64,000 nt of DNA from Flavobacteriaceae bacterium PS02337. GTDB lineage: Bacteria; Bacteroidota; Bacteroidia; Flavobacteriales; Flavobacteriaceae. The first letter of the stretch is position 1; every line of letters begins with the position of its first letter. Both the position numbers and the translations under genes were made by a program. The notes beneath the pieces are model-generated. The model was not told where the DNA came from, searched no databases, and saw only the letters and a program-made list of their open reading frames with translations. The stretch covers positions 124,001-188,000 of the forward strand of contig JASCOE010000010.1 of the NCBI GenBank assembly GCA_029959285.1, in the 5' to 3' direction. Shown piece by piece: positions 1-64,000 of this stretch.

Positions 1-139
1 CATCAATAATGTCTCCGTTTAAGACTAGAATTTTTGGTTTAATGCTTGAAAGATAGTTGTTTAATTCTTTTGCGTGACTCCCGTAAGTTCCCAAATGGAC
101 ATCAGAAAGAATGACCAATTCGACGTTTCTCTTTTTCAA
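1..139 (-). CDS. LpxH-like metallophosphoesterase, N-terminal fragment
   Basis: The minus strand reads MKKRNVELVILSDVHLG and then LVLNGDIID before the window ends. The D-x-H motif (SDVHLG) and the GDIID motif are the first two metal-binding motifs of calcineurin-like phosphoesterases. The wording matches Bacteroidota UDP-2,3-diacylglucosamine diphosphatase-like proteins, which act in lipid A synthesis. The gene is cut by the window edge, so about 46 residues are visible. The frame has no ATG between the upstream stop (202-204) and the motif, so I chose a TTG codon at 137-139. That start agrees with the usual N-terminus of the family, but a further upstream non-ATG start cannot be excluded. 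Confidence 0.7.
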   Translation of the reverse strand, partial: MKKRNVELVILSDVHLGTYGSHAKELNNYLSSIKPKILVLNGDIID

Positions 140-303
140 TTTTTCTTGATTTGAAGTTTTACAAATTAATGAAAGTCTACTGAGTTTTATTTTATCAAAA
201 GGTTATCAAAAAGAGGATAATTTTACCAAATTGTGATTTTTAATCCGTTTAATGTTTAGTTAATAATACCAGTTTTAAATTTTTTAATTTAATTCATAAA
301 ACT

Positions 304-311
304 TACATTTG
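304..311 (+). promoter_or_regulatory. aroC promoter, -7 box TACATTTG
   Basis: The box fits the Bacteroidota -7 consensus TAnnTTTG and lies 16 bp before the aroC start codon. I see no clear TTTG -33 box at the usual distance. Confidence 0.6.
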
Positions 312-327
312 CTCAAAACAAATTACG

Positions 328-1386
328 ATGGCAGGAAATAGCTTCGGCACACTATATAAAGTAACAACATTTGGAGAATCTCACGGTGAAGCTTTAGGCG
401 GAATTATCGATGGATGCCCTTCAGGAATAACATTAGATTTTGAAGCAATTGAATTGGATATGGCTCGCAGAAAGCCAGGACAATCGGCAATTGTTACACA
501 AAGAAAAGAACCAGATGCAGTTCAGTTTTTATCTGGAATTTTTGAAGGAAAAACTACAGGAACTCCAATTGGTTTTATTATTCCAAATACCAATCAAAAG
601 TCAGACGATTATTCGCATATAAAAGATAATTACAGACCAAGCCATGCTGATTATGTATACGATCAGAAATATGGTTTTCGCGATTATCGCGGTGGCGGAA
701 GAAGTTCTGCAAGAGAAACAGCAAGTAGAGTAGTGGCAGGCGCAATTGCAAAACAAATGCTTCCTGAAATTAAAATTAATGCTTACGTTTCTTCTGTTGG
801 TCCAATTCATTTAGATACGCCTTACCAAGAATTAGATTTTTCTAAAATTGAAAGTAATCCTGTTCGTTGCCCAGACGAAAAATCGGCAGCGATTATGGAA
901 GAATATATTCGTGATATTCGCAAACAAGGCGATACCGTTGGCGGTGTTGTAACTTGCGTAATTCAAAATGTTCCAGTTGGTTTAGGAGAGCCTGTATTTG
1001 ATAAACTTCATGCAGAATTAGGAAAAGCAATGCTTTCTATAAATGCTGTAAAAGGTTTTGAATACGGAAGCGGTTTTTCTGGTTCTGAAATGAAAGGAAG
1101 CGAACACAACGATTTGTACAATACTGACGGAACTACAAAAACAAATCTTTCTGGCGGAATCCAAGGTGGAATCAGCAACGGAATGGATATTTATTTTAGA
1201 GTAGCTTTTAAACCTGTTGCAACTATCATGCAGACACAGGACTCATTAGATAATAAAGGTAACATTACACCTATGACAGGAAAAGGCCGTCATGATCCGT
1301 GTGTAGTGCCTCGCGCAGTGCCAATCGTAGAAGCGATGGCCGCAATTGTTTTGGCTGATTTTTATTTAATCAACAAAACATATTAA
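328..1386 (+). CDS. aroC: chorismate synthase
   Basis: This enzyme converts 5-enolpyruvylshikimate-3-phosphate to chorismate, the last shared step of aromatic amino acid synthesis, using reduced FMN. The 352-residue length is normal. Family signatures are visible from start to end: [18 protein letters not shown] at the N-terminus, [14 protein letters not shown] and [16 protein letters not shown] in the middle, and [19 protein letters not shown] near the C-terminus. The ATG is placed by the MAGNSFG start typical of the family and by a -7 box 16 bp upstream. The symporter gene follows after 53 bp, with only a weak hairpin between them, so read-through is possible. Confidence 0.97.
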
Positions 1387-1393
1387 TAAAAGG

Positions 1394-1412
1394 TAAGACA
1401 GTGAGGGTCTTA
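1394..1412 (+). other. weak hairpin between aroC and the symporter gene
   Basis: TAAGAC and GTCTTA form a 6 bp stem around a 7 nt loop, followed by a T-rich stretch without a real T run. It may be a weak terminator. Confidence 0.3.
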
Positions 1413-1439
1413 TTATTTTAATAATTAAAAAACAAATTA

Positions 1440-2702
1440 ATGCAAGAAGTTAAAGAAACTAAAAAACAATCATTTCTTTCGGGATTAACAGGGCAGATTA
1501 TAATTGCAATGGTTCTTGGAGCCATATTAGGAATTATATTGCACAATTCCATTTCGCCAGAAGCTGCACAGGCATTTAGCAGTAAAATCAAAATGCTGGC
1601 AACCGTTTTTATTCGTTTGGTGCAAATGATTATTTCTCCGTTGGTTTTTACGACTTTGGTAGTAGGAATTGCGAAATTAGGTGATATTAAAACCGTTGGA
1701 AGAATTGGAGGGAAAGCGATTGGGTGGTTTTTTACAGCTTCGTTTATTTCTCTTTTAATTGGATTGTTTTATGTAAATATTTTACAGCCAGGCGTTGGTC
1801 TAAAACTAGATCACGTAGATATGGCAGCAGCTTCAGAAGTTACTGGTAAAACTCAAAACTTGTCTTTTGACAATTTTGTTGAACATATTGTGCCAAAAAG
1901 TATTGTTGAAGCAATGGCTACTAATGAAATTTTGCAAATTGTAGTTTTCTCAATTTTCTTCGGATTAGCAGCTGCATCTTTAGGCGAAAAAGTAAAACCA
2001 ATTATTGGTGCTTTTGATAAGTTATCGCACATCGTTTTAAAAATGGTAAACTATGTAATGAAATTTGCTCCAATTGGAGTTTTTGGTGCCATTGCAGGAG
2101 TTTTTGCGATTAGAGATGCAGAAGAATTGGTTATTACTTACTTTAAGTTTTTCGGTTCTTTTTTAATTGGGATAAGTACTTTATGGGTTATTTTAATTGC
2201 AGTTGGATATATTTTTCTTAAAGGAAGAATGACTGAATTATTAAGACGTATTACAGGGCCTTTGGCGATTGCTTTTGGAACAACAAGTAGCGAAGCTGTA
2301 TTTCCTAAATTGACTGAAGAATTAGAAGGTTTTGGTGTTAAAGATAAAATTGTGTCATTTATGTTGCCACTTGGTTATTCGTTTAACCTTGACGGAAGTA
2401 TGATGTATATGACGTTTGCCAGTATTTTTATCGCACAGTTCTACAACGTGCATCTAGATTTAGGAACACAAATGGCAATGCTTTTGGTTTTAATGCTTAC
2501 TAGTAAAGGAATTGCAGGTGTGCCAAGAGCAAGTTTAGTTGTGGTAGCCGCAACTTGCGGTATGTTTGATATTCCGATTGAAGGTATTGCATTGATCTTG
2601 CCAATTGACCACTTTTGTGATATGTTTAGAAGTGCAACCAACGTATTAGGAAATGCGTTAGCAACCTCTGTTGTAGGACAATGGGAAGAAGGTAAAGAGT
2701 AA
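1440..2702 (+). CDS. dicarboxylate/amino acid:cation symporter (GltP-like)
   Basis: This is an inner-membrane secondary transporter of the DAACS family (glutamate/aspartate or C4-dicarboxylates, coupled to H+ or Na+). It has 420 residues and many hydrophobic segments. The hairpin-loop motif GTTSSEAVFPKL, the NxDG motif in GYSFNLDGSMMYM, and the substrate-site segment PIDHFCDMFRSATNVLGN are all visible. The D-M-x-R arrangement in the last segment resembles glutamate/aspartate carriers more than DctA, which usually has SEAR there, as in the second symporter of this window (62713-63960). The exact substrate is not decided by sequence. A strong terminator follows. Confidence 0.9.
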   Translation: MQEVKETKKQSFLSGLTGQIIIAMVLGAILGIILHNSISPEAAQAFSSKIKMLATVFIRLVQMIISPLVFTTLVVGIAKLGDIKTVGRIGGKAIGWFFTASFISLLIGLFYVNILQPGVGLKLDHVDMAAASEVTGKTQNLSFDNFVEHIVPKSIVEAMATNEILQIVVFSIFFGLAAASLGEKVKPIIGAFDKLSHIVLKMVNYVMKFAPIGVFGAIAGVFAIRDAEELVITYFKFFGSFLIGISTLWVILIAVGYIFLKGRMTELLRRITGPLAIAFGTTSSEAVFPKLTEELEGFGVKDKIVSFMLPLGYSFNLDGSMMYMTFASIFIAQFYNVHLDLGTQMAMLLVLMLTSKGIAGVPRASLVVVAATCGMFDIPIEGIALILPIDHFCDMFRSATNVLGNALATSVVGQWEEGKE

Positions 2703-2768
2703 GAAAAAGAATAAGAAAAAGTAGTGTTGAGATTACAATTTTGACCCTATTTGTCTAAATAACAATTG

Positions 2769-2806
2769 AAAAGCTGTATTTTTTTTTGAAATGCAGCTTT
2801 TTTTTA
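2769..2806 (+). terminator. intrinsic terminator after the symporter
   Basis: AAAGCTGTATTT pairs with AAATGCAGCTTT (one G-T pair) and is followed by a run of eight T. Confidence 0.8.
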
Positions 2807-2816
2807 TTTTAAAGTG

Positions 2817-2824
2817 TATATTTG
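2817..2824 (+). promoter_or_regulatory. promoter -7 box TATATTTG of the hybrid kinase gene
   Basis: The box is a perfect TAnnTTTG match. Transcription would start near 2831, so the TTG codon at 2822 lies inside the promoter and cannot be the start codon. The ATG at 2843 is therefore preferred. Confidence 0.7.
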
Positions 2825-2842
2825 AGCAAATTAGCCCTATTT

Positions 2843-5026
2843 ATGCCCCGAATACGGATTTATTTACTTCTGCTTTTTTGCCTGAATTGCGGTGCCAATT
2901 CAGCAATGGCTCAATCTGACTGTAATCAAGATCCTAAGATTGATAAACTGGTCAAACAGGCGCTATTAAAATTTAGAGAATCTAATTTTGAAAAATCCCT
3001 AATAATCTCTAGAACCGCATTAAATGCTGCAACCGCAGTAAAAGATTATTGTTTAATTGCTCGTTCTTATAATATTATAGCGGCCAATTATAATGGATTT
3101 TCAGAATATGATAAATCGATTTTCTTTTATAAAAAAGCATTATTCTACGCCAATAAAACAACTAATGATTCTTTAAAATGTAATATCTATAACAATTTAG
3201 GAAACATGTATTCTTTCGAAAGAAAGCAATTTAAAGAAGGAATTATATGTTATAAAAAGGCAGTTGCTTACGGTTTAAAAATAAATAATTTAAAAGGAGT
3301 TTATTTTACAAATGTTAATATTGCTTGGGCCTATTTCGATAATAAAAATTACAATGAAGGAGCTCTTTTTCTAAAGTACATAAATAGCAATAAGAAAAAG
3401 TATAGCGACGAATCTACAGATGTAATTGTTAATATGCTTAATGCTTTATATGAAAGTCAAAAAAATAATTTTGAATCTGCAAATTCTTTTTTTCTAAGTG
3501 CAATTGAAGCAGGAAAAAAATGTGAAGAAAAAACAGATTTATCCAATGTGTATCTTGAGTATTCAAAGTTTCTAGATAAAAATAATAAACATAAAGAAGC
3601 CTATCAAGCTTTGGTTGATTATAATAAGATTACAAATGATTTGTATAATGAAGGAAAACTAAATAAAGCTTCGATTGCAGGAATAAGTCTTGAATTGGAT
3701 GAATACAAAAGGCAAATTGATAAAATAGAAGGCGAAAAAGTAGAGCAATCTCAAAGTCTTAAAAAATCACGAATCATTGTAATTCTATTTATTTTGATTT
3801 CTTTAATTCTACTTTTTTTAATTATCACTTTAATAAAGAATATTCGATTTAAGAAAAAGCACAATTTAGAGCTTTTAAAGGCAAAAGAAATCGCAGAAGA
3901 GGCATCGCTTCTCAAAACACAATTCATTTCTACAATAAGCCACGAATTGCGTACTCCGTTATATGGCGTAGTTGGTATTACAAATATGCTTTTAGAAGAG
4001 CATAAAGAAATCTCAAAAAGCCAACATTTAAGTTCTCTAAAATTTTCAGCTCGATATTTATTGTCATTAGTAAATGATATTCTTCAAATTAATAAAATTG
4101 AAGAAAACAAAATAGTATTGGAGAGTTTGACATTTAATGTTTTAGATGAAATTACAGTAATAAAAAATTCATTATCCTTTCTTTCACAGAAAAACAACAA
4201 CAAAATTTCGATTGATATTGATCCGGAAATTCCAGAATATTTAATTGGAGATAAACTTCGACTTGCTCAAATTTTAATGAACTTGGTAAGTAATGCGTTG
4301 AAATTTACTAAAAATGGAGAAGTAGAAATAAGAGTCGATTTGATCAATGTTGAAGGAAAATTAAATTATTTAAAATTTCTAATTAAAGACAACGGAGTTG
4401 GTATCGCAACTGTTGATCAAAGTAAGATTTTTGAAAAATTTGTTCAAGTTGGAAGAAAAGACGAAGATTATCAAGGTACAGGTTTAGGTTTGAGTATTGT
4501 TAAAAGATTACTTGGACTTTTTGGAAGTACAATTACTTTGGATAGTGATCTTGGAAAAGGAACTTCATTTTCTTTTGTAATTGCTTTTGAGCACGATTTA
4601 GCTAAAACCAAAAGCATAATTGACGAAATTGAAGTTGATTTGACATCAAACGAAGTGTATAAAATTTTAGTAGTTGAGGATAATTTAATCAATCAACTAG
4701 TTACTAAAAAAATTATAGAAAAAAATAATTACGAGTGTAAAGTTGTTGATGATGGTTTTGCCGCATTAAAAATTTTAGAAGATGAAGTTTTTGATTTAAT
4801 TCTGATGGACATAAATATGCCTTTAATGAATGGATTTGAAACCTCAAAAAGAATTCGTCTTTTAGGTGTAGATACGCCTATTGTTGCTCTAACTGCTTTT
4901 GATAAAGATGAAATTACAGATGAAGCAATTACTTCTGGTATGAATGATATTATAATTAAACCTTTTGAGCCGGTTAAATTATTTAAGATAATTAATTTCC
5001 TTATAAACGAAAAAAACGCTGTTTAA
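2843..5026 (+). CDS. exported-sensor hybrid histidine kinase with TPR repeats
   Basis: This is a two-component sensor with its own receiver domain. From the ATG at 2843 it has 727 residues. Domain order: signal peptide (ending near ANSAMAQ), a periplasmic TPR-type helical region (about 30-270), a coiled coil, one membrane segment (about 311-332), HisKA with phospho-acceptor His in SHELRTPLYG (about 367), an ATPase domain with N box NLVSNALKFT, G1 DNGVGIA and G2 GTGLGLSIVKRL, and a C-terminal receiver with phospho-Asp in LILMDINMP (about 656). There is no DNA-binding domain, so output must go through another protein or the receiver. Ligand unknown. Its last codons overlap the convergent helicase gene by 4 bp. 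Confidence 0.92.
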   Translation: MPRIRIYLLLLFCLNCGANSAMAQSDCNQDPKIDKLVKQALLKFRESNFEKSLIISRTALNAATAVKDYCLIARSYNIIAANYNGFSEYDKSIFFYKKALFYANKTTNDSLKCNIYNNLGNMYSFERKQFKEGIICYKKAVAYGLKINNLKGVYFTNVNIAWAYFDNKNYNEGALFLKYINSNKKKYSDESTDVIVNMLNALYESQKNNFESANSFFLSAIEAGKKCEEKTDLSNVYLEYSKFLDKNNKHKEAYQALVDYNKITNDLYNEGKLNKASIAGISLELDEYKRQIDKIEGEKVEQSQSLKKSRIIVILFILISLILLFLIITLIKNIRFKKKHNLELLKAKEIAEEASLLKTQFISTISHELRTPLYGVVGITNMLLEEHKEISKSQHLSSLKFSARYLLSLVNDILQINKIEENKIVLESLTFNVLDEITVIKNSLSFLSQKNNNKISIDIDPEIPEYLIGDKLRLAQILMNLVSNALKFTKNGEVEIRVDLINVEGKLNYLKFLIKDNGVGIATVDQSKIFEKFVQVGRKDEDYQGTGLGLSIVKRLLGLFGSTITLDSDLGKGTSFSFVIAFEHDLAKTKSIIDEIEVDLTSNEVYKILVVEDNLINQLVTKKIIEKNNYECKVVDDGFAALKILEDEVFDLILMDINMPLMNGFETSKRIRLLGVDTPIVALTAFDKDEITDEAITSGMNDIIIKPFEPVKLFKIINFLINEKNAV

Positions 5027-5040
5027 TACCAGCGTTTTTT
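5011..5040. terminator. bidirectional terminator overlapping two stop codons
   Basis: AAAAAACGCTG (5011-5021) and CAGCGTTTTTT (5030-5040) form a perfect 11 bp stem with an 8 nt loop. The loop holds both stop codons, TAA of the kinase at 5024-5026 and TTA (reverse TAA) of the helicase at 5023-5025. Flanking A and T runs give a U tract in either direction. Confidence 0.9.
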
Positions 5041-6273
5041 GTTTTTCTTAGAAGAATTCGATTTTCTCGATTTGTGAGCTCCACCGCTTCTATTAGAAGA
5101 ATTTTTAGGTTTTTCTCCAGCTTCTGGACTTCCCGAATGCCATGGATACGGATGATCTGAAATGATTTTTACATCTACTTTTATTAATTTCTTAATATCT
5201 TTCCAATACGGTTCTTCATCTTTTCCACAGAAAGAAATCGCAATTCCGCCATTTCCTGCACGTCCTGTACGACCAATACGGTGAACGTAAGTTTCTGGAA
5301 TATTCGGTAAATCAAAATTGATTACATACGGCAATTGTTCAATATCAATTCCTCTTGCAGCAATATCAGTTGCAACCAAAACACCAACTTCTTTATTCTT
5401 GAAAGCATCTAAAACACGTTGTCTAGCATTTTGAGATTTGTCTCCATGAATAGCTTCTGCAGGAATATCTTTTTTACGAAGTGCTTTTACAACATTATCA
5501 GCGCCGTGTTTTGTTCTCGAAAAAACAAGTACGTTTGATAAGTTTTCTTCCTGAATCAACTTATACAACAAGTTTCTTTTTTCTGTTTTATCAACAAAAT
5601 AAACACGTTGTTCTACATTTTCAGCTGTTGATGAAACGGGAGAAACTTCTACTTTTTCTGGATCTTGCAAAAACATTTCGGCAAGTTCACGAATTGCAAT
5701 TGGCATTGTTGCAGAAAAAAGTAAAGTTTGTCTATTTTTTGGAGTCAGTTTTACGATTTTTTTGACATCGTTAATAAAACCCATATCTAACATCTGATCG
5801 GCTTCGTCTAAAACCAAAGTATGTAAATGATCAAAATCTAAAAATCCTTGTTTGTGTAAATCAAGTAATCTTCCAGGAGTTGCCACTAAAATATCTACTC
5901 CTTTTTTTAACGTTTCAACTTGCGGGTTCTGAGAAACACCACCAAAAATAGTTAATTGTGTTAAGTTGGTGTATTTTCCATAAGTGTCAAAACTTTCTCC
6001 AATTTGCACGGCAAGTTCACGAGTAGGCGTAACGATAAGCGCACGAATTTGTTTTGCTTTTTTTGATGAACCTACAATTCGGTGTAATTGATGTATAATT
6101 GGAATAGCAAATGCCGCTGTTTTTCCTGTTCCTGTCTGCGCGCAGCCAATTAAATCTCTTCCTGATAAAACAATCGGAATAGATTGTTCCTGAATTGGAG
6201 TCGGATTTAAATAGCCTTCTTCAAATACGGCTTTTTGTATACTTTTTGAAAGTGATAAATCTTCGAATAACAT
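5023..6273 (-). CDS. DEAD-box RNA helicase, RhlE type
   Basis: This is an ATP-dependent RNA helicase, probably acting in ribosome assembly or RNA turnover. All core motifs are present in 416 residues: Q motif PTPIQEQSIP, motif I AQTGTGKT, Ia PTRELA, II DEAD, III SAT, V ATDIAARGID and VI HRIGRTGRAG. A short basic tail (KSRKSNSSKKNKKRWY) follows the second RecA domain, as in many RhlE-like proteins, where it aids RNA binding. The gene stands alone, convergent with the hybrid kinase. The -7 box is at 6319-6326. Confidence 0.93.
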   Translation of the reverse strand: MLFEDLSLSKSIQKAVFEEGYLNPTPIQEQSIPIVLSGRDLIGCAQTGTGKTAAFAIPIIHQLHRIVGSSKKAKQIRALIVTPTRELAVQIGESFDTYGKYTNLTQLTIFGGVSQNPQVETLKKGVDILVATPGRLLDLHKQGFLDFDHLHTLVLDEADQMLDMGFINDVKKIVKLTPKNRQTLLFSATMPIAIRELAEMFLQDPEKVEVSPVSSTAENVEQRVYFVDKTEKRNLLYKLIQEENLSNVLVFSRTKHGADNVVKALRKKDIPAEAIHGDKSQNARQRVLDAFKNKEVGVLVATDIAARGIDIEQLPYVINFDLPNIPETYVHRIGRTGRAGNGGIAISFCGKDEEPYWKDIKKLIKVDVKIISDHPYPWHSGSPEAGEKPKNSSNRSGGAHKSRKSNSSKKNKKRWY

Positions 6274-6318
6274 ATCTTATTTGTTAAGTATTTTAGTTTG
6301 ATGTACTAAAATGCTGTG

Positions 6319-6326
6319 CAAAGATA
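6319..6326 (-). promoter_or_regulatory. helicase promoter, -7 box TATCTTTG
   Basis: On the minus strand the box is TATCTTTG, a TAnnTTTG match 45 bp upstream of the helicase start codon. Confidence 0.6.
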
Positions 6327-6409
6327 GGTTTATTCAGTCAATCGTTTGTTTGAATTGGCGATTATTTGGCAAATACGCTTAGTTTTAGGATTGAAATTAA
6401 AGTTTAAAA

Positions 6410-7447
6410 TCAATCCTGTTCTAAGTTTGCTTTTATAAAATCGGTTACTAAATAACCAATTAATTTTCCAATTAAATTATTGTTTGGAGCATTGTCTAAA
6501 TCAGGCGCACCTTCACAAATGTGAATATAAGCCGCATTTTTATGTTCAGCAAAAAACGAAACAAACTGTCTTAATTCTTCTACAGAAAAACCGCTTATCG
6601 TCATGGCGCTGCTGGCAATATTTGGAATTGCGTCTAAATCAATTTCAATTCCGAAAGCGTCATTTTTTATAAAATCCAAAGCAGTAATCATTTCACGATT
6701 AAAATCTTTTTCTTTTCTAATATTAACGCTGTCGTATGTATTATATCGAACTCGATCTTCCAGTTTTTTGATAATGTCTAAAACGCTTTTAGAAGTATAA
6801 TTTTCATGAAGTCCGAAAATGAAGTATTTTTTTAAGAAACCTTCTTCATAAGCATAAGAAAATCCATTTCCGCTGTGACGGCCTTCTAGAATTCTGAAAT
6901 CAGAATGAGCATCAAAATTAATAGCGTTTATTGGTTTGCCTTTCGCTAAAGCGGCACCTTTAATATTTCCGTAAGCATTGTTATGACCTCCGCCAATAAT
7001 TATTGGAATTTTTCCGGCTTTAATAATAGTAAATATAATATGAGATACTTCTTTGTCTATTTTTTCAACCAGTTGACTTAATTTCGAACGGTCGTCAATA
7101 TCGTTAAAATCTAAGTTCTCAACTTCACGCATTTCATCAGCAACATTAATATGTCCTAAAATGATAATGTTGCTTCCTTTAGAAAAGCGATTGTGCTGAA
7201 TATTTGCAATACTTTTTATGGCGCATTGCCATGCAGAAGCGGCTCCAGGTCTTCCGTAGTTGGCACGCACGCCAATATCTTCAGGAATTCCTAAAAGCAC
7301 ATATTTAGCTTCACTTTGTTTTAGAAAATCAACTTTGTCAGCGCTAGGCGGAATGACAATCATTTTTTCTCCGAACTTTATTTCACCACTTCGATGATTT
7401 GTGACTTTTGCTAAATCATTTATAGTGAAAGGGATTAATTTCTCCAT
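6410..7447 (-). CDS. hutG: formimidoylglutamase (arginase family)
   Basis: This manganese enzyme probably hydrolyses N-formimidoyl-glutamate to glutamate and formamide, the last step of histidine degradation. The 345 residues carry the arginase/ureohydrolase metal motifs IIGGGHNNAYG, NFDAHSDFR and EIDLDAIPN. Assignment to HutG rather than arginase or agmatinase rests on the Bacteroidota-type sequence and on hutI lying about 1.1 kb away on the same strand. A coiled-coil gene on the opposite strand separates the two, so they are not one transcript. hutH and hutU are not in the window. Confidence 0.82.
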   Translation of the reverse strand: MEKLIPFTINDLAKVTNHRSGEIKFGEKMIVIPPSADKVDFLKQSEAKYVLLGIPEDIGVRANYGRPGAASAWQCAIKSIANIQHNRFSKGSNIIILGHINVADEMREVENLDFNDIDDRSKLSQLVEKIDKEVSHIIFTIIKAGKIPIIIGGGHNNAYGNIKGAALAKGKPINAINFDAHSDFRILEGRHSGNGFSYAYEEGFLKKYFIFGLHENYTSKSVLDIIKKLEDRVRYNTYDSVNIRKEKDFNREMITALDFIKNDAFGIEIDLDAIPNIASSAMTISGFSVEELRQFVSFFAEHKNAAYIHICEGAPDLDNAPNNNLIGKLIGYLVTDFIKANLEQD

Positions 7448-7464
7448 TAAAAAAATTTATTTTC

Positions 7465-7472
7465 CAAAAATA
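7465..7472 (-). promoter_or_regulatory. hutG promoter, -7 box TATTTTTG
   Basis: On the minus strand the box is a TAnnTTTG match 18 bp before the hutG ATG. It is AT-rich, so chance is possible. Confidence 0.45.
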
Positions 7473-7514
7473 ATATAATTGTACTAACTTACGTTATTAC
7501 CTTATATTAATTCT

Positions 7515-7522
7515 TAAATTTG
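7515..7522 (+). promoter_or_regulatory. promoter -7 box TAAATTTG of the coiled-coil gene
   Basis: TAnnTTTG match 24 bp before the ATG at 7546. Together with the hutG box it makes the 98 bp gap a divergent promoter region. Confidence 0.55.
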
Positions 7523-7545
7523 TTATTAAAGAAAATTTTTTAAAT

Positions 7546-8424
7546 ATGGAAAACCCAAAGAACAACAATTCAAGTCTAAAAGCGATAATCGCAGTTTTAG
7601 CAGTCCTACTGATTGGTAGCTTAGTGTATATTTTTAAATTATCTTCTGATTCAGAAGTAGTTAAAACAGAACTTACAACATCTATGACAGAAAAAGAATC
7701 TGTTATGAAAGATTTACAGGAATTAAAAGCAACTTACGATGCTGCAATTGCTGAAAATACTTCAATGTCTGATGAGTTGATCCAAGAGAGGGATAAAGTA
7801 GTTGCTTTAATGGATGATTTAAATAAATCTAAAGGAGATGTTTCTAAATACAGATCTCAAGTTCAGGCTATGCAAAGTAAAATGAAAACTTTGGTTGCTG
7901 AAAATGATGAGTTGAAAAAACAAAATGGTGTTTTAACGACTCAGAGGGATAGTACAATCGTAGTTTTAGGAGAATCTAAAAAGTTTAACGAAGTTTTAGT
8001 TGGTCAAAACGAAGAACTTTCTAAAACGGTAGAAAGAGGTTCTAAATTATCAGTTTTAAACACAAAAACTGCAGCTTACAAATTGAGAAGCTCAGGAAAA
8101 CAAATTGAAACAGATAAAGCAAGTCGTGCTGATATCTTAAAAGTTAGTTTTACAATTGCTGAAAACCAAATTGCAAAATCTGGTGATAAAACATATTACG
8201 TACAAGTAATTGATGCTAAAAACAATGTTTTAGGTGAAAAGAAAACAGAAAGTTTTGGAGATAACTCTTTAACTTACAGCTTTAAAACTACTGTTAAGTA
8301 TGAAAACAAAAGCGTAAATGTAAGTGAAGATCTTCCTGGAAAAGATTTCGCAAAAGGAACTTACTTCATCAACGTTTTTGATAATGATGAATTAGTTTCT
8401 AAAACTAGCTTCAGTTTAAGATAA
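7546..8424 (+). CDS. membrane-anchored coiled-coil protein, function unknown
   Basis: I do not recognise a named family. The 292 residues begin with a short hydrophilic stretch and one membrane segment (about 13-31), continue with a long heptad-rich coiled coil (about 38-155, rich in E, K, D, Q), and end in a predicted beta-rich domain (about 180-292; YYVQVIDAKNNVLGEKK, GTYFINVFDNDELVSKTSF). This suggests an envelope protein anchored in the inner membrane with a periplasmic spacer and a globular head. It has its own promoter and a strong terminator and is transcribed divergently from hutG, so no operon partner gives a clue to its role. Confidence 0.8.
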   Translation: MENPKNNNSSLKAIIAVLAVLLIGSLVYIFKLSSDSEVVKTELTTSMTEKESVMKDLQELKATYDAAIAENTSMSDELIQERDKVVALMDDLNKSKGDVSKYRSQVQAMQSKMKTLVAENDELKKQNGVLTTQRDSTIVVLGESKKFNEVLVGQNEELSKTVERGSKLSVLNTKTAAYKLRSSGKQIETDKASRADILKVSFTIAENQIAKSGDKTYYVQVIDAKNNVLGEKKTESFGDNSLTYSFKTTVKYENKSVNVSEDLPGKDFAKGTYFINVFDNDELVSKTSFSLR

Positions 8425-8460
8425 TTTAGCCTAAAGGGATAAAATACCACTTTGATATTA

Positions 8461-8490
8461 AAGGTCTGTGCATTTTCACAGACCTTTTTT
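8461..8490 (+). terminator. intrinsic terminator after the coiled-coil gene
   Basis: AAGGTCTGTG and CACAGACCTT form a perfect 10 bp stem with a 6 nt loop and a T run. It sits between convergent genes. Confidence 0.92.
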
Positions 8491-8513
8491 TATGGCAATA
8501 ATTGAATGAAAAA

Positions 8514-9752
8514 TTACTCTACAATTTTACCTTCAATAAAAACAGATTCAATTAAATTGCTTCCAAAGGCATAAGGAATTTGATAGTATGAAGAAATTGG
8601 TTTCGTGAGTATTAAATTGGCTTTTTTGCCTTTTGTAATACTTCCATGAGTTTCTGAAAGTCCCATTGCGTAAGCTCCATTTATTGTCGCGGCATTTATA
8701 GATTCTTCTGGGGTCATTTTCATTTTTATGCAAGCAGTTGCAACGACAAAATTCATATTTCCGGATGGAGTAGAACCAGGATTAAAGTCTGTTGCTAACG
8801 CTAAGGGCAAACCAGCTTTTATCATTTCGCGCGCCGGCGTATAAGGAATACTTAAGAAATAAGAACAAGAAGGTAAAGAAACTGGCATTGTTTCTGAGTC
8901 TTTTAAAGTTTCAATATCTTCTGGATTCATAATTTCTAAATGATCGACAGAAAGCGCTTTAAATTTAACTCCAGCTTGAATTCCGCCAATAGAATTAAAT
9001 TGATTAACGTGAATTTTAGGTTTTAAACCAAACTGAATTCCTGCCTGCATGATTTTTTCGGTTTCTTCAACAGAAAAATAACCGCTTTCGCAGAAAACAT
9101 CGACGTAATCTGCTAATTTATTTTTAGCTAATTCTGGAATCATTTTGGTGATGATTTCATCAATATAACCCGCTTTGTTTTCTTTATAATGAGTAGGAAA
9201 GGCGTGTGCGCCCAAAAAAGTAGCTTTGATTGAAATTGGATAATTTTCTGCCAGTTTTTTAATCACACGAAGCATTTTTAATTCGCCTTCAATTGTTAAT
9301 CCGTAACCAGATTTAATTTCGACAGCTCCAGTTCCTAAACGCATAACTTCTTCAAGTCTAAGTTTTGATTGTTCGTAAATTTCTTCTTCTGAGGTTTCGT
9401 TTAGTTTTTTAGCCGAATTTAAAATTCCTCCGCCGCGATTGGCAATTTCTTCATACGTTAATCCATTTATTCTGTCAACAAATTCCTGTTCGCGATTTCC
9501 TGCATATACAATATGGGTGTGGCTGTCGCACCAAGATGGGAGAATTACTTTTCCTGTGGCATCAATAACTTTATCGGCATTAATTTTTGGAAGATTTTCC
9601 ATCGAACCAAAATCGGCAATAAGATTATCTTCTAAAACTAAAAAAGCATTTTTTATTGTTGGAAGTATCGCCATTTCTGAACCTGAAACTTTGGTAATTG
9701 AAGTTTCTCGAACTTGCAGTAACTCTTGTATGTTGGTAATTAATGTGATCAT
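8514..9752 (-). CDS. hutI: imidazolonepropionase
   Basis: This metal-dependent amidohydrolase opens 4-imidazolone-5-propionate to N-formimidoyl-glutamate, the step before HutG in histidine breakdown. The 412 residues are full length. The amidohydrolase metal motif DSHTHIVYAGNRE, the segment GGGILNSAKKLNE, the metal-binding histidines in FLGAHAFP and KIHVNQFNSIG, and ATDFNPGSTPSGNM are typical of HutI. No clear promoter box was found. A palindromic repeat lies just upstream (9777-9822). Confidence 0.95.
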   Translation of the reverse strand: MITLITNIQELLQVRETSITKVSGSEMAILPTIKNAFLVLEDNLIADFGSMENLPKINADKVIDATGKVILPSWCDSHTHIVYAGNREQEFVDRINGLTYEEIANRGGGILNSAKKLNETSEEEIYEQSKLRLEEVMRLGTGAVEIKSGYGLTIEGELKMLRVIKKLAENYPISIKATFLGAHAFPTHYKENKAGYIDEIITKMIPELAKNKLADYVDVFCESGYFSVEETEKIMQAGIQFGLKPKIHVNQFNSIGGIQAGVKFKALSVDHLEIMNPEDIETLKDSETMPVSLPSCSYFLSIPYTPAREMIKAGLPLALATDFNPGSTPSGNMNFVVATACIKMKMTPEESINAATINGAYAMGLSETHGSITKGKKANLILTKPISSYYQIPYAFGSNLIESVFIEGKIVE

Positions 9753-9776
9753 TGTTATGAATTGTTATAAAACACA

Positions 9777-9822
9777 AATTTCACAAATTAGCACGAACTA
9801 ATTCGTGAAATCTGTGAAATTT
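9777..9822. repeat. imperfect inverted repeat, dispersed palindrome family
   Basis: The left arm reads AAATTTCACAAATTAGCACG. The right arm contains TTCGTG and GTGAAATTT, pairing with one bulge. It shares the CACGAA/TTCGTG core with the larger element at 56233-56320. It lies between hutI and the glutaminyl cyclase gene. Confidence 0.7.
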
Positions 9823-9845
9823 CTGTCTTTAAATTATTTTTTGAA

Positions 9846-10898
9846 TTATTCTGAAACTGTAATTTCGAATATTTTGCTCCAGTTTTTACCTGTGACAAAA
9901 ATGGTTTTAGTTGTAGGATTGTATGCGATACCGTTTAAAACATCTTCTGTGGTAACGCCAGTCATAGACTTTCTTAAATCAGACATATTTAAAATTCCTT
10001 CTACAGCACCAGAATTTGTATCAATTACAGCAATTGCGTCTTTTTGAAAAACATTTGCATATAATTTTCCCTCAATAAGTTCTAACTCATTTACAGCTTT
10101 AATTTTTGAATTTCCTGAATATACATTGATGTAATCTATTAGCTTTTGAGTTGCAGGATCCATCTTCCAGATTTTTTCAGTTCCGTCAGATTGATAAATA
10201 TATTTGTCATCATGTGTCATTCCCCAACCTTCAATATCTTTGTCGTACTTGAATGTTTTTTCTAATTTGAATGTTTTTGCATCATAAATGAAACCGGTTT
10301 TTTCCTGCCATGACAATTGGAATAATTTGCCATTTATAAAAGTAATTCCTTCACCGAAATATTCCTGAGGAAGGTCAACTTGTTTGATTACTTTCCCGGT
10401 TTTATAATCAATCTCTCTAAAATAAGAAGCACCTTTTTGTCCTGTACTTTCAAAAAGTCTTCCTTCATGAAACTCTAAACCTTCTGTAAAGGAAGCTGTA
10501 TCATGAGGATAAGTATTTACAATTTTATATTTTAAAGCTTTAGGTTCAACATCAGAAACGACTTCAATTCTTTTGGTTGCATCAGAAGAATCTCCACCAA
10601 AATAAACAGTAGCTTTTAGATATTGATAACCTAATTTCTGATCTAATAATTCAAATCTAAAATCTTTAGCACCTTTTGTACTTCCAGCTCTTTGGTCATT
10701 TACGAAGTAGACAACGCTATCAATTTCTTTCGATTTTGGGTTTAAAACGGCAATATTTAGCACTTCTTTTTGTGTAAGATGAGCAGGAAAAGCTGAATCA
10801 TCGATAGTAAACAAAGAATTTTCACCTTTTTTTGTATCTCCACATCCGATTAATGTTATTTCTAATAAAATGACAGCTAGGAAGTTATATTTTTTCAT
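9846..10898 (-). CDS. glutaminyl-peptide cyclotransferase, lipoprotein
   Basis: This enzyme cyclises N-terminal glutamine of exported proteins to pyroglutamate. The 350 residues start with a lipoprotein signal (lipobox LIGC, Cys 19). A short N-terminal beta region is followed by the beta-propeller of the plant/bacterial glutamine cyclotransferase family, with recognisable FTEGLEFHEGRLFESTG, GEGITFINGKLFQLSW and EGWGMTHDDKYIYQSDG. It is probably periplasmic or outer-membrane attached. Bacteroidota use N-terminal pyroglutamate on many secreted proteins, which fits the secretion genes of this window. The gene appears to stand alone. Confidence 0.9.
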   Translation of the reverse strand: MKKYNFLAVILLEITLIGCGDTKKGENSLFTIDDSAFPAHLTQKEVLNIAVLNPKSKEIDSVVYFVNDQRAGSTKGAKDFRFELLDQKLGYQYLKATVYFGGDSSDATKRIEVVSDVEPKALKYKIVNTYPHDTASFTEGLEFHEGRLFESTGQKGASYFREIDYKTGKVIKQVDLPQEYFGEGITFINGKLFQLSWQEKTGFIYDAKTFKLEKTFKYDKDIEGWGMTHDDKYIYQSDGTEKIWKMDPATQKLIDYINVYSGNSKIKAVNELELIEGKLYANVFQKDAIAVIDTNSGAVEGILNMSDLRKSMTGVTTEDVLNGIAYNPTTKTIFVTGKNWSKIFEITVSE

Positions 10899-10953
10899 AG
10901 TTTAAAATTTGAATAAGCCAATATACAACGATATTTTTATTGTCGCAAAGGTC

Positions 10954-10983
10954 TTGCAAAAATATAAAAAGGTTGTATATTTG
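10954..10983 (+). promoter_or_regulatory. SRP RNA promoter
   Basis: A TTG -33 box (10954-10956) and a TATATTTG -7 box (10976-10983) are separated by 19 bp, the flavobacterial spacing. The RNA would begin near 10988. Confidence 0.8.
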
Positions 10984-10987
10984 CACC

Positions 10988-11080
10988 GGCAAGTCCTACA
11001 CGACCAGCTCCTGCAGACTCCCCCAGGATGGGAACATAGCAAGGGTACGTGGTTGAGCGGTGCGATGTAGGTCGCTTGCC
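10988..11080 (+). ncRNA. ffs: signal recognition particle RNA, small bacterial type
   Basis: The 93 nt element begins GGCAAGTCCTACACGACC and ends GGTCGCTTGCC, so the ends pair. The apical domain contains CAGGATGGGAACATAGCAAG, the GGGAACA loop and internal-loop pattern of Bacteroidota 4.5S/SRP RNA that binds the Ffh M domain. A strong promoter lies immediately upstream and a T run (11082-11087) follows. It guides co-translational membrane insertion of proteins together with Ffh and FtsY. Confidence 0.88.
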
Positions 11081-11110
11081 ATTTTTTATTTTTAGAAATA
11101 CTTAATTTGT

Positions 11111-11135
11111 AATCTTCCTTCTGGAAGATTTTTTT
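11111..11135 (+). terminator. intrinsic terminator downstream of SRP RNA
   Basis: AATCTTCC and GGAAGATT form an 8 bp stem with a TTCT loop and a T tail. It backs up the T run at 11082. Confidence 0.8.
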
Positions 11136-11232
11136 ATTTTTGGACTAATCAAAAGTTAGATGTTATTGGTTAGAAGTTAAAATTATTTCCAAGAACTTAT
11201 AACTCATAACCCATAACTCATAACTCAAAAAA

Positions 11233-12036
11233 ATGAATAAAGTCGTTTTAATTACTGGAGGATCATCAGGAATTGGAAAATCTATTGGTGAATTTTTACA
11301 TCAAAAAGGTTTCGTCGTTTACGGAACGAGTCGAAATCCTGAGAATGTTTTAAACTCTGTTTTTCCTTTGGTTGCTTTAGATGTTCGAAATGTAGAATCT
11401 ATTCAAACTGCGGTTAATAAAATTATTGCAACTTCGGGAAGATTAGATATTGTGATTAATAATGCTGGAGTTGGAATTACTGGACCTTTAGAAGAAATTC
11501 CGACTGAAGAAATTCGCAATAATTTTGAAACGAACTTTTTTGGTCCAATTGAAGTGATGAAAGCAGCGTTGCCACAAATGCGCAAACAAAATTCGGGACT
11601 TATTATTAATATTACTTCGATTGCTGGTTATATGGGACTTCCTTATAGAAGTGTTTATTCGGCTTCGAAAGGGGCTTTGGAATTGATTACAGAAGCTTTG
11701 AGAATGGAAGTAAAATCTTTTGGTGTTGAGATTACCAATGTGGCACCTGGAGATTTCGCAACAAATATCGCTGCGGGTCGTTATCACGCGCCAGTTATTA
11801 AAGATTCAGCTTATGAAAAGGTGTATGGAGACGTTTTAGCAACAATGAATGATCACGTTGACGCAGGAAGTAATCCGAATGAAATGGCCGAAGCAGTTTA
11901 TAAAATTATTGAAACTAAAAAGCCTAACGTTCATTATAAAGTGGGTGCTTTTATGCAGAAGTTTTCTATTGTTTTAAAACGAGCGCTTCCAGATAAAATG
12001 TACGAGAAAATGTTAATGAATCATTATAAGTTGTAA
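11233..12036 (+). CDS. short-chain dehydrogenase/reductase
   Basis: This is an NAD(P)-dependent oxidoreductase of the classical SDR family, substrate unknown. The 267 residues show the cofactor motif GGSSGIGKSIG at the N-terminus, the NNAG motif, a catalytic Ser in NITSIAG and the YSASK catalytic motif (Tyr and Lys). The stretch after YSASK (TEALRMEVKSFGVEITNVAPGDFATN) is typical of SDRs annotated as retinol- or 3-ketosteroid-like dehydrogenases. The 5' gap contains tandem copies of ATAACTCATAAC-like sequence and no clear promoter. A bidirectional terminator follows. Confidence 0.92.
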   Translation: MNKVVLITGGSSGIGKSIGEFLHQKGFVVYGTSRNPENVLNSVFPLVALDVRNVESIQTAVNKIIATSGRLDIVINNAGVGITGPLEEIPTEEIRNNFETNFFGPIEVMKAALPQMRKQNSGLIINITSIAGYMGLPYRSVYSASKGALELITEALRMEVKSFGVEITNVAPGDFATNIAAGRYHAPVIKDSAYEKVYGDVLATMNDHVDAGSNPNEMAEAVYKIIETKKPNVHYKVGAFMQKFSIVLKRALPDKMYEKMLMNHYKL

Positions 12037-12057
12037 AACAAATAGATTTAAAAATAG

Positions 12058-12105
12058 AAAAGGCTTTGGTTAAAATTATATTGATTTAACGAAAGCCTTT
12101 TTTTT
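12058..12105. terminator. bidirectional terminator between SDR and GAF kinase genes
   Basis: AAAGGCTTTGGTTAAA pairs with TTTAACGAAAGCCTTT (one mismatch) and is flanked by A and T runs. It touches the stop codon of the minus-strand kinase (12104-12106). Confidence 0.88.
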
Positions 12106-13426
12106 AGTTCATATTTACAGGAAGGAAAATTTCAAAAGTTGCACCTTCGTTTAATATTCCTTTGGCTTTTATAAAACCTTTGTGGTTTTCTACGATGCGT
12201 TTTACAATCGTAAGTCCGATACCTGTGCTTTTTGTTGTTTTTGTATGTAACGCTTGAAAAAGACCAAATATTCTCTCGTTATAAACTTGATCGAATCCGA
12301 TGCCGTTATCAGAAACGCTGATGATATAATATTCTGTGTTTGGAATAAGTTTATGAAAATCAGATTCTAAGCTGGTGACTTTTTTTGAAGAAACGGTAAT
12401 GGTAAGTTCTTTTTCGGGATTGGAGAATTTTATAGAATTGCTAATCAAATTATAAAGTAATTGCCTGAATTGAAATTCGATTATAGAAAGTTGTCCTAAA
12501 TTTTCGATAGTAAATTTTACTTTCTTTTCTTGTATTTCTTCTGTAAGATCATCAATTACATCTTTTAAAATAATATTGAGATCTTTTGTTTCAAATTTTC
12601 GTTCGTCAAATTTAGTTTTAGAATAAGTAAGCAAATCGTTGATTAGATTTTGCATTCTGTATGCAGAAAAACGAATTTTATGAAAGGCGTGTTTTCCTTT
12701 TTCTGAAAGATTTTCAGATTCTCCACTTTCAATTATATCTGTAAAAAGTTGAATTTTTCTAAGCGGTTCTTGCAAATCGTGACTCGAAATGTAATTGAAA
12801 GCTTCGAGTTCGCTATTCATTTTTTCAAGAGAAATATTTTTTTCAATCAGCTTTTTTTCAACATCTGATTTAGATTTTTCTGCTTCGTTTTTTTGATTTT
12901 TTGTTTTTTCTAGAAGTGTACTTTTTTCTTGTAAAATGCTTTGACTTTGTAGAGCTTCTTCAATAGCTTCGATATGAAAAGAAATTAAATCAGCAAAAAG
13001 ATTAAACATTTCACGGACTTTAAATGTTTTTAAAGAATTTGGTTTAGGATCTATTGCACATAAAGTTCCAAAGAAACTTCCGTCTTTTCGGATAATGGGC
13101 ATAGAAATATAACTTTGCAGCTTGTACATTGCAGGTGTATGATGATCGTGGTAATCAGGATCTTCGCTTACGTTATCAATTACAACTGGTTTGCGGTCGT
13201 CTCTGATGCTGTCGCAAATTGTGGTTTTTACTTGTAATTCGTCTCCAGGTTTTAGCCCAAATTCCAAATGATCTTCAGATGCGCAAGTAATCCATCGGTC
13301 TTCTGTAACTCTGGCAACTGCGGCAAATCCCATTCCTGTTGTCTGGCAAATTACGCTAAGTAATTTTGGGATCATGGGTATGTTTTGAATATTAAGAATG
13401 TCTTGTTTGAAATTTTCTTCTAGCAC
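12104..13426 (-). CDS. GAF-domain sensor histidine kinase, cytoplasmic
   Basis: This is a soluble two-component sensor of 440 residues. Domains: GAF (about 20-155), coiled coil (about 158-212), HisKA with His 216 in SSHDLQEPLRKI, the phytochrome/bacteriophytochrome-like subtype, and an ATPase domain with NLISNSIKFS, DNGIGFDQ and STGIGLTIVKR. No membrane segment or signal peptide is visible. The GAF domain lacks an obvious chromophore cysteine motif, so ligand or redox sensing is as likely as light sensing. No response regulator gene is adjacent; this is an orphan kinase. Confidence 0.9.
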   Translation of the reverse strand: MLEENFKQDILNIQNIPMIPKLLSVICQTTGMGFAAVARVTEDRWITCASEDHLEFGLKPGDELQVKTTICDSIRDDRKPVVIDNVSEDPDYHDHHTPAMYKLQSYISMPIIRKDGSFFGTLCAIDPKPNSLKTFKVREMFNLFADLISFHIEAIEEALQSQSILQEKSTLLEKTKNQKNEAEKSKSDVEKKLIEKNISLEKMNSELEAFNYISSHDLQEPLRKIQLFTDIIESGESENLSEKGKHAFHKIRFSAYRMQNLINDLLTYSKTKFDERKFETKDLNIILKDVIDDLTEEIQEKKVKFTIENLGQLSIIEFQFRQLLYNLISNSIKFSNPEKELTITVSSKKVTSLESDFHKLIPNTEYYIISVSDNGIGFDQVYNERIFGLFQALHTKTTKSTGIGLTIVKRIVENHKGFIKAKGILNEGATFEIFLPVNMN

Positions 13427-13568
13427 TTTTGGAGGAATTGTTATTTTTTTTTAAAAGTACAAAATAATTCTGTTTTTAATATTTTTAGTTTTTTATAATG
13501 AAAGCGTTGTTATTGGCGAATATTTTCTAAAATTTAATATAAATCACAAATTGATTTAATTTTTGAAA

Positions 13569-13597
13569 TTGTTATTGGTATTGATTTCGTAATTTTG
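13569..13597 (+). promoter_or_regulatory. promoter of the leader RNA and transaldolase gene
   Basis: TTG (13569-13571) and TAATTTTG (13590-13597) are 18 bp apart. Transcription would start near 13604, some 150 nt before the start codon. Confidence 0.7.
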
Positions 13598-13603
13598 CAG
13601 CTG

Positions 13604-13722
13604 AATTTTGCGTGAGGGATAGAAGCAAACTACCGAAGTAGTGCGTATAGCCCGACCAGATTTGGAAAAGGCGCTCGTAAGCGGTTTGATGAGTGCGCCT
13701 TTTGCAAATATGGTCACGCCCT
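13604..13722 (+). ncRNA. structured leader RNA or small RNA before the transaldolase gene
   Basis: The ends GCGTGA (13610-13615) and TCACGC (13714-13719) pair. Inside is hairpin ACTAC-CGAA-GTAGT (13629-13642), further closed by GGG (13616-13618) with CCC (13651-13653). A long distal hairpin pairs ACCAGATTTG (13655-13664) with CAAATATGGT (13705-13714) and AAAAGGCGC (13666-13674) with GCGCCTTTT (13695-13703). Position 13714 is used in either the closing stem or the distal hairpin. The element is GC-richer than its surroundings, follows a good promoter and has no terminator before the gene, so it should be part of the mRNA. It could be a cis-regulatory leader, a processed 6S-like RNA, or a copy of a flavobacterial dispersed element. 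Confidence 0.6.
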
Positions 13723-13753
13723 AATAATCAACACAATTTAAATAGTATAAATT

Positions 13754-14410
13754 ATGAAATTTTTTATTGACACAGCTAATTTAGCTCAAATTAAAGAAGC
13801 ACAAGCTTTAGGTGTTTTGGATGGTGTAACAACTAACCCGTCTTTGATGGCAAAAGAAGGAATCACTGGAAAAAACAACATTTTGAAGCATTATGTTGAC
13901 ATTTGCAATCTTGTTGAAGGTGATGTAAGTGCTGAAGTTAATGCGCTTGATTTTGACGGAATGGTTAAAGAAGGTGAGGAGTTAGCTGAATTACATGACC
14001 AAATCGTTGTAAAACTTCCTATGACTAAGGAAGGTGTTATGGCTGCAAAATATTTTTCTGATAAAGGAATAAAAACTAACGTAACTCTTGTTTTTTCTGC
14101 GGGACAAGCTTTATTGGCTGCAAAATCGGGAGCTACTTATGTTTCTCCTTTCATCGGACGTTTGGATGATGTTTCTGTTGATGGTTTGAATCTTATTCAG
14201 GAAATTAGAGAGATTTACGATAACTACGGATATGAAACTCAAATTTTAGCTGCTTCTGTGCGTCACACAATGCACATTGTAAACTGTGCTAAAATTGGTG
14301 CTGATGTTATGACTGGACCTCTTTCTGCAATTTACGGATTGTTGAAACACCCATTGACTGATATCGGTTTAGCTCAATTCGTAGCTGACTTTGAAAAAGG
14401 AAACAAGTAA
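13754..14410 (+). CDS. tal: transaldolase-family protein (fructose-6-phosphate aldolase-like)
   Basis: The 218-residue protein belongs to the short transaldolase/TalC-MipB group. It starts MKFFIDTANLAQIKEAQ and has the TTNPSL motif, the Schiff-base Lys in VVKLPMTKEG and the phosphate-binding end of the barrel (ASVRHTMHIVNCAKIGADV). Members either transfer dihydroxyacetone groups in the non-oxidative pentose phosphate pathway or cleave fructose-6-phosphate; the sequence alone does not decide. In flavobacteria, which often lack a long transaldolase, the transaldolase role is plausible. Its long structured 5' leader is unusual for this family. Confidence 0.9.
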   Translation: MKFFIDTANLAQIKEAQALGVLDGVTTNPSLMAKEGITGKNNILKHYVDICNLVEGDVSAEVNALDFDGMVKEGEELAELHDQIVVKLPMTKEGVMAAKYFSDKGIKTNVTLVFSAGQALLAAKSGATYVSPFIGRLDDVSVDGLNLIQEIREIYDNYGYETQILAASVRHTMHIVNCAKIGADVMTGPLSAIYGLLKHPLTDIGLAQFVADFEKGNK

Positions 14411-14430
14411 TCCTTAGATACTTACAAAAT

Positions 14431-14471
14431 AAAAATCGTCTTTTTTCTAACGAGAAAAGGCGATTTTTTTT
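14431..14471 (+). terminator. intrinsic terminator after the transaldolase gene
   Basis: AAAATCGTCTTTT pairs with AAAAGGCGATTTT (one T-G pair) and ends in a T run. Confidence 0.85.
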
Positions 14472-14500
14472 ACTTTTATATGAATCTTAAATGGCTGATT

Positions 14501-14992
14501 ATGAAAGTATTATTGATTATGTTGTGTTTTTTAGCTAGTTTTTCAATAAATGCCCAAGCTAAAGTTATTACTTCCGTAAATGATGCTGGAGACGTCGCAA
14601 CTTATGAATTGGATTGTTCTGTAAAATTTCAAACTCTTGCAAAAGGACTTCGATACAATATTACAAGGCATGAGTTTAAAGGTTCAGAGTTGAAGAATAG
14701 TTATAGACTTCTTTTGGTTATGGATGGTTTTTATTCTAAAACTTTAAATAGTGAAATGACTATTTCTGCAATCTTAAGTAATGGAACTGTTATAGAAGCT
14801 AGAAAAACTATTGAAGATGATGGTTTTTTTGATGGAGCGTGCACGCTTAAAATTAAAGATCCGCAAGCTCTTTTAAAGGCTGATATTGATAAAGTAATTG
14901 TTCATGCTGATAAAGATGTTGTTTATTCTTTAACGGCGCAAAATAAGGCTATTTTTAAAAAGAATCTTCAGAATATTATTGATGCGAAGTAA
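14501..14992 (+). CDS. small exported protein of unknown function
   Basis: From the ATG at 14501 the protein has 163 residues with a clear signal peptide (MKVLLIMLCFLASFSINAQA). An in-frame ATG at 14480 would add seven residues, but a promoter-like TACTTTTA (14471-14478) ends just before it and a terminator ends at 14471, so a leader would leave 14501 as the better start. The mature part is beta-rich with two cysteines (ELDCSVKF, DGACTLKIKD) that could form a disulfide. I do not recognise a domain. It is probably periplasmic. Confidence 0.75.
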   Translation: MKVLLIMLCFLASFSINAQAKVITSVNDAGDVATYELDCSVKFQTLAKGLRYNITRHEFKGSELKNSYRLLLVMDGFYSKTLNSEMTISAILSNGTVIEARKTIEDDGFFDGACTLKIKDPQALLKADIDKVIVHADKDVVYSLTAQNKAIFKKNLQNIIDAK

Positions 14993-15076
14993 AAAGTTTC
15001 TGAGGTACTAAGGTTCTAAGATTTTGAATTTCTTAGTTTTTAAACTTAGTAATGATTTTTTTAAAGTGTGAATTTA

Positions 15077-15197
15077 ATATTCCGTAGGAATATCTCGTCG
15101 GTAGAAAAAAAATGTGTTGTTTAGCATTGTATCCTGTAGGGATACCTGATTTTATGTAAATATATATTGTCGATTAATCAAACATTCCTACGGAATG
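15077..15197. repeat. palindromic intergenic repeat element
   Basis: The outer arms ATTCCGTAGGAAT (15079-15091) and ATTCCTACGGAAT (15184-15196) are exact inverted copies, and each is itself a hairpin. A third hairpin, GTATCC/GGATAC (15129-15145), sits between them. The layout looks like a mobile or dispersed palindrome family of flavobacteria. Confidence 0.7.
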
Positions 15198-15212
15198 AAT
15201 TTTTGGGTATAA

Positions 15213-15253
15213 AAAAAGCTCCCATTTTCAATTTTTGAAAATGAGAGCTTTTT
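15213..15253. terminator. bidirectional terminator of the permease gene
   Basis: AAAAAGCTC-CATTTTCAA pairs with TTGAAAATG-GAGCTTTTT with one internal mismatch, flanked by A and T runs. It terminates the minus-strand permease gene. Confidence 0.85.
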
Positions 15254-15270
15254 ATTTTTGTTATATTTTT

Positions 15271-16740
15271 TTAGTGTCCGCCGCCACCGCCTTCAACGTG
15301 GTTGATACCTTGTTTTTTCAATATTTTTGGACAGTAGAATCCGTAGAATCCTAAGTATGCAAAACCAAGTAATGGTACAATATATGAGAAGTGTGTGTAA
15401 GTAATTCCTAAAATTCCGTTTGGATTTGTTGCATCTAAATCACAGATACTTCCTTGAATTAATGGAATAACTCCACCTCCAAGAATCATCATAATTAAGA
15501 AAGAAGATGCTTTTCCTGTGTTTTTTCCTAAACCTGCAATCGCTAAATCGAAGATAGAAGGCCACATAATAGATAAGAATAAACCTCCTGAGATAAAGAA
15601 GAATTTAGCAATTTCTGGATTTGGCCAAACTAAACCTAAAACCATCATTAATAATCCTGAAGCTCCGAAAAGCATTAAAGTTTTTCCAGCATTTTTACCT
15701 CCAACAAAACTTACTGCAATAAACAATAAGATCCAAAGTGGGTAAATGTAGAATGCAGAAACGTCGTGAGCAGCAAAGATATTAGCGCCGATAATTACTC
15801 CGAAGGCAACAGCTGGCACGATGAATTTTAAAGCTGTATTTACTAGGTTTGAAGTATTAAATACATTTACACCACCATTCCAACGACCAATCATTAAACT
15901 TCCCCAATAAAGGGCAATAAATGGAGCGATTGCATCTTCTAGTACATTTCCAAACTCGCTAGTGTGTAATAAAGCTGGTAAATTACTGATGATTGTTACT
16001 TCTGTTCCTACGTAAATGAAAATCCCTAACATACCAAGGTATAATTGTGGGTAATCCATAATGTTGAATTTGCTGTGTTTGTCTTTAATAACAGCTTCTT
16101 CCTCTTTTTCAGGATCTTCAATTTTTGAGAAATTCATGAAAATCGCAACAATGATAAAAGCAAGACCAAGAATGATAAATGGTAATTTAATGTCTTCTAA
16201 AGAAAGAGCTGTTTTTTTATTGTCACCCATTCCAAATAAAGCGATACCTAATAAGATAGCTCCAATTGTTGTTCCAAAAGAGTTGATACCTCCCGCAAGT
16301 GTTAAACGGTGCGCCCCAGTGTTTGGACTTCCCATTTTAATTGCTAATGGATTTGCTACAATTTGCTGAATAGAGAAACCTAAACCAACAGTAAACAAAG
16401 CGGTTAAAAAGAATGGAAAACTTTCCATTGTTGCAGCTGGAATGAATAAAAATGATCCAACAGCAGAAAGAAGTAAACCAGCTGAAAGTGTTCTTTTGTA
16501 GCCGAACTTTTGGAGTACGTCAAGCTTTAAAGAAACTAAAAAGAAGATTATCGATCCTACAAAATACGCAGCATAAAATGCCCACGCTACTAATTGTGAT
16601 TGTACTTGCGATAAAGTAAAAACTTTTTTGAATACTGGAATCAGGATGTCGTTGGCAGAACCAACAAAACCCCAAAAGAAAAAGACGATTATCAAAGAGA
16701 TAAATTGCCCCCATTTGGTTTGCACATTTTCTGAACTCAT
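15271..16740 (-). CDS. sugar MFS transporter, probably N-acetylglucosamine permease
   Basis: The 489 residues form an inner-membrane permease with about 12 hydrophobic segments, of the FucP/NagP-like (FHS) branch of the MFS. Recognisable pieces are FFFWGFVGSANDILIPVFKK at the N-terminus, NPLAIKMGSPNTGAHRLTLAGG and YVGTEVTIISNLPALL. Position beside a chitin locus suggests it imports GlcNAc or chitobiose released in the periplasm. The tail ends in a run of Gly and a His (EGGGGGH). A GTCGTTGGT operator candidate shared with susC lies about 105 bp upstream, supporting co-regulation with the locus. Confidence 0.88.
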   Translation of the reverse strand: MSSENVQTKWGQFISLIIVFFFWGFVGSANDILIPVFKKVFTLSQVQSQLVAWAFYAAYFVGSIIFFLVSLKLDVLQKFGYKRTLSAGLLLSAVGSFLFIPAATMESFPFFLTALFTVGLGFSIQQIVANPLAIKMGSPNTGAHRLTLAGGINSFGTTIGAILLGIALFGMGDNKKTALSLEDIKLPFIILGLAFIIVAIFMNFSKIEDPEKEEEAVIKDKHSKFNIMDYPQLYLGMLGIFIYVGTEVTIISNLPALLHTSEFGNVLEDAIAPFIALYWGSLMIGRWNGGVNVFNTSNLVNTALKFIVPAVAFGVIIGANIFAAHDVSAFYIYPLWILLFIAVSFVGGKNAGKTLMLFGASGLLMMVLGLVWPNPEIAKFFFISGGLFLSIMWPSIFDLAIAGLGKNTGKASSFLIMMILGGGVIPLIQGSICDLDATNPNGILGITYTHFSYIVPLLGFAYLGFYGFYCPKILKKQGINHVEGGGGGH

Positions 16741-16820
16741 AATAATAAGGTTAATTTTTTATTTATTGTTTTTTGAAGACCGTAAATATATTTGTTAGGA
16801 TTATCAAAAAAAAATAAAAA

Positions 16821-16846
16821 GGTATAAATAATGTTAAATTTATACC
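16821..16846. promoter_or_regulatory. inverted repeat upstream of the permease gene
   Basis: GGTATAAAT (16821-16829) and ATTTATACC (16838-16846) are perfect 9 bp arms 8 bp apart. The right arm overlaps the GTCGTTGGT site by three bases. It looks like an operator for a dimeric regulator or an extension of the LytTR site. Confidence 0.5.
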
Positions 16847-16852
16847 AACGAC
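16844..16852 (-). promoter_or_regulatory. GTCGTTGGT operator candidate of the permease gene
   Basis: On the minus strand GTCGTTGGTATAAATTTAA matches the first susC site GTCGTTGGTTTAAATTTTA at 17 of 19 positions. The site is about 105 bp upstream of the permease start codon and just beyond the 3' end of the regulator gene. Confidence 0.6.
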
Positions 16853-16913
16853 CATATTATTTCAACAAAGTGTTAATTTTAACCTACTTAGAAAATGTAA
16901 TTCGTAATTATAT

Positions 16914-17615
16914 TTATTCTAATATTTTATTTTTGACCTCTTTGCTGTAGTTTCGGCCAATTGGAATGTTGTAAGATTGTATTTGAACGCGGTTTCCTTC
17001 TATAGATTTTACCTTATTTAGAGCAATTACATAGGATTTATGTATTCTAAGGAATTTATCTGCAGGTAATTCTTCTGATAAAGATGTAAGAGATTTATGT
17101 GTAATATAAGTTTTGTCTGGCGTAACAACTTTGATATATTCTTTCATTCCTTCAACAAACAGAATTTCTTCAATATTAATTTTCATCATTTTTTTGTCTA
17201 CTTTGATGAAAATGTGTGAATCGCCTTTTGCAGTTTCAACTTTAATATTGTTTTTAAGGTTGTATTCGGTTGTGATTTTGTTGATGCATTTTATAAAACG
17301 CGGAAGCGGAATCGGTTTTACCAAATAATCTAAAACATCAAGATCGTAACTTTCGGCTGCAAATTCTCTAAAAGCGGTGGTAATAATGACTTTAGTTTTA
17401 TTTTCAATCAAACTAATCAATTCAAAACCAGTCATCATGGGCATGTTAATATCTAAAAAGACGGCGTCAACAGGTGTGCTGTTGATAAAATCCAGCGCCT
17501 CTAAAGAATTGTTGAATGTTCCAATAACTTCAAAATCTGTAAAATTGGTAAAATAATTTTGCAGTACTTTGATTGCTAATGGCTCATCATCAATTAACAC
17601 GCATTTAATCTTCAT
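16914..17615 (-). CDS. LytTR-family response regulator
   Basis: The 233 residues are a receiver domain (about 1-120; acidic pair in LIDDEP, phospho-Asp in VFLDINMP, Lys in LVKPIP) joined to a LytTR DNA-binding domain (about 135-230; FVEGMKEYIKV, FLRIHKSYVIALNKV, IPIGRNY). It is the partner of the sensor kinase encoded just upstream, with which it overlaps by 11 bp, so the two are co-translated. LytTR regulators bind direct repeats about two helical turns apart. The GTCGTTGGT pair with 21 bp period before susC fits that exactly, so it is the likely activator of the chitin locus. Confidence 0.92.
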   Translation of the reverse strand: MKIKCVLIDDEPLAIKVLQNYFTNFTDFEVIGTFNNSLEALDFINSTPVDAVFLDINMPMMTGFELISLIENKTKVIITTAFREFAAESYDLDVLDYLVKPIPLPRFIKCINKITTEYNLKNNIKVETAKGDSHIFIKVDKKMMKINIEEILFVEGMKEYIKVVTPDKTYITHKSLTSLSEELPADKFLRIHKSYVIALNKVKSIEGNRVQIQSYNIPIGRNYSKEVKNKILE

Positions 17616-18657
17616 TATGAGTAGGTATTTGTAATCGAGTTATGTAGAAATTTAGTTTGGTTTTTTGTTTAAGGCTGAAATTAGTTCGATAAATTAGCTT
17701 TAATCTCTTTTTTGTATTGACTAAACCAATTCCTCTTTTTGAATTATCATTTTGTGAAATTACAAAATTATTTAAGATTTCAAAGTCAAGCATTTTATTG
17801 TCTAAGACTTTGCAGTTAATTTTAATCTTTAAATTTTTATTGTTCACGCCTCCGTGCTTAAAGGCATTTTCTACCAACGAAATAAAAATGAGCGGCGGTA
17901 CAACAACATCTTCAATATTTGATTCTAGATTTATAGTCACTTCTACATTTTCGAAACGAAGTTTTTCGATTTCGATATAATTCTGAATGTAATCAATCTC
18001 TTTTATTAACGGTACAAACTTAGTTCCTTTTACATCATAAAGTACATATTCCATCAAATTAGAAAGTTTGATAATTACGTCTGGAACTTTCTTGGAAGAT
18101 TCTAAAGATAATGCGTATAAATTATTTAAGGTATTGAAAAAGAAATGTGGTTGAATCTGATTTTCCAGATATTTTAATTTAATCTTAAACTGGTTTTCTC
18201 TCAAAGAACGGTTTCTTTCGCGTTCACGTAACCAAGTTAAGGTTAAATATACTGAAGAAGCCATTGCTAAAACATACAATTCTCCGATACAAACCGCTAC
18301 AATATGATTAATTTCAAAAGGATGATATTCTCGATTTGCTTCTGGCCATATATTTTCAGAGATGATATAATAGGTAAGAGCAGTTTTTAGCAAATAAATT
18401 ACAAACAAACTTACAAGAAGTAAAAATGTATACATAATATATTTCTGCTTCAAAACATATTTCGGTACTAAAACAAAAAGATTTAAATATACTAAAGGTA
18501 TAACCAGTGAAAACTCGATTAAGTTTGATTTGAATGCATAAGGATAATCATTAAAATAAGCGCCCCATCTTAAAAAGTTTAAAGTAAAGTATACTCCCCA
18601 AAACCAAAGATGATTTTGCAGTTTAATGTCAAATTTAACTTTCTTAATTTCTTTCAA
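17605..18657 (-). CDS. LytS-type sensor histidine kinase
   Basis: The 350 residues comprise an N-terminal membrane domain with about four helices (first 140 residues), a short coiled coil (RERERNRSLRENQFK), the His-kinase domain with LENQIQPHFFFNTLNNLYAL (phospho-acceptor His in QPHFF) and an ATPase domain with VPPLIFISLVENAFKHGG and GIGLVNTKKRL. There is no large extracytoplasmic sensor domain, so the signal is probably sensed in or near the membrane. The gene is divergent from susC and overlaps the LytTR regulator gene by 11 bp, making a two-gene operon. Confidence 0.92.
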   Translation of the reverse strand: MKEIKKVKFDIKLQNHLWFWGVYFTLNFLRWGAYFNDYPYAFKSNLIEFSLVIPLVYLNLFVLVPKYVLKQKYIMYTFLLLVSLFVIYLLKTALTYYIISENIWPEANREYHPFEINHIVAVCIGELYVLAMASSVYLTLTWLRERERNRSLRENQFKIKLKYLENQIQPHFFFNTLNNLYALSLESSKKVPDVIIKLSNLMEYVLYDVKGTKFVPLIKEIDYIQNYIEIEKLRFENVEVTINLESNIEDVVVPPLIFISLVENAFKHGGVNNKNLKIKINCKVLDNKMLDFEILNNFVISQNDNSKRGIGLVNTKKRLKLIYRTNFSLKQKTKLNFYITRLQIPTHNED

Positions 18658-18834
18658 TTGGTTTTGTGAGGTTTAGATATTTTAGGTTTTCTTAACATTA
18701 GCTAATATTGTGCAACTTTAAACAATTAAAGGCAAAGTGCCAATTTTTTTGAATAAAATTTCGCTAAAAATGCATATTCATGATTAAATTTTGAAATAGA
18801 ACGTTTTCGTAAAACGTATTATTGAATGATTTAT

Positions 18835-18864
18835 GTCGTTGGTTTAAATTTTATTGTCGTTGGT
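18835..18864 (+). promoter_or_regulatory. two GTCGTTGGT direct repeats upstream of susC
   Basis: GTCGTTGGT occurs at 18835-18843 and 18856-18864, start-to-start 21 bp, each followed by TTTAA. They lie 68-97 bp before the susC ATG. The spacing of two helical turns is typical of LytTR-domain binding sites. Confidence 0.68.
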
Positions 18865-18931
18865 TTAATTTATTTTTTTTAACAATGTCTTAAGAATAAT
18901 TTTACTTCATAACTAACAAAATAAAATAAAC

Positions 18932-21900
18932 ATGAAAAAAATTTTCTTAATCTTTATGATTGTTTTTACGGCGCAAGTTTCGCTTGCTCAAGTAAAAAGT
19001 GTCAAAGGTGTGATTACAGATTCTGACGGTATGCCATTACCAGGAGCTTCTGTTGCTGTACAAGGAGGTCAAAAAGGTACAACTACCGATTTTGACGGAT
19101 TGTATACAATTGAAGCGCAAAAAGGTCAGACTTTAGTTTTTACTTATGTAGGGCTAGAAACTCAGACAATTGTTGTAGGAGATGCTGCTACAATTAATGT
19201 GAAGTTGGTTCAAGGAGCTTCAAATGCTTTAAATGAAGTTGTGGTAACTTCTTTAGGTATTAAAAAGACAAAAAAATCGTTAGCATATGCTGCGCAAGAA
19301 CTTAAAGGAGAAGAATTAACTCGTGTAAAAGATGCCAACCTTATTAATACAGTAGCTGGTAAAATTGCCGGTGTTGCTGTAACAAGAAGTTCATCTGGAG
19401 CAGGTGGAACTACAAAAGTTACTATCCGTGGTAATTCATCATTTGTAAACAATCAACCATTATATGTAATTGACGGTATTCCATTATACAATGGAGGTTC
19501 TGGACAACCAAACGGAACTTTTGGAGATTTAAATGGTGGTAATAAAGATGGTGGAGATGTTGTTTCTTTAATAAATCCTGATGATTACGAAGGAATGACA
19601 GTTCTTAAAGGTGCTGCAGCTTCTGTATTATATGGTTCTCAAGGAGCAAATGGGGTAATTTTATTATCTTCTAAAAAATCAAAAGCAGGAGCAGAATCAT
19701 TTAATGTTAACTCGGTAACAACATTTGAAAGTGCTGCGTATCTTCCAGAATTTCAATCAGATTATACTTCAAATACAGGAGATCCAAGAAGTTGGGGAGC
19801 AAAACAAAAAGTAGAAGGTGATAAACAGATAAAAGACTTTTTCGAAGTAGGAAATACTCAAATTACATCGATGACTTTTTCAAAAGCTACAGAAGGAGCT
19901 TCAACAGCTTTAAGTTATGCAAATACAGATTCTAATGGTATAGTTCCAGGAAATCACTTAAAGAAAAACAACTTTGGAATTCGCCAGACTAGTAAATTCT
20001 TCAACGATAAATTAAGTGTTGCTGTGACAGCAAATTATGTTACTCAAACAATTAATAATAGACCAACAAATGGTTTGTATTTTAATCCAATTGCTGGTGT
20101 TTACAGTCATCCAAGAGCATTTTCTCTTAATGATTTAAAAACGTATGAAGTTTTTGATCCGGTAAAAAACATGATGCAACAAAATTATCCTGGGTTTGCA
20201 GCTGTTAATGAAAGTAATGAAAACCCATATTGGCAGATTAACAAACAAAAATCTGAGGATCATAATAATTTCTTCAACGGAGCAATTGCTTTAGATTATA
20301 AAATTGCTGAGTGGTTTCACTTAACTTCAAGATACAGCTACAACAGAAACGAAAGTAATTTCCAAAAAAGAATGTACGCAACTTCTGCAAGTTCTTTGGT
20401 ACATCCTACAGGAAGATATATCAATGCAAATTTAATCGGTACTCAAAATTATGCTGATTTAATTGCTTTATTCAATACTAAAATTAACGACAACTTTACT
20501 TTTAATGGAACTTTAGGTACTAGTATTAATCACTCTAAAGCTTCAGGATTAACACTTGATTCTGGTATCGGAGGAGGTTTGGTTTATGATAATATCTTTA
20601 CTCTTGGTAACTTTGTAAGTAACAACGGAAACGTTCAAACAGGATCGGCTAGAGAAGTTCAATCTGTATTTGCTGCTGCGACTTTTGGATATAAAGATTA
20701 TTTGTTCTTAGATGTTGCTGCAAGAAATGACTGGTCATCTACATTAGTTAATACTCAAGATCCTGGATATTTCTACCCATCTGTTGGAGCAACTGCAATT
20801 CTTAGCGAAATGACTACTATGCCAGAATTTGTTAACTATGGTAAAGTTCGTGCTACATATGCTAAAGTTGGTAATGATATTGCTGCTACAATTACAAGTC
20901 CTACATCTAGTATCGTTGCAGGAAATAACGTAAATCCTACAGTAGGGCCAAAACCAGGAACAAGTTTAAAAAATGAATTAAAATCGGAATTGGAACTTGG
21001 TACTGAATGGAAATTATTTAATAACAGATTAGGTTTTGAATTATCTTATTATACTTCTGAGACTAAAAATCAATTTCTTCAAGTTCCTGCAGAATCTACA
21101 AATGCAAACGGATATACTTTTTACGCTATCAATGCTGGTAGTATTTCTAACAAAGGATTTGAGGTTGTTTTATATGGTGATGTCGTAAGAGGAGAGAAAT
21201 TCAATTGGGAGACAAGAGTTAACTTTTCAAAAAATAAGAGTAGGGTAAATGATATTCCTTCAGAATCAACAGGAGGAAGAATTGTTCTTACAGATCCAGG
21301 TTCTAACTCTTACAGATATTCATTAATTGAAGGAAGACCATTTGGTGTAATCGAAGGTTTTGATTTTAAAAGAGATGACCAAGGAAGAATCTTAGTTAAT
21401 GATGATAATACATTACAAAGAACAGACTGGAAAGAAATAGGAAATGCAAATCCTGATTTTATGTTAGGCTGGTCAAATACGTTTAAAGTTGGAGCATTTA
21501 CTGCAAATATTTTATTAGACGGACGTTTTGGAGGTGAAGTTCTTAGTTTAACACAAGCAATCAATGATTTTAATGGTGTTTCTAAAGCAACTGGTGATGC
21601 TAGAAATGCTGGAGCTGTACAGCTTAATGGTGTTAAAGCAAGTGACGGAACTCCAGTAACTTCAATGGATCCTTACACATATTATACAAATACTTCAGGA
21701 AGAAATGGAGTTAGTAGCCAATATGTTTATGATGCAACAAATGTTAGTGTTAGAGAAATTTCTGTTGGTTACACATTCAATAAAGCAAAATTACCTTTTG
21801 TTCAAACAGCTACAATCTCTTTAATTGCTAGAAATTTATTCTTTATTTATAAAGATGCTCCATTTGATCCAAATGTGGCGCTAAGTACAGGTGAAGGTTT

Positions 21901-21970
21901 ACAAGGTGTTGATGTATTCGGAATGCCGTCAACAAGAAGTATCGGTCTTAATTTAAACTTAACATTCTAA
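18932..21970 (+). CDS. SusC-family TonB-dependent outer-membrane receptor
   Basis: The 1012-residue protein should import chitin oligosaccharides across the outer membrane with energy from TonB-ExbBD. Order: signal peptide ([20 protein letters not shown]), carboxypeptidase-regulatory-like domain (about 22-98, [16 protein letters not shown]), a plug domain beginning near [12 protein letters not shown] with GRVAG-like [14 protein letters not shown] and YVIDGIPL, then a long beta-barrel ending in the aromatic residue F (LNLNLTF). It is followed by susD after 11 bp. The upstream GTCGTTGGT repeats suggest control by the adjacent LytTR system. Confidence 0.95.
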
Positions 21971-21981
21971 TCTTTACAATC

Positions 21982-23550
21982 ATGACATTAAATATATTAA
22001 AAAGAACAGCAATATGCTTCTCTCTTCTTGCAGCTTTTGGTTGTACAGATAATTTTGAGGACATAAACCAAAATCCCGTAGGAGCAACTACACCGGATTT
22101 GGAACAAAATTTTAACAATATAAAAAGTTTAATTAAGCCTGCCTTTACTAGACTTTATATATCAGATGTAACTTGGCAATATCAATTACAGCAAAGTTTG
22201 CAAGCAGATGGATGGTCAGGATATATGACAAGTCCAAATGAATTTGGAGGAATCAATAACCATAATTACAACTTAAATCCAAACTGGAACGGATATGCTT
22301 GGGATGATGCATATGTAAACATCGTTGCAAACTTGTTTAAAGTAGAGCAGAGAGCAAAAGGAAAATACGATCAGTTTTATGCATGGTCACTTATTATAAA
22401 AGTTGCAACTATGCAACGTATTACAGATATGTACGGACCAGCAGTGTATTCTAAATTTGGTGGTGAAGGTCTTGCAACTTACGATTCTCAGGAGCAGATT
22501 TATACTCAAATGTTCAAAGATTTAGATTTTGCAGTTACAGATTTAACGCAAAGAGTAACAGCTGGAGAAGTTTCTAAATTTACTGAAACAGATCAGTCAA
22601 ATTATGCTGGAAGTTATGCTCAATGGGTTAAATATGCAAACTCACTACGTTTAAGATTAGCGATTCGTATTGCAAAAGTAAATCCTACGTTAGCAAAAAC
22701 AGAAGCTGAAAAAGCGGTAGGTCAGTCAATTGGTGTATTCAAAATCAATGCAGATCTTATAAAAATTAAATCACCATTAGATTTAAATGTAATCGATGTA
22801 ATGAGCCACGTTTGGGTTGGTTTAAATATGGGAGCAGATATGGAATCTATTATGGGTGGATATCAAGATCCTAGAATAGCAAAATATTGGGAGCCATCTA
22901 CACAAGTTGCAGGCGAATATAGAGGTGTGAGAACAGGTATTGTATATCCAACTCCATCAACATACGCTAATTTTTCTAGAACTGGAGACAGAACAAGAAC
23001 TGGTGAAGTTACTTGGATGTCAACTGCAGAGGTTTATTTCTTAAGAGCTGAAGGAGCTTTAAGAGGATGGAACATGAGCGGTACAGCAAAAGATTTATAC
23101 GAAGCAGGAATCAGAGCATCGTTTGAACAAAACGGTGTTGAAGGTGCAGCAACTTATATTGCAGATGATGTTAAAGTTGCAAAAGACTATGTTGACCCTA
23201 TTAGTGCAGTAAATAATGCACCAGCAGTTTCTAAAGTTACAGTTGCTTGGGGAGCTACTAATGAAATTAACTTAGAAAAAATCATCACGCAAAAATGGAT
23301 TGCTACATTTCCTGATGGGCAAGAAGCTTGGTCTGAGTACAGAAGAACAGGTTACCCTAAATTGTTCAGAATCACAAACAATAAAAGTGGTGGTATCATC
23401 AGCACTGCTTTAGGGGTAAGAAGACTGCCTTTTGCACAATCTGAGGCAACTAACAATCCTAAAGGAGTTGAGTCTGGTGTTGCAGCCCTTGGCGGTGCTG
23501 ATAACGGAGCGACAAGACTTTGGTGGGATGTTGATAAAGCAAACTTCTAA
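21982..23550 (+). CDS. SusD-family substrate-binding lipoprotein
   Basis: The 522-residue lipoprotein (lipobox AFGC, Cys 21) should cap the SusC channel at the cell surface and bind chitin oligomers. The N-terminal NFEDINQNPVGAT and the length are typical of the SusD-like RagB family (the SusD_2 branch), with TPR-like helices and many exposed aromatic residues. It is 11 bp behind susC and shares its transcript. A strong hairpin without a T run separates it from nagB. Confidence 0.93.
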   Translation: MTLNILKRTAICFSLLAAFGCTDNFEDINQNPVGATTPDLEQNFNNIKSLIKPAFTRLYISDVTWQYQLQQSLQADGWSGYMTSPNEFGGINNHNYNLNPNWNGYAWDDAYVNIVANLFKVEQRAKGKYDQFYAWSLIIKVATMQRITDMYGPAVYSKFGGEGLATYDSQEQIYTQMFKDLDFAVTDLTQRVTAGEVSKFTETDQSNYAGSYAQWVKYANSLRLRLAIRIAKVNPTLAKTEAEKAVGQSIGVFKINADLIKIKSPLDLNVIDVMSHVWVGLNMGADMESIMGGYQDPRIAKYWEPSTQVAGEYRGVRTGIVYPTPSTYANFSRTGDRTRTGEVTWMSTAEVYFLRAEGALRGWNMSGTAKDLYEAGIRASFEQNGVEGAATYIADDVKVAKDYVDPISAVNNAPAVSKVTVAWGATNEINLEKIITQKWIATFPDGQEAWSEYRRTGYPKLFRITNNKSGGIISTALGVRRLPFAQSEATNNPKGVESGVAALGGADNGATRLWWDVDKANF

Positions 23551-23582
23551 GAAAAACAATAATATTGAGTTTGGTTATTAGT

Positions 23583-23614
23583 ATGGTATATACGGCGAAA
23601 GCGGTCTATACCAT
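23583..23614 (+). other. stem-loop between susD and nagB
   Basis: ATGGTATA and TATACCAT form an 8 bp base, extended by AC/GT and GC/GC across two single mismatches, capped by a GAAA tetraloop. No T run follows, so it is more likely an mRNA processing or stability element than a terminator. Confidence 0.65.
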
Positions 23615-23657
23615 TCTTAAAACCAAAATGATACTTACTACAAAAAAAAGAAAATAA

Positions 23658-25592
23658 ATGAAAAGTGCTTTAGAAATAAAACCTGACATTAGTTACAAAA
23701 GCGCTGGAAAATTTGAAGAAACTCGATTTGAAAAAATTCATAACGAAATCTTCAAAAGTTCTTTAGAAGCTTCTGTAATTGTAGCTGAGGAAATTGCGCA
23801 GCTAATCAGATCAAAACAAGAGAAAAACAAATCTTGTGTTTTAGGTTTAGCAACAGGTTCTTCTCCAGTAAAAGTGTATGAGGAATTGGTGAGAATGCAC
23901 AAAGAAGAAGGACTGAGTTTTAGCAATGTAATCACTTTTAATTTGGATGAATATTATCCGATGACAAAAGAGAACAATCAGAGCTATCACTATTTCATGC
24001 ATGAACATCTTTTTAATCACATTGATATCAAACCCGAAAATATTAATATTCCTGACGGTACAGTCGCAATTGAAGAAATCAATCAATACTGTATCGATTA
24101 TGAAATGAATATTAAAAATGCTGGAGGTCTTGATTTTCAATTACTAGGAATTGGTCGTACGGGACATGTTGGTTTCAATGAACCTGGCTCGCACATTAAT
24201 TCTGGAACAAGAATTATTACGTTAGATCATATTACGAGAGTAGATGCATCATCTGCTTTTAATGGTATTGATAATGTGCCGAAACGTGCTATTACAATGG
24301 GAGTTTCGACTATTATGAGATCAAAGCGTATAGTTTTGATGGCTTGGGGACAAAACAAAGCAGAGATTATTAAAAGAACCATTCAAGGTGATATCAGTTC
24401 TGAAGTTCCAGCTACTTTTTTGCAAAATCATCCAAACGCAACTTTCGTTTTAGATCAGTCAGCGGCTACCGAATTAACTCGTTTTAAAACGCCTTGGTTA
24501 GTGGGGGAATGTCTTTGGACTCCTGAATTGAAAAGTAAAGCGATTGTTTGGCTATGTCAAAAGACAAAACAATCTATTTTAAAATTAACAGACCGTGATT
24601 ACAATAATAATGGAATGTCTGACCTTTTAGCGCAAGAAGGTTCTGCTTATGATATGAACATTAATATGTTTAATATTCTACAGCATACTATTACCGGATG
24701 GCCTGGAGGAAAACCAAACACAGATGATTCGCATCGACCTGAAAGAGCAAATCCGGCAAAAAAGAGAGTAATTCTTTTTAGTCCGCATCCAGACGATGAT
24801 GTGATTTCTATGGGAGGAACTTTCTCAAAATTAATCAAACAAGGTCACGATGTTCACGTCGTGTATCAAACATCTGGAAATATAGCCGTTACTGACGATG
24901 AAGCCTTAAAATTTGCTGAAGTCGCAAGTGATTTTATTGGAAAAGATTCTGGTATTAATTTTAAAGAAGTAATAGAATTTCTAAATAATAAATCTGAAAA
25001 TCAAATTGATTCTTTGGAAGTTAGAAAACTCAAAGGACTTATTAGAAGAAGAGAATCTTACGCCGCAACGAGATATATTGGTTTAAAAGATACCAATACG
25101 CACTTTTTAGATCTTCCATTTTATGAAACTGGACAAGTCAAAAAGAATCCGTTAGGACCAGAAGATATTGCTATTGTAAAAGATATTATTGCTACAATAA
25201 AACCGCATCAAGTATTTGCAGCTGGCGATCTTGCAGATCCGCACGGAACGCATGAAGTTTGTTTGAATGCCATATTCGCGGCTTTAAAAGAACTTAAGCC
25301 CGAACCGTATATGAATGATTGCTGGTTGTGGCTTTACAGAGGCGCTTGGCACGAATGGGATATTCACGAAATTGATATGGCAGTTCCATTAAGTCCGTCA
25401 GAAGTTTTATTAAAACGCCATGCTATTTTGTATCATCAATCTCAAAAAGACCGAGTAATGTTTCAAGGAAATGATTCTAGAGAATTTTGGGTTAGAGCTG
25501 AAGATCGAAATAAAAATACAGCCATTTTATATGATGAATTAGGTTTGGCAGAATATGAAGCAATTGAAGCCTTTAAACGTTTTGATTATTAA
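23658..25592 (+). CDS. nagB: glucosamine-6-phosphate deaminase fused to a PIG-L deacetylase-like domain
   Basis: The N-terminal part (about 30-300) is a NagB/sugar isomerase domain that should convert glucosamine-6-phosphate to fructose-6-phosphate and ammonia: ATGSSPVKVYEEL, NLDEYYPM and GIGRTGHVGFNEPGS. The E. coli loop has Asp two residues before the ring-opening His (DGH); here it is Thr (TGH). The C-terminal part (about 370-640) is an LmbE/PIG-L zinc hydrolase domain with SPHPDDDVISMGG and DPHGTHEVC, the zinc-ligand motifs of GlcNAc-derivative deacetylases. No nagA lies nearby, so the second domain may supply the deacetylation step. At 644 residues it matches the long Bacteroidota type. 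Confidence 0.88.
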   Translation: MKSALEIKPDISYKSAGKFEETRFEKIHNEIFKSSLEASVIVAEEIAQLIRSKQEKNKSCVLGLATGSSPVKVYEELVRMHKEEGLSFSNVITFNLDEYYPMTKENNQSYHYFMHEHLFNHIDIKPENINIPDGTVAIEEINQYCIDYEMNIKNAGGLDFQLLGIGRTGHVGFNEPGSHINSGTRIITLDHITRVDASSAFNGIDNVPKRAITMGVSTIMRSKRIVLMAWGQNKAEIIKRTIQGDISSEVPATFLQNHPNATFVLDQSAATELTRFKTPWLVGECLWTPELKSKAIVWLCQKTKQSILKLTDRDYNNNGMSDLLAQEGSAYDMNINMFNILQHTITGWPGGKPNTDDSHRPERANPAKKRVILFSPHPDDDVISMGGTFSKLIKQGHDVHVVYQTSGNIAVTDDEALKFAEVASDFIGKDSGINFKEVIEFLNNKSENQIDSLEVRKLKGLIRRRESYAATRYIGLKDTNTHFLDLPFYETGQVKKNPLGPEDIAIVKDIIATIKPHQVFAAGDLADPHGTHEVCLNAIFAALKELKPEPYMNDCWLWLYRGAWHEWDIHEIDMAVPLSPSEVLLKRHAILYHQSQKDRVMFQGNDSREFWVRAEDRNKNTAILYDELGLAEYEAIEAFKRFDY

Positions 25593-25745
25593 AGTTTTAA
25601 GATTCGATTTTGAGCGAATCAAATGACAAAATTCAGATGATTATTTGTAAAAGTGAGGTAATGCAGAAGTCATTCTGAATTTTGTTATTTTTTTATATAA
25701 ATTAGGGATACTTATTAAAAAACTATCCAACCAAAAAAAAGAAAA

Positions 25746-27812
25746 ATGAAATATTTATTTGTACTATTATTTGCAGGGATAACTGCGGGTGCTCAAGTCC
25801 AGAAAGAGCAGCTTAACCTTATGCCTTGGCCTCAGAGTGTTGTTGTTAATGAAGGTAATTTTGCTTTAACCAAAAATTTTAAAGTCAATATTACAGGAAA
25901 TCCCGATCAAAGAATTTTTGGCGGAGTAACTCGCTTTTTGCGCCGTTTAGATGGTAGAGCAGGTATATTTTTTGAACAAGGTTTTATTGCCAAATTAAAT
26001 GAAGTTCCAAACGCAGAATTACAAATCAATTGTACTAAAAGCGGCAAAATTGGTTTATACGAAGACGAAAGTTATCATTTAGATATTACTTCAAACAAAA
26101 TTACTTTAAATGCATCAAGCGATTTAGGTGCATTACACGGTTTGGAGACTTTGTTGCAGTTGCTTCAAAACAATTCAAACTCCTTTTATTTTCCTGTTTC
26201 AAAAATATCAGATTTTCCAAGATTTACGTGGAGAGGTTTAATGATTGATGCTTCAAGACATTTTCAGCCAGTTGATGTAATAAAAAGAAATATTGATGCT
26301 TTGGCAGCAATGAAAATGAATGTTTTTCACTGGCATTTGGTTGACGATCAAGGCTGGAGAATTGAAATGAAAAAACATCCAAAGTTTATTCAATTAGCTT
26401 CGGACGGAATGTATTACACACAAGAAGAAATTAAAAATATCGTAAAATATGCCGATGAGCGCGGTATTTTAATCGTTCCAGAAATAGATGTTCCAGGTCA
26501 CGGATCTGCCATTTTAACGGCTTACCCAGAAATTGGCAGTAAAGTAATTAAGCTGACAGGAGGAACATCCGAAAAAAATATTCAAGGTACGGCAATCAGT
26601 ACCTATGGAGTTGAAAGAAATGCTGGTATTTTTTCACCAACATTAGATCCTTCAAATCCTAAAACATATCAAATTTTAAGTGAAGTTTTTGATGAAGTTT
26701 GTCCGTTATTCCCTGGAGCTTATTTTCATATTGGTGGAGATGAAAATGAAGGAAAAGATTGGGATGCAAACCCTAAAATTCAAGAATTCAAAAAGAAACA
26801 TAATTTAAAAACGAACCACGAATTACAAACCTATTTCACGATGCAATTGGCGCCGATGTTAAAGAAACACGGAAAACAATTGATGGGTTGGGAAGAAATT
26901 TTAACCAAAGATCTTTCTAAAGAAGCAATTGTGCATTCTTGGAGAGGTCCAAACGAAGGAATGGCAGCCGGACAATCTTTAGTTGATGCCGTTAAAAAAG
27001 GATACAAAACAGTTTTATCAAACGGATATTACATCGATTTAATGTATCCAGTTGCAAGTCATTATTTAAACGATCCAATGCCAAAAGGAGCCAATTTAAC
27101 TGCTGAAGAAAAAGCAAGAATTTTGGGTGGAGAAGCCACAATGTGGACAGAATTAGTTTCGCCAACAACAATAGATTCAAGACTTTGGCCAAGAACAGCT
27201 GCAATTGCAGAAAGACTTTGGTCTGCAGAAGATGTTGTCGATGTTGAAAATATGAGAAAACGTTTAGAAGTTGTTTCTTTTAGATTAGAAGAATTAGGAA
27301 TTACTCATCTTCGTAATAAAGATGTAATCTTGAGAAATATTGCAAATAATCAAGATATCAAACCTTTAGAAGAATTTTTAAAAGTTAGCGAACCGCTTAA
27401 AGGTTACACGCGTAACAAGGGCGGAACAGAATATCAAATGTATTCTCCATTAACACTTTTTGCAGATGCTTGTGGTCCAGATGCGAAAGACGCTTTAGCT
27501 TTTGATGCTGTGGTGGCTCAATATTTATCAAATAAATCTGCAGATAATAAAGCAAAACTTGCTGGCTTTTTCAATAAATGGATTGCTGTACATAAAGGAT
27601 TAACTGAAATAAGCATTAATGCGCCATTGGTGCAACCTATATTACCATTGTCTAAAAAACTAAATGACGCTTCTCAGGAATTGTTATTGGTTTTGGATAA
27701 TAAATCAACTTTAACACCTGCAGATCTGAAAAAATTGATTGAACAATGCAATACTAAAGATCATGCAGATGTAGAACTGTCTGTTTATGAGAGTTTAAAG
27801 AAATTAATTTAG
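25746..27812 (+). CDS. beta-N-acetylhexosaminidase, GH20
   Basis: The 688-residue enzyme releases terminal GlcNAc from chitin oligosaccharides. It has a signal peptide (MKYLFVLLFAGITAGAQ), the small GH20b domain (about 30-150) and the GH20 barrel starting near DFPRFTWRGLMIDASRHF, with the catalytic Asp-Glu pair D332-E333 in FHIGGDENEGKDW. HWHLVDDQGWRIEMK and GWEEIL are further active-site signatures. No lipobox or T9SS tail is visible, so it probably works in the periplasm on oligomers imported by SusCD. A C-terminal helical extension follows the barrel. Confidence 0.94.
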   Translation: MKYLFVLLFAGITAGAQVQKEQLNLMPWPQSVVVNEGNFALTKNFKVNITGNPDQRIFGGVTRFLRRLDGRAGIFFEQGFIAKLNEVPNAELQINCTKSGKIGLYEDESYHLDITSNKITLNASSDLGALHGLETLLQLLQNNSNSFYFPVSKISDFPRFTWRGLMIDASRHFQPVDVIKRNIDALAAMKMNVFHWHLVDDQGWRIEMKKHPKFIQLASDGMYYTQEEIKNIVKYADERGILIVPEIDVPGHGSAILTAYPEIGSKVIKLTGGTSEKNIQGTAISTYGVERNAGIFSPTLDPSNPKTYQILSEVFDEVCPLFPGAYFHIGGDENEGKDWDANPKIQEFKKKHNLKTNHELQTYFTMQLAPMLKKHGKQLMGWEEILTKDLSKEAIVHSWRGPNEGMAAGQSLVDAVKKGYKTVLSNGYYIDLMYPVASHYLNDPMPKGANLTAEEKARILGGEATMWTELVSPTTIDSRLWPRTAAIAERLWSAEDVVDVENMRKRLEVVSFRLEELGITHLRNKDVILRNIANNQDIKPLEEFLKVSEPLKGYTRNKGGTEYQMYSPLTLFADACGPDAKDALAFDAVVAQYLSNKSADNKAKLAGFFNKWIAVHKGLTEISINAPLVQPILPLSKKLNDASQELLLVLDNKSTLTPADLKKLIEQCNTKDHADVELSVYESLKKLI

Positions 27813-27872
27813 AGTTGGATTTGAATTAGTATTTAGTACGTTTTTAAGACTGCTAATGTTTTTTTAGAGAGT

Positions 27873-27910
27873 TAATTACTTCTGCCATGATTCTATGGCA
27901 GGGGTAATTA
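27873..27910 (+). other. 16 bp hairpin downstream of the GH20 gene
   Basis: TAATTACTTCTGCCAT and ATGGCAGGGGTAATTA pair over 16 positions including two G-T pairs around a GATTCT loop. No T run follows, so it may be an mRNA 3' end or processing signal. Confidence 0.65.
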
Positions 27911-28203
27911 TAATGTTGAAATCTCTTTTTAGAATGATACTATTTCAGGTAAAATCAATAATAATTAACTATAAAAAAAAATAACCAATAACGGAGTATT
28001 AACCTTTTAAAAACCAAATAGAAAGAATAGAATAAAACATGACAATAAAGAGAATATATTGATGAGTCGTCCCAAATTTATCATTTGTATTTAATATTAA
28101 TTTTTTTAAAATTATAAATAAATATCAATCACTACTATTTGCTAATGATTATGTATAAATCGGTAATAGTAATATTTATCTATAGAATTTAATTTGAGTT
28201 TAT

Positions 28204-28234
28204 TTCCAATCGGCAGCGGGCTTCCAATCTGCAG
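28204..28234 (+). promoter_or_regulatory. tandem repeats TTCCAATCnGCAG before chiA
   Basis: TTCCAATCGGCAG (28204-28216) and TTCCAATCTGCAG (28222-28234) differ at one base and are 18 bp apart. They lie 75-105 bp before the chiA ATG and could be operators, or part of a leader RNA with hairpin CGTAT-TT-ATACG (28251-28262). Confidence 0.5.
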
Positions 28235-28308
28235 TTGAGCGAAACCTAGACGTATTTATACGGCTGTGGCCCAATTACTTATTTTCTATTAACTAATATT
28301 TATTAATT

Positions 28309-31300
28309 ATGAAACATTATTACAGATTGCTCTTTTTGTTACTGTTTCCCTTACTTGCTATGGCGCAACCAGCCCACGGAAAAAAAGTAGTAGGGTATTA
28401 TGCACAATGGTCTATTTATGCCCGGGATTTTAATATTCCGAAAATTGATGGAAGTAAATTGACGCATTTAAATTATTCTTTTTATGGTACAACGTATGAT
28501 CCTGCTCATCCAGAGAATACAAAATTAAAATGTTTGGACACTTATGCTGATTTTGAGCATATGGAAGGAGGAATTCCATGGGATGCTCCTGTAAAAGGAA
28601 ACTTTTATGACTTGAAAAAGTTAAAAGAAAAATATCCTCATTTAAAAGTTTTAATTTCTGTAGGAGGCTGGACAAAAGGACAAGATCTTTCTCCAATTGC
28701 TGCAAGTCCTGTGGCAAGAGCGGCTCTAGCAACAGATATGGCAAATTTTATCACAACATATCCATTTATTGATGGTTTCGATATCGATTGGGAATATCCT
28801 CTTTCGGGTGGAACTGATGGTACAGAAGTGATAAATGGAGCTCCAATTCCTCCGCAAAAATACAGCCCAGATGACAACAAAAATTTAGTTTATTTATTGA
28901 AAGCAATGCGTCAGGCAATGCCGAATAAATTAATCACAATTGCAGCTGGAAACAATGTTAGAAAAGTAGCACAGCAGTATTTAGGACCATCAAACAGATC
29001 ACAATACGGAATGACAGAAGATATTTCGACTTATTGTGATTACATCACTTATTTCGGATATGATTTTGGTGGAAATTGGTACGATAAAACATGCTACAAT
29101 GCACCTTTATATTCAAGTGGAAATGCAAATGATCCGCTTTACGGAGCGGCACAATCAGAATCATTAGATGAATTAACAAATCAATATTTGAATGTGGTTG
29201 GTTTTCCTGCAAATAAATTAATCATGGGATTACCTTTTTACGGAAAGAAATTCGATCACGTGGCTAATAACGGAACCAATCCAAATTTACCAGGATTATT
29301 CGTTTCAGCTGCAAGAGATATAGTTCCAGGATGTACAAATCCGCAAAACCCAATCGGAACTTGGGATGGTTCTGGCGCTTGCGAACGTTCAGGAAGTATC
29401 GAAATTTGCGATTTAGTCGGAAATCCAGTTACAAACTCACATGCGTATTTAGATCCAAATACGATGTTAGTAACGCCAACTGCCGCTTCAGCAGGATGGG
29501 TGCGTTATTTTGACAATACAACAAAAGTTCCTTATTTATATAATGCTACTAGAAAAGAGTTTATTTCTTATGAAGATAAACAATCGATGGATTTAAAAGT
29601 ACAGTACATTAAATCAAGAAATTTAGCAGGAGGAATGGTTTGGGAATTATCTCAAGATACAAGAGGCTCTATTCCTAATTCATTATTGACTCAAGTTGAT
29701 ACCTCTTTTGGAAGTGCTGTTCCTGGGACCGTAAGTATTTCTGGTTCTGCAAAAAACGGATCAGCTTTAGTTACAGATGTTACAGTTGAATTACGTAATG
29801 CATCTAATGCCGTTATTCAGACAGTAGTTTCTCAAACAGGAAATTTTGCATTCAATAATTTAACTTCTGGACAAAATTATACCGTTACAGCATTAAAAGC
29901 GACTTATACTTTTACTCCAGTAACTTTAAATAATGTTACCGTAAATCAAACTGGAGTTATAATCAACGGAACTCAGCCAACTTACACCGTAAGCGGAACA
30001 GTTCTTAACGGATCGACTGGCGTTTCGGGCGTAACAGTTTCGGCAGTTTCAGGAAGCTCAACATTAACAGCAGTTTCAAACGCAAGCGGAGTTTACAGCG
30101 TTGCAGGTTTAACAGCTGGATTAAATTATACCGTTACAGCTGCAAAAACTGGATTTTCATACACACCAGCTTCTACAGTTTATAATGCAATCGATGCAAA
30201 CAAAACGTTGAATTTTGTTCAAGGAGCAGCAGTTGTAAATTACACCGTAAGCGGAACAGTTCTTATCGGAAGTACTGGAGTTTCTGGCGTAACCGTTACA
30301 GCATCATCTACAGCAGGAAATGTTACAGCAACAACCAATTCAAGTGGAGCATATACTTTGACTTTGGCTTCTGGCGGAAATTATACCGTAACTGCTGCCT
30401 TAACAGGACAAACTTTTACTCCTGCTTCGACAGTTTATTCAAATTTAAATGCGAACAAAACATTAAACTTTTCACAAGATGTTATTGTAACTCCTTCAAG
30501 TAAAATTAGTGGTACAGTTAAAAACGGAACAACTCCGGTTGCTGGTGCAAAAGTAGAAATCGTTTTACCTTGGACAGACAGTACACACAACTGGAAAAGC
30601 GTTTTGGCAACAACAGATGCACAAGGAAAATATAGTTTTGATAATTCTGTTACTGATGGTTATACAACCATTACAAGTTTAAAATTAAATACTTGGTCAA
30701 ACGGAGAGGTAAATTATTACCCAAATAATTTGGCAAACTTCGCAGTTCCTACAAACCCAACAATTTACAATTTCAATACAAGTTCTACAGCAAAAACAGC
30801 ACTAGCTGCCGCAAATTTAATCAGCGGAACAGTTAAAAACGGAACAGTTGCAGTAGCTGGAGCAAAAGTAGAAATCGTTTTACCTTGGACAGATAGTACA
30901 CATAACTGGAAAAGTGTTTTAGCAACAACAGATGCATCAGGAAATTATACTTTTGATAATTCAGTTGTAGCTGGTTATACGCAAATTTTAAGTTTAAAAT
31001 TAAATTCATGGGAAAATGGTGAAGCAACTTATTACCCAAATAACTTAGCCAACTTTGCAGTTCCAACAATGCCAACGGTTTATAATTTTAATAGACAAGC
31101 GGTAGTTGCGACTAAACCAGTGGTTAACATTACAGCGCCAACAGCTTCGTCGATAGCTATAAATTTAGGATCATCAATTAATTTTGTTGCAAGTGTTGGG
31201 TTAAGTGCTGCTGATGCGACTACAATTTCATCTGTAGTATTTAGTTTAGACGGACAAACTTTGAGTGCGACCAATTCTTCAGCAACTTATACATCAACTT

Positions 31301-33057
31301 GGACACCAGCAGCAAATCAGTTTTCGGCTTCTCATACGTTAACTGTTACAGCTACTGCATCAAACGGAACAACAGAATCAAAAACATATAGTTTTACATT
31401 AACTTGTTCTGGTGCAAATTGCCCAAATTCATTACCAGTAATTACATGGAATTCACCATCTAATACTACTGTAAACCAAAGTACTTTTCAAGTTGTACCA
31501 ATTTCAGTTACAGCTGTAGATAGTAACGGATCAGTTTCAGGTGTTACGATTACAATAAACGGAGGTACGTTTAACATGACAGCGGGTACAAATAATACCT
31601 ATTCGTATAATTTTACACCATATGCTTACAAAGATTATCCAATTGTAATCAAAGCAACCGATAATCAATCTGGTGTAACTACATTAAACAATACAATTAA
31701 AATTGCTCCAGTAAGTACCAATAGATTTATTCCGCTTCCTTCTAAAATTATTTTAGGATATGCACATTCTTGGGAAAATACTTCAGCTCCATTTTTATAT
31801 TTCTCTCAAATGGTGGGAAGTAAGTTTAACGTAGTCGATTATTCTTTCGTAGAAACAGTGAATCGTGATGGTTATACACCAGTATTAACTACAAACGATA
31901 CTAGATATTTGACTAATGGAGTTTTCAATAAGCAATTGTTGAAAAATGATATAAAATCTTTAAGAGATAGTGGAGTTCCTGTTATTGTCTCTATCGGAGG
32001 TCAAAATGGGCATGTTGTTTTAGATAATGTAACTCAAAAAAATATTTTTGTTAATGGTCTAAAAGCAATTATTGACGAGTATCAATTTGATGGAGTTGAT
32101 ATTGATTTTGAAGGCGGATCGATGAATTTTAGCGCAGGAAATTTAAGAGACATTTCGTATGCAGGTATTTCTGCTTATCCAAGATTAAAAAACGTAGTAG
32201 ATGCTTTCAAAGAATTGAAAGCGTATTATGGTCCTGGATTTTTATTGACAGCAGCTCCAGAAACACAATACGTACAAGGAGGATATTCTACTTATACTGA
32301 TACATTTGGTTCTTTCCTTCCAATCATTCAAAACTTGCGTAACGAACTAGATTTGTTGGCGGTACAATTGTATAATACAGGAGGAGAAAACGGATTAGAT
32401 GGTCAATATTATGGCACGGCTAAGAAATCAAACATGGTAACAGCTCTAACTGATATGGTAATAAAAGGATATAACATTGCTACAACAGGAATGCATTTCG
32501 ATGGTTTGCCAGCCTCAAAAGTTCTTATTGCATTACCAGCTTGCCCGAGTGCAGCAGGTAGCGGTTATTTAACGCCGACAGAAGGAATTAATGCTATGCA
32601 TTATTTAAGAACCGGAACCACTTTTTCAGGAAGAACATACACTATGCAGCCAGGCGGACCATATCCTTCTTTAAGAGGTTTAATGACTTGGTCTGTAAAC
32701 TGGGATGCCTCTTCTTGCGGTAATTCATCTGAATTATCTAAAGCTTATGCCGCTTATTTTGCATCGCAGTCGGCATCAAAAACATTGGCACTAGATGATA
32801 TTTCTTTAAAAAGCAATACAACTGTAGCCTATTTTAAAAACAATACTTTATCTGTATCTAATGAAACAGAAGATATTGCTCAGGTTGATGTATTTAATAC
32901 GATAGGACAAACTATTACAAGTTCTAGAAATATTCAGAACAACAAAGAAGTCTTGCTTCATAGCCACAGTTTTGCTAGCAAGCAGTTATTTATTGTAATA
33001 GTAACAGACAAATCTGGAAATAAAAAGTCACTGAAAGTAATGAATTTTTTGAATTAG
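28309..33057 (+). CDS. chiA: secreted chitinase with two GH18 domains and T9SS tail
   Basis: The 1582 residues closely follow the architecture of F. johnsoniae ChiA, the T9SS-exported key chitinase. Order: signal peptide (to LLAMAQ, residue 20); GH18 domain 1 (about 25-460, catalytic DGFDIDWE, Glu 162); three carboxypeptidase-regulatory/Ig-like repeats (about 485-730, YTVSGTVLNGSTGVSGVTV type); two nearly identical 105-residue domains (733-837 and 838-935, GAKVEIVLPWTDSTHNWK); two Ig-like domains (about 950-1135); GH18 domain 2 (about 1145-1490, DGVDIDFE, Glu 1268); and a C-terminal sorting-domain-like region (about 1510-1582, VDVFNTIGQTI, ending MNFLN). Both catalytic motifs are intact. It should be free or cell-surface and start chitin breakdown. 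Confidence 0.94.
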   Translation: MKHYYRLLFLLLFPLLAMAQPAHGKKVVGYYAQWSIYARDFNIPKIDGSKLTHLNYSFYGTTYDPAHPENTKLKCLDTYADFEHMEGGIPWDAPVKGNFYDLKKLKEKYPHLKVLISVGGWTKGQDLSPIAASPVARAALATDMANFITTYPFIDGFDIDWEYPLSGGTDGTEVINGAPIPPQKYSPDDNKNLVYLLKAMRQAMPNKLITIAAGNNVRKVAQQYLGPSNRSQYGMTEDISTYCDYITYFGYDFGGNWYDKTCYNAPLYSSGNANDPLYGAAQSESLDELTNQYLNVVGFPANKLIMGLPFYGKKFDHVANNGTNPNLPGLFVSAARDIVPGCTNPQNPIGTWDGSGACERSGSIEICDLVGNPVTNSHAYLDPNTMLVTPTAASAGWVRYFDNTTKVPYLYNATRKEFISYEDKQSMDLKVQYIKSRNLAGGMVWELSQDTRGSIPNSLLTQVDTSFGSAVPGTVSISGSAKNGSALVTDVTVELRNASNAVIQTVVSQTGNFAFNNLTSGQNYTVTALKATYTFTPVTLNNVTVNQTGVIINGTQPTYTVSGTVLNGSTGVSGVTVSAVSGSSTLTAVSNASGVYSVAGLTAGLNYTVTAAKTGFSYTPASTVYNAIDANKTLNFVQGAAVVNYTVSGTVLIGSTGVSGVTVTASSTAGNVTATTNSSGAYTLTLASGGNYTVTAALTGQTFTPASTVYSNLNANKTLNFSQDVIVTPSSKISGTVKNGTTPVAGAKVEIVLPWTDSTHNWKSVLATTDAQGKYSFDNSVTDGYTTITSLKLNTWSNGEVNYYPNNLANFAVPTNPTIYNFNTSSTAKTALAAANLISGTVKNGTVAVAGAKVEIVLPWTDSTHNWKSVLATTDASGNYTFDNSVVAGYTQILSLKLNSWENGEATYYPNNLANFAVPTMPTVYNFNRQAVVATKPVVNITAPTASSIAINLGSSINFVASVGLSAADATTISSVVFSLDGQTLSATNSSATYTSTWTPAANQFSASHTLTVTATASNGTTESKTYSFTLTCSGANCPNSLPVITWNSPSNTTVNQSTFQVVPISVTAVDSNGSVSGVTITINGGTFNMTAGTNNTYSYNFTPYAYKDYPIVIKATDNQSGVTTLNNTIKIAPVSTNRFIPLPSKIILGYAHSWENTSAPFLYFSQMVGSKFNVVDYSFVETVNRDGYTPVLTTNDTRYLTNGVFNKQLLKNDIKSLRDSGVPVIVSIGGQNGHVVLDNVTQKNIFVNGLKAIIDEYQFDGVDIDFEGGSMNFSAGNLRDISYAGISAYPRLKNVVDAFKELKAYYGPGFLLTAAPETQYVQGGYSTYTDTFGSFLPIIQNLRNELDLLAVQLYNTGGENGLDGQYYGTAKKSNMVTALTDMVIKGYNIATTGMHFDGLPASKVLIALPACPSAAGSGYLTPTEGINAMHYLRTGTTFSGRTYTMQPGGPYPSLRGLMTWSVNWDASSCGNSSELSKAYAAYFASQSASKTLALDDISLKSNTTVAYFKNNTLSVSNETEDIAQVDVFNTIGQTITSSRNIQNNKEVLLHSHSFASKQLFIVIVTDKSGNKKSLKVMNFLN
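30505..31100 (+). repeat. tandem repeat in chiA, 315 bp period
   Basis: The unit starting ISGTVKNGT is encoded at 30505-30819 and again from 30820. The two copies differ at few residues (for example SWENGEATYYPNNLANFAVP against TWSNGEVNYYPNNLANFAVP). They are probably carbohydrate-binding or spacer domains made by recent duplication. Confidence 0.85.
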
Positions 33058-33207
33058 AATAAAATGATTGAAAATCTAGAAATGAAAAATTGGGAAAGGT
33101 TAAAATTGAGCTTGGTTATTTATTTTTTAATCTGATTTTTATTTCGAATAAATGCTGTGAATTAAGGAGATTTGTTATTTGGTTTTCTCCTTGAAGAGCA
33201 CATTATG

Positions 33208-33237
33208 AACCTGGCAATTTTGTTGCCAGGTTTTTTT
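33208..33237 (+). terminator. intrinsic terminator of the chitin operon
   Basis: AACCTGGCAA and TTGCCAGGTT form a perfect 10 bp stem with a 5 nt loop and a T run. Confidence 0.93.
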
Positions 33238-33272
33238 ATGTTTAAAAGTAAAGCAATCACAACCAATAGTCA

Positions 33273-33338
33273 TTGCGAGGAACGAAGCAACCGCACTTGC
33301 TGAATCAATTGTTAGTGAGATTGCTTCGTTCCTCGCAA
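33273..33338. repeat. inverted repeat with 18 bp arms (TTGCGAGGAACGAAGCAA)
   Basis: TTGCGAGGAACGAAGCAA (33273-33290) and its exact reverse complement (33321-33338) flank a 30 bp loop. This palindrome is of the kind dispersed widely in Bacteroidota intergenic DNA. A related but different GAGGAACGA palindrome occurs at 34244-34345. Confidence 0.8.
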
Positions 33339-33363
33339 AGACACTGCGTGAAAAAAAAAGTAG

Positions 33364-33371
33364 TACTTTTG
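33364..33371 (+). promoter_or_regulatory. promoter -7 box TACTTTTG of the thioredoxin-like gene
   Basis: Perfect TAnnTTTG box 27 bp before the ATG at 33399. It rules out the upstream TTG start inside the palindrome. Confidence 0.65.
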
Positions 33372-33398
33372 ACTTTAGAATTATCGCATCAAATCTTC

Positions 33399-34172
33399 AT
33401 GAAAAAATCAATTACCATCATAATTACACTCTTAATTTTTGCTTCTTCTTTTAGCCAAAACAAATTCGGAAATCCAGAAGTTGATCCAATTCAGATTCAG
33501 AAAACTTACGAATCATGGTCAGCTTATCAGAATAAAAAAATCATGCTTTCTAGAGATTTTAAAGCGCTGGATTTTTCTTCAAAAGAAATTTCAAAAGAGA
33601 CTTTTTTAGATTGGCTTGCAAACGGAAATTTTATTCCAATTCGACTGAAATCTGAAACAGCTGTTTATGTTTATAAATTATTCAAAATTCAGCCAAAAAC
33701 AGATTCAAGTATAAAAGCCACAATTAACCAAATTGGTTTTGATGCTTATAAAAACTACAAAATGGAAGGGACGGCTTTTCCTTCATTTTCATTTAAAGAT
33801 TTGAATGGAAATTTGGTTACCAACGAATCTATAAAAGGAAAAATTATCGTGATAAAATGCTGGTATATTCATTGCACGCCTTGTATCAAAGAATTTCTGC
33901 AAGTCAACAAACTAGTCGCAGATTATAAAGACAGAAACGACATTCTTTTTATAAGTTTAGCTGAAGATTCTTCAGAACAATTAAAAACGTTTTTGGCAAG
34001 AAAACCACTTTCATATGCTGTAATTCCCGACATGAAAGAATATATGAATCAAGCTTTGCAATTGAATTCTTTTCCAACTCATTTTATTATAAATAAAGAA
34101 GGAATGATTGCTAAAGTTCTGCCGAATTTTGAAAGTCTAGAAGTGGCTTTGGCAAAAGAAAGTAAATTGTAA
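33399..34172 (+). CDS. exported thioredoxin-like (TlpA/AhpC-TSA) protein
   Basis: From the ATG at 33399 the protein has 257 residues with a signal peptide (MKKSITIIITLLIFASSFSQ). An N-terminal region of unknown type (about 25-120) is followed by a thioredoxin-fold domain (about 122-255) with FPSFSFKDLNGNLV, the redox motif CTPC in YIHCTPCIKEF, and SFPTHFIINKEG with the cis-Pro loop. It is probably a periplasmic thiol reductase of the TlpA/ResA type, substrate unknown. The longer reading frame from 33273 runs through a palindromic repeat and was rejected as start. Confidence 0.85.
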   Translation: MKKSITIIITLLIFASSFSQNKFGNPEVDPIQIQKTYESWSAYQNKKIMLSRDFKALDFSSKEISKETFLDWLANGNFIPIRLKSETAVYVYKLFKIQPKTDSSIKATINQIGFDAYKNYKMEGTAFPSFSFKDLNGNLVTNESIKGKIIVIKCWYIHCTPCIKEFLQVNKLVADYKDRNDILFISLAEDSSEQLKTFLARKPLSYAVIPDMKEYMNQALQLNSFPTHFIINKEGMIAKVLPNFESLEVALAKESKL

Positions 34173-34243
34173 AATAGTTCCGCAGGAACAAAGTATATTG
34201 TAGAGATGGATTTTAATCCATCATACGCAATCAGAACCCAATC

Positions 34244-34345
34244 TTGTCATTTCGAGGAACGAGAAATCTCCGCAAGTGACTCCGCAACGAGAATCCAATC
34301 TTTGTAGAGCTTCTTGTGGAGATTTCTCGTTCCTCGAAATGACAA
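34244..34345. repeat. long inverted repeat with GTCATTTCGAGGAACGAGAA arms
   Basis: The arms begin TTGTCATTTCGAGGAACGAG and end with its exact reverse complement at 34345; pairing continues for about 30 bp with minor mismatches. It belongs to a palindrome type common in Bacteroidota intergenic regions. Confidence 0.8.
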
Positions 34346-34442
34346 ACAGGAACTTAAATTATAGATTTTAAACTAAACTTAGTGCCTTTACGCTTCTGCG
34401 AGAAACCCACACCAGCATAAAAAACCTTAGTACCTTAGCACC

Positions 34443-36119
<1,677 letters not shown>

Positions 36120-36121
36120 TA

Positions 36122-36159
36122 AAAAAAATCCCCGTTATGAAAATAACGGGGATTTTTTT
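36122..36159. terminator. bidirectional terminator between ABC-F and small lipoprotein genes
   Basis: ATCCCCGTTAT and ATAACGGGGAT form an 11 bp stem with a GAAA tetraloop, flanked by A and T runs. It can serve both convergent genes. Confidence 0.93.
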
Positions 36160-36164
36160 ATGTC

Positions 36165-36338
36165 TTATTTGCTTCCGAACATTTTAGCGAAAATCCAGAT
36201 GATAATCGCAACAATAAAGATTACGATAAAAATTCCGAATCCCATTCCGGCTTTAAAAATGTCTCCTACTAGTTCGCAGCTTGTAAATGAAAATAGTATA
36301 ACGAATACCATTAACAATCTTGTAATTTTATTTTGCAT
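36165..36338 (-). CDS. 57-residue membrane lipoprotein, conserved-type
   Basis: The minus strand encodes 57 residues starting MQNKITRLLMVFVILFSFTS with Cys 21 as a lipobox (FTSC), followed by GDIFKAGMGFG and a strongly hydrophobic segment before the end KMFGSK. The layout is lipid anchor, short turn and one membrane helix. The reading frame ends 5 bp from a strong bidirectional terminator, and the opposite frame has no sensible product, both supporting a real gene. Similar tiny lipoproteins are frequent in flavobacteria; function unknown. Confidence 0.75.
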   Translation of the reverse strand: MQNKITRLLMVFVILFSFTSCELVGDIFKAGMGFGIFIVIFIVAIIIWIFAKMFGSK

Positions 36339-36441
36339 GATGTTGAGTTTTTAAATTCAATATTAAAATTACTTCAACAATCGTGGAAATGTGTTATAGA
36401 ATTTTTGGGAAATGTTTTAGGATTTTGAGATTTAATATTAG

Positions 36442-37080
36442 CTATTTCTTCGCAATTATAATAGTATGAATTTCTATATCTTCACCTTTTGGATAATTTA
36501 CTTCGAACAACTTAATGATGTCAAAATTATTTATAGAAAGTTGATTGCTGATATCTTCTAAAGTATGATAATAAAAAAAGGTGCGATTGCCAGTACTTCC
36601 AGAAATAAAACCAGATTCGGAAGGTTTTCCCTGAACAAAACTTAAATATAGAATTCCATCGTTTAAAAGTATTTTTTTCGAGTTATTTATCAGTTTAGAA
36701 CAATCTTCTTCGGATAAATAAGGCAAACAAAAACCACACATAATGGCATCAAATTTTTGATTTAACGCGCTAAGTTCTCTCGTATCCATTACTTCAAAGT
36801 GGGCAGAAGGATTATTTGCTTTTGCCAATTCAATCATTTTTGGAGCAATGTCAATACCTGTAATTTTTAGATTGGGATTTTTCGATAATAAATATTTTGT
36901 AATGTTTCCTGGTCCACAGCCAATTTCAAAAATGTTTACTTGTTCTTGTTTTAGAGAGTTACAAAAAAAGTCATAAGTCTCGTCGTACAAGCTTAAATTC
37001 ATAAACTTATCTTCATAGAGATTTGCTATTTTATTCCAAGTTTCAAAAGTTTCTTGGTATTTGTCCATAATTTTATTCAA
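36442..37080 (-). CDS. class I SAM-dependent methyltransferase
   Basis: The 212 residues carry the S-adenosylmethionine motif I FEIGCGPGNITKYL, an acidic motif II residue in ITGIDIAPKMIELAK and motif IV FDAIMCGFCLPYL. The family is broad, and substrate (small molecule, lipid or quinone) cannot be read from sequence. The N-terminal helix MDKYQETFETWNKIANLYED is typical of stand-alone small-molecule methyltransferases. Its start overlaps the upstream gene by 8 bp, so both are translated from one mRNA. Confidence 0.88.
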   Translation of the reverse strand: MNKIMDKYQETFETWNKIANLYEDKFMNLSLYDETYDFFCNSLKQEQVNIFEIGCGPGNITKYLLSKNPNLKITGIDIAPKMIELAKANNPSAHFEVMDTRELSALNQKFDAIMCGFCLPYLSEEDCSKLINNSKKILLNDGILYLSFVQGKPSESGFISGSTGNRTFFYYHTLEDISNQLSINNFDIIKLFEVNYPKGEDIEIHTIIIAKK

Positions 37081-37480
37081 TATTTATAAGTATAGGTTCG
37101 GATGTGCAAATTATACTAACGCAATCATTAATGCCCAAAATTAAATATTCATTATTACTTTCCAAATGATGCTGACTCAAAAAGCCCTCACGTAATTTTT
37201 CTAGATCAAACCAGCCACCGTTTTCAATTTTCCAAACCCAACTAGAGGCTCTTGTTTTTGGATTCCAAAACTCTAAAAGATTACCTTCATCTAAAACTCT
37301 AAAACCAATTACGTTTTTAAAAATAACGTACACAGGACTAGGATGTTCTCTAAATGATAAGGTTATTTTTAAACTCCATAAATCATAATTTACATTTATT
37401 ATTTCAGGAATTGAATTCTTGAAAAAATTCATATCTAATTCTTTGACTTTAGGTTGTAATAGATTCTGTAAGTTTTTCAT
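37073..37480 (-). CDS. 135-residue protein of unknown function
   Basis: I do not recognise this protein. The 135 residues have no signal peptide or membrane segment and are rich in aromatic and beta-forming residues (NYDLWSLKITLSF, GNLLEFWNPKTRASSWVWKI, EYLILGINDCVSIICT). The compact beta-rich look with many Trp resembles small cytosolic immunity-like or unknown domains, but no toxin gene is next to it. It is first in a two-gene unit with the methyltransferase, overlapping it by 8 bp, so a linked role is possible. Confidence 0.7.
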   Translation of the reverse strand: MKNLQNLLQPKVKELDMNFFKNSIPEIINVNYDLWSLKITLSFREHPSPVYVIFKNVIGFRVLDEGNLLEFWNPKTRASSWVWKIENGGWFDLEKLREGFLSQHHLESNNEYLILGINDCVSIICTSEPILINIE

Positions 37481-37646
37481 GATTTTGGTTAAAATGTCGA
37501 TTGATGGTAAAAATTTGAATTCATCTAAAATATGATTTTAAACTAAATCAATTCTTAAAATTAATTTTATTTCTTTTAAACAAAAAAGATTACCTCAATA
37601 AATACATTTGTATTTACAATACTACTGCAAATAAATTCTGATTCCG

Positions 37647-37654
37647 TATATTTG
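37647..37654 (+). promoter_or_regulatory. pyrR promoter, -7 box TATATTTG
   Basis: Perfect TAnnTTTG box 24 bp before the ATG at 37679. A second match, TACATTTG, lies at 37603-37610. The first box overlaps the TTG at 37652, which therefore cannot start the gene. Confidence 0.65.
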
Positions 37655-37678
37655 CGCAACCAAACATTACAATCACTT

Positions 37679-38218
37679 ATGAGTCAAAAAGTATTACTTA
37701 ATTCTAAAGAAGTTACTATCATACTCCATCGTTTGGCTTGTCAGTTAATCGAAAAACATCTTGATTTCTCTAATACAATTTTAGTTGGAATTCAGCCAAG
37801 AGGTGTTTATTTAGCTGAACGTTTAAAACAATTATTAGAAAACGAATACAAGGTTCCTGAAATTTCTTTAGGATACTTGGACATCACTTTTTTTAGAGAT
37901 GATTTCCGTCGTACTGATAAACCGCTTGAAGCCAATAAAACTCAAATCAATTTTATAGTAGAAGACAAAAAAGTCATTTTTATCGATGATGTTTTGTTTA
38001 CGGGAAGAAGTATTCGTTCTGCCTTAACAGCAATTCAATCTTTCGGAAGACCTTCCGAAATTGAATTATTGGTTTTAATAGACAGACGTTTCAGCCGTCA
38101 TTTACCAATTCAACCCGATTATAGAGGCCGTCAGGTTGATGCTATTAATGGTGAAAAAGTAATTGTAAGCTGGAAAGAAAATGATGGTGAAGATGTTGTT
38201 CACTTAGTGACGAATTAG
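37679..38218 (+). CDS. pyrR: bifunctional pyr regulator / uracil phosphoribosyltransferase
   Basis: From the ATG at 37679 the protein has 179 residues (MSQKVLLNSKEV). It has the PRPP-binding motif VIFIDDVLFTGRSIRSAL and LVGIQPRGVYLAERL, typical of PyrR, which in Gram-positives binds pyr mRNA in response to UMP and also has weak UPRTase activity. It precedes pyrB, as in many bacteria. The 99 bp between them is a palindromic AT-rich repeat without an obvious PyrR anti-antiterminator structure, so RNA control here is uncertain. Confidence 0.93.
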   Translation: MSQKVLLNSKEVTIILHRLACQLIEKHLDFSNTILVGIQPRGVYLAERLKQLLENEYKVPEISLGYLDITFFRDDFRRTDKPLEANKTQINFIVEDKKVIFIDDVLFTGRSIRSALTAIQSFGRPSEIELLVLIDRRFSRHLPIQPDYRGRQVDAINGEKVIVSWKENDGEDVVHLVTN

Positions 38219-38239
38219 TTTAATCGGTTAACCGGTTAA

Positions 38240-38278
38240 TTGTTTAATCGGAAGAAAAACGATTAAACGATTAAACAA
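38240..38278. repeat. AATCG-type inverted repeat between pyrR and pyrB
   Basis: TTGTTTAATCG (38240-38250) pairs with CGATTAAACAA (38268-38278). More copies of CGATTAAAC and a small palindrome TTAACCGGTTAA surround it. It resembles the element at 39825-39903. Confidence 0.7.
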
Positions 38279-38317
38279 ATAAACGATTAAACAATAAAAA
38301 ACAATTAAACAATAAAG

Positions 38318-39244
38318 ATGAAAGAATTAAGCGTAAATCATTTATTAGGAATAAAATATATCAACGAGAATGATATTAACCTGATTTTTGAAACGGCAGA
38401 TCATTTTAAAGAAGTCATTAACCGACCAATTAAAAAAGTTCCTTCATTACGAGATATTACCATTGCCAATATTTTCTTCGAAAACAGTACCAGAACCAAA
38501 CTTTCTTTCGAATTAGCACAGAAACGTTTATCTGCTGATGTTATCAGTTTTTCAGCAGCTCAATCTTCTGTTAAAAAAGGAGAAACTTTGATTGATACTG
38601 TAAATAATATCCTTTCGATGAAAGTGGATATGGTTGTAATGCGCCACTCTAATCCCGGAGCGGCTTATTTTTTATCTAAAAATGTCAAAGCAAGTATTGT
38701 AAATGCTGGAGACGGAGCGCACGAACATCCAACTCAAGCTTTATTAGACAGTTATTCAATAAGAGAAAAACTGGGAGATGTTGCCGGAAAAAAAGTAGTT
38801 ATTGTAGGTGACGTTTTACACTCAAGAGTAGCACTTTCAAATATATATGCTTTGCAAATGCAAGGTGCAGAAGTAAAAGTTTGCGGACCAAAAACATTGA
38901 TTCCGAGATATATTGAATCGCTTGGTGTTACGGTTGAACCAAATTTAAGAAAAGCTTTAGAATGGTGTGACGTTGCCAATATGCTTCGTGTACAAAACGA
39001 ACGTATGGATGTGAATTTCTTCCCGTCAACACGTGAATACGCACAACAATATGGAGTTGATAAACCATTATTGGATTCTCTTGGAAAAGAAATCGTAATC
39101 ATGCATCCAGGACCAATCAATAGAGGAGTAGAGATAACTTCTGAAGTGGCAGATTCTGATCATTCTGTGATTTTAAATCAGGTTGAAAATGGTGTTGCCA
39201 TTAGAATGGCGGTTATTTATCTTTTGGCTTCCAAAATACAGTAG
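38318..39244 (+). CDS. pyrB: aspartate carbamoyltransferase catalytic subunit
   Basis: This enzyme joins carbamoyl phosphate and aspartate, the first committed step of pyrimidine synthesis. The 308 residues show the carbamoyl-phosphate motif FFENSTRTKLSFELA, the segment VVMRHSNPGAAYFLSKN, HPTQALLDSYSIRE and the C-terminal IMHPGPINRGVEI. The length fits a catalytic chain without fused regulatory domain, and no pyrI follows. It lies 99 bp behind pyrR and probably shares transcription with it. Confidence 0.96.
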   Translation: MKELSVNHLLGIKYINENDINLIFETADHFKEVINRPIKKVPSLRDITIANIFFENSTRTKLSFELAQKRLSADVISFSAAQSSVKKGETLIDTVNNILSMKVDMVVMRHSNPGAAYFLSKNVKASIVNAGDGAHEHPTQALLDSYSIREKLGDVAGKKVVIVGDVLHSRVALSNIYALQMQGAEVKVCGPKTLIPRYIESLGVTVEPNLRKALEWCDVANMLRVQNERMDVNFFPSTREYAQQYGVDKPLLDSLGKEIVIMHPGPINRGVEITSEVADSDHSVILNQVENGVAIRMAVIYLLASKIQ

Positions 39245-39297
39245 ATTTTAGTATTCAGTCGCAGTGACAGTTTTCAGTCGCAAATAACTTTTATGTT

Positions 39298-39380
39298 TGT
39301 CAGGCTGAGCGAAGTCGAAGCCCACTTTTGCAAATTACATTTCGATTTTAAAAAGCACTTCGACTTCGCTCAGTGTGACA
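39298..39380. repeat. inverted repeat GAGCGAAGTCGAAG type
   Basis: TGTCAGGCTGAGCGAAGTCG starts the left arm and the right arm CGACTTCGCTCAGTGTGACA ends at 39380, pairing over about 23 bp with one bulge region. This sequence type is widespread between genes of Bacteroidota. Confidence 0.8.
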
Positions 39381-39480
39381 CTCGTTAAAAAACTGAAAAC
39401 CGAGACTGAAAACTCTAAAAAAAATCTTCGTACCTTAGCACTCTGAAAATCAATTTTTATATAAGCCCCACAAATTAAAA

Positions 39481-39813
39481 ATGAAAGTAGATCAAAAAGG
39501 ACATACCGTTACTATTAAAAATACACAAGGAGATGTAAATGCTTTCTTGGAAAAAGTAACGCAACAGTTTAAAACCTTTGAAAAACAAAATATTATAATC
39601 GATTTATTATCAGATTCTGCTGTTACTGAAAAAGATTTAAAGGCTTTTTTACCGCTTTCTAAAGCGCATAAAAAAGCAAAAAAATCATTCGTAATTGTGG
39701 CTTCAGATCTTGATTTTAATGCAATTTCAGATAAATTGGCAGTTGTTCCTTCTCTTTTGGAAGCACACGATATTATCGAAATGGAAGAAATCGAAAGAGA
39801 CCTTGGATTTTAA
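39481..39813 (+). CDS. small STAS-like protein next to RNase Z
   Basis: The 110 residues have no signal or membrane segment. The pattern of beta strand and helix (KGHTVTIKNTQG, NIIIDLLSDSAV, KSFVIVASDL, HDIIEMEEIERDLGF) resembles STAS/anti-sigma-antagonist-like folds, but no phosphorylated Ser motif is evident. It stands 95 bp before the RNase Z gene, an arrangement I recall in flavobacteria, where such proteins are sometimes mislabelled as RNase Z. Function unknown; the fold assignment is my inference. Confidence 0.65.
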   Translation: MKVDQKGHTVTIKNTQGDVNAFLEKVTQQFKTFEKQNIIIDLLSDSAVTEKDLKAFLPLSKAHKKAKKSFVIVASDLDFNAISDKLAVVPSLLEAHDIIEMEEIERDLGF

Positions 39814-39824
39814 TATTGGTTTAA

Positions 39825-39903
39825 TTGTTTATTCGTTTAACCGTTTAATCGATTTGATTAATTTTAACCGATTAACCGATTTACCACATAAACGAATAAA
39901 CAA
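39825..39903. repeat. inverted repeat ending 5 bp before the RNase Z start
   Basis: TTGTTTATTCGTTTA (39825-39839) and TAAACGAATAAACAA (39889-39903) are perfect 15 bp arms around a 49 bp loop with further AACCGATTAA-type pairing. Confidence 0.8.
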
Positions 39904-39908
39904 AAAAA

Positions 39909-40814
39909 TTGAAACTAACAATACTTGGCTGTTATGCCGCAACTCCTAGAACACTTACTAATCCGACATCGCAGGTTTTAGAAATTAAGAATCGATTGTT
40001 TTTAATTGACTGTGGTGAAGGAACTCAGGTTCAGCTTCGAAAGAATAAAATTAAATTCTCTAAAATCAATCACATCTTTATTTCCCATCTTCATGGAGAT
40101 CATTTGTATGGATTAATTGGAACTATTTCGACGTTTTCTCTTTTAGGAAGAACAACCGATTTGCATATTTACGGACCAAAAGGAATTAAAGAACTGATTT
40201 TGATTCAATTAAAACTGACAGAATCCTGGACAACTTATTCTTTGTTTTTCCATGAATTAGAATCAAAAGAAAGTGAAGTCATTTTTGAGGACAAAAAGGT
40301 TATTGTAAAAACAATTCCGCTAAAACACCGCGTTTACACGAATGGTTATCTTTTTCAAGAAAAACCAGACGAAAGAAAGTTGAATGTAGAAGCGGTTCAA
40401 GAATACGATATTCATGTTGCTTATTATCAGAAAATAAAAAATGGTGGAGATATTACTTTGGATGACGGAACTGTAGTCGAAAATGAAAAATTGACTTTTG
40501 ATCCGCCGCCAACAAAAAGTTATGCATTTTGTTCAGATACAGTTTATAATGAAGCAGTAATTCCAATTATTGAAAATACTGATGTTTTATATCACGAATC
40601 TACCTTTTTAGAATCGGAAGCAAAGTTGGCTGAAAAAACATTGCATTCAACAGCGAAAGAAGCGGCAATAATTGCTTTAAAAGCTAATGTAAAACAATTA
40701 ATTTTAGGACATTATTCAACGCGATATGATGGTTTAGAACCATTTAAGAAAGAAGCAGAAGAGGTGTTTTCAAATGTGCTTTTAGCAGATGACGGAGTTA
40801 GTTTCGAGTTATAA
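39909..40814 (+). CDS. rnz: ribonuclease Z (TTG start)
   Basis: This zinc endonuclease of the metallo-beta-lactamase fold processes tRNA 3' ends. The 301 residues begin MKLTILGCYAATPRTLTNPT, which is the conserved N-terminus of flavobacterial RNase Z. The start codon is TTG: an in-frame TAA lies at 39897-39899 and no ATG follows before the conserved core. The metal motif SHLHGDHLYG, the segment DCGEGTQVQLRK, FCSDTVYNE and LGHYSTRYDG complete the active site. A palindrome abuts the start and may influence translation. Confidence 0.94.
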   Translation: MKLTILGCYAATPRTLTNPTSQVLEIKNRLFLIDCGEGTQVQLRKNKIKFSKINHIFISHLHGDHLYGLIGTISTFSLLGRTTDLHIYGPKGIKELILIQLKLTESWTTYSLFFHELESKESEVIFEDKKVIVKTIPLKHRVYTNGYLFQEKPDERKLNVEAVQEYDIHVAYYQKIKNGGDITLDDGTVVENEKLTFDPPPTKSYAFCSDTVYNEAVIPIIENTDVLYHESTFLESEAKLAEKTLHSTAKEAAIIALKANVKQLILGHYSTRYDGLEPFKKEAEEVFSNVLLADDGVSFEL

Positions 40815-40883
40815 GTTATGAATTATGAGTTGAAGATTTGGAATAATCTAAAATCTAAAATCAACAATCTAAAATAATAAGCG

Positions 40884-41528
40884 ATGAGCGATTTAAGTAA
40901 TTATAGAAAATCATACGAGAAAAGTGAATTATTGGAAAACAACATCCCAGAAGATCCAATTAATCTTTTTAACCGTTGGTTTTATGAAGTAGAAGATTTC
41001 GATGGGAGCGGAGAAGTAAATGCCATGACGGTTTCTACAATTGGTTTAGATGGGTTTCCGAAATCTCGTGTTGTTTTACTGAAGAAATTCTCTGAAGAAG
41101 GATTTATATTTTATACCAATTATCATTCAGAAAAAGGAAAAGCTATTGAATCTAATCCGAACGTTTGTTTGTCTTTCTTTTGGCAGGAAATGGAACGTCA
41201 GGTCATTATAAAAGGAATTGCTCAAAAGACTTCTGAAATTATTTCAGATAATTATTTTGATTCTCGTCCAGACGGAAGTAAACTCGGAGCTATTGTTTCC
41301 AACCAAAGTGAAGTGATTCCGTCAAGAGCTTTTTTAGAAGAAAACTTAAAAAAAATAGAAAGTGATTTTGAAGGAAAACCTATCCCAAGACCTGAAAATT
41401 GGGGAGGATATATTGTCACACCGTTACAAGTAGAATTTTGGCAGGGAAGAGCTAACAGACTGCATGACAGGATACGTTATACAAGCCAATCTGACTTTTC
41501 TTGGAAGATTGAACGACTTTCTTCTTGA
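40884..41528 (+). CDS. pdxH: pyridoxamine 5'-phosphate oxidase
   Basis: This FMN enzyme oxidises pyridoxine or pyridoxamine phosphate to pyridoxal phosphate. The 214 residues match the family end to end: NPINLFNRWF-like start (DPINLFNRWFYE), SRVVLLKKFSEEGFIFYTNY, a central FMN-binding SEKGKAIESNP region, QSEVIPSRAFLEE and the C-terminal EFWQGRANRLHDRIRY, which binds the substrate phosphate. It follows rnz after 69 bp of TCTAAAATC-like repeats, possibly in the same transcript. Confidence 0.96.
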   Translation: MSDLSNYRKSYEKSELLENNIPEDPINLFNRWFYEVEDFDGSGEVNAMTVSTIGLDGFPKSRVVLLKKFSEEGFIFYTNYHSEKGKAIESNPNVCLSFFWQEMERQVIIKGIAQKTSEIISDNYFDSRPDGSKLGAIVSNQSEVIPSRAFLEENLKKIESDFEGKPIPRPENWGGYIVTPLQVEFWQGRANRLHDRIRYTSQSDFSWKIERLSS

Positions 41529-41582
41529 TTTGTAAGAAATTTACATTTCAATAAAAAAAAGGTATGTATTTCATCGATTAAT

Positions 41583-41614
41583 TTTGTAGTTTAGCGATAT
41601 ATTGAATATGTTTG
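41583..41614 (+). promoter_or_regulatory. promoter of the CAP-domain lipoprotein gene
   Basis: TTTG (41583-41586) and TATGTTTG (41607-41614) are 20 bp apart. The leader before the start codon would be about 75-80 nt. Confidence 0.6.
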
Positions 41615-41700
41615 GTAAAGAAATCAGACGATATTTATTCAAACATAAATTTAAAGAATTTGCCCCACATTTACTTTAAACTGCTAAAATGCTGTTGATT

Positions 41701-42204
41701 ATGAAAAAGATTAAGCGCATCATGTTGTTCATTGCGATTCTTATCGCAATGAACTCATGTTCTGCAGACACCGCCGAAGGAATCGTGGATAATACTACTG
41801 TCGGAACGATTATTTCCAATTACACTTACAACGATGCAGAACTGCAAACGATGAAGCTTATAAACGAACACCGAGTTAGTGTTGGTTTGAATGTTTTAGA
41901 AAAAGTAAATCATATATCTTATAAATGTGAAGAGCATAATATTTATATGATTGAAAACAATGTTGTAAATCACAATGATTTTGTCGAAAGATCTCAAAAT
42001 ATTACTAGTGTTTTAGGAGCTAAAAAAGTTGGTGAAAACGTTGCCTACAACTATAAAACTCCTGAAGCGGCTTTGAGAGCCTGGCTGGAGAGTCCAGGCC
42101 ACAAAGAGAACATCGAAGGCGATTATACGCACTTCGGATTATCTGTAACTACAGACGCAGCGACAGGTAAAAAATATTACACTAACATTTTTGTTAAGCT
42201 GTAA
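41701..42204 (+). CDS. CAP-domain (SCP/YkwD-like) lipoprotein
   Basis: From the ATG at 41701 the protein has 167 residues; an in-frame ATG at 41689 would add MLLI. A lipoprotein signal ends in AMNSC (Cys 20). The rest is a CAP domain of the bacterial YkwD type: MKLINEHRVSVGLNVL, a His in CEEHNIYMI, VGENVAYN, and the core AALRAWLESPGHKENIEGDY with the typical PGH segment, then YYTNIFVKL at the end. CAP proteins bind lipids or wall components, and the function here is unknown. Two tandem terminators follow. Confidence 0.88.
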   Translation: MKKIKRIMLFIAILIAMNSCSADTAEGIVDNTTVGTIISNYTYNDAELQTMKLINEHRVSVGLNVLEKVNHISYKCEEHNIYMIENNVVNHNDFVERSQNITSVLGAKKVGENVAYNYKTPEAALRAWLESPGHKENIEGDYTHFGLSVTTDAATGKKYYTNIFVKL

Positions 42205-42234
42205 ACGATTATTGAACAGGTTGGTTTTTTAGAG

Positions 42235-42268
42235 ATCGTTGTAATTCTATGAGTTACAACGATTTTTT
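42235..42268 (+). terminator. first terminator after the CAP gene
   Basis: ATCGTTGTAA and TTACAACGAT form a 10 bp stem with a 9 nt loop followed by T residues. Confidence 0.85.
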
Positions 42269-42273
42269 ATATA

Positions 42274-42306
42274 AAAAAAAGCTGTCTAAATTAGACAGCT
42301 TTTTAA
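42274..42306. terminator. second, bidirectional terminator
   Basis: AAAAGCTGTCT and AGACAGCTTTT pair around AAATT, with A and T runs on both sides. It can also end the minus-strand OmpA operon. Confidence 0.88.
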
Positions 42307-42327
42307 GTTGGTTATGATAGTAATAAA

Positions 42328-44271
42328 TTACAAAGCAGTTATAATAAACTCACTTCGTCTATTGGCTTGATGTTCTTCTTCTGTACATGAAACGCCATCA
42401 GAACATTTATTTACAAGTTGTGTTTCTCCGTAACCTTTTCCAGTTAATCGGTTTGGTGCAATGCCGTTTTTCACGAGCCATTTAATTGTTGATTTTGCTC
42501 TTCTATCTGACAAAGCAGCATTGTATTGATGTGTGGCTCTGCTGTCTGTATGCGAACGAATATCCAATTTCATAGTCGGATTGTCATTTAAAACAACTAA
42601 TATTTTTTCTAAATCTAATGCTGCTTCGGGTCTAATGTTAGATTTATCCAAATCAAAATAAATCATTTTAATTCCAAAACAAACTCCTAAATCATCACCA
42701 ATCGTTACTTTACAGCTTGATTTTTCTAATGCAATTGGCAAACTTGTTTTTCCGCTTGTTTTAGAAATTGTAACACTTAATTCTTTGGTTGTATATTCAG
42801 GTTTTTCTGCTCTTACGAAATACATTTTACCGCATTCGACAACGAATGTATATTTTCCTGAACCATCTGAAACGGTTGAGTTTTTCACATTCATCTGATC
42901 GTCAAATAACGTGACTTTTGTGCCAGGTAAAATTGTTCCGGTTGCTGCGTCTGTAATAACTCCTTCAAGTTGTTGTTCGCATTTTAATTTTCTTGTTTCT
43001 AAGAATTTATAAATATCATCAGAACCTTGACCGCCATCTTTATTTGAAGTGAAATATCCTTTTCTTGAAGTTGGATCAATACTATATGCAAAATCGTCTT
43101 TTGGAGAATTTACATCGCCTCCGACATTTTGAATATTGCTTATTTTTCCATTATTATCAATATTAGCAACAAATACATCTAAACCTCCAAGTCCCGGATG
43201 TCCATCAGAAGAAAAATAAATTTCGTTTTCAGCAGTAACGTACGGATAAGTTTCTTTTCCTTCTGTATTAATCTCTTTTCCAAGATTTTCTGGAATTCCG
43301 TATCCATCATTTGAGTTGATGCTGACTTTATACAAATCAGATTGTCCAAATGTACCAGGCATATCTGATGCAAAATAAAGTGTTTTTTCGTCTGGACTTA
43401 GCGATGGATGCGCCGTACTGTAATGATCACTATTAAAAGGAAGTTCTACAATATTACCCCATTTATTATCAGTGCCTAAAGTGGCTTTGTAAATTTTAAT
43501 TAAAGTAATTTTTTGTTCGTTTTTCCCTTTTTTTCCGTTGATGTAATTGTTTCGTGTAAAATAAACTGTTTTTCCATCTTTTGTAAAAACAGGAGAAGCT
43601 TCGTGAAATTTGGTATTTATGGCAGATTTAAACTTGTTTACTTTTACAGCATTTCCAGTTTCAGGATTAATATCAGCATTGTAGATATTAGTAAAATATT
43701 CACCAGTCCATTTGTGTTTACGCTGAGAAAAATTTCCTGTATCTCGTGCCGAAGCAAAGTAAATTTTGTTGTTGTAAACAAATGATCCGTAATCAGAATA
43801 TTTACTATTTATTCCCGCATCTTCAATTTTATATCTACCTGAATTTGCTTTAATTTCATCTAAATAATTTTTATCATTTTTATAAAGCTGACCTCTAGTG
43901 TCGTCTTTTGATTTTGCATAAAAATCGTCTAATAATTTGTTCGCTTTGTTTACTTCTCCAATTGATTTTAGAGATTGAGCATATCTGTAGTAATACTCAG
44001 ACTCAATAGAAGTATTCATGGCAAACAATTCACCATACCACTTTGCTGCTCCTGCAAAATCAGAATTAAAATAATAAGAGTTACCTAATTTCTTAAACAT
44101 ATCCTCAGATTTGTAACCTTTATTAGCAACTTTTTCATAGGTTTTTATTGCGTCAACATACGCATAGCTGTCATACTTCTTGTCTCCAGAATTTATTTTT
44201 GACTGCTGTGCATAACTGCTAAACGAATAAATACTTATAATTGTAATGAAAAGTAATGTATAGTTTTTCAT
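42328..44271 (-). CDS. OmpA-family protein with TPR, PD40 and CarboxypepD-like regions
   Basis: The 647 residues start with a signal peptide (to FSSYAQ). They continue with TPR-like helices (about 30-130), WD40-like beta-propeller repeats (about 180-420, for example FHEASPVFTKDGKTVYFTRN and AHPSLSPDEKTLYFASDMPG), a carboxypeptidase-regulatory-like domain (about 435-520, GVITDAATGTILPGTKV) and a C-terminal OmpA domain with FDLDKSNIRPEAALDLEKIL and LDIRSHTDSRATHQYN. This is the architecture of OmpA proteins encoded with PorP/SprF partners in T9SS adhesin operons. The OmpA part should bind peptidoglycan. It is last in the operon, 12 bp after porP. Confidence 0.9.
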   Translation of the reverse strand: MKNYTLLFITIISIYSFSSYAQQSKINSGDKKYDSYAYVDAIKTYEKVANKGYKSEDMFKKLGNSYYFNSDFAGAAKWYGELFAMNTSIESEYYYRYAQSLKSIGEVNKANKLLDDFYAKSKDDTRGQLYKNDKNYLDEIKANSGRYKIEDAGINSKYSDYGSFVYNNKIYFASARDTGNFSQRKHKWTGEYFTNIYNADINPETGNAVKVNKFKSAINTKFHEASPVFTKDGKTVYFTRNNYINGKKGKNEQKITLIKIYKATLGTDNKWGNIVELPFNSDHYSTAHPSLSPDEKTLYFASDMPGTFGQSDLYKVSINSNDGYGIPENLGKEINTEGKETYPYVTAENEIYFSSDGHPGLGGLDVFVANIDNNGKISNIQNVGGDVNSPKDDFAYSIDPTSRKGYFTSNKDGGQGSDDIYKFLETRKLKCEQQLEGVITDAATGTILPGTKVTLFDDQMNVKNSTVSDGSGKYTFVVECGKMYFVRAEKPEYTTKELSVTISKTSGKTSLPIALEKSSCKVTIGDDLGVCFGIKMIYFDLDKSNIRPEAALDLEKILVVLNDNPTMKLDIRSHTDSRATHQYNAALSDRRAKSTIKWLVKNGIAPNRLTGKGYGETQLVNKCSDGVSCTEEEHQANRRSEFIITAL

Positions 44272-44283
44272 GGTGACTTTTTT

Positions 44284-45195
44284 TTAGAAGAAACGAGGGG
44301 TTGTCATTTTGCTGTTATTTTTGAATAATTCAAAGCGCAGGAAGATTTCGTGCGATCCAGAATTATAGTTTCTCAGTCTGGTTGTTTCGTTATCATATCC
44401 ATAACCAATATATAATCCGTCAGTAATTTGGAATCCAGCCATAGCACTTACTGCGGCATCCCATCTGTAAGCAACACCAAGTGTTAATTTTTCGAAGAAT
44501 AAAAAGTTTGCAGAAACATCAACTTGAAGAGGTGAACCTTCTACCAATTTGGTTAAAACTGCTGGTTTAAATTTTATTTCCTGAGAAAAATCAAAAACAT
44601 AACCTCCAATTAAGTAGTAATTGATTTGATCTTTGTAAATCGCGACATCATTATCATCATAACGATTGGTTTGAATGAAATTTGGAACAGATAATCCAAT
44701 GTAGGCTTTGCTAGAATGCCAGTAAACACCAGCACCAACATTTGGAGAAAAATCATTATTTAAATTCTGAAATTGTGGATCACCTGCTGTTTCAGGGTTT
44801 AATTTATTAACATCAAGATTAAAAATATCTGCTGTACCTTTTATACCAAAAGAAAGTTTCCAAGTATCTGAAGTTGGAATAGTATAAGAAAGATCGACAG
44901 AGAATTGATTTTCGTTTGTAGGTCCAATTTTATCGTTAACTAAAGATACACCAATTCCAACATTGCTGTTGTTTATTGGAGTGTTAACAGAAATTGCATT
45001 GGTTTTAGGAGCACCATCTAATCCTACCCATTGATCCCTGTGCAAAGCAAAAACGCTTAATGCACCTCGAGAACCAGCATACGCAGGGTTTATGTTAATT
45101 GTGTTGTACATATATTGTGTAAACTGAGCATCTTGCTGCGCGTACCCGCTATATGTAAGCAACATAATGACGAAAAAAAATAATTTTGTTCTCAT
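44284..45195 (-). CDS. PorP/SprF-family T9SS outer-membrane protein
   Basis: The 303 residues have a signal peptide (to YSGYAQ) and the family start QDAQFTQYMYNTININPAYAG, then a predicted beta-barrel (GALSVFALHRDQWVGLDGAPK, GVSLVNDKIG, GFQITDGLYIGYGYD). In F. johnsoniae SprF is needed for secretion and surface attachment of SprB, and each large adhesin with the SprB-type C-terminal domain tends to have its own neighbouring SprF-like protein. The giant adhesin gene immediately upstream is its likely client. Confidence 0.94.
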   Translation of the reverse strand: MRTKLFFFVIMLLTYSGYAQQDAQFTQYMYNTININPAYAGSRGALSVFALHRDQWVGLDGAPKTNAISVNTPINNSNVGIGVSLVNDKIGPTNENQFSVDLSYTIPTSDTWKLSFGIKGTADIFNLDVNKLNPETAGDPQFQNLNNDFSPNVGAGVYWHSSKAYIGLSVPNFIQTNRYDDNDVAIYKDQINYYLIGGYVFDFSQEIKFKPAVLTKLVEGSPLQVDVSANFLFFEKLTLGVAYRWDAAVSAMAGFQITDGLYIGYGYDNETTRLRNYNSGSHEIFLRFELFKNNSKMTTPRFF

Positions 45196-45343
45196 ATTAA
45201 ATGGATTATTTTTATTATTACCATTGATTTTTTAAGATATTGAAAATCAATATGTTATTTTTATGTAAAACTACGAATATTTTTACATATATGTTATTAA
45301 TACACTGTAAAAGAGTGTTTTATGATTTATTTTGAATTTATTC

Positions 45344-48300
45344 TTATTTTGATAGATACAGATACCCGCTTAATTTATTATCTTGAAGATTATTACTGCC
45401 ATCTAGTGACTTATAATTAATGATATAATAATAAGTTCCTGTAGGTAAACCATCAGATTGTTTAATGGTAGTTCTTCCTCTTGAAGTTCCATCAAAAGCG
45501 TTGCTCGTATTGTTGTAATTTTTAGTATCAAATACTAAAATACCCCAGCGATTATAGATTTCGACCGTATTTTCTGGATAACAAGTCACGTCATCAATAT
45601 TATCAATTTTGAATGTATCATTCATTCCGTCGCCGTTAGGAGAGAATGCGTTACGAGCTAAGACATCTCCGCATGGTAAAACTTTACAATCGTCATTTAC
45701 TTCCATATTTAAAATGATGCTTCTTGGACATTTTTCATCTGCTATTAAATATTCAAAAGCATAATTTCCTAATGCCAAACCAAACGGATTAAGAATATTT
45801 CCTTGAAGCGCATTTGTATTATTTTTATCGATCCAAGTTCCAGTAACGGGACTTCCTTCTGGAAGTAAACTAGTTAAGTTAATAAGTGACGAATCATCAG
45901 TACAAGACGTGCTACTAATTTGAGTTGTACCATTTGGAACCACAGTAATTGTAACAATAGCTGTATCACAGTTTTCTGAACTTAATTTATCGCAAATTCT
46001 ATAACTGTAAGTATAAGTTCCCGCTGGAGTTAAACTTGAAACAGTTACATTTCCTGTAGTACTGATTGTAATATTTGGATCTGTTTTGCCATTATCACTA
46101 AGAAGCGTAAAGTTTACAGCTTCTAACGTTGCAGGACTTGCACCTTTTAAATCATTACTTAATACATTTCCAACTAATCCAAAAGTGTTACAGCCAATAT
46201 TACTATAAGTATCATCATTTGCAAGAACAGGAGTTGGCGGTGCAGAAGGTGTCGTAACTGTTATGATTACGATTGCTGTATCGCAATTTCCAAAATCAGC
46301 TTTTTCGCAAATCTGATACGTTAACGTATAAGTACCAGCAGGTGTATTCGGTGCTACATTAACTGAACCATCAGGATTTAAAGTCAATGCACCTTTTGGA
46401 TCAGGAATTGTTGTTGTTAATGTTATATCGTTTAAATTGACTGCAGAACCATTTAGTGTATCATTTGTTAAAACATTAATGATGTTGTTTCCTCCAGTTG
46501 CTCCATTTATTGGACCCGCTGTATCATCATTTGCGATAATAGCAAATGAAGGTCTTGAAGTACAATATGGATCTGAAGGCGGATAGTTTACTGTAACAGT
46601 TACACTAGGATTTAAAGTGATAATTAGATTTGCAGCTGGACGTAGTTTTTCAAATCCGTCGGCACCTTGAACCCATTTGTTGTTTTCAAAAATCCATCCT
46701 GGCCAATCAATTCCTTTTCCAGTTCCGTCAACTACAGCTCCCGGCCATAATACTCGCCCGCTAAGAGGCAGATTATTCATAGTTGTGATAATGTTGTTAC
46801 TACTATCAGCCCAAGCTATTGTTACGCCATTTATAGGAGTAAAGTTTACAGGAGTTACTACATAATCAATGTACGGAACGTCATTAACGCAAGTTGGAGT
46901 TGCAGTAATTGTAATTTTTGGTTCTACAATTGTAATAGTAACAGTTGCAGTATCGCAGTTATCAGTTTGAGCTGCCTCACAAATTTGATATACTAAAGTT
47001 AATGTTCCAACTGGTGCATTTGGCAATACATCTACAGAACCATCAGCATTTAGTTGTAAAAATGCATTTGGAGTTATGGTTGTCAAAATAACATCTGACG
47101 GATTTACTTTAACACCATCTAGAGTATCATTCGAAAATATATTTAAAACATTTGTTGTAGTATGATTTACACCTGCAATTGGACCAGCGCTGTCATCATT
47201 TGCTATAATCTTTTTAATTACTTTACAGTTTACACTAAAGGTTTGAACTAGTTCAGTTTTATTTCCAGCGCAATCTGTTAAAGTATAAGTTCTAGTAACG
47301 ATAATAACATTGCCGTCGCATGCACTATTTGTGTCTGCCACAGTTATATTTACTGTTGGACTGCAATTATCTTTAGCATCTTTGATATCGCTTGGACTTC
47401 CGACAGGAATTAAATCAATGCTTGCTAAATTAATTACATTCGCTGGAGCAGTTCCAGTTGGAGCAGTTGTATCTCTTACAGTAATAACTTGAGTGTAAGA
47501 AACTGTGTTTCCTGCGCAATCGCTAGTTTTCCAAGTACGTGTTAATGTATAATTAGAAGGACATCCATTTTGTATATCCGATTTTGTTTCTGTCAACACG
47601 ATTGGTAAATCTCCATTACAATTATCTGTAGCAGTCATTTCAGCAGGCTGCGGAACAGCATCACAAGAAACAGTGCTATTTTGTGGTAGGTTACCAGTAA
47701 ACGTAGGTGAAATAGTATCTTGAATAGTTATCACTTGCGTGAAAGTATTAGAGATATTTCCGCAGTCGTCTTTTACAGTCCAAGTATTCGTATAAGTTCC
47801 CGCATTTCCGCATCCAGCAGAAGCTGTAAACTGACCGCTTACTTTTACAATATTCGTTACATCATTATCACATGAATCTGAAGCAATTGGAAATAATGTT
47901 TGAGCAGTCGTCAAAGCATTTGCATCGCTGCATTCTATCGTTTTGTCTAAAGATCCAGCTAAAGTTGTCCAAGTTGGAGCGGTAGTATCTTGAATAGTTA
48001 TCACTTGAGTGAAAGTATTAGAGATATTTCCGCAGTTGTCTTTTACAGTCCAAGTGTTGGTGTAAGTTCCAGCATTTCCGCATCCAGCAGAAACTGTAAA
48101 TTGACCGCTTACTTTTACAATATTCGTTACATCATTATCGCAAGAATCTGAAGCAGTTGGAAATAATGCTTGAGCACTTGTCAAAGCATTCGCATCGCTG
48201 CATTCTATCGTTTTATCTAAAGATCCAACTAAAGTTGTCCAAGTTGGAGCAGAATTATCTTGAACAATAATAGTTTGACTTACAGGAAGTGAAATATTTC

Positions 48301-51300
48301 CGCAAGCATCTTTTGCTGTCCAAGTTCTTGTTTTTGTATAAGAACCTGAACAATTTCCAGCCACTATATCATCTACATAAGTTAATGAAGCAATTGTTCC
48401 GCTATTATCAGTTGCTGTTGCTTCTGCAAAAATTGGTTCTGCTGGGCAATTGATTGTCGTTGTTTGTGGTAAAGGATCGATAACTGGTTTAACAGCATCT
48501 CCATCTAAAATGGTAAACGATTCATTAATTGAACATCCATTTTCATCTGTAATAGTAACAGTATAATTTCCGGCAGAAAGATTAGTTGCAGTTTCACTAG
48601 ATTGAACTGGATTCGTATTCCATATGTAAGTATATGCAGTAGTTCCTCCAGAAACAGTCACGGTTGCAGAACCTGTACTGGCTCCTCCGCAAGAAACATT
48701 TACTTGTGATTTTACTGCGCTTAAAGCTGCAGCAGGTTCACCAATTGTAACAGAATTAGACTGAGAAGAACAGTTATCAGTTACTGTCAGCGTATAAATT
48801 CCTGCAGGAAGATTTGAAACAGAAGCTATTGTTCCTATTTCAGTATTTGCGCTGTTTTTCCAAGAATAATTTACAGTTCCCACAGCGTTTGTTACAGTTC
48901 CGGCAGTTACCGTTCCAGTACTTGAGCCGTAACATAAAGCGTCAGTTTTAGAAGAAATTCCTAAAGTTAAAGGAGCAGCAGGCTGAGAAATATTAATTGT
49001 TAATGTTCCTTGGCAGCCATTTGCATCTGTTGCGGTAACTTCATAATTTCCAAATCCTAAATTATCTAGAGTTTGAGAAGTACCAGTATAAGCCGAACCA
49101 TCTTTTTTCCAAGAATAAGTGTAAGGAGCAACTCCGCCAGTAGCATTGTTTACAGTAATCGATCCTGTAGATTTATTGAAACACAATACATTAACATGTG
49201 AAGCTGTTAATTCTGTCACGCTGATAGTACTTTTTGTAACTACAACTGGTTTTATGTCAAAACAATTTGAGCTATTTGTTCCTTTTATGTAATAAGTTCC
49301 AGGAATGGCAGCAGTAAAGTTTGTATAAGGAGTTGTAGCATTTGTATCTGTCCAATACGTGTAAGTAAGTCCTGTTGAACTTCCCGAAGTAATACTTGCA
49401 TCCGTTAAATCTAATGAAGCTGCTGGTGCGCAAATAGGAAGAGGATTTGTTATAGTAACTGTAGGTTTTTCATTTACATTGACTACAATCGCTTTTTTAG
49501 GACCAATACAAGCATTCGTTTTTCCTTCGGCTACGTAATAGGTAAATTGACCCGCAGTTGCAGTAGAAGGAATTAATGATTGTTGTCCTGTCGAAGTTGC
49601 AGTTTGATAATAGTATAATGTATACTCAGGTTTAGTTGGTGTAGCAGTTAAAGCAACCGAAGTATCACCAATACAATAATTGATTGGAGTAGTTACAGTT
49701 GGCGTTGTTGTAATGCTTTCAATAGTAATCGTAAATTGAAAATAACATCCGCTAGAAGCGCCAGGTGGAATTGCATAATAAGTAGACGTTCCAACCGTAG
49801 CAGGAAACGGATTGTTGATTGTATATTGGGTTGTTGTTCCCGCAACTACTGGATATGCATTGTAAAATGTTGATCCTGTAGGGAATGAGCCCGTAACATC
49901 AGTAATTGGAATTGATGAATTATTATTACAAAAAGTAAAAGTGATATTTGGCGAAGTAGCCTGACAATTTGCATCAGTGTAATTGGTAGAATCTATAGTG
50001 GTTTGAAGGGGTGCAGAAATTGCTGCTCCCATACAACTTCCTGATGGTGTGTAACCTAGTATAAAGGATTGATCAGTCACAGTAACTGAAGAATTAGCAC
50101 CTTTTCCGCTTAATTTTCCATTTACTTGAATAACATTACTACAGTTAGAATTTTTTAATAAAGCACAATTCTCTGTAGATTTAAGCGAGAATGTTAATTC
50201 TCCCAAAACAGTATTTGGATCAGTAGGTAATGGTAATGTTCCCAAATCCCAAACAATTGATCCGTTTGCCCCAATTGTTGGTTCGTAAGTCAACGAATTT
50301 GGAGTTGGAGCAGGAGTGAAATTTATGGTTTTATTTAAACTTCCATTCACAAATGTAGCATTGTAAGGAATTGGAATAACCAATTTACTATTTTGGATTG
50401 CTTCAGTTCCTCTGTTTTTTACTTGAACCTTATAACCAAGCTCCTGACCAGGTAAGACTGTGTAAGACCCTGTTCCAGCTGGATTTCCGTTAATTGTGGT
50501 AGCGCTAAGTACACCTTCAATTTCTGGAACATATGCATCAACGGCCATGACAATAGAAAAGATTACATATGTGTCAACAGTAGATCCATATTTAAAAGTG
50601 GTTGAAGTCTGATTGTTTCCAATTATATCTTTATTGTCATTTGGAAGTTTAAACATACTGATATCCATTCCTGAATTATTTTCATAATTCGGATTTCTAT
50701 AATTTCCTCCTGTATTGATTGAAGAGTTAAAAAAATTATCGGGAGAATTTCCAGAATGGCTTAAGCTTAAGTAATCATTAGTATTCAATTTCTGAATTTT
50801 AAAATAATCACCATTGTAATTGACATCGCCTTCACCTGCCATAATTCCAAGTTTAACATCGACAGGTCCAGATGCAATAGAGTTAAACCCAGACACAGTA
50901 AAAGAATGATCGGCAGTAATATTATTTTGTACAAATGCATGACCATCAAAAACAGTTATATCTCTATTTTTCATGTCTGAATTTTCATAAATTACTATCA
51001 AACCCCATCCAGCATATTTTCCAATTGCACCACCATCAGCACCTTCTGTAGCGGCAATGTTCGCGGCAAAATATTCACCAACACCATTTGCTTTTACATA
51101 ATCTGTAACTTCTGTGTATGCAGTAAAAATATTGTTTTCAGAATTATTTGGAAAATAAATATCTGTTGCTGTAAATTCATCGTAGTTGCCATTATTTGGA
51201 CCTTTAAACAAAATTTTTCTCTTGTCAAGAGTTGCAACGGTTCCGTTTTTATTTACACTAAAAGAGCTAGGACTATTAGATGCATTGTCAATTCTTCCAG

Positions 51301-51658
51301 TCCAGTACAATCCCGCGTAAACAATATTGTAGCAGTTTGTTAGTTTTGCACCGTGATCATTCAATAAATCTAAAGTTGCAGAAGAAGAATTAACTGTTTG
51401 ATTATCGTTATCCTTGTCAATATATACCATCGGAAAATCGCCATTTGTTTCCCAACGATCATAATTTTGCGTGATTAGATTGATATTTCCAATCATCGTA
51501 AAATCTCCTTTGATTTTATAAATTGTTCTAGTAGGTGTGTAAGAAGAAGTTCGTTCTTTAAACGGTACAATTACTTGGGCTTTTATTTCATTAATACTCA
51601 TAAAAAGCATTAAAAAGATATAAAAAGCCGTTAAATAGGGATAGTAGAGTTTTTTCAT
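45344..51658 (-). CDS. giant cell-surface adhesin with gliding-motility C-terminal domain
   Basis: The 2104 residues begin with a signal peptide (to INEIKAQ) and a large N-terminal domain (about 30-380), then repeat-like regions: a DUF11-type segment (about 390-520), SprB-like repeats (about 840-1100, for example NVLCFNKSTGSITVNNATGG), two nearly identical 90-residue HYR-like repeats (about 1133-1312), and three cadherin/Ig-like ANDD domains (about 1490-1880). The C-terminus (about 1995-2104, NAFSPNGDGMNDTFKI, VEIYNRWGILVFD, YYYIINYK) is the CHU_C/gliding-motility-associated type B T9SS signal. It should be a secreted surface adhesin handled by the SprF-like protein encoded downstream. Confidence 0.92.
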   Translation of the reverse strand: MKKLYYPYLTAFYIFLMLFMSINEIKAQVIVPFKERTSSYTPTRTIYKIKGDFTMIGNINLITQNYDRWETNGDFPMVYIDKDNDNQTVNSSSATLDLLNDHGAKLTNCYNIVYAGLYWTGRIDNASNSPSSFSVNKNGTVATLDKRKILFKGPNNGNYDEFTATDIYFPNNSENNIFTAYTEVTDYVKANGVGEYFAANIAATEGADGGAIGKYAGWGLIVIYENSDMKNRDITVFDGHAFVQNNITADHSFTVSGFNSIASGPVDVKLGIMAGEGDVNYNGDYFKIQKLNTNDYLSLSHSGNSPDNFFNSSINTGGNYRNPNYENNSGMDISMFKLPNDNKDIIGNNQTSTTFKYGSTVDTYVIFSIVMAVDAYVPEIEGVLSATTINGNPAGTGSYTVLPGQELGYKVQVKNRGTEAIQNSKLVIPIPYNATFVNGSLNKTINFTPAPTPNSLTYEPTIGANGSIVWDLGTLPLPTDPNTVLGELTFSLKSTENCALLKNSNCSNVIQVNGKLSGKGANSSVTVTDQSFILGYTPSGSCMGAAISAPLQTTIDSTNYTDANCQATSPNITFTFCNNNSSIPITDVTGSFPTGSTFYNAYPVVAGTTTQYTINNPFPATVGTSTYYAIPPGASSGCYFQFTITIESITTTPTVTTPINYCIGDTSVALTATPTKPEYTLYYYQTATSTGQQSLIPSTATAGQFTYYVAEGKTNACIGPKKAIVVNVNEKPTVTITNPLPICAPAASLDLTDASITSGSSTGLTYTYWTDTNATTPYTNFTAAIPGTYYIKGTNSSNCFDIKPVVVTKSTISVTELTASHVNVLCFNKSTGSITVNNATGGVAPYTYSWKKDGSAYTGTSQTLDNLGFGNYEVTATDANGCQGTLTINISQPAAPLTLGISSKTDALCYGSSTGTVTAGTVTNAVGTVNYSWKNSANTEIGTIASVSNLPAGIYTLTVTDNCSSQSNSVTIGEPAAALSAVKSQVNVSCGGASTGSATVTVSGGTTAYTYIWNTNPVQSSETATNLSAGNYTVTITDENGCSINESFTILDGDAVKPVIDPLPQTTTINCPAEPIFAEATATDNSGTIASLTYVDDIVAGNCSGSYTKTRTWTAKDACGNISLPVSQTIIVQDNSAPTWTTLVGSLDKTIECSDANALTSAQALFPTASDSCDNDVTNIVKVSGQFTVSAGCGNAGTYTNTWTVKDNCGNISNTFTQVITIQDTTAPTWTTLAGSLDKTIECSDANALTTAQTLFPIASDSCDNDVTNIVKVSGQFTASAGCGNAGTYTNTWTVKDDCGNISNTFTQVITIQDTISPTFTGNLPQNSTVSCDAVPQPAEMTATDNCNGDLPIVLTETKSDIQNGCPSNYTLTRTWKTSDCAGNTVSYTQVITVRDTTAPTGTAPANVINLASIDLIPVGSPSDIKDAKDNCSPTVNITVADTNSACDGNVIIVTRTYTLTDCAGNKTELVQTFSVNCKVIKKIIANDDSAGPIAGVNHTTTNVLNIFSNDTLDGVKVNPSDVILTTITPNAFLQLNADGSVDVLPNAPVGTLTLVYQICEAAQTDNCDTATVTITIVEPKITITATPTCVNDVPYIDYVVTPVNFTPINGVTIAWADSSNNIITTMNNLPLSGRVLWPGAVVDGTGKGIDWPGWIFENNKWVQGADGFEKLRPAANLIITLNPSVTVTVNYPPSDPYCTSRPSFAIIANDDTAGPINGATGGNNIINVLTNDTLNGSAVNLNDITLTTTIPDPKGALTLNPDGSVNVAPNTPAGTYTLTYQICEKADFGNCDTAIVIITVTTPSAPPTPVLANDDTYSNIGCNTFGLVGNVLSNDLKGASPATLEAVNFTLLSDNGKTDPNITISTTGNVTVSSLTPAGTYTYSYRICDKLSSENCDTAIVTITVVPNGTTQISSTSCTDDSSLINLTSLLPEGSPVTGTWIDKNNTNALQGNILNPFGLALGNYAFEYLIADEKCPRSIILNMEVNDDCKVLPCGDVLARNAFSPNGDGMNDTFKIDNIDDVTCYPENTVEIYNRWGILVFDTKNYNNTSNAFDGTSRGRTTIKQSDGLPTGTYYYIINYKSLDGSNNLQDNKLSGYLYLSK
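47721..48260 (-). repeat. 270 bp tandem repeat in the adhesin gene
   Basis: The units 47721-47990 and 47991-48260 encode two 90-residue copies (SLDKTIECSDANALT..., VSGQFT..., WTVKD...) that differ at only a few positions. Confidence 0.88.
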
Positions 51659-51675
51659 AGTAATAGCTTTTTAAA

Positions 51676-52227
51676 TTATCCGCCTATAGATATTTTATGA
51701 AGTAGAATATATTTTGAAGTATCATTTTTAATCAAATTATTGATCACAGTCGGATTTTCTTCAACTTTTGAAATGATGAAAACATACTTTAAATTTTCAA
51801 AACCAGAGAAAGCATTCAGATCGATAGACTTGCTTAAATCTGCTGGTTTTTCAATTTTAATTGTTACAATTTCAATATCATTTTTTAAAGAAACAGAAGT
51901 ATTAAGGTTATTAATTGAGTTAATATCTGTATAAAGCGCCGTCGGTTTATCGCCATAAACTTTGATTTCTCCCGATTTAGAATAAACTGCCGATTGTAAA
52001 TCGTGCAAAAGATGTTTGAGATGAGTAAGCTTAGAATCCTGTCCTGAATTTTCTAAGTTTGTTAAGTACGAATCCACATTTTCAGTTTGAGCAAATGAAA
52101 TAGTTGTTATCAAAAAAAACAGCACGAAAAAAATGTTTTTTTGAAAGATGTTTCTCCTAGAGAAAAAAATAAACTTACAATTGTTAACAAATTTTACTGC
52201 TTTTTCAAGAGTAGATTTAGTTCTCAT
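51676..52227 (-). CDS. small exported protein, first gene of the adhesin operon
   Basis: The 183 residues have a long basic N-terminal region (about 28 residues) before a hydrophobic segment that ends ITTISFAQ, a likely signal peptide with an extended n-region. There is no alternative internal ATG. The mature part (about 48-183) is alpha/beta with SVSLKNDIEIVTIKIEKPAD and LKYVFIISKVEENP and has no named domain known to me. It stands 17 bp upstream of the adhesin start, so it is co-transcribed and probably helps the adhesin or its export. Confidence 0.82.
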   Translation of the reverse strand: MRTKSTLEKAVKFVNNCKFIFFSRRNIFQKNIFFVLFFLITTISFAQTENVDSYLTNLENSGQDSKLTHLKHLLHDLQSAVYSKSGEIKVYGDKPTALYTDINSINNLNTSVSLKNDIEIVTIKIEKPADLSKSIDLNAFSGFENLKYVFIISKVEENPTVINNLIKNDTSKYILLHKISIGG

Positions 52228-52724
52228 AACTTAAGATTTTGTTTTAAAGTAGTTGCTAAATTTTAACAGAATCAAAGTTATAGGAGAGTTTTTCTAATTG
52301 AATTTTTTTATCTGCAACTAACCTAAAAACTCGTTGAAATGTATTTTTTCTACAAAAAAAAGCGTTGAAATGATTTTATTTTAACATAAAAATGCGAAAA
52401 ATATCAGTTAAATTTTTGCTTTATTAGTAAAAAATAGAAGTTTTTAAATAATATAAAGCATTAATAATCAGGTATTTGGTTAAAATTTTAAGCATTACGA
52501 TAATATCGACCAAATACTAATTTATTAGACGAAGTACACTAATTGTATTTTTTTTTGAGATTGCGTTTTTTTCAATATTAACATTTTATGAATAATCAAT
52601 TCTTGTTAAAATTTCAATATAATGTTAACAGAAATAAAAAATAGAAAGGGTTTAAAATTTCTTTTGTAAATTAGAACATAATTAAAAAAACAACCTCAAA
52701 TTAAGGTTTTAAAATTAGTTGCTT
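52228..52724. other. long AT-rich divergent gap before sixA
   Basis: The 497 bp hold only the adhesin-operon promoter box (52273-52280, minus strand) and very AT-rich DNA. I see no coding frame, hairpin or repeat of note. No clear TAnnTTTG box was found for sixA. Confidence 0.55.
52273..52280 (-). promoter_or_regulatory. promoter -7 box TAACTTTG of the adhesin operon
   Basis: TAnnTTTG on the minus strand, 45 bp before the ATG of the first gene. Confidence 0.55.
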
Positions 52725-53213
52725 ATGAAAAATCTCATTTTAATACGTCATGCTAAATCAAGTTGGGAAGCTCCATTGAAAGATTTCGATCGTCCTTTAA
52801 TGAAAAGAGGAATCTTAGATGCGCACGATGTTTCATTACATATATCAAAATATCTTCCTAAGACCTACATAATGTGGAGTAGTACTGCAGCTAGAGCTTC
52901 AGAAACTGCTTTGATTTTTGCACAAAATATTTCTTACCCAATAGAAAGTATCGTTTACAAAGACGATTTATACACTTTTGATGAAAAACAACTCGAAAAA
53001 GTTATCAAATCGTGTGATAATAGTTTCGAAAGCGTTATTCTTTTCGGACATAACGAGGCTATTACAAATTTTGTTAATAAATTTGGGGATGTTTATATAG
53101 AAAATGTTCCAACTTCAGGCTTTGTATCATTACAATTCGACGCCGAAAGCTGGAATACAATAAATAAAGGTAAGACACATAAAACAATTTTCCCCAAAGA
53201 TTTAAAATCATAA
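52725..53213 (+). CDS. sixA: SixA-type phosphohistidine phosphatase
   Basis: From the ATG at 52725 (two codons behind a TTG) the protein has 162 residues. It belongs to the histidine phosphatase family, with the RHG-like motif in LILIRHAKSSWE and the second catalytic His in ILFGHNEAITNF. SixA removes phosphate from histidine phosphotransfer domains; the substrate here is unknown. It is followed by ppk1 after 2 bp and ppx after that, suggesting an operon linked to phosphate or polyphosphate metabolism. Confidence 0.88.
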   Translation: MKNLILIRHAKSSWEAPLKDFDRPLMKRGILDAHDVSLHISKYLPKTYIMWSSTAARASETALIFAQNISYPIESIVYKDDLYTFDEKQLEKVIKSCDNSFESVILFGHNEAITNFVNKFGDVYIENVPTSGFVSLQFDAESWNTINKGKTHKTIFPKDLKS

Positions 53214-53215
53214 CA

Positions 53216-55294
53216 GTGTACGAACAGAAATATATCGATAGAGAAAAAAGCTGGTTAGCGTTTAATGCAAGAGTACTTCAGGAAGCTGCAGATAATACAG
53301 TTCCACTTTTAGACAGACTGCGTTTTGTTGGAATTTTTTCAAACAATTTAGACGAATTTTTTAGAGTTCGGTATGCCGCAATTCGAAGGTTGAGTCTCTC
53401 TGGTATTTCTGGCGAAAAATATCTAAATGGTATTTCTGCTCATCAATTAATTAAAGATATTACAGAAATTGTTATTCAGCAACAATCTGAAAGTTTACGT
53501 ATTTTAGGAAATATCGAAGCCGAACTCGAAGCTGAAAATATATTTATAGTAAACGAAACTCAAATTACGCCAAAACAAGAATGTTTCTTAAAAGACTTCT
53601 ATAACCAAAGATTAAGTCCAGAATTGGTGACTATTATTTTGAATGATTTGGCGGTTTTTCCAATTCTAAAAGATACTTTGGGTTATTTGGCTGTTCGTTT
53701 AGAATTGAAAAATGATGAGGTTCGTTACGCATTAATTGAAATTCCGAAAAACATAAACCGATTTGTTGTTTTGCCTTCTGAGGACGAAAAACAATATGTG
53801 ATTTTGATTGATGATGTAATCCGTTTTAAACTGAAAAACATCTTTAATATTTTTGATTTTAAAAGTGTTTCGGCACACATGATCAAAATTACACGAGATG
53901 CACAATTAGATATCGATAGTGATTTGAGTAAAAGTATGCTTGAAAAAATTGCTACTTCTGTAAAAGATCGTCGAATTGGTGAACCCGTTCGTTTTATTTA
54001 CGATAGTTTAATTGAAGACGATACGCTGCATTTCTTTTTAGATAAAATGAAAATTGTAGAAACTGACAGTATTATTCCCGGCGGAAGATATCACAACCGT
54101 CGCGATTATATGAGTTTTCCAAATTTAGGCCGTTACGATTTATTGTATAAACCAAACGAACCTTTACCAGTTCCTGGATTAAGTTTAGAAGGAAGTATTT
54201 TAGAAAAAATCAGTAAAAAAGATTATTTAGTACACGCGCCATACCAATCTTTTTCTTATTTGACAAAGTTTTTGCGTGAAGCAGCTTTAGATCCAAAAGT
54301 GACAAGTATTAAAATTACTTTGTATCGTTTGGCAAAAAATTCACAAGTAATTAGTTCATTAATTAATGCGGCTAAAAACGGTAAAAAAGTAGTGGTTCAA
54401 ATCGAACTTCAAGCGCGTTTTGATGAAGCTTCGAATATTTCGTATGCAGAACAAATGCAAACTGAAGGAATTGAACTTATTTTTGGAATAAAAGGACTAA
54501 AAGTACACAGTAAAATTTGTGTTATTGAAAGAATGGAAGAAGGTAAAAATCGTCGTTACGGTTTTATTTCTACAGGAAATTTCAATGAAGCAACTGCCAA
54601 AATTTATACCGATGTGACGCTTTTGACTTGTCATCAAGGAATTTTAAAAGACACATCAAAAATATTTGAATTTTTTGATATCAATTATAGAGTTCACAGA
54701 TACAAACATTTAATTGTATCGCCGCATTACACCAGAACCAAATTTATAAAACTGATTGACCGTGAAATTCTTCATGCTTTAGCAGGAAGAAAAACGCATA
54801 TAAAGCTTAAAATGAATAGTTTATCCGATTTTAAAATGATCGATAAATTATACGAAGCAAGCAACGCTGGTGTAAAAATTCAGCTTCAAGTAAGAGGAAT
54901 TTGCAGTTTGATTCCAGGAATTCCAGGAATGAGCGAAAACATCGAAGCGATAAGTATTGTAGATAATTACTTAGAACATACAAGAGTTTATATTTTTGGA
55001 AATGCTGGTTTAACGGAAGTGTATATTTCTTCTGCCGATTTTATGACTAGAAATCTAGACGGAAGAGTTGAGGTAACTTGCCCAATTTATGATCTTGAAA
55101 TTAAAAAAGAATTAATCGATAATTTCAACATTGCTTGGAAAGGAAATGTGAAAGTAAGATATCATTCCTATAAATTGGATAATAAATATAAGCCGAAAAA
55201 TCATCATGCGCCATTTAGAGCACAATTTGAAACTTATAAATATTATCAGAACAAAGTAGCAATACAAGAAGAGATTCCTCAAAAAGTAAATTAA
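53216..55294 (+). CDS. ppk1: polyphosphate kinase 1 (GTG start)
   Basis: This enzyme makes polyphosphate from ATP. The 692 residues match the family: N-domain YIDREKSWLAFNARVLQEA, head domain, and C-domains with the autophosphorylated His in GLKVHSKICVIER and the second His in NYLEHTRVYIFGN, plus RRYGFISTGNFNEATAK. The start is GTG at 53216, only 2 bp after the sixA stop, which is translational coupling distance. No upstream in-frame ATG exists in the gap. The partner ppx follows 27 bp later. Confidence 0.96.
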   Translation: MYEQKYIDREKSWLAFNARVLQEAADNTVPLLDRLRFVGIFSNNLDEFFRVRYAAIRRLSLSGISGEKYLNGISAHQLIKDITEIVIQQQSESLRILGNIEAELEAENIFIVNETQITPKQECFLKDFYNQRLSPELVTIILNDLAVFPILKDTLGYLAVRLELKNDEVRYALIEIPKNINRFVVLPSEDEKQYVILIDDVIRFKLKNIFNIFDFKSVSAHMIKITRDAQLDIDSDLSKSMLEKIATSVKDRRIGEPVRFIYDSLIEDDTLHFFLDKMKIVETDSIIPGGRYHNRRDYMSFPNLGRYDLLYKPNEPLPVPGLSLEGSILEKISKKDYLVHAPYQSFSYLTKFLREAALDPKVTSIKITLYRLAKNSQVISSLINAAKNGKKVVVQIELQARFDEASNISYAEQMQTEGIELIFGIKGLKVHSKICVIERMEEGKNRRYGFISTGNFNEATAKIYTDVTLLTCHQGILKDTSKIFEFFDINYRVHRYKHLIVSPHYTRTKFIKLIDREILHALAGRKTHIKLKMNSLSDFKMIDKLYEASNAGVKIQLQVRGICSLIPGIPGMSENIEAISIVDNYLEHTRVYIFGNAGLTEVYISSADFMTRNLDGRVEVTCPIYDLEIKKELIDNFNIAWKGNVKVRYHSYKLDNKYKPKNHHAPFRAQFETYKYYQNKVAIQEEIPQKVN

Positions 55295-55327
55295 TAATAA
55301 AAACCAATTTCAAATCATATAGTGAGC

Positions 55328-56218
55328 ATGATTAATATTAGGAAGTTTGCAGCAATAGATATCGGTTCAAATGCCATGAGGCTGCTGATATCGAATGTTG
55401 TAGAACAAGATGGGAAAGAACCGCAGTTTAATAAAAGTTCACTTGTTCGTGTGCCAATTCGTTTAGGTCAAGATGCCTTTACAGTTGGAGAAATTTCACC
55501 AGAAAATATAGATCGAATGATTGATGCCATGAAAGCATTTAATCTTTTGATGAAAGTACATAAAGTAGAACGTTATATGGCGTTTGCAACTTCTGCAATG
55601 CGCGAAGCGTATAATGCAAAAGAAGTTGTGGCTTTAATTAAGAAAAAAGCCGACATTAAAATCGAAATTATAGATGGTAAAAAAGAAGCGGCGATTATTG
55701 CCTCTACAGATTTGCATCATTTAATAAAATCTGATGAAACCTATCTTTTTGTAGATGTTGGAGGTGGAAGTACAGAGTTTACATTATTCTCTGATGGAAA
55801 ACTAATCAATTCAAGATCTTTTAAAGCCGGAACTGTACGTTTATTGAATAATATGGTTCATGATGTAGTTTGGGATGAAATTGAAAAATGGATTAAAACA
55901 AACACTGCAGATTATGAAGAAGTTACCTTAATCGGATCTGGAGGAAATATTAATAAATTGTTTAAAATGTCTGGAAAACAGCAGGAAAAACCGCTTTCAT
56001 ACATTTACATCAATTCACAATATGCATTTTTAAATTCATTGACTTACGAACAAAGAATTGCCGAATTGGGTTTAAACTCTGACCGTGCCGACGTAATTAT
56101 TCACGCAACGCGTATTTACTTAAACGCAATGAAGTGGAGCGGAGCGCGCCAGATTTATGTTCCAAAAATCGGACTTTCTGATGGTATTGTAAAAGCAATG
56201 TACTACGGTAAAATTTAA
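55328..56218 (+). CDS. ppx: exopolyphosphatase / Ppx-GppA family
   Basis: The protein has 297 residues from the ATG at 55328 (a GTG two codons earlier is also possible). It starts INIRKFAAIDIGSNAMRLLI, with the phosphate-binding loops AIDIGSNAM and FVDVGGGSTEF of the sugar kinase/Hsp70-like fold. It should remove phosphates from polyphosphate or pppGpp ends. The short length (no C-terminal HD or extra domain) is typical of Bacteroidota. It forms sixA-ppk1-ppx, a synthesis and degradation pair on one mRNA. Confidence 0.93.
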   Translation: MINIRKFAAIDIGSNAMRLLISNVVEQDGKEPQFNKSSLVRVPIRLGQDAFTVGEISPENIDRMIDAMKAFNLLMKVHKVERYMAFATSAMREAYNAKEVVALIKKKADIKIEIIDGKKEAAIIASTDLHHLIKSDETYLFVDVGGGSTEFTLFSDGKLINSRSFKAGTVRLLNNMVHDVVWDEIEKWIKTNTADYEEVTLIGSGGNINKLFKMSGKQQEKPLSYIYINSQYAFLNSLTYEQRIAELGLNSDRADVIIHATRIYLNAMKWSGARQIYVPKIGLSDGIVKAMYYGKI

Positions 56219-56232
56219 TATTTAAATTTTTT

Positions 56233-56320
56233 TTTGCCACTAATTTCACGAATTTCCACTAATTAATTTTTAAGTTCTACATTTAAAAAATTAGTGTAAA
56301 TTCGTGAAATTAGTGGCAAA
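56233..56320. repeat. inverted repeat with 32 bp arms before the Crp-like gene
   Basis: The left arm (56233-56264) starts TTTGCCACTAATTTCACGAA, and the right arm (56289-56320) is its reverse complement with one mismatch in 32, around a 24 nt loop. It ends 8 bp before the start codon of the next gene. The TTTGCCAC...GTGGCAAA type occurs as a dispersed flavobacterial palindrome. Confidence 0.88.
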
Positions 56321-56328
56321 CTATTTTT

Positions 56329-56889
56329 ATGAAATCAATTTTTCAGTCTATTCAAGATTTTTCTGCTGACGAATTAAATTTATTAGATGATTTAATAACG
56401 TTTCGAACCTTAAAAAAAGGAGAATTGTTATTGACTGAAAATCAAATTTGCAATGAAATTGTTTTTATAAAAAAAGGAATTCTTCGTTCCTTTTTTGTCA
56501 ATCATAAAGGTGACGAAATCACCAATTGTTTTGCTTTTGAAAATGAATTTATGGCATCTTTTGCCAGTTTTATTACAGAAGAAAAAGCTGAAGAAAATAT
56601 TCAAGCTTTAACCGATACAGAATTGCAGATTCTAGATCGAAAAGCTTTAGAAAAATTATACAAATCGGGGTTTAACTGGCAGGAAACGGGCAGAAAATTT
56701 ACCGAATTAGAATTTGTAAATCTGCACAAAAGAATGGTTTCTTTTCAGAAATTATCGGGAGCAGAACGTTACGAAGAATTGTATCAAAACCATCAAAAAT
56801 ACATACAGTTAATTCCATTGCAATATTTAGCTTCTTACTTAGGAATTACGCCAAGACATTTAAGCCGAATAAGGAAGGCACTGGTTTGA
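56329..56889 (+). CDS. Crp/Fnr-family transcriptional regulator
   Basis: The 186 residues have an N-terminal cyclic-nucleotide-binding fold (about 10-115; LKKGELLLTENQICNEIVFIKKGILR) without the Cys cluster of Fnr or a clear cAMP phosphate-binding motif, and a C-terminal helix-turn-helix (LIPLQYLASYLGITPRHLSRIRKAL). Such short Bacteroidota regulators often control a neighbouring oxidoreductase. The quinone reductase gene 87 bp downstream on the same strand is a likely target. Confidence 0.88.
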   Translation: MKSIFQSIQDFSADELNLLDDLITFRTLKKGELLLTENQICNEIVFIKKGILRSFFVNHKGDEITNCFAFENEFMASFASFITEEKAEENIQALTDTELQILDRKALEKLYKSGFNWQETGRKFTELEFVNLHKRMVSFQKLSGAERYEELYQNHQKYIQLIPLQYLASYLGITPRHLSRIRKALV

Positions 56890-56955
56890 GATATTAAACT
56901 TTTAGATTAAAAGTTTTTCAAGACATTTGTCTAGTAAAATGAAATGTACTAAAAG

Positions 56956-56963
56956 TATTTTTG
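56956..56963 (+). promoter_or_regulatory. quinone reductase promoter, -7 box TATTTTTG
   Basis: TAnnTTTG 13 bp before the ATG at 56977. Upstream, ACATTT (56924-56929) and AAATGT (56942-56947) form an imperfect palindrome region that may bind the Crp-like regulator. Confidence 0.45.
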
Positions 56964-56976
56964 AAAAAACATTGAT

Positions 56977-57555
56977 ATGAAAAAAATACTAATTATAAAC
57001 GGACATCCAAACGCTGAAAGCTTTAATTTCGGAATTGCAGAATCGTACAAAAATGGTGCTTTAGCTTCTAACGCTCAAGTAGAAAATATTGTAATTGCCG
57101 ATTTAAAATTCAATCCCAATTTACAATTTGGTTATCAAAAACGAACAGAACTAGAACCAGATCTTTTAGATGCTTGGCAGAAAATACAAAATGCAGAACA
57201 TTTAGTTTGGATTCATCCCGTTTGGTGGGGCGGACTTCCTGCAATTACTAAAGGATTTATTGATCGTTTGTTTTTACCTGGAATGGCGTTTCAATACCGT
57301 GAAAATTCTGTTTGGTGGGATAAATTACTAAAAGGAAAAACAGCACACATTATTACTACTTTAGATCAGCCGAGTTGGTATTACAGATTATTTTTTGGTA
57401 GACCAAGCGTTAATCAATTGAAAAAATCAACTTTAGAATTCTGTGGTGTAAAACCAGTTAAAGTCAGTTATATCGGAATTATAAAAGGTTCTGAGGAATC
57501 TCAAAGAAAAAAATGGCTCGAAAAAGTCTACAATTTCGGTCTACAAAATAAATAA
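56977..57555 (+). CDS. NAD(P)H dehydrogenase (quinone), flavodoxin fold
   Basis: The 192 residues are of the NQO2/MdaB-like FMN/FAD quinone reductase family: INGHPNAESFNFGIAESY at the N-terminus, the motif HLVWIHPVWWGGLPAITKGFIDR and GMAFQY. It reduces quinones by two electrons and protects against electrophiles. The gene follows the Crp-like regulator and is convergent with dnaX, with only 3 bp between stop codons and no separate terminator visible. Confidence 0.9.
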   Translation: MKKILIINGHPNAESFNFGIAESYKNGALASNAQVENIVIADLKFNPNLQFGYQKRTELEPDLLDAWQKIQNAEHLVWIHPVWWGGLPAITKGFIDRLFLPGMAFQYRENSVWWDKLLKGKTAHIITTLDQPSWYYRLFFGRPSVNQLKKSTLEFCGVKPVKVSYIGIIKGSEESQRKKWLEKVYNFGLQNK

Positions 57556-57558
57556 ATA

Positions 57559-59321
57559 CTAATCTTTTAAATCTAATCCAAATGTTGAACGCAAAAGTTC
57601 GATGTTTGGATTTATTTCTAAGAAACGATTGTAACGATCTTGGTTGTTGTAACTTCTCTTCATTTCTACTTGCTCGTTTACAATAACCTCAATCGTAATG
57701 TCGTGATTATGCAAATGACCTTTTAAATGCCCCAATAAGCCATTCATCTGGCTTTCAAATTCCAGTTTAGATCCTTCGTTTGGTAGCTCATAATAGATTT
57801 TTGTTCCATCTAAAACTGGATCAGTAATCAGTAAGATAGATTCCATGATCTTTAAACCTTTTTGACCTAAACGTTCTGCATATTTGTTCCAATGAAGACG
57901 CATATCAGTTTCGTTAAACTCTTCCGTAGGTAATACAGATGAAGGTTTTACGTAAGATTTACTGCTTGCTTCCAATTCTTTTTTCTTGCGAATACTAGCA
58001 AGTGAAAAAGCAGAAACTTTTGGCGTACCGTCTGTTTCAGTTTTTGGAGGTTCAGGAACTTGAGCTTTTGGAGTTTCAACAGTTTGTTCTGGTGAAACAA
58101 TTGCTGTTTTAGTTTCAGATACTTCTAAAGGCTTATTTTCATTGGAAGGATAAGTTTTAGGACTTTCGACTTCTAACTTTGGAGTTGAAACTTCAACAAT
58201 AGAATAGCCTCCGTTTTTAAAGTAAACGGGTGGAATTATGAATTGCTCAGCTTTTTTTTTTCTCCATCAAAGTTGATAGAGGCTAATTGCATTAAGCATA
58301 ATTCAACCAAAAGACGTTGATTCTGACTCAATTTATACTTTAAATCACAGTCATTTGCAATATCAATTCCTTTCAATAAAAATTCCTGAGAACATTTTTG
58401 AGATTGAACGGCATACATTTGTTGCGCTTGTTCTCCAACCTCCAATAAAGAAATTGTAGCAGGCGTTTTGCTAACCAACAAATCTCTAAAGTGAGAAGCT
58501 AAACCAGCAATAAAATGATGTCCGTCAAAACCTTTAGCAAGAATATCATTATAAGCTAATAAAAGCTTCGGAATTTCATTTTCTAAAAGTAAATCCGTAA
58601 TTGAAATATAAGTTTCGTAATCTAAAACGTTAAGGTTTTCGGTTACAGCTTGACGTGTTAAATTGGTTCCGCAATACGAAACCACACGGTCAAAAATGGA
58701 TAACGCATCACGCATAGCACCATCTGCTTTCTGAGCAATAATGTGCAATGCATCGTCTTCAAAATTGATTCCTTGACTTTCTGCAACATCAGCTAAATGT
58801 TCTTTGGCGTCTTTTACGGTAATTCTTTTGAAATCGAATATTTGACAACGAGATAAAATCGTTGGAAGAATTTTGTGTTTTTCTGTTGTTGCTAAAATAA
58901 AAATAGCATGTTTTGGCGGTTCTTCTAATGTTTTAAGAAAAGCATTAAAAGCAGCCGAAGACAACATATGAACCTCGTCAATAATATATACTTTGTATTG
59001 TCCCGTTTGTGGCGGAATTCGAACTTGATCAATCAAGCTACGAATATCATCAACCGAGTTGTTTGAAGCGGCATCTAACTCAAAAACGTTAAAAGCAAAA
59101 TCTTCAGTCGGATCATCATATCCAGGCTGATTTATTTTTCGAGCCAAGATACGCGCGCAAGTTGTTTTACCAACTCCACGTGGTCCTGTAAATAAAAGAG
59201 CAGAAGCCAAGTGATTGGTTTCAATAGCATTCAACAAAGTGTTGGTAATGGCTTTTTGCCCCACAACATCCTTAAAGGTCTGCGGGCGATATTTACGAGC
59301 CGATACTACAAATTGTTCCAT
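57559..59321 (-). CDS. dnaX: DNA polymerase III tau subunit, made by frameshift at A10
   Basis: Zero-frame translation stops at 58236 (gamma, 361 residues). The A10 run at 58252-58261 allows a -1 shift, or transcript slippage adding one A, into a frame that stays open to 57559, giving 587 residues. The extension starts KKAEQFIIPPVYFKNGGY, passes a Pro-rich linker (PKAQVPEPPKTE) and ends in a tau C-terminal domain (MRLHWNKYAERLGQKG..., ELLRSTFGLDLKD), which in other bacteria binds the polymerase alpha subunit. This strongly suggests programmed production of both gamma and tau rather than a broken gene. Confidence 0.85.
58236..59321 (-). CDS. dnaX: DNA polymerase III gamma subunit (zero-frame product)
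   Basis: The 361-residue AAA+ clamp-loader subunit has Walker A GPRGVGKTT, Walker B with YIIDEVHMLS, sensor 1 ILATTEKHKI and SRC motif in LSRCQIFDF. It ends GEKKKLSNS after the A10 run. The usual four-Cys zinc module after Walker A is absent; the segment reads NQPGYDDPTEDFAFNVFELD. It loads the sliding clamp. A full promoter lies at 59341-59372. Confidence 0.93.
   Translation of the reverse strand: MEQFVVSARKYRPQTFKDVVGQKAITNTLLNAIETNHLASALLFTGPRGVGKTTCARILARKINQPGYDDPTEDFAFNVFELDAASNNSVDDIRSLIDQVRIPPQTGQYKVYIIDEVHMLSSAAFNAFLKTLEEPPKHAIFILATTEKHKILPTILSRCQIFDFKRITVKDAKEHLADVAESQGINFEDDALHIIAQKADGAMRDALSIFDRVVSYCGTNLTRQAVTENLNVLDYETYISITDLLLENEIPKLLLAYNDILAKGFDGHHFIAGLASHFRDLLVSKTPATISLLEVGEQAQQMYAVQSQKCSQEFLLKGIDIANDCDLKYKLSQNQRLLVELCLMQLASINFDGEKKKLSNS
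58252..58261 (-). promoter_or_regulatory. A10 slippery run in dnaX
   Basis: Ten A on the minus strand, preceded by GGAG and followed by GCTGAGC. A hairpin CCGTTT/AAACGG starts 22 nt downstream, which is far for a ribosomal stimulator, so transcript slippage is at least as plausible. Confidence 0.75.
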
Positions 59322-59340
59322 ATTCTTTTTTATTCGATAG

Positions 59341-59372
59341 CAAATATAGTCTGAAAATTACCAATTCACAAA
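59341..59372 (-). promoter_or_regulatory. dnaX promoter
   Basis: On the minus strand TTTG (59372-59369) and TATATTTG (59348-59341) are 20 bp apart, 20 bp before the start codon. Confidence 0.75.
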
Positions 59373-59540
59373 TCTGAAAATCATAAAAGTTTTGGAGGTA
59401 TTTTGAGTGGATTGACTTTGAGTTAGTAACGTTGTTTTTTATTTGAAAAACGATTTTAGATTTTAATCTAAAAATTAGAAAACTATATTTTGTAGTAAAA
59501 AGTTTATTATTTTTACCTCAAAAATAAATTTTGTAGATTT

Positions 59541-60726
59541 ATGAGAGGGAAACAGATAGTAAGACTAACTGAGGCAATTAGACTTATATCAATATTATTA
59601 CTGATATTTTGGTTTTATGATTTTCAGATAAATCATGGTCTTGGCATAACTAAAAATTTTTACTATGTCATTTTTGGGATTTTGGTTATAATGATTAGCA
59701 TATTATTGCATTTAATTTTTAAGAATCAGACTTCAATGTTTGAAAGACATAAAAAAAAAGTAAACAGTGAGAGGGTAAGATATCTGAGCATAATTCTAAT
59801 TTTCCCATTGCTTGTGATATTTCTTTTTGCAACAAATTTTTACACAAAATTTGAAACTGAATTATCAAACTTTCCTGAAAATTCACTTTATCCAGATTCT
59901 CAAAAAACAAATAATATTATAGAAACTCAAAACTTTTCAATAGAAGATTCTTCTGCTGAATCAATTATAGAAAAATATAAAAAAAGTACAACTTTATTAC
60001 AGCCTTATAAATCAGAACATGAAATAAGCTGGACAGAAAGTAAATTTGGAGGATATCCTAATATGGAGTCTTTTTCCGAATATCCAAAGTGTGATGTTTG
60101 TAAATCTTCTTTGAATTTTGTTTTTCAAATTTATAAAAGAGATTTTCCTGAATTTTATTTTCCCAATAATTCTAATATTTTTCAGCTTTTTCGTTGTCCG
60201 AATGATAAATGCAAAGATGCGTATAGTGATTCTTCAGATCATAAAATGTTCCACTATTACTCAAACGTTAATTGTAAAAAAAAATAATGGATTTGTAAAA
60301 ATTAAAAGTATTTCAAATAATATTGAACCAGAAGTTCCAAATTGTTATTTAAAACCTTTGAAAGTTTTTGATTATCCTTATTACGATGAATATGACAATA
60401 AAGATCTAAAAAAACTGAGTGATAATTTTAAAGAAAAATTGGCTGATAATCAGCTTGAAAGATATGTTGCAAAGCCTCATACTAAGATTGGAGGATATCC
60501 AGGTTTTATTCAAAATGTGTTTTATCCAAAATGTACTTGTGGAAGAATCAAAGAATTTTTATTTCAACTTTCAAGTGATGATACAGACGAAAAATCGAAA
60601 TATAAGAATGGTACTATTCACTGGTCAGATCATGGAATAATGATTGGAGATGTTGGCAATATTTATTACTACATATGTACTAATTGCGGAGAAAAAAGTA
60701 TTGAGAGTTATTGGGATTGTTCTTAG
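59541..60726 (+). pseudogene. two-domain Cys-rich membrane protein split by an A9 frameshift
   Basis: The first frame (59541-60287, 248 residues) has three N-terminal membrane segments and a soluble part with SKFGGYPNMESFSEYPKCDVC and CPNDKC. It stops after NCKKK at an A9 run (60275-60283). The next frame continues as NNGFVKIKSISNN and holds a second copy of the same domain (TKIGGYPGFIQNVFYPKCTC, CTNCGEKS), ending at 60726. Removing one A would give one 394-residue protein. It may be a pseudogene, a slippage-expressed or phase-variable gene, or contain a sequencing error. The GGYP-CxxC pattern faintly recalls YwqG/DUF1963 proteins. Function unknown. Confidence 0.7.
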
Positions 60727-60843
60727 TTTATCCATTCAAACCAATTTTACTGGTAAACATATAAATCTCATCACAACATCTTATAATCATTTGATAATTA
60801 ATCTGTTTAATTTTAAAAAAGTTAATTATTAAAAGATAGTATT

Positions 60844-61323
60844 ATGAAAATGAGATCAATTTTATTAGGAATGAGTCTTAGTGTGGCTTTAATATCTTGT
60901 AAGCCAAACGATGCAGATATTGAAAATGCAATTAGAGAAAAACTTAGCGACGCAACTACAGTGCAAGTTAGTGTACATGAAGGTGTTGCAACTATAACAG
61001 GAACTTGCGACGACGAAGCTTTCAAAAAAAATATTGAAAAAAGCGTTAGAGCTACCAAAGGTGTAAAATCTGTAGTAAACACATGCGAACTTGCCAGAGC
61101 CAACCAAGAACCAGCTGCTGCGGCTGTTGTCATCAATCCTGATACAGAATTAGATAAATCAGTTCATAAAGTTGTAGATGCTTATGATGGCGTTAGCGTG
61201 ACAGTAGTTGGCGGAATTGTAACACTTTCGGGAGAAATAAAAAAAGACAAACTGCAACCTTTAATGCAAAGTATACAGGAATTGCATCCTAAAAAAGTAG
61301 ACAACAAACTAATCATTAAATAA
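60844..61323 (+). CDS. lipoprotein with two BON domains
   Basis: The 159 residues carry a lipoprotein signal (ALISC, Cys 19) and two BON-type repeats: IENAIREKLSDATTVQVSVH...GVATITGTC and LDKSVHKVVDAYDGVSVTVVGGIVTLSGEI. BON domains bind phospholipid surfaces and are found in OsmY-like envelope stress proteins. The gene stands 7 bp before the BON-LysM gene, so the pair should be co-expressed envelope proteins. Confidence 0.9.
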   Translation: MKMRSILLGMSLSVALISCKPNDADIENAIREKLSDATTVQVSVHEGVATITGTCDDEAFKKNIEKSVRATKGVKSVVNTCELARANQEPAAAAVVINPDTELDKSVHKVVDAYDGVSVTVVGGIVTLSGEIKKDKLQPLMQSIQELHPKKVDNKLIIK

Positions 61324-61330
61324 GAAAGTT

Positions 61331-61702
61331 ATGAGTTTACAAGATAAATACAGAGAAGTAGCAAATTTAGCATCCGAATTAGGAATTGAAAATTTACAAG
61401 TTAGAGAACAAGACAATGTGCTTTATATCGATGGAACTGCAAAAACTGCAGCAGATAAAGATAAACTTTGGAATGCTTACGAAAAAATAGATCCAGAATA
61501 CAGATCGGCAGATGTTGTTATGAATATTAATGTTGAAGAAAGTGTTTCTAGAGAATATACAGTAGAAATAGGAGATTCTCTTTCGAAAATTGGAAAAGCG
61601 TATGGCGTTTCTTGGCAGGATATTTTTGAAGCCAATAAAGATATTATTTCAAATCCAGATTTGATTCAGCCGGGTTGGAAATTAAAAATACCAACAATAT
61701 AA
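61331..61702 (+). CDS. BON-LysM protein (Kbp/YgaU-like)
   Basis: The 123 residues have an N-terminal BON-like region (about 10-70; LQVREQDNVLYIDGTAKTAADKD) and a C-terminal LysM domain (about 75-122; YTVEIGDSLSKIGKAYGVSW..., IQPGWKLKIP). There is no signal peptide. This matches E. coli Kbp (YgaU), a potassium-binding BON-LysM protein; whether potassium is bound here is unknown. It follows the double-BON lipoprotein gene by 7 bp. Confidence 0.9.
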   Translation: MSLQDKYREVANLASELGIENLQVREQDNVLYIDGTAKTAADKDKLWNAYEKIDPEYRSADVVMNINVEESVSREYTVEIGDSLSKIGKAYGVSWQDIFEANKDIISNPDLIQPGWKLKIPTI

Positions 61703-61724
61703 TTTAATGTTATTGTTGTTTTAG

Positions 61725-61757
61725 AAAAAGTCTGTCTTTGTGATGGACTTTTTTTTT
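61725..61757 (+). terminator. intrinsic terminator after the BON-LysM gene
   Basis: AAAAAGTC and GACTTTTT pair around a 13 nt loop and a T run follows. Confidence 0.75.
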
Positions 61758-61811
61758 TAAGGTGTAGAGGAACAGAGTTGCAAAGGAGCAAAGGTTTTAC
61801 ATATTATATAT

Positions 61812-61847
61812 CATTCCGAGAAAGGCTTGATTCCGTTTCTCGGAATG
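61812..61847. repeat. inverted repeat CATTCCGAGAAA type
   Basis: CATTCCGAGAAA (61812-61823) and TTTCTCGGAATG (61836-61847) are perfect 12 bp arms around 12 bp. It lies between convergent genes. Confidence 0.75.
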
Positions 61848-61918
61848 GCATAGATTATTGAATACTTTTTTGTTCTCATTTTGTTTTTTGTTTGATTTTA
61901 GTAAATCGATTTTGAAAA

Positions 61919-62212
61919 CTACCTTCCTCTAATACTCAAATCAAATAAAAACTTTGCTGTTTCCTGATCTGAATCGGCCGAGAAACCAGCCACATAAACT
62001 CCTTTTTTTCCAGAAGTTGATTTAATTCCGTATACAACTGCCTCATCTGCTGGGTCTGATTCCCCTTCGTATCGATACACATGAACAATTTCAAATTTGT
62101 CAGGATTTCTTTTAATCATTTCTGCATTTCGATTAAAATCGCACGTAAATCCTTTTTCATTCAATTGATCTAAAGCCTTTGAAACAGTTGCGTAATGATA
62201 CATTCTTTTCAT
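61919..62212 (-). CDS. 97-residue conserved-type cytosolic protein
   Basis: The protein has no signal or membrane segment. It starts [20 protein letters not shown] and has an alpha/beta look with [26 protein letters not shown] and [10 protein letters not shown]. Short proteins of this pattern are common in Bacteroidota and are sometimes labelled phosphoribosylpyrophosphate synthetase-like, a name I would not rely on. It stands alone beside the RNase P RNA gene. Function unknown. Confidence 0.72.
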
Positions 62213-62329
62213 GATTAACCGAATTTAATAATTATACATTTTTAAAGATAACTATTTTAAAATTAAAAAGTTAGCATGAAAGTCATAAAATCGGAAATTT
62301 AAAATGATTATTGTTAGTTCTTAAATCGC

Positions 62330-62337
62330 TACTTTTG
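62330..62337 (+). promoter_or_regulatory. rnpB promoter, -7 box TACTTTTG
   Basis: Perfect TAnnTTTG with a TTG (62311-62313) 16 bp upstream, directly before the mature RNA. Confidence 0.7.
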
Positions 62338-62341
62338 CACC

Positions 62342-62674
62342 GCAGACCGCCTTATCGTCGTCCCAATTAATCGGGAGGGAGGAAAGTCCGGACACCACAG
62401 AGAAGCATAGCGGGTAACGCCCGTCGGTTCTCTCGTTTTTCAGAAACGAGAGGATTAGGACAAGTGCAGCAGAAAGTATGTACAGGTAATGCTGTAGTGA
62501 AACCAGGTAAACTCTATGCGGTGAAATACCAAGTATATCGACATTTAAGAGCTTCTCGTTCGTTGTCGAAGGGTAGGTAGATTGAGTCCACTAGTAATGG
62601 TGGATCTAGATAAATGATAAGGTATTGTCGCGTTGCAAAACGAGACAAGAACAGAATCCGGCTTACAGGTCTGC
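62342..62674 (+). ncRNA. rnpB: RNase P RNA, class A
   Basis: The 333 nt RNA is the ribozyme that trims tRNA 5' leaders. The ends GCAGACC and GGTCTGC pair as helix P1. The universally conserved GAGGAAAGTCCGGACACCAC (CR-I), ACAGAAAGTATGT-type segment, GGTAAACTCTATGCGGTGAAAT and AGAACAGAATCCGGCTTACA (CR-V, P4 strand) are all present in order. T residues follow its 3' end. Confidence 0.97.
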
Positions 62675-62682
62675 ATTTTTTA

Positions 62683-62690
62683 TATATTTG
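62683..62690 (+). promoter_or_regulatory. promoter -7 box TATATTTG of the DctA-like gene
   Basis: Perfect TAnnTTTG 22 bp before the ATG at 62713, right after the rnpB 3' end. Confidence 0.6.
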
Positions 62691-62712
62691 TGAAACTAAC
62701 TAACCCAATTTC

Positions 62713-63960
62713 ATGAATATTTCCACTCCAAATCCTTCTTTAAATACAAAAAAAAGTCTTTTCAAAACCATTGTAACCAATCTTACATTTTGGGTTTTAA
62801 TAGCCATTATTTTTGGCATTTTGCTTGGACATTTTTCTCCAGAAAATGGTATAAAAATGGAATTTCTAGGGAAGAAGTTTATTCAGCTTATTTCGATTTT
62901 TATCGGACCCATTATTTTTCTAACGATTGTTTTGGGAATTTCTGGAATGGGAAACCTAAAAAAAGTCGGACGTATTGGCGTAAAAGCTTTAGCTTATTTT
63001 GAAGTCGTTTCGACCGTTGCATTGGCCATTGGCGTTACGGTTGCATATTTGTTTAAACCTGGAAAAATTGATAAATCTGGACTGACTTTTGGAGATGCAA
63101 GTCAATATACAAAAGGTGCAGCCGAACATTTTTCGTGGCTAAAGTTTTTCTTGTCGAATTTTACGCTTCAAGTTTTGTTGGCGGCAATTGTTTGCGGAAT
63201 TGCATTGAATTTTTATTCGAAAAGAGAACAGACTATTTTGGTTCTTGAACGAGTTTCTAAAGTCGTTTTCTTCGGTTTGAAATATGTAATGTATCTAGCG
63301 CCAATTGGTGCTTTTGGCGGAATGGCATATACAATAGGTAAATTTGGTTTAGCAACATTGATTCCGCTTGGAAAATTGATGCTTTGCGTTTACTTGACAA
63401 TGGCTTTATTCGTTTTTTTAATTTTAGGAAGTATTCTGAAATATTATAAAATCAGTATTTTTTCGATTTTAAAATACATAAAAGAAGAACTATTATTGGT
63501 TTTAGGAACGTCATCTTCAGAAGCAGCTTTGCCAAGTATTATGGTAAAATTAGAAAAAATGGGTTGCAGTAAATCGGTTGTTGGATTGGTAATTCCGACG
63601 GGTTATTCTTTTAATCTCGATGGAACTTCGATTTATCTTTCTATGTCGGTATTATTTATCGCGCAATTGTATGATGTGCATTTAAGTTTCTTCGAAATTT
63701 TAACCGTAATCGGAATTTTAATGATTACTTCGAAAGGCGCAGCCGGCGTTACCGGAAGCGGTTTTATAGTTTTAGCGTCGACTTTAACAGCGCTTCATAA
63801 AATTCCAGTTGAAGGCTTGGCTTTTTTACTTGGAGTTGATAAATTTATGAGCGAAGCCAGAGCCATTACAAATTTGATTGGAAATACTGTTGCAACAATT
63901 ATTATTTCGAAAACAGAACACGACTTTACAGAACTAAACCTAGAGCCTGTATCGGAGTAG
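62713..63960 (+). CDS. C4-dicarboxylate:cation symporter (DctA-like)
   Basis: The 415 residues are a DAACS-family inner-membrane carrier with GTSSSEAALPSIM, GYSFNLDGTSIYLSMSVLFIAQL and VDKFMSEARAITNLIGNTVATI. The SEAR segment at the substrate site is the DctA pattern, pointing to succinate, fumarate or malate rather than glutamate. The gene has its own promoter after rnpB. The 40 bp behind it begin TTTTGCCACAAAGACACTAA, the start of a common flavobacterial repeat cut by the window edge. Confidence 0.9.
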   Translation: MNISTPNPSLNTKKSLFKTIVTNLTFWVLIAIIFGILLGHFSPENGIKMEFLGKKFIQLISIFIGPIIFLTIVLGISGMGNLKKVGRIGVKALAYFEVVSTVALAIGVTVAYLFKPGKIDKSGLTFGDASQYTKGAAEHFSWLKFFLSNFTLQVLLAAIVCGIALNFYSKREQTILVLERVSKVVFFGLKYVMYLAPIGAFGGMAYTIGKFGLATLIPLGKLMLCVYLTMALFVFLILGSILKYYKISIFSILKYIKEELLLVLGTSSSEAALPSIMVKLEKMGCSKSVVGLVIPTGYSFNLDGTSIYLSMSVLFIAQLYDVHLSFFEILTVIGILMITSKGAAGVTGSGFIVLASTLTALHKIPVEGLAFLLGVDKFMSEARAITNLIGNTVATIIISKTEHDFTELNLEPVSE

Positions 63961-64000
63961 TTTTGCCACAAAGACACTAAATCTCAAAGAAAACAAAAGC

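Follow-up and report, generated by a model that had tools for sequence, protein, structure and literature searches.

The 9-mer GTCGTTGGT upstream of susC in a flavobacterial chitin locus is very probably the core of a predicted operator for the response regulator CusR, of the direct-repeat type used by LytTR proteins. Comparison across orthologous loci places the 9-mer at the heart of a longer sequence, GTYGTTNGTWTAA, which is repeated 21 bp apart in front of susC and is followed at a fixed distance by a predicted promoter element.

The window, by which we mean the whole 64,000-nucleotide stretch of DNA that was analyzed, contains a Flavobacterium chitin utilization locus of the ChiUL type, and its two-component gene pair is CusS/CusR. 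Pfam assignments and gene order place a LytS-type kinase gene and a receiver-LytTR regulator gene divergent from susC in the chitin locus, the arrangement by which CusS/CusR was recognized. The cusR orthologue (16914..17615, minus strand) encodes a response regulator with a LytTR DNA-binding domain (PF00072 and PF04397), the proposed binder, and the cusS orthologue (17605..18657, minus strand) encodes a LytS-type histidine kinase (His_kinase; PF06580). The sequence-only reading had described the sites as bracketing a LytS/LytTR pair, which these domains confirm. On the far side of cusR lies a gene for an MFS sugar permease (15271..16740, minus strand), taken as the orthologue of Fjoh_4565 by gene order relative to PMC5127042. 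The gene for the cusC-type SusC TonB-linked outer-membrane transporter (18932..21970, plus strand; TIGR04056) heads a putative operon with susD (21982-23550), a nagB-like gene (23658-25592), a GH20 gene (25746-27812), and the chiA GH18 chitinase gene (28309-33057), all on the plus strand and all proposed read-through targets of the susC promoter. The strain of Flavobacterium johnsoniae used for comparison was CI04 (locus L098), whose CusR is 94% identical. Deletion of cusS-cusR in F. johnsoniae abolished both growth on chitin and ChiA, as reported in PMC5127042. We also considered an LRS system, in which a LytTR regulator is paired with an inhibitory membrane protein, and ruled it out: CusR carries a receiver domain and is paired with a protein that has a His_kinase domain, which makes the two a two-component pair. 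Elsewhere in the same genome (L182, C33:303000-321000), a CusR paralogue of 48% identity lies with a kinase beside another nagB-like gene, which appears as two open frames; no CusR-type site pattern was found at this locus.

As had been noted from the letters alone, GTCGTTGGT occurs at 18835-18843 and 18856-18864 on the plus strand and at 16844-16852 on the minus strand. There is no further copy in the window; the shuffle mean is 0.14 copies, and none of 100 shuffles reached three. The two copies upstream of susC do form a direct repeat with a 21-bp period, and the flanks quoted as matching between the susC and permease sites are identical at 17 of 19 bases. Extended to 13 bp, the distal half-site of the predicted susC operator is GTCGTTGGTTTAA (18835..18847, plus strand), and the proximal half-site, 21 bp away, is again GTCGTTGGTTTAA (18856..18868, plus strand); the consensus across orthologues is GTYGTTNGTWTAA. 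The perfect 30-bp double site has a single match in the genome even with up to three mismatches allowed, compared to none for the control. A predicted −7 box, TAATTTTA (18897..18904, plus strand), begins 62 bp past the start of the distal half-site. In the compared loci the box at this distance reads TAnnTTTR, and the Flavobacterium −7 consensus is given as TAnnTTTG at positions −12 to −5 (PMC9723704). With the box so placed, the distal 9-mer spans roughly −74 to −66, and the proximal one, spanning roughly −53 to −45, sits some 10 bp upstream of the −33 region. A LytTR operator of the direct-repeat type would comprise two near-identical repeats of about 9 bp, 10 to 13 bp apart (PMC11347149), just upstream of the −35/−33 element. 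The susC site has 9-bp repeats with 12 bp between them and, positioned by sequence from the predicted −7 box, lies just upstream of that element.

The arrangement was compared across 81 loci, namely, the window and 80 loci from Flavobacterium, the best of 154 retrieved through CusR. A strict pair pattern, which carries no requirement for a −7 box, matched 118 times in 80 of the 81 loci, and TAnnTTTR was present at +62 in all 118 matches; the reversed pattern yielded no pairs in 1,382,511 bases. A second strict pair was found in 38 of these loci, and this far pair precedes a second susC-like start in the rows with a called protein. Presence at orthologous loci, on which the sequence-only reading had staked its proposal, is nearly universal: with a looser pair pattern, 79 of the 80 fetched loci have the 21-bp pair and the box at +62 no more than 2.5 kb from cusR, and the exception, L070, is cut off by a contig end before susC and was omitted from the susC alignment. 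Three of 80 sequences lacked a pair in a fixed-window scan, as they have a longer leader and their pairs sit further out. Nineteen loose pairs had no −7 box, and the first 6 of these 19 look like one coding repeat. The bare 9-mer, by comparison, is unremarkable genome-wide, with 20 copies versus 47 for the reversed pattern, and a motif that is not over-represented might be taken for an accident of chance or of sequence composition. Set against the positional conservation of the strict pairs, that explanation of the repeats is improbable in the extreme.

Conservation per base is concentrated in the half-sites relative to the spacer. Information content is 1.61 to 1.88 bits per base in the 13-bp half-sites, versus 0.83 to 1.08 bits in the 8-bp spacer between them. 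The promoter from +34 to +59 is conserved as well, at 1.43 bits per base in the near set and 1.84 in the far set, and the flanking parts of the far set are conserved at 1.84 to 1.87 bits; the contrast therefore holds for half-sites versus spacer and not versus all surroundings. The near set comprises the strict pair nearest cusR, which for L047 and L076 is the site of the second susC. A second conserved box, ACGTTTTCG (18801..18809, plus strand), belongs to a partly palindromic element of susC, not permease, promoters, 34 bp upstream of the distal half-site. Of the susC promoters, 68 of the 80 in the near set and all 38 in the far set have it at that distance; one more has it at 35 bp, and it was not found in 11. 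A longer form has 12 genome-wide matches versus 19 for the reversed control, and five of the other loci bearing it, when inspected, shared no clear theme.

Within the genome, the specificity of the site lies in its extended form. A composite pattern consisting of the half-site, 49 bases, and TAnnTTTR has just two perfect matches, at the susC and permease promoters, which likewise argues against a chance origin of the repeats. One further place matches with one mismatch, and at up to two mismatches the count (21 versus 25 for the reversed control) is at chance level. A degenerate pair pattern behaves similarly, with one perfect match in the genome, the next best at two mismatches, and nine matches versus nine in the control, again chance level, at up to three mismatches. 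The concern that the motif might be common at unrelated genes thus does not apply to the extended form, although the bare 9-mer, with its 20 copies, is nothing special. Facing cusS, the best matches in 18650-18931 have five mismatches to the composite and seven to the pair pattern, so no autoregulatory site was found there.

The genome encodes 18 LytTR proteins, and 18 stretches around such genes (one of the 15 newly taken being cut by a contig end) were scanned for repeats spaced at 20 to 22 bp and followed, 41 bp past the second repeat, by a −7 box. Besides susC, the only plausible matches were a pair on contig C44 and a weak match before a regulator gene on contig C2; two other loci had chance-like matches and the remainder none. 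Generality of the phasing rule for LytTR proteins is not shown by these 18 stretches. The C44 words, GCCATTCGTATAA and GCCGTTGGTATAA, lie 20 bp apart upstream of a second LytS/LytTR pair (L171, about 7175-7245), resemble CusR half-sites, and also form an inverted repeat. Comparable matches were found in G313, G340, G380, G399, and G411, the one in G340 likewise beside a LytS/LytTR pair. On C2 (L187, 3491, minus strand), ACGATTACC and ACGTTTACT lie 21 bp apart with TACATTTA at +62, before the LytTR regulator's own gene; the words are possibly an autoregulatory site, or a chance occurrence.

Across 150 Flavobacterium genomes, the site tracks CusR. A composite match without mismatch is present in 48 genomes; counted by hand, there are 105 matches versus 11 of the reversed pattern, an excess that chance would be hard put to produce. 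CusR orthologues, defined by at least 75% identity, are present in 45 of the 150 (44 full length and one contig-end fragment). In 40 of these 45 genomes a composite match lies near cusR on the same contig, whereas any match at all is found in only 8 of the 105 genomes without CusR (Fisher p about 7e-23, uncorrected for kinship); because the genomes are related, this p value and the k-of-n counts given here overstate independence. Most of the misses retain parts of the site. In G444 and G358 both half-sites are kept at zero to two mismatches each, with the box at +62; in G343 and G414 the proximal half-site is perfect and the box is in phase, with four mismatches in the distal half-site; and G344 is a fragment without susC. 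In G343 and G414 (L178 and L179), which no longer have the distal half-site close to the promoter, extra half-sites lie roughly 100 to 150 bp upstream of susC.

The comparison also shows that the site keeps company with cusR where the neighboring genes differ. In G308, nagB adjoins cusS and bears the pair, and in G315, nagB beside cusR bears an intact pair; in neither genome is susC beside cusR. G127 carries the pair before nagB in addition to susC, G363 has a near-identical third match, and G400 has a weaker site before a subtilase gene with a secretion tail. In G315 (L175, 9330-9985), cusS is a remnant with stops in its reading frames next to an intact cusR, which may answer to another kinase. 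Beyond the genus, G214 has the pair between cusS and susC, in the same arrangement as in the window. G698, which belongs to another family, has a CusR of 66% identity, with LytTR and kinase domains confirmed, and three half-site-like words (3, 1, and 3 mismatches) at 21-bp steps, with TACATTTA 62 bp from the middle word. The composite matches there with one mismatch; a scan for the pair plus the box had not picked it up. Of 299 genomes surveyed in the family, all three that have CusR at an E value of 1e-85 or better contain the pair. Three other genomes contribute four pair matches with one mismatch, about the control level of three. Exact identity of the site drops in distant relatives.

Co-occurrence by itself cannot name the binder, and a regulator other than CusR, for instance of the AraC or LacI type, could bind the repeats and merely track the chitin locus. 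AraC-type proteins, too, use direct repeats about 21 bp apart, and the ACGTTTTCG box upstream of the susC half-site means that another protein may act at susC. That box, however, is missing from 79 of 79 permease promoters, the core and its spacing fit the LytTR repeats described in the literature, and the site follows cusR in both gene content and place, including the genomes in which nagB takes the place of susC and the genome from another family. We therefore regard a different binder of the repeats as quite unlikely and retain CusR as the predicted one.

The copy of the motif at the permease belongs to a distal half-site, GTCGTTGGTATAA (16840..16852, minus strand), identified by sequence comparison, with a predicted −7 box, TATATTTA (16783..16790, minus strand), 62 bp past its start. 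The proximal position, TTATTTATA (16823..16831, minus strand), is degenerate by column counts and probably weak or nonspecific: in most rows it reads TTATTTRTR and not the consensus, so that the permease promoter has a single consensus half-site instead of two repeats. A relaxed half-site pattern nevertheless fits 80 of 81 permease upstream regions (the window and the best 80 of 154), L083 being the exception, and TAnnTTTR stands at +62 in all 80 of them. Among the 40 genomes with a match near cusR, 33 have a permease match at zero mismatch, as counted by hand, with the gene of each row judged by the matched sequence and its place and some loci opened.

A rival interpretation accepts the susC pair as the CusR operator and holds the permease copy to be a coincidence or a different operator, such as the palindrome GGTATAAAT-N8-ATTTATACC present in the window. 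It draws on the single consensus half-site, on conservation of the permease upstream region that is not footprint-like, since the region is largely conserved (1.96 bits in the spacer), and on the fate of the site in more distant species: it is eroded in G328, G308, G343, and G315, and no recognizable site was found in G444, which has a different-looking permease. In F. johnsoniae, moreover, deletion of the permease gene blocks growth on glucose as well as on chitin and GlcNAc (PMC5127042), and a permease required for glucose should be under other control too. Against this stand the phasing in orthologous regions described above and four genomes of more distant species (G354, G402, G409, and G301) that keep the half-site and the 62-bp distance although the spacer has diverged. 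The palindrome, GGTATAAAT...ATTTATACC, requires A at half-site position 10, which was seen in just 10 of 80 orthologues, and it was rejected as a conserved operator. On balance, a coincidental or unrelated permease copy appears unlikely, and the architecture of a CusR half-site at the permease is probably real, on a case that is moderate and weaker than that for susC. Because the proximal half-site is degenerate, activation at the permease, with the distal half-site and the 62-bp phasing kept, would probably be weaker and combined with other inputs.

The proposal that the pair activates both import genes is accordingly favored strongly by the comparisons for susC and moderately for the permease, and in relatives the predicted regulon reaches beyond import genes. 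The site lies before nagB, the subtilase gene, and an unlinked operon in some relatives. In G351, G355, G393, G405, and G406, a pair with the −7 box at +62 also occurs far from cusR (L173 8290, minus strand; L174 8195, minus strand; L219 4846, minus strand; L220 6572, plus strand; and L221 5507, plus strand). In all five genomes it is located between a gene that we take to be pnp-like and an operon encoding a small protein, a TonB receptor, and a DUF4249 protein, with Pfam assignments from the G351 copy; CusR or another LytTR protein may act on it. A bolder reading, less likely than not, is that a rigid flavobacterial LytTR grammar (half-site, +21 repeat, and +62 box) outlasts changes of gene. 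CusR would then also drive the DUF4249 operon and would act at the permease through one distal half-site, so that a single signal would produce graded responses.

By analogy with other two-component systems, CusS would sense a chitin breakdown product and phosphorylate CusR. A CusR dimer would then bind the two GTYGTTNGTWTAA half-sites, 21 bp or two helical turns apart, just upstream of the −33 region, and the bound protein would recruit RNA polymerase to the −7 box, whose distance from the distal half-site is exactly 62 bp. We infer that susC, susD, nagB, the GH20 gene, and chiA could be switched on together through read-through. In the window, no good CusR site was found in the gaps before nagB, the GH20 gene, and chiA, where the best plus-strand composites have 6, 4, and 6 mismatches, respectively. 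Plus-strand terminator-like matches before position 33207 occur only inside susC and nagB, and none is intergenic; the scan found 10 sites versus a shuffle mean of 8.9 and is thus a weak test. These two results lead us to prefer read-through.

Genetic evidence shows that F. johnsoniae cannot use chitin without CusS-CusR (PMC5127042), and an operator with exact phasing would make its regulon predictable genus-wide. Such an operator would bring the permease under the switch, points to read-through as the means by which chiA is driven, gives reporters and footprints an exact target, and supplies a trial rule for finding LytTR targets among Bacteroidota promoters. In the main text of the ChiUL paper (Larsbrink 2016, PMC5127042), the terms "promoter," "operator," and "DNA-binding" are absent, and the passages on a "binding site" concern glycans or ligand fitting. 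Among the matches listed in the open-licence literature, no title or opening of an abstract mentions a binding site for CusR or, for a Bacteroidota glycan locus, an operator of the LytTR type.

Compared to solved structures, whole CusR has its best matches within the receiver part (best 60 of 93 matches), and its LytTR domain has weak matches, to 3d6w at an E value of 0.0007 and to AgrA chains at 0.7 to 0.8. LytTR activators are described as using 9-bp repeats separated by about 12 bp and often placed some 10 bp upstream of −35 (PMC6193735), and PMC4064291 and PMC11347149 describe a similar arrangement. The operators of AgrA, AlgR, HdrR/BrsR, and YpdB, as reported, resemble the susC site in that two direct repeats of 9 bp, separated by about 12 bp, stand upstream of the −35/−33 element. 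The likeness extends to the core C-GTT-N-G-T of the AlgR site CCGTTCGTC (PMC4064291), which has CGTTCGT in common with those half-sites whose seventh position is C, as it is in 27 of 77 distal half-sites. The window site differs from these operators in its Bacteroidota-type promoter, whose −7 box, TAnnTTTR, stands at an unvarying distance of 62 bp, in its extended half-site with a TAA tail, and in its predicted control of a susC-type glycan importer. HTCS and ECF-sigma/anti-sigma regulators of Bacteroides PULs also activate susC/D operons locally in response to sugar, whereas the system here employs a separate LytS kinase and LytTR response regulator with another DNA-binding fold. Local, sugar-responsive activation of a susC/D operon is likewise a property of Bacteroides SusR, a comparison made in PMC5127042. 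Among comparable systems, the F. johnsoniae ChiUL also has the two-component pair, the MFS permease, susC/D, nagB, GH20, and chiA (PMC5127042), but strain UW101 has two susC/D pairs and the window has one. The predicted susC site would thus be a LytTR operator set in a Bacteroidota promoter, ordinary in type and unusually rigid in its grammar.
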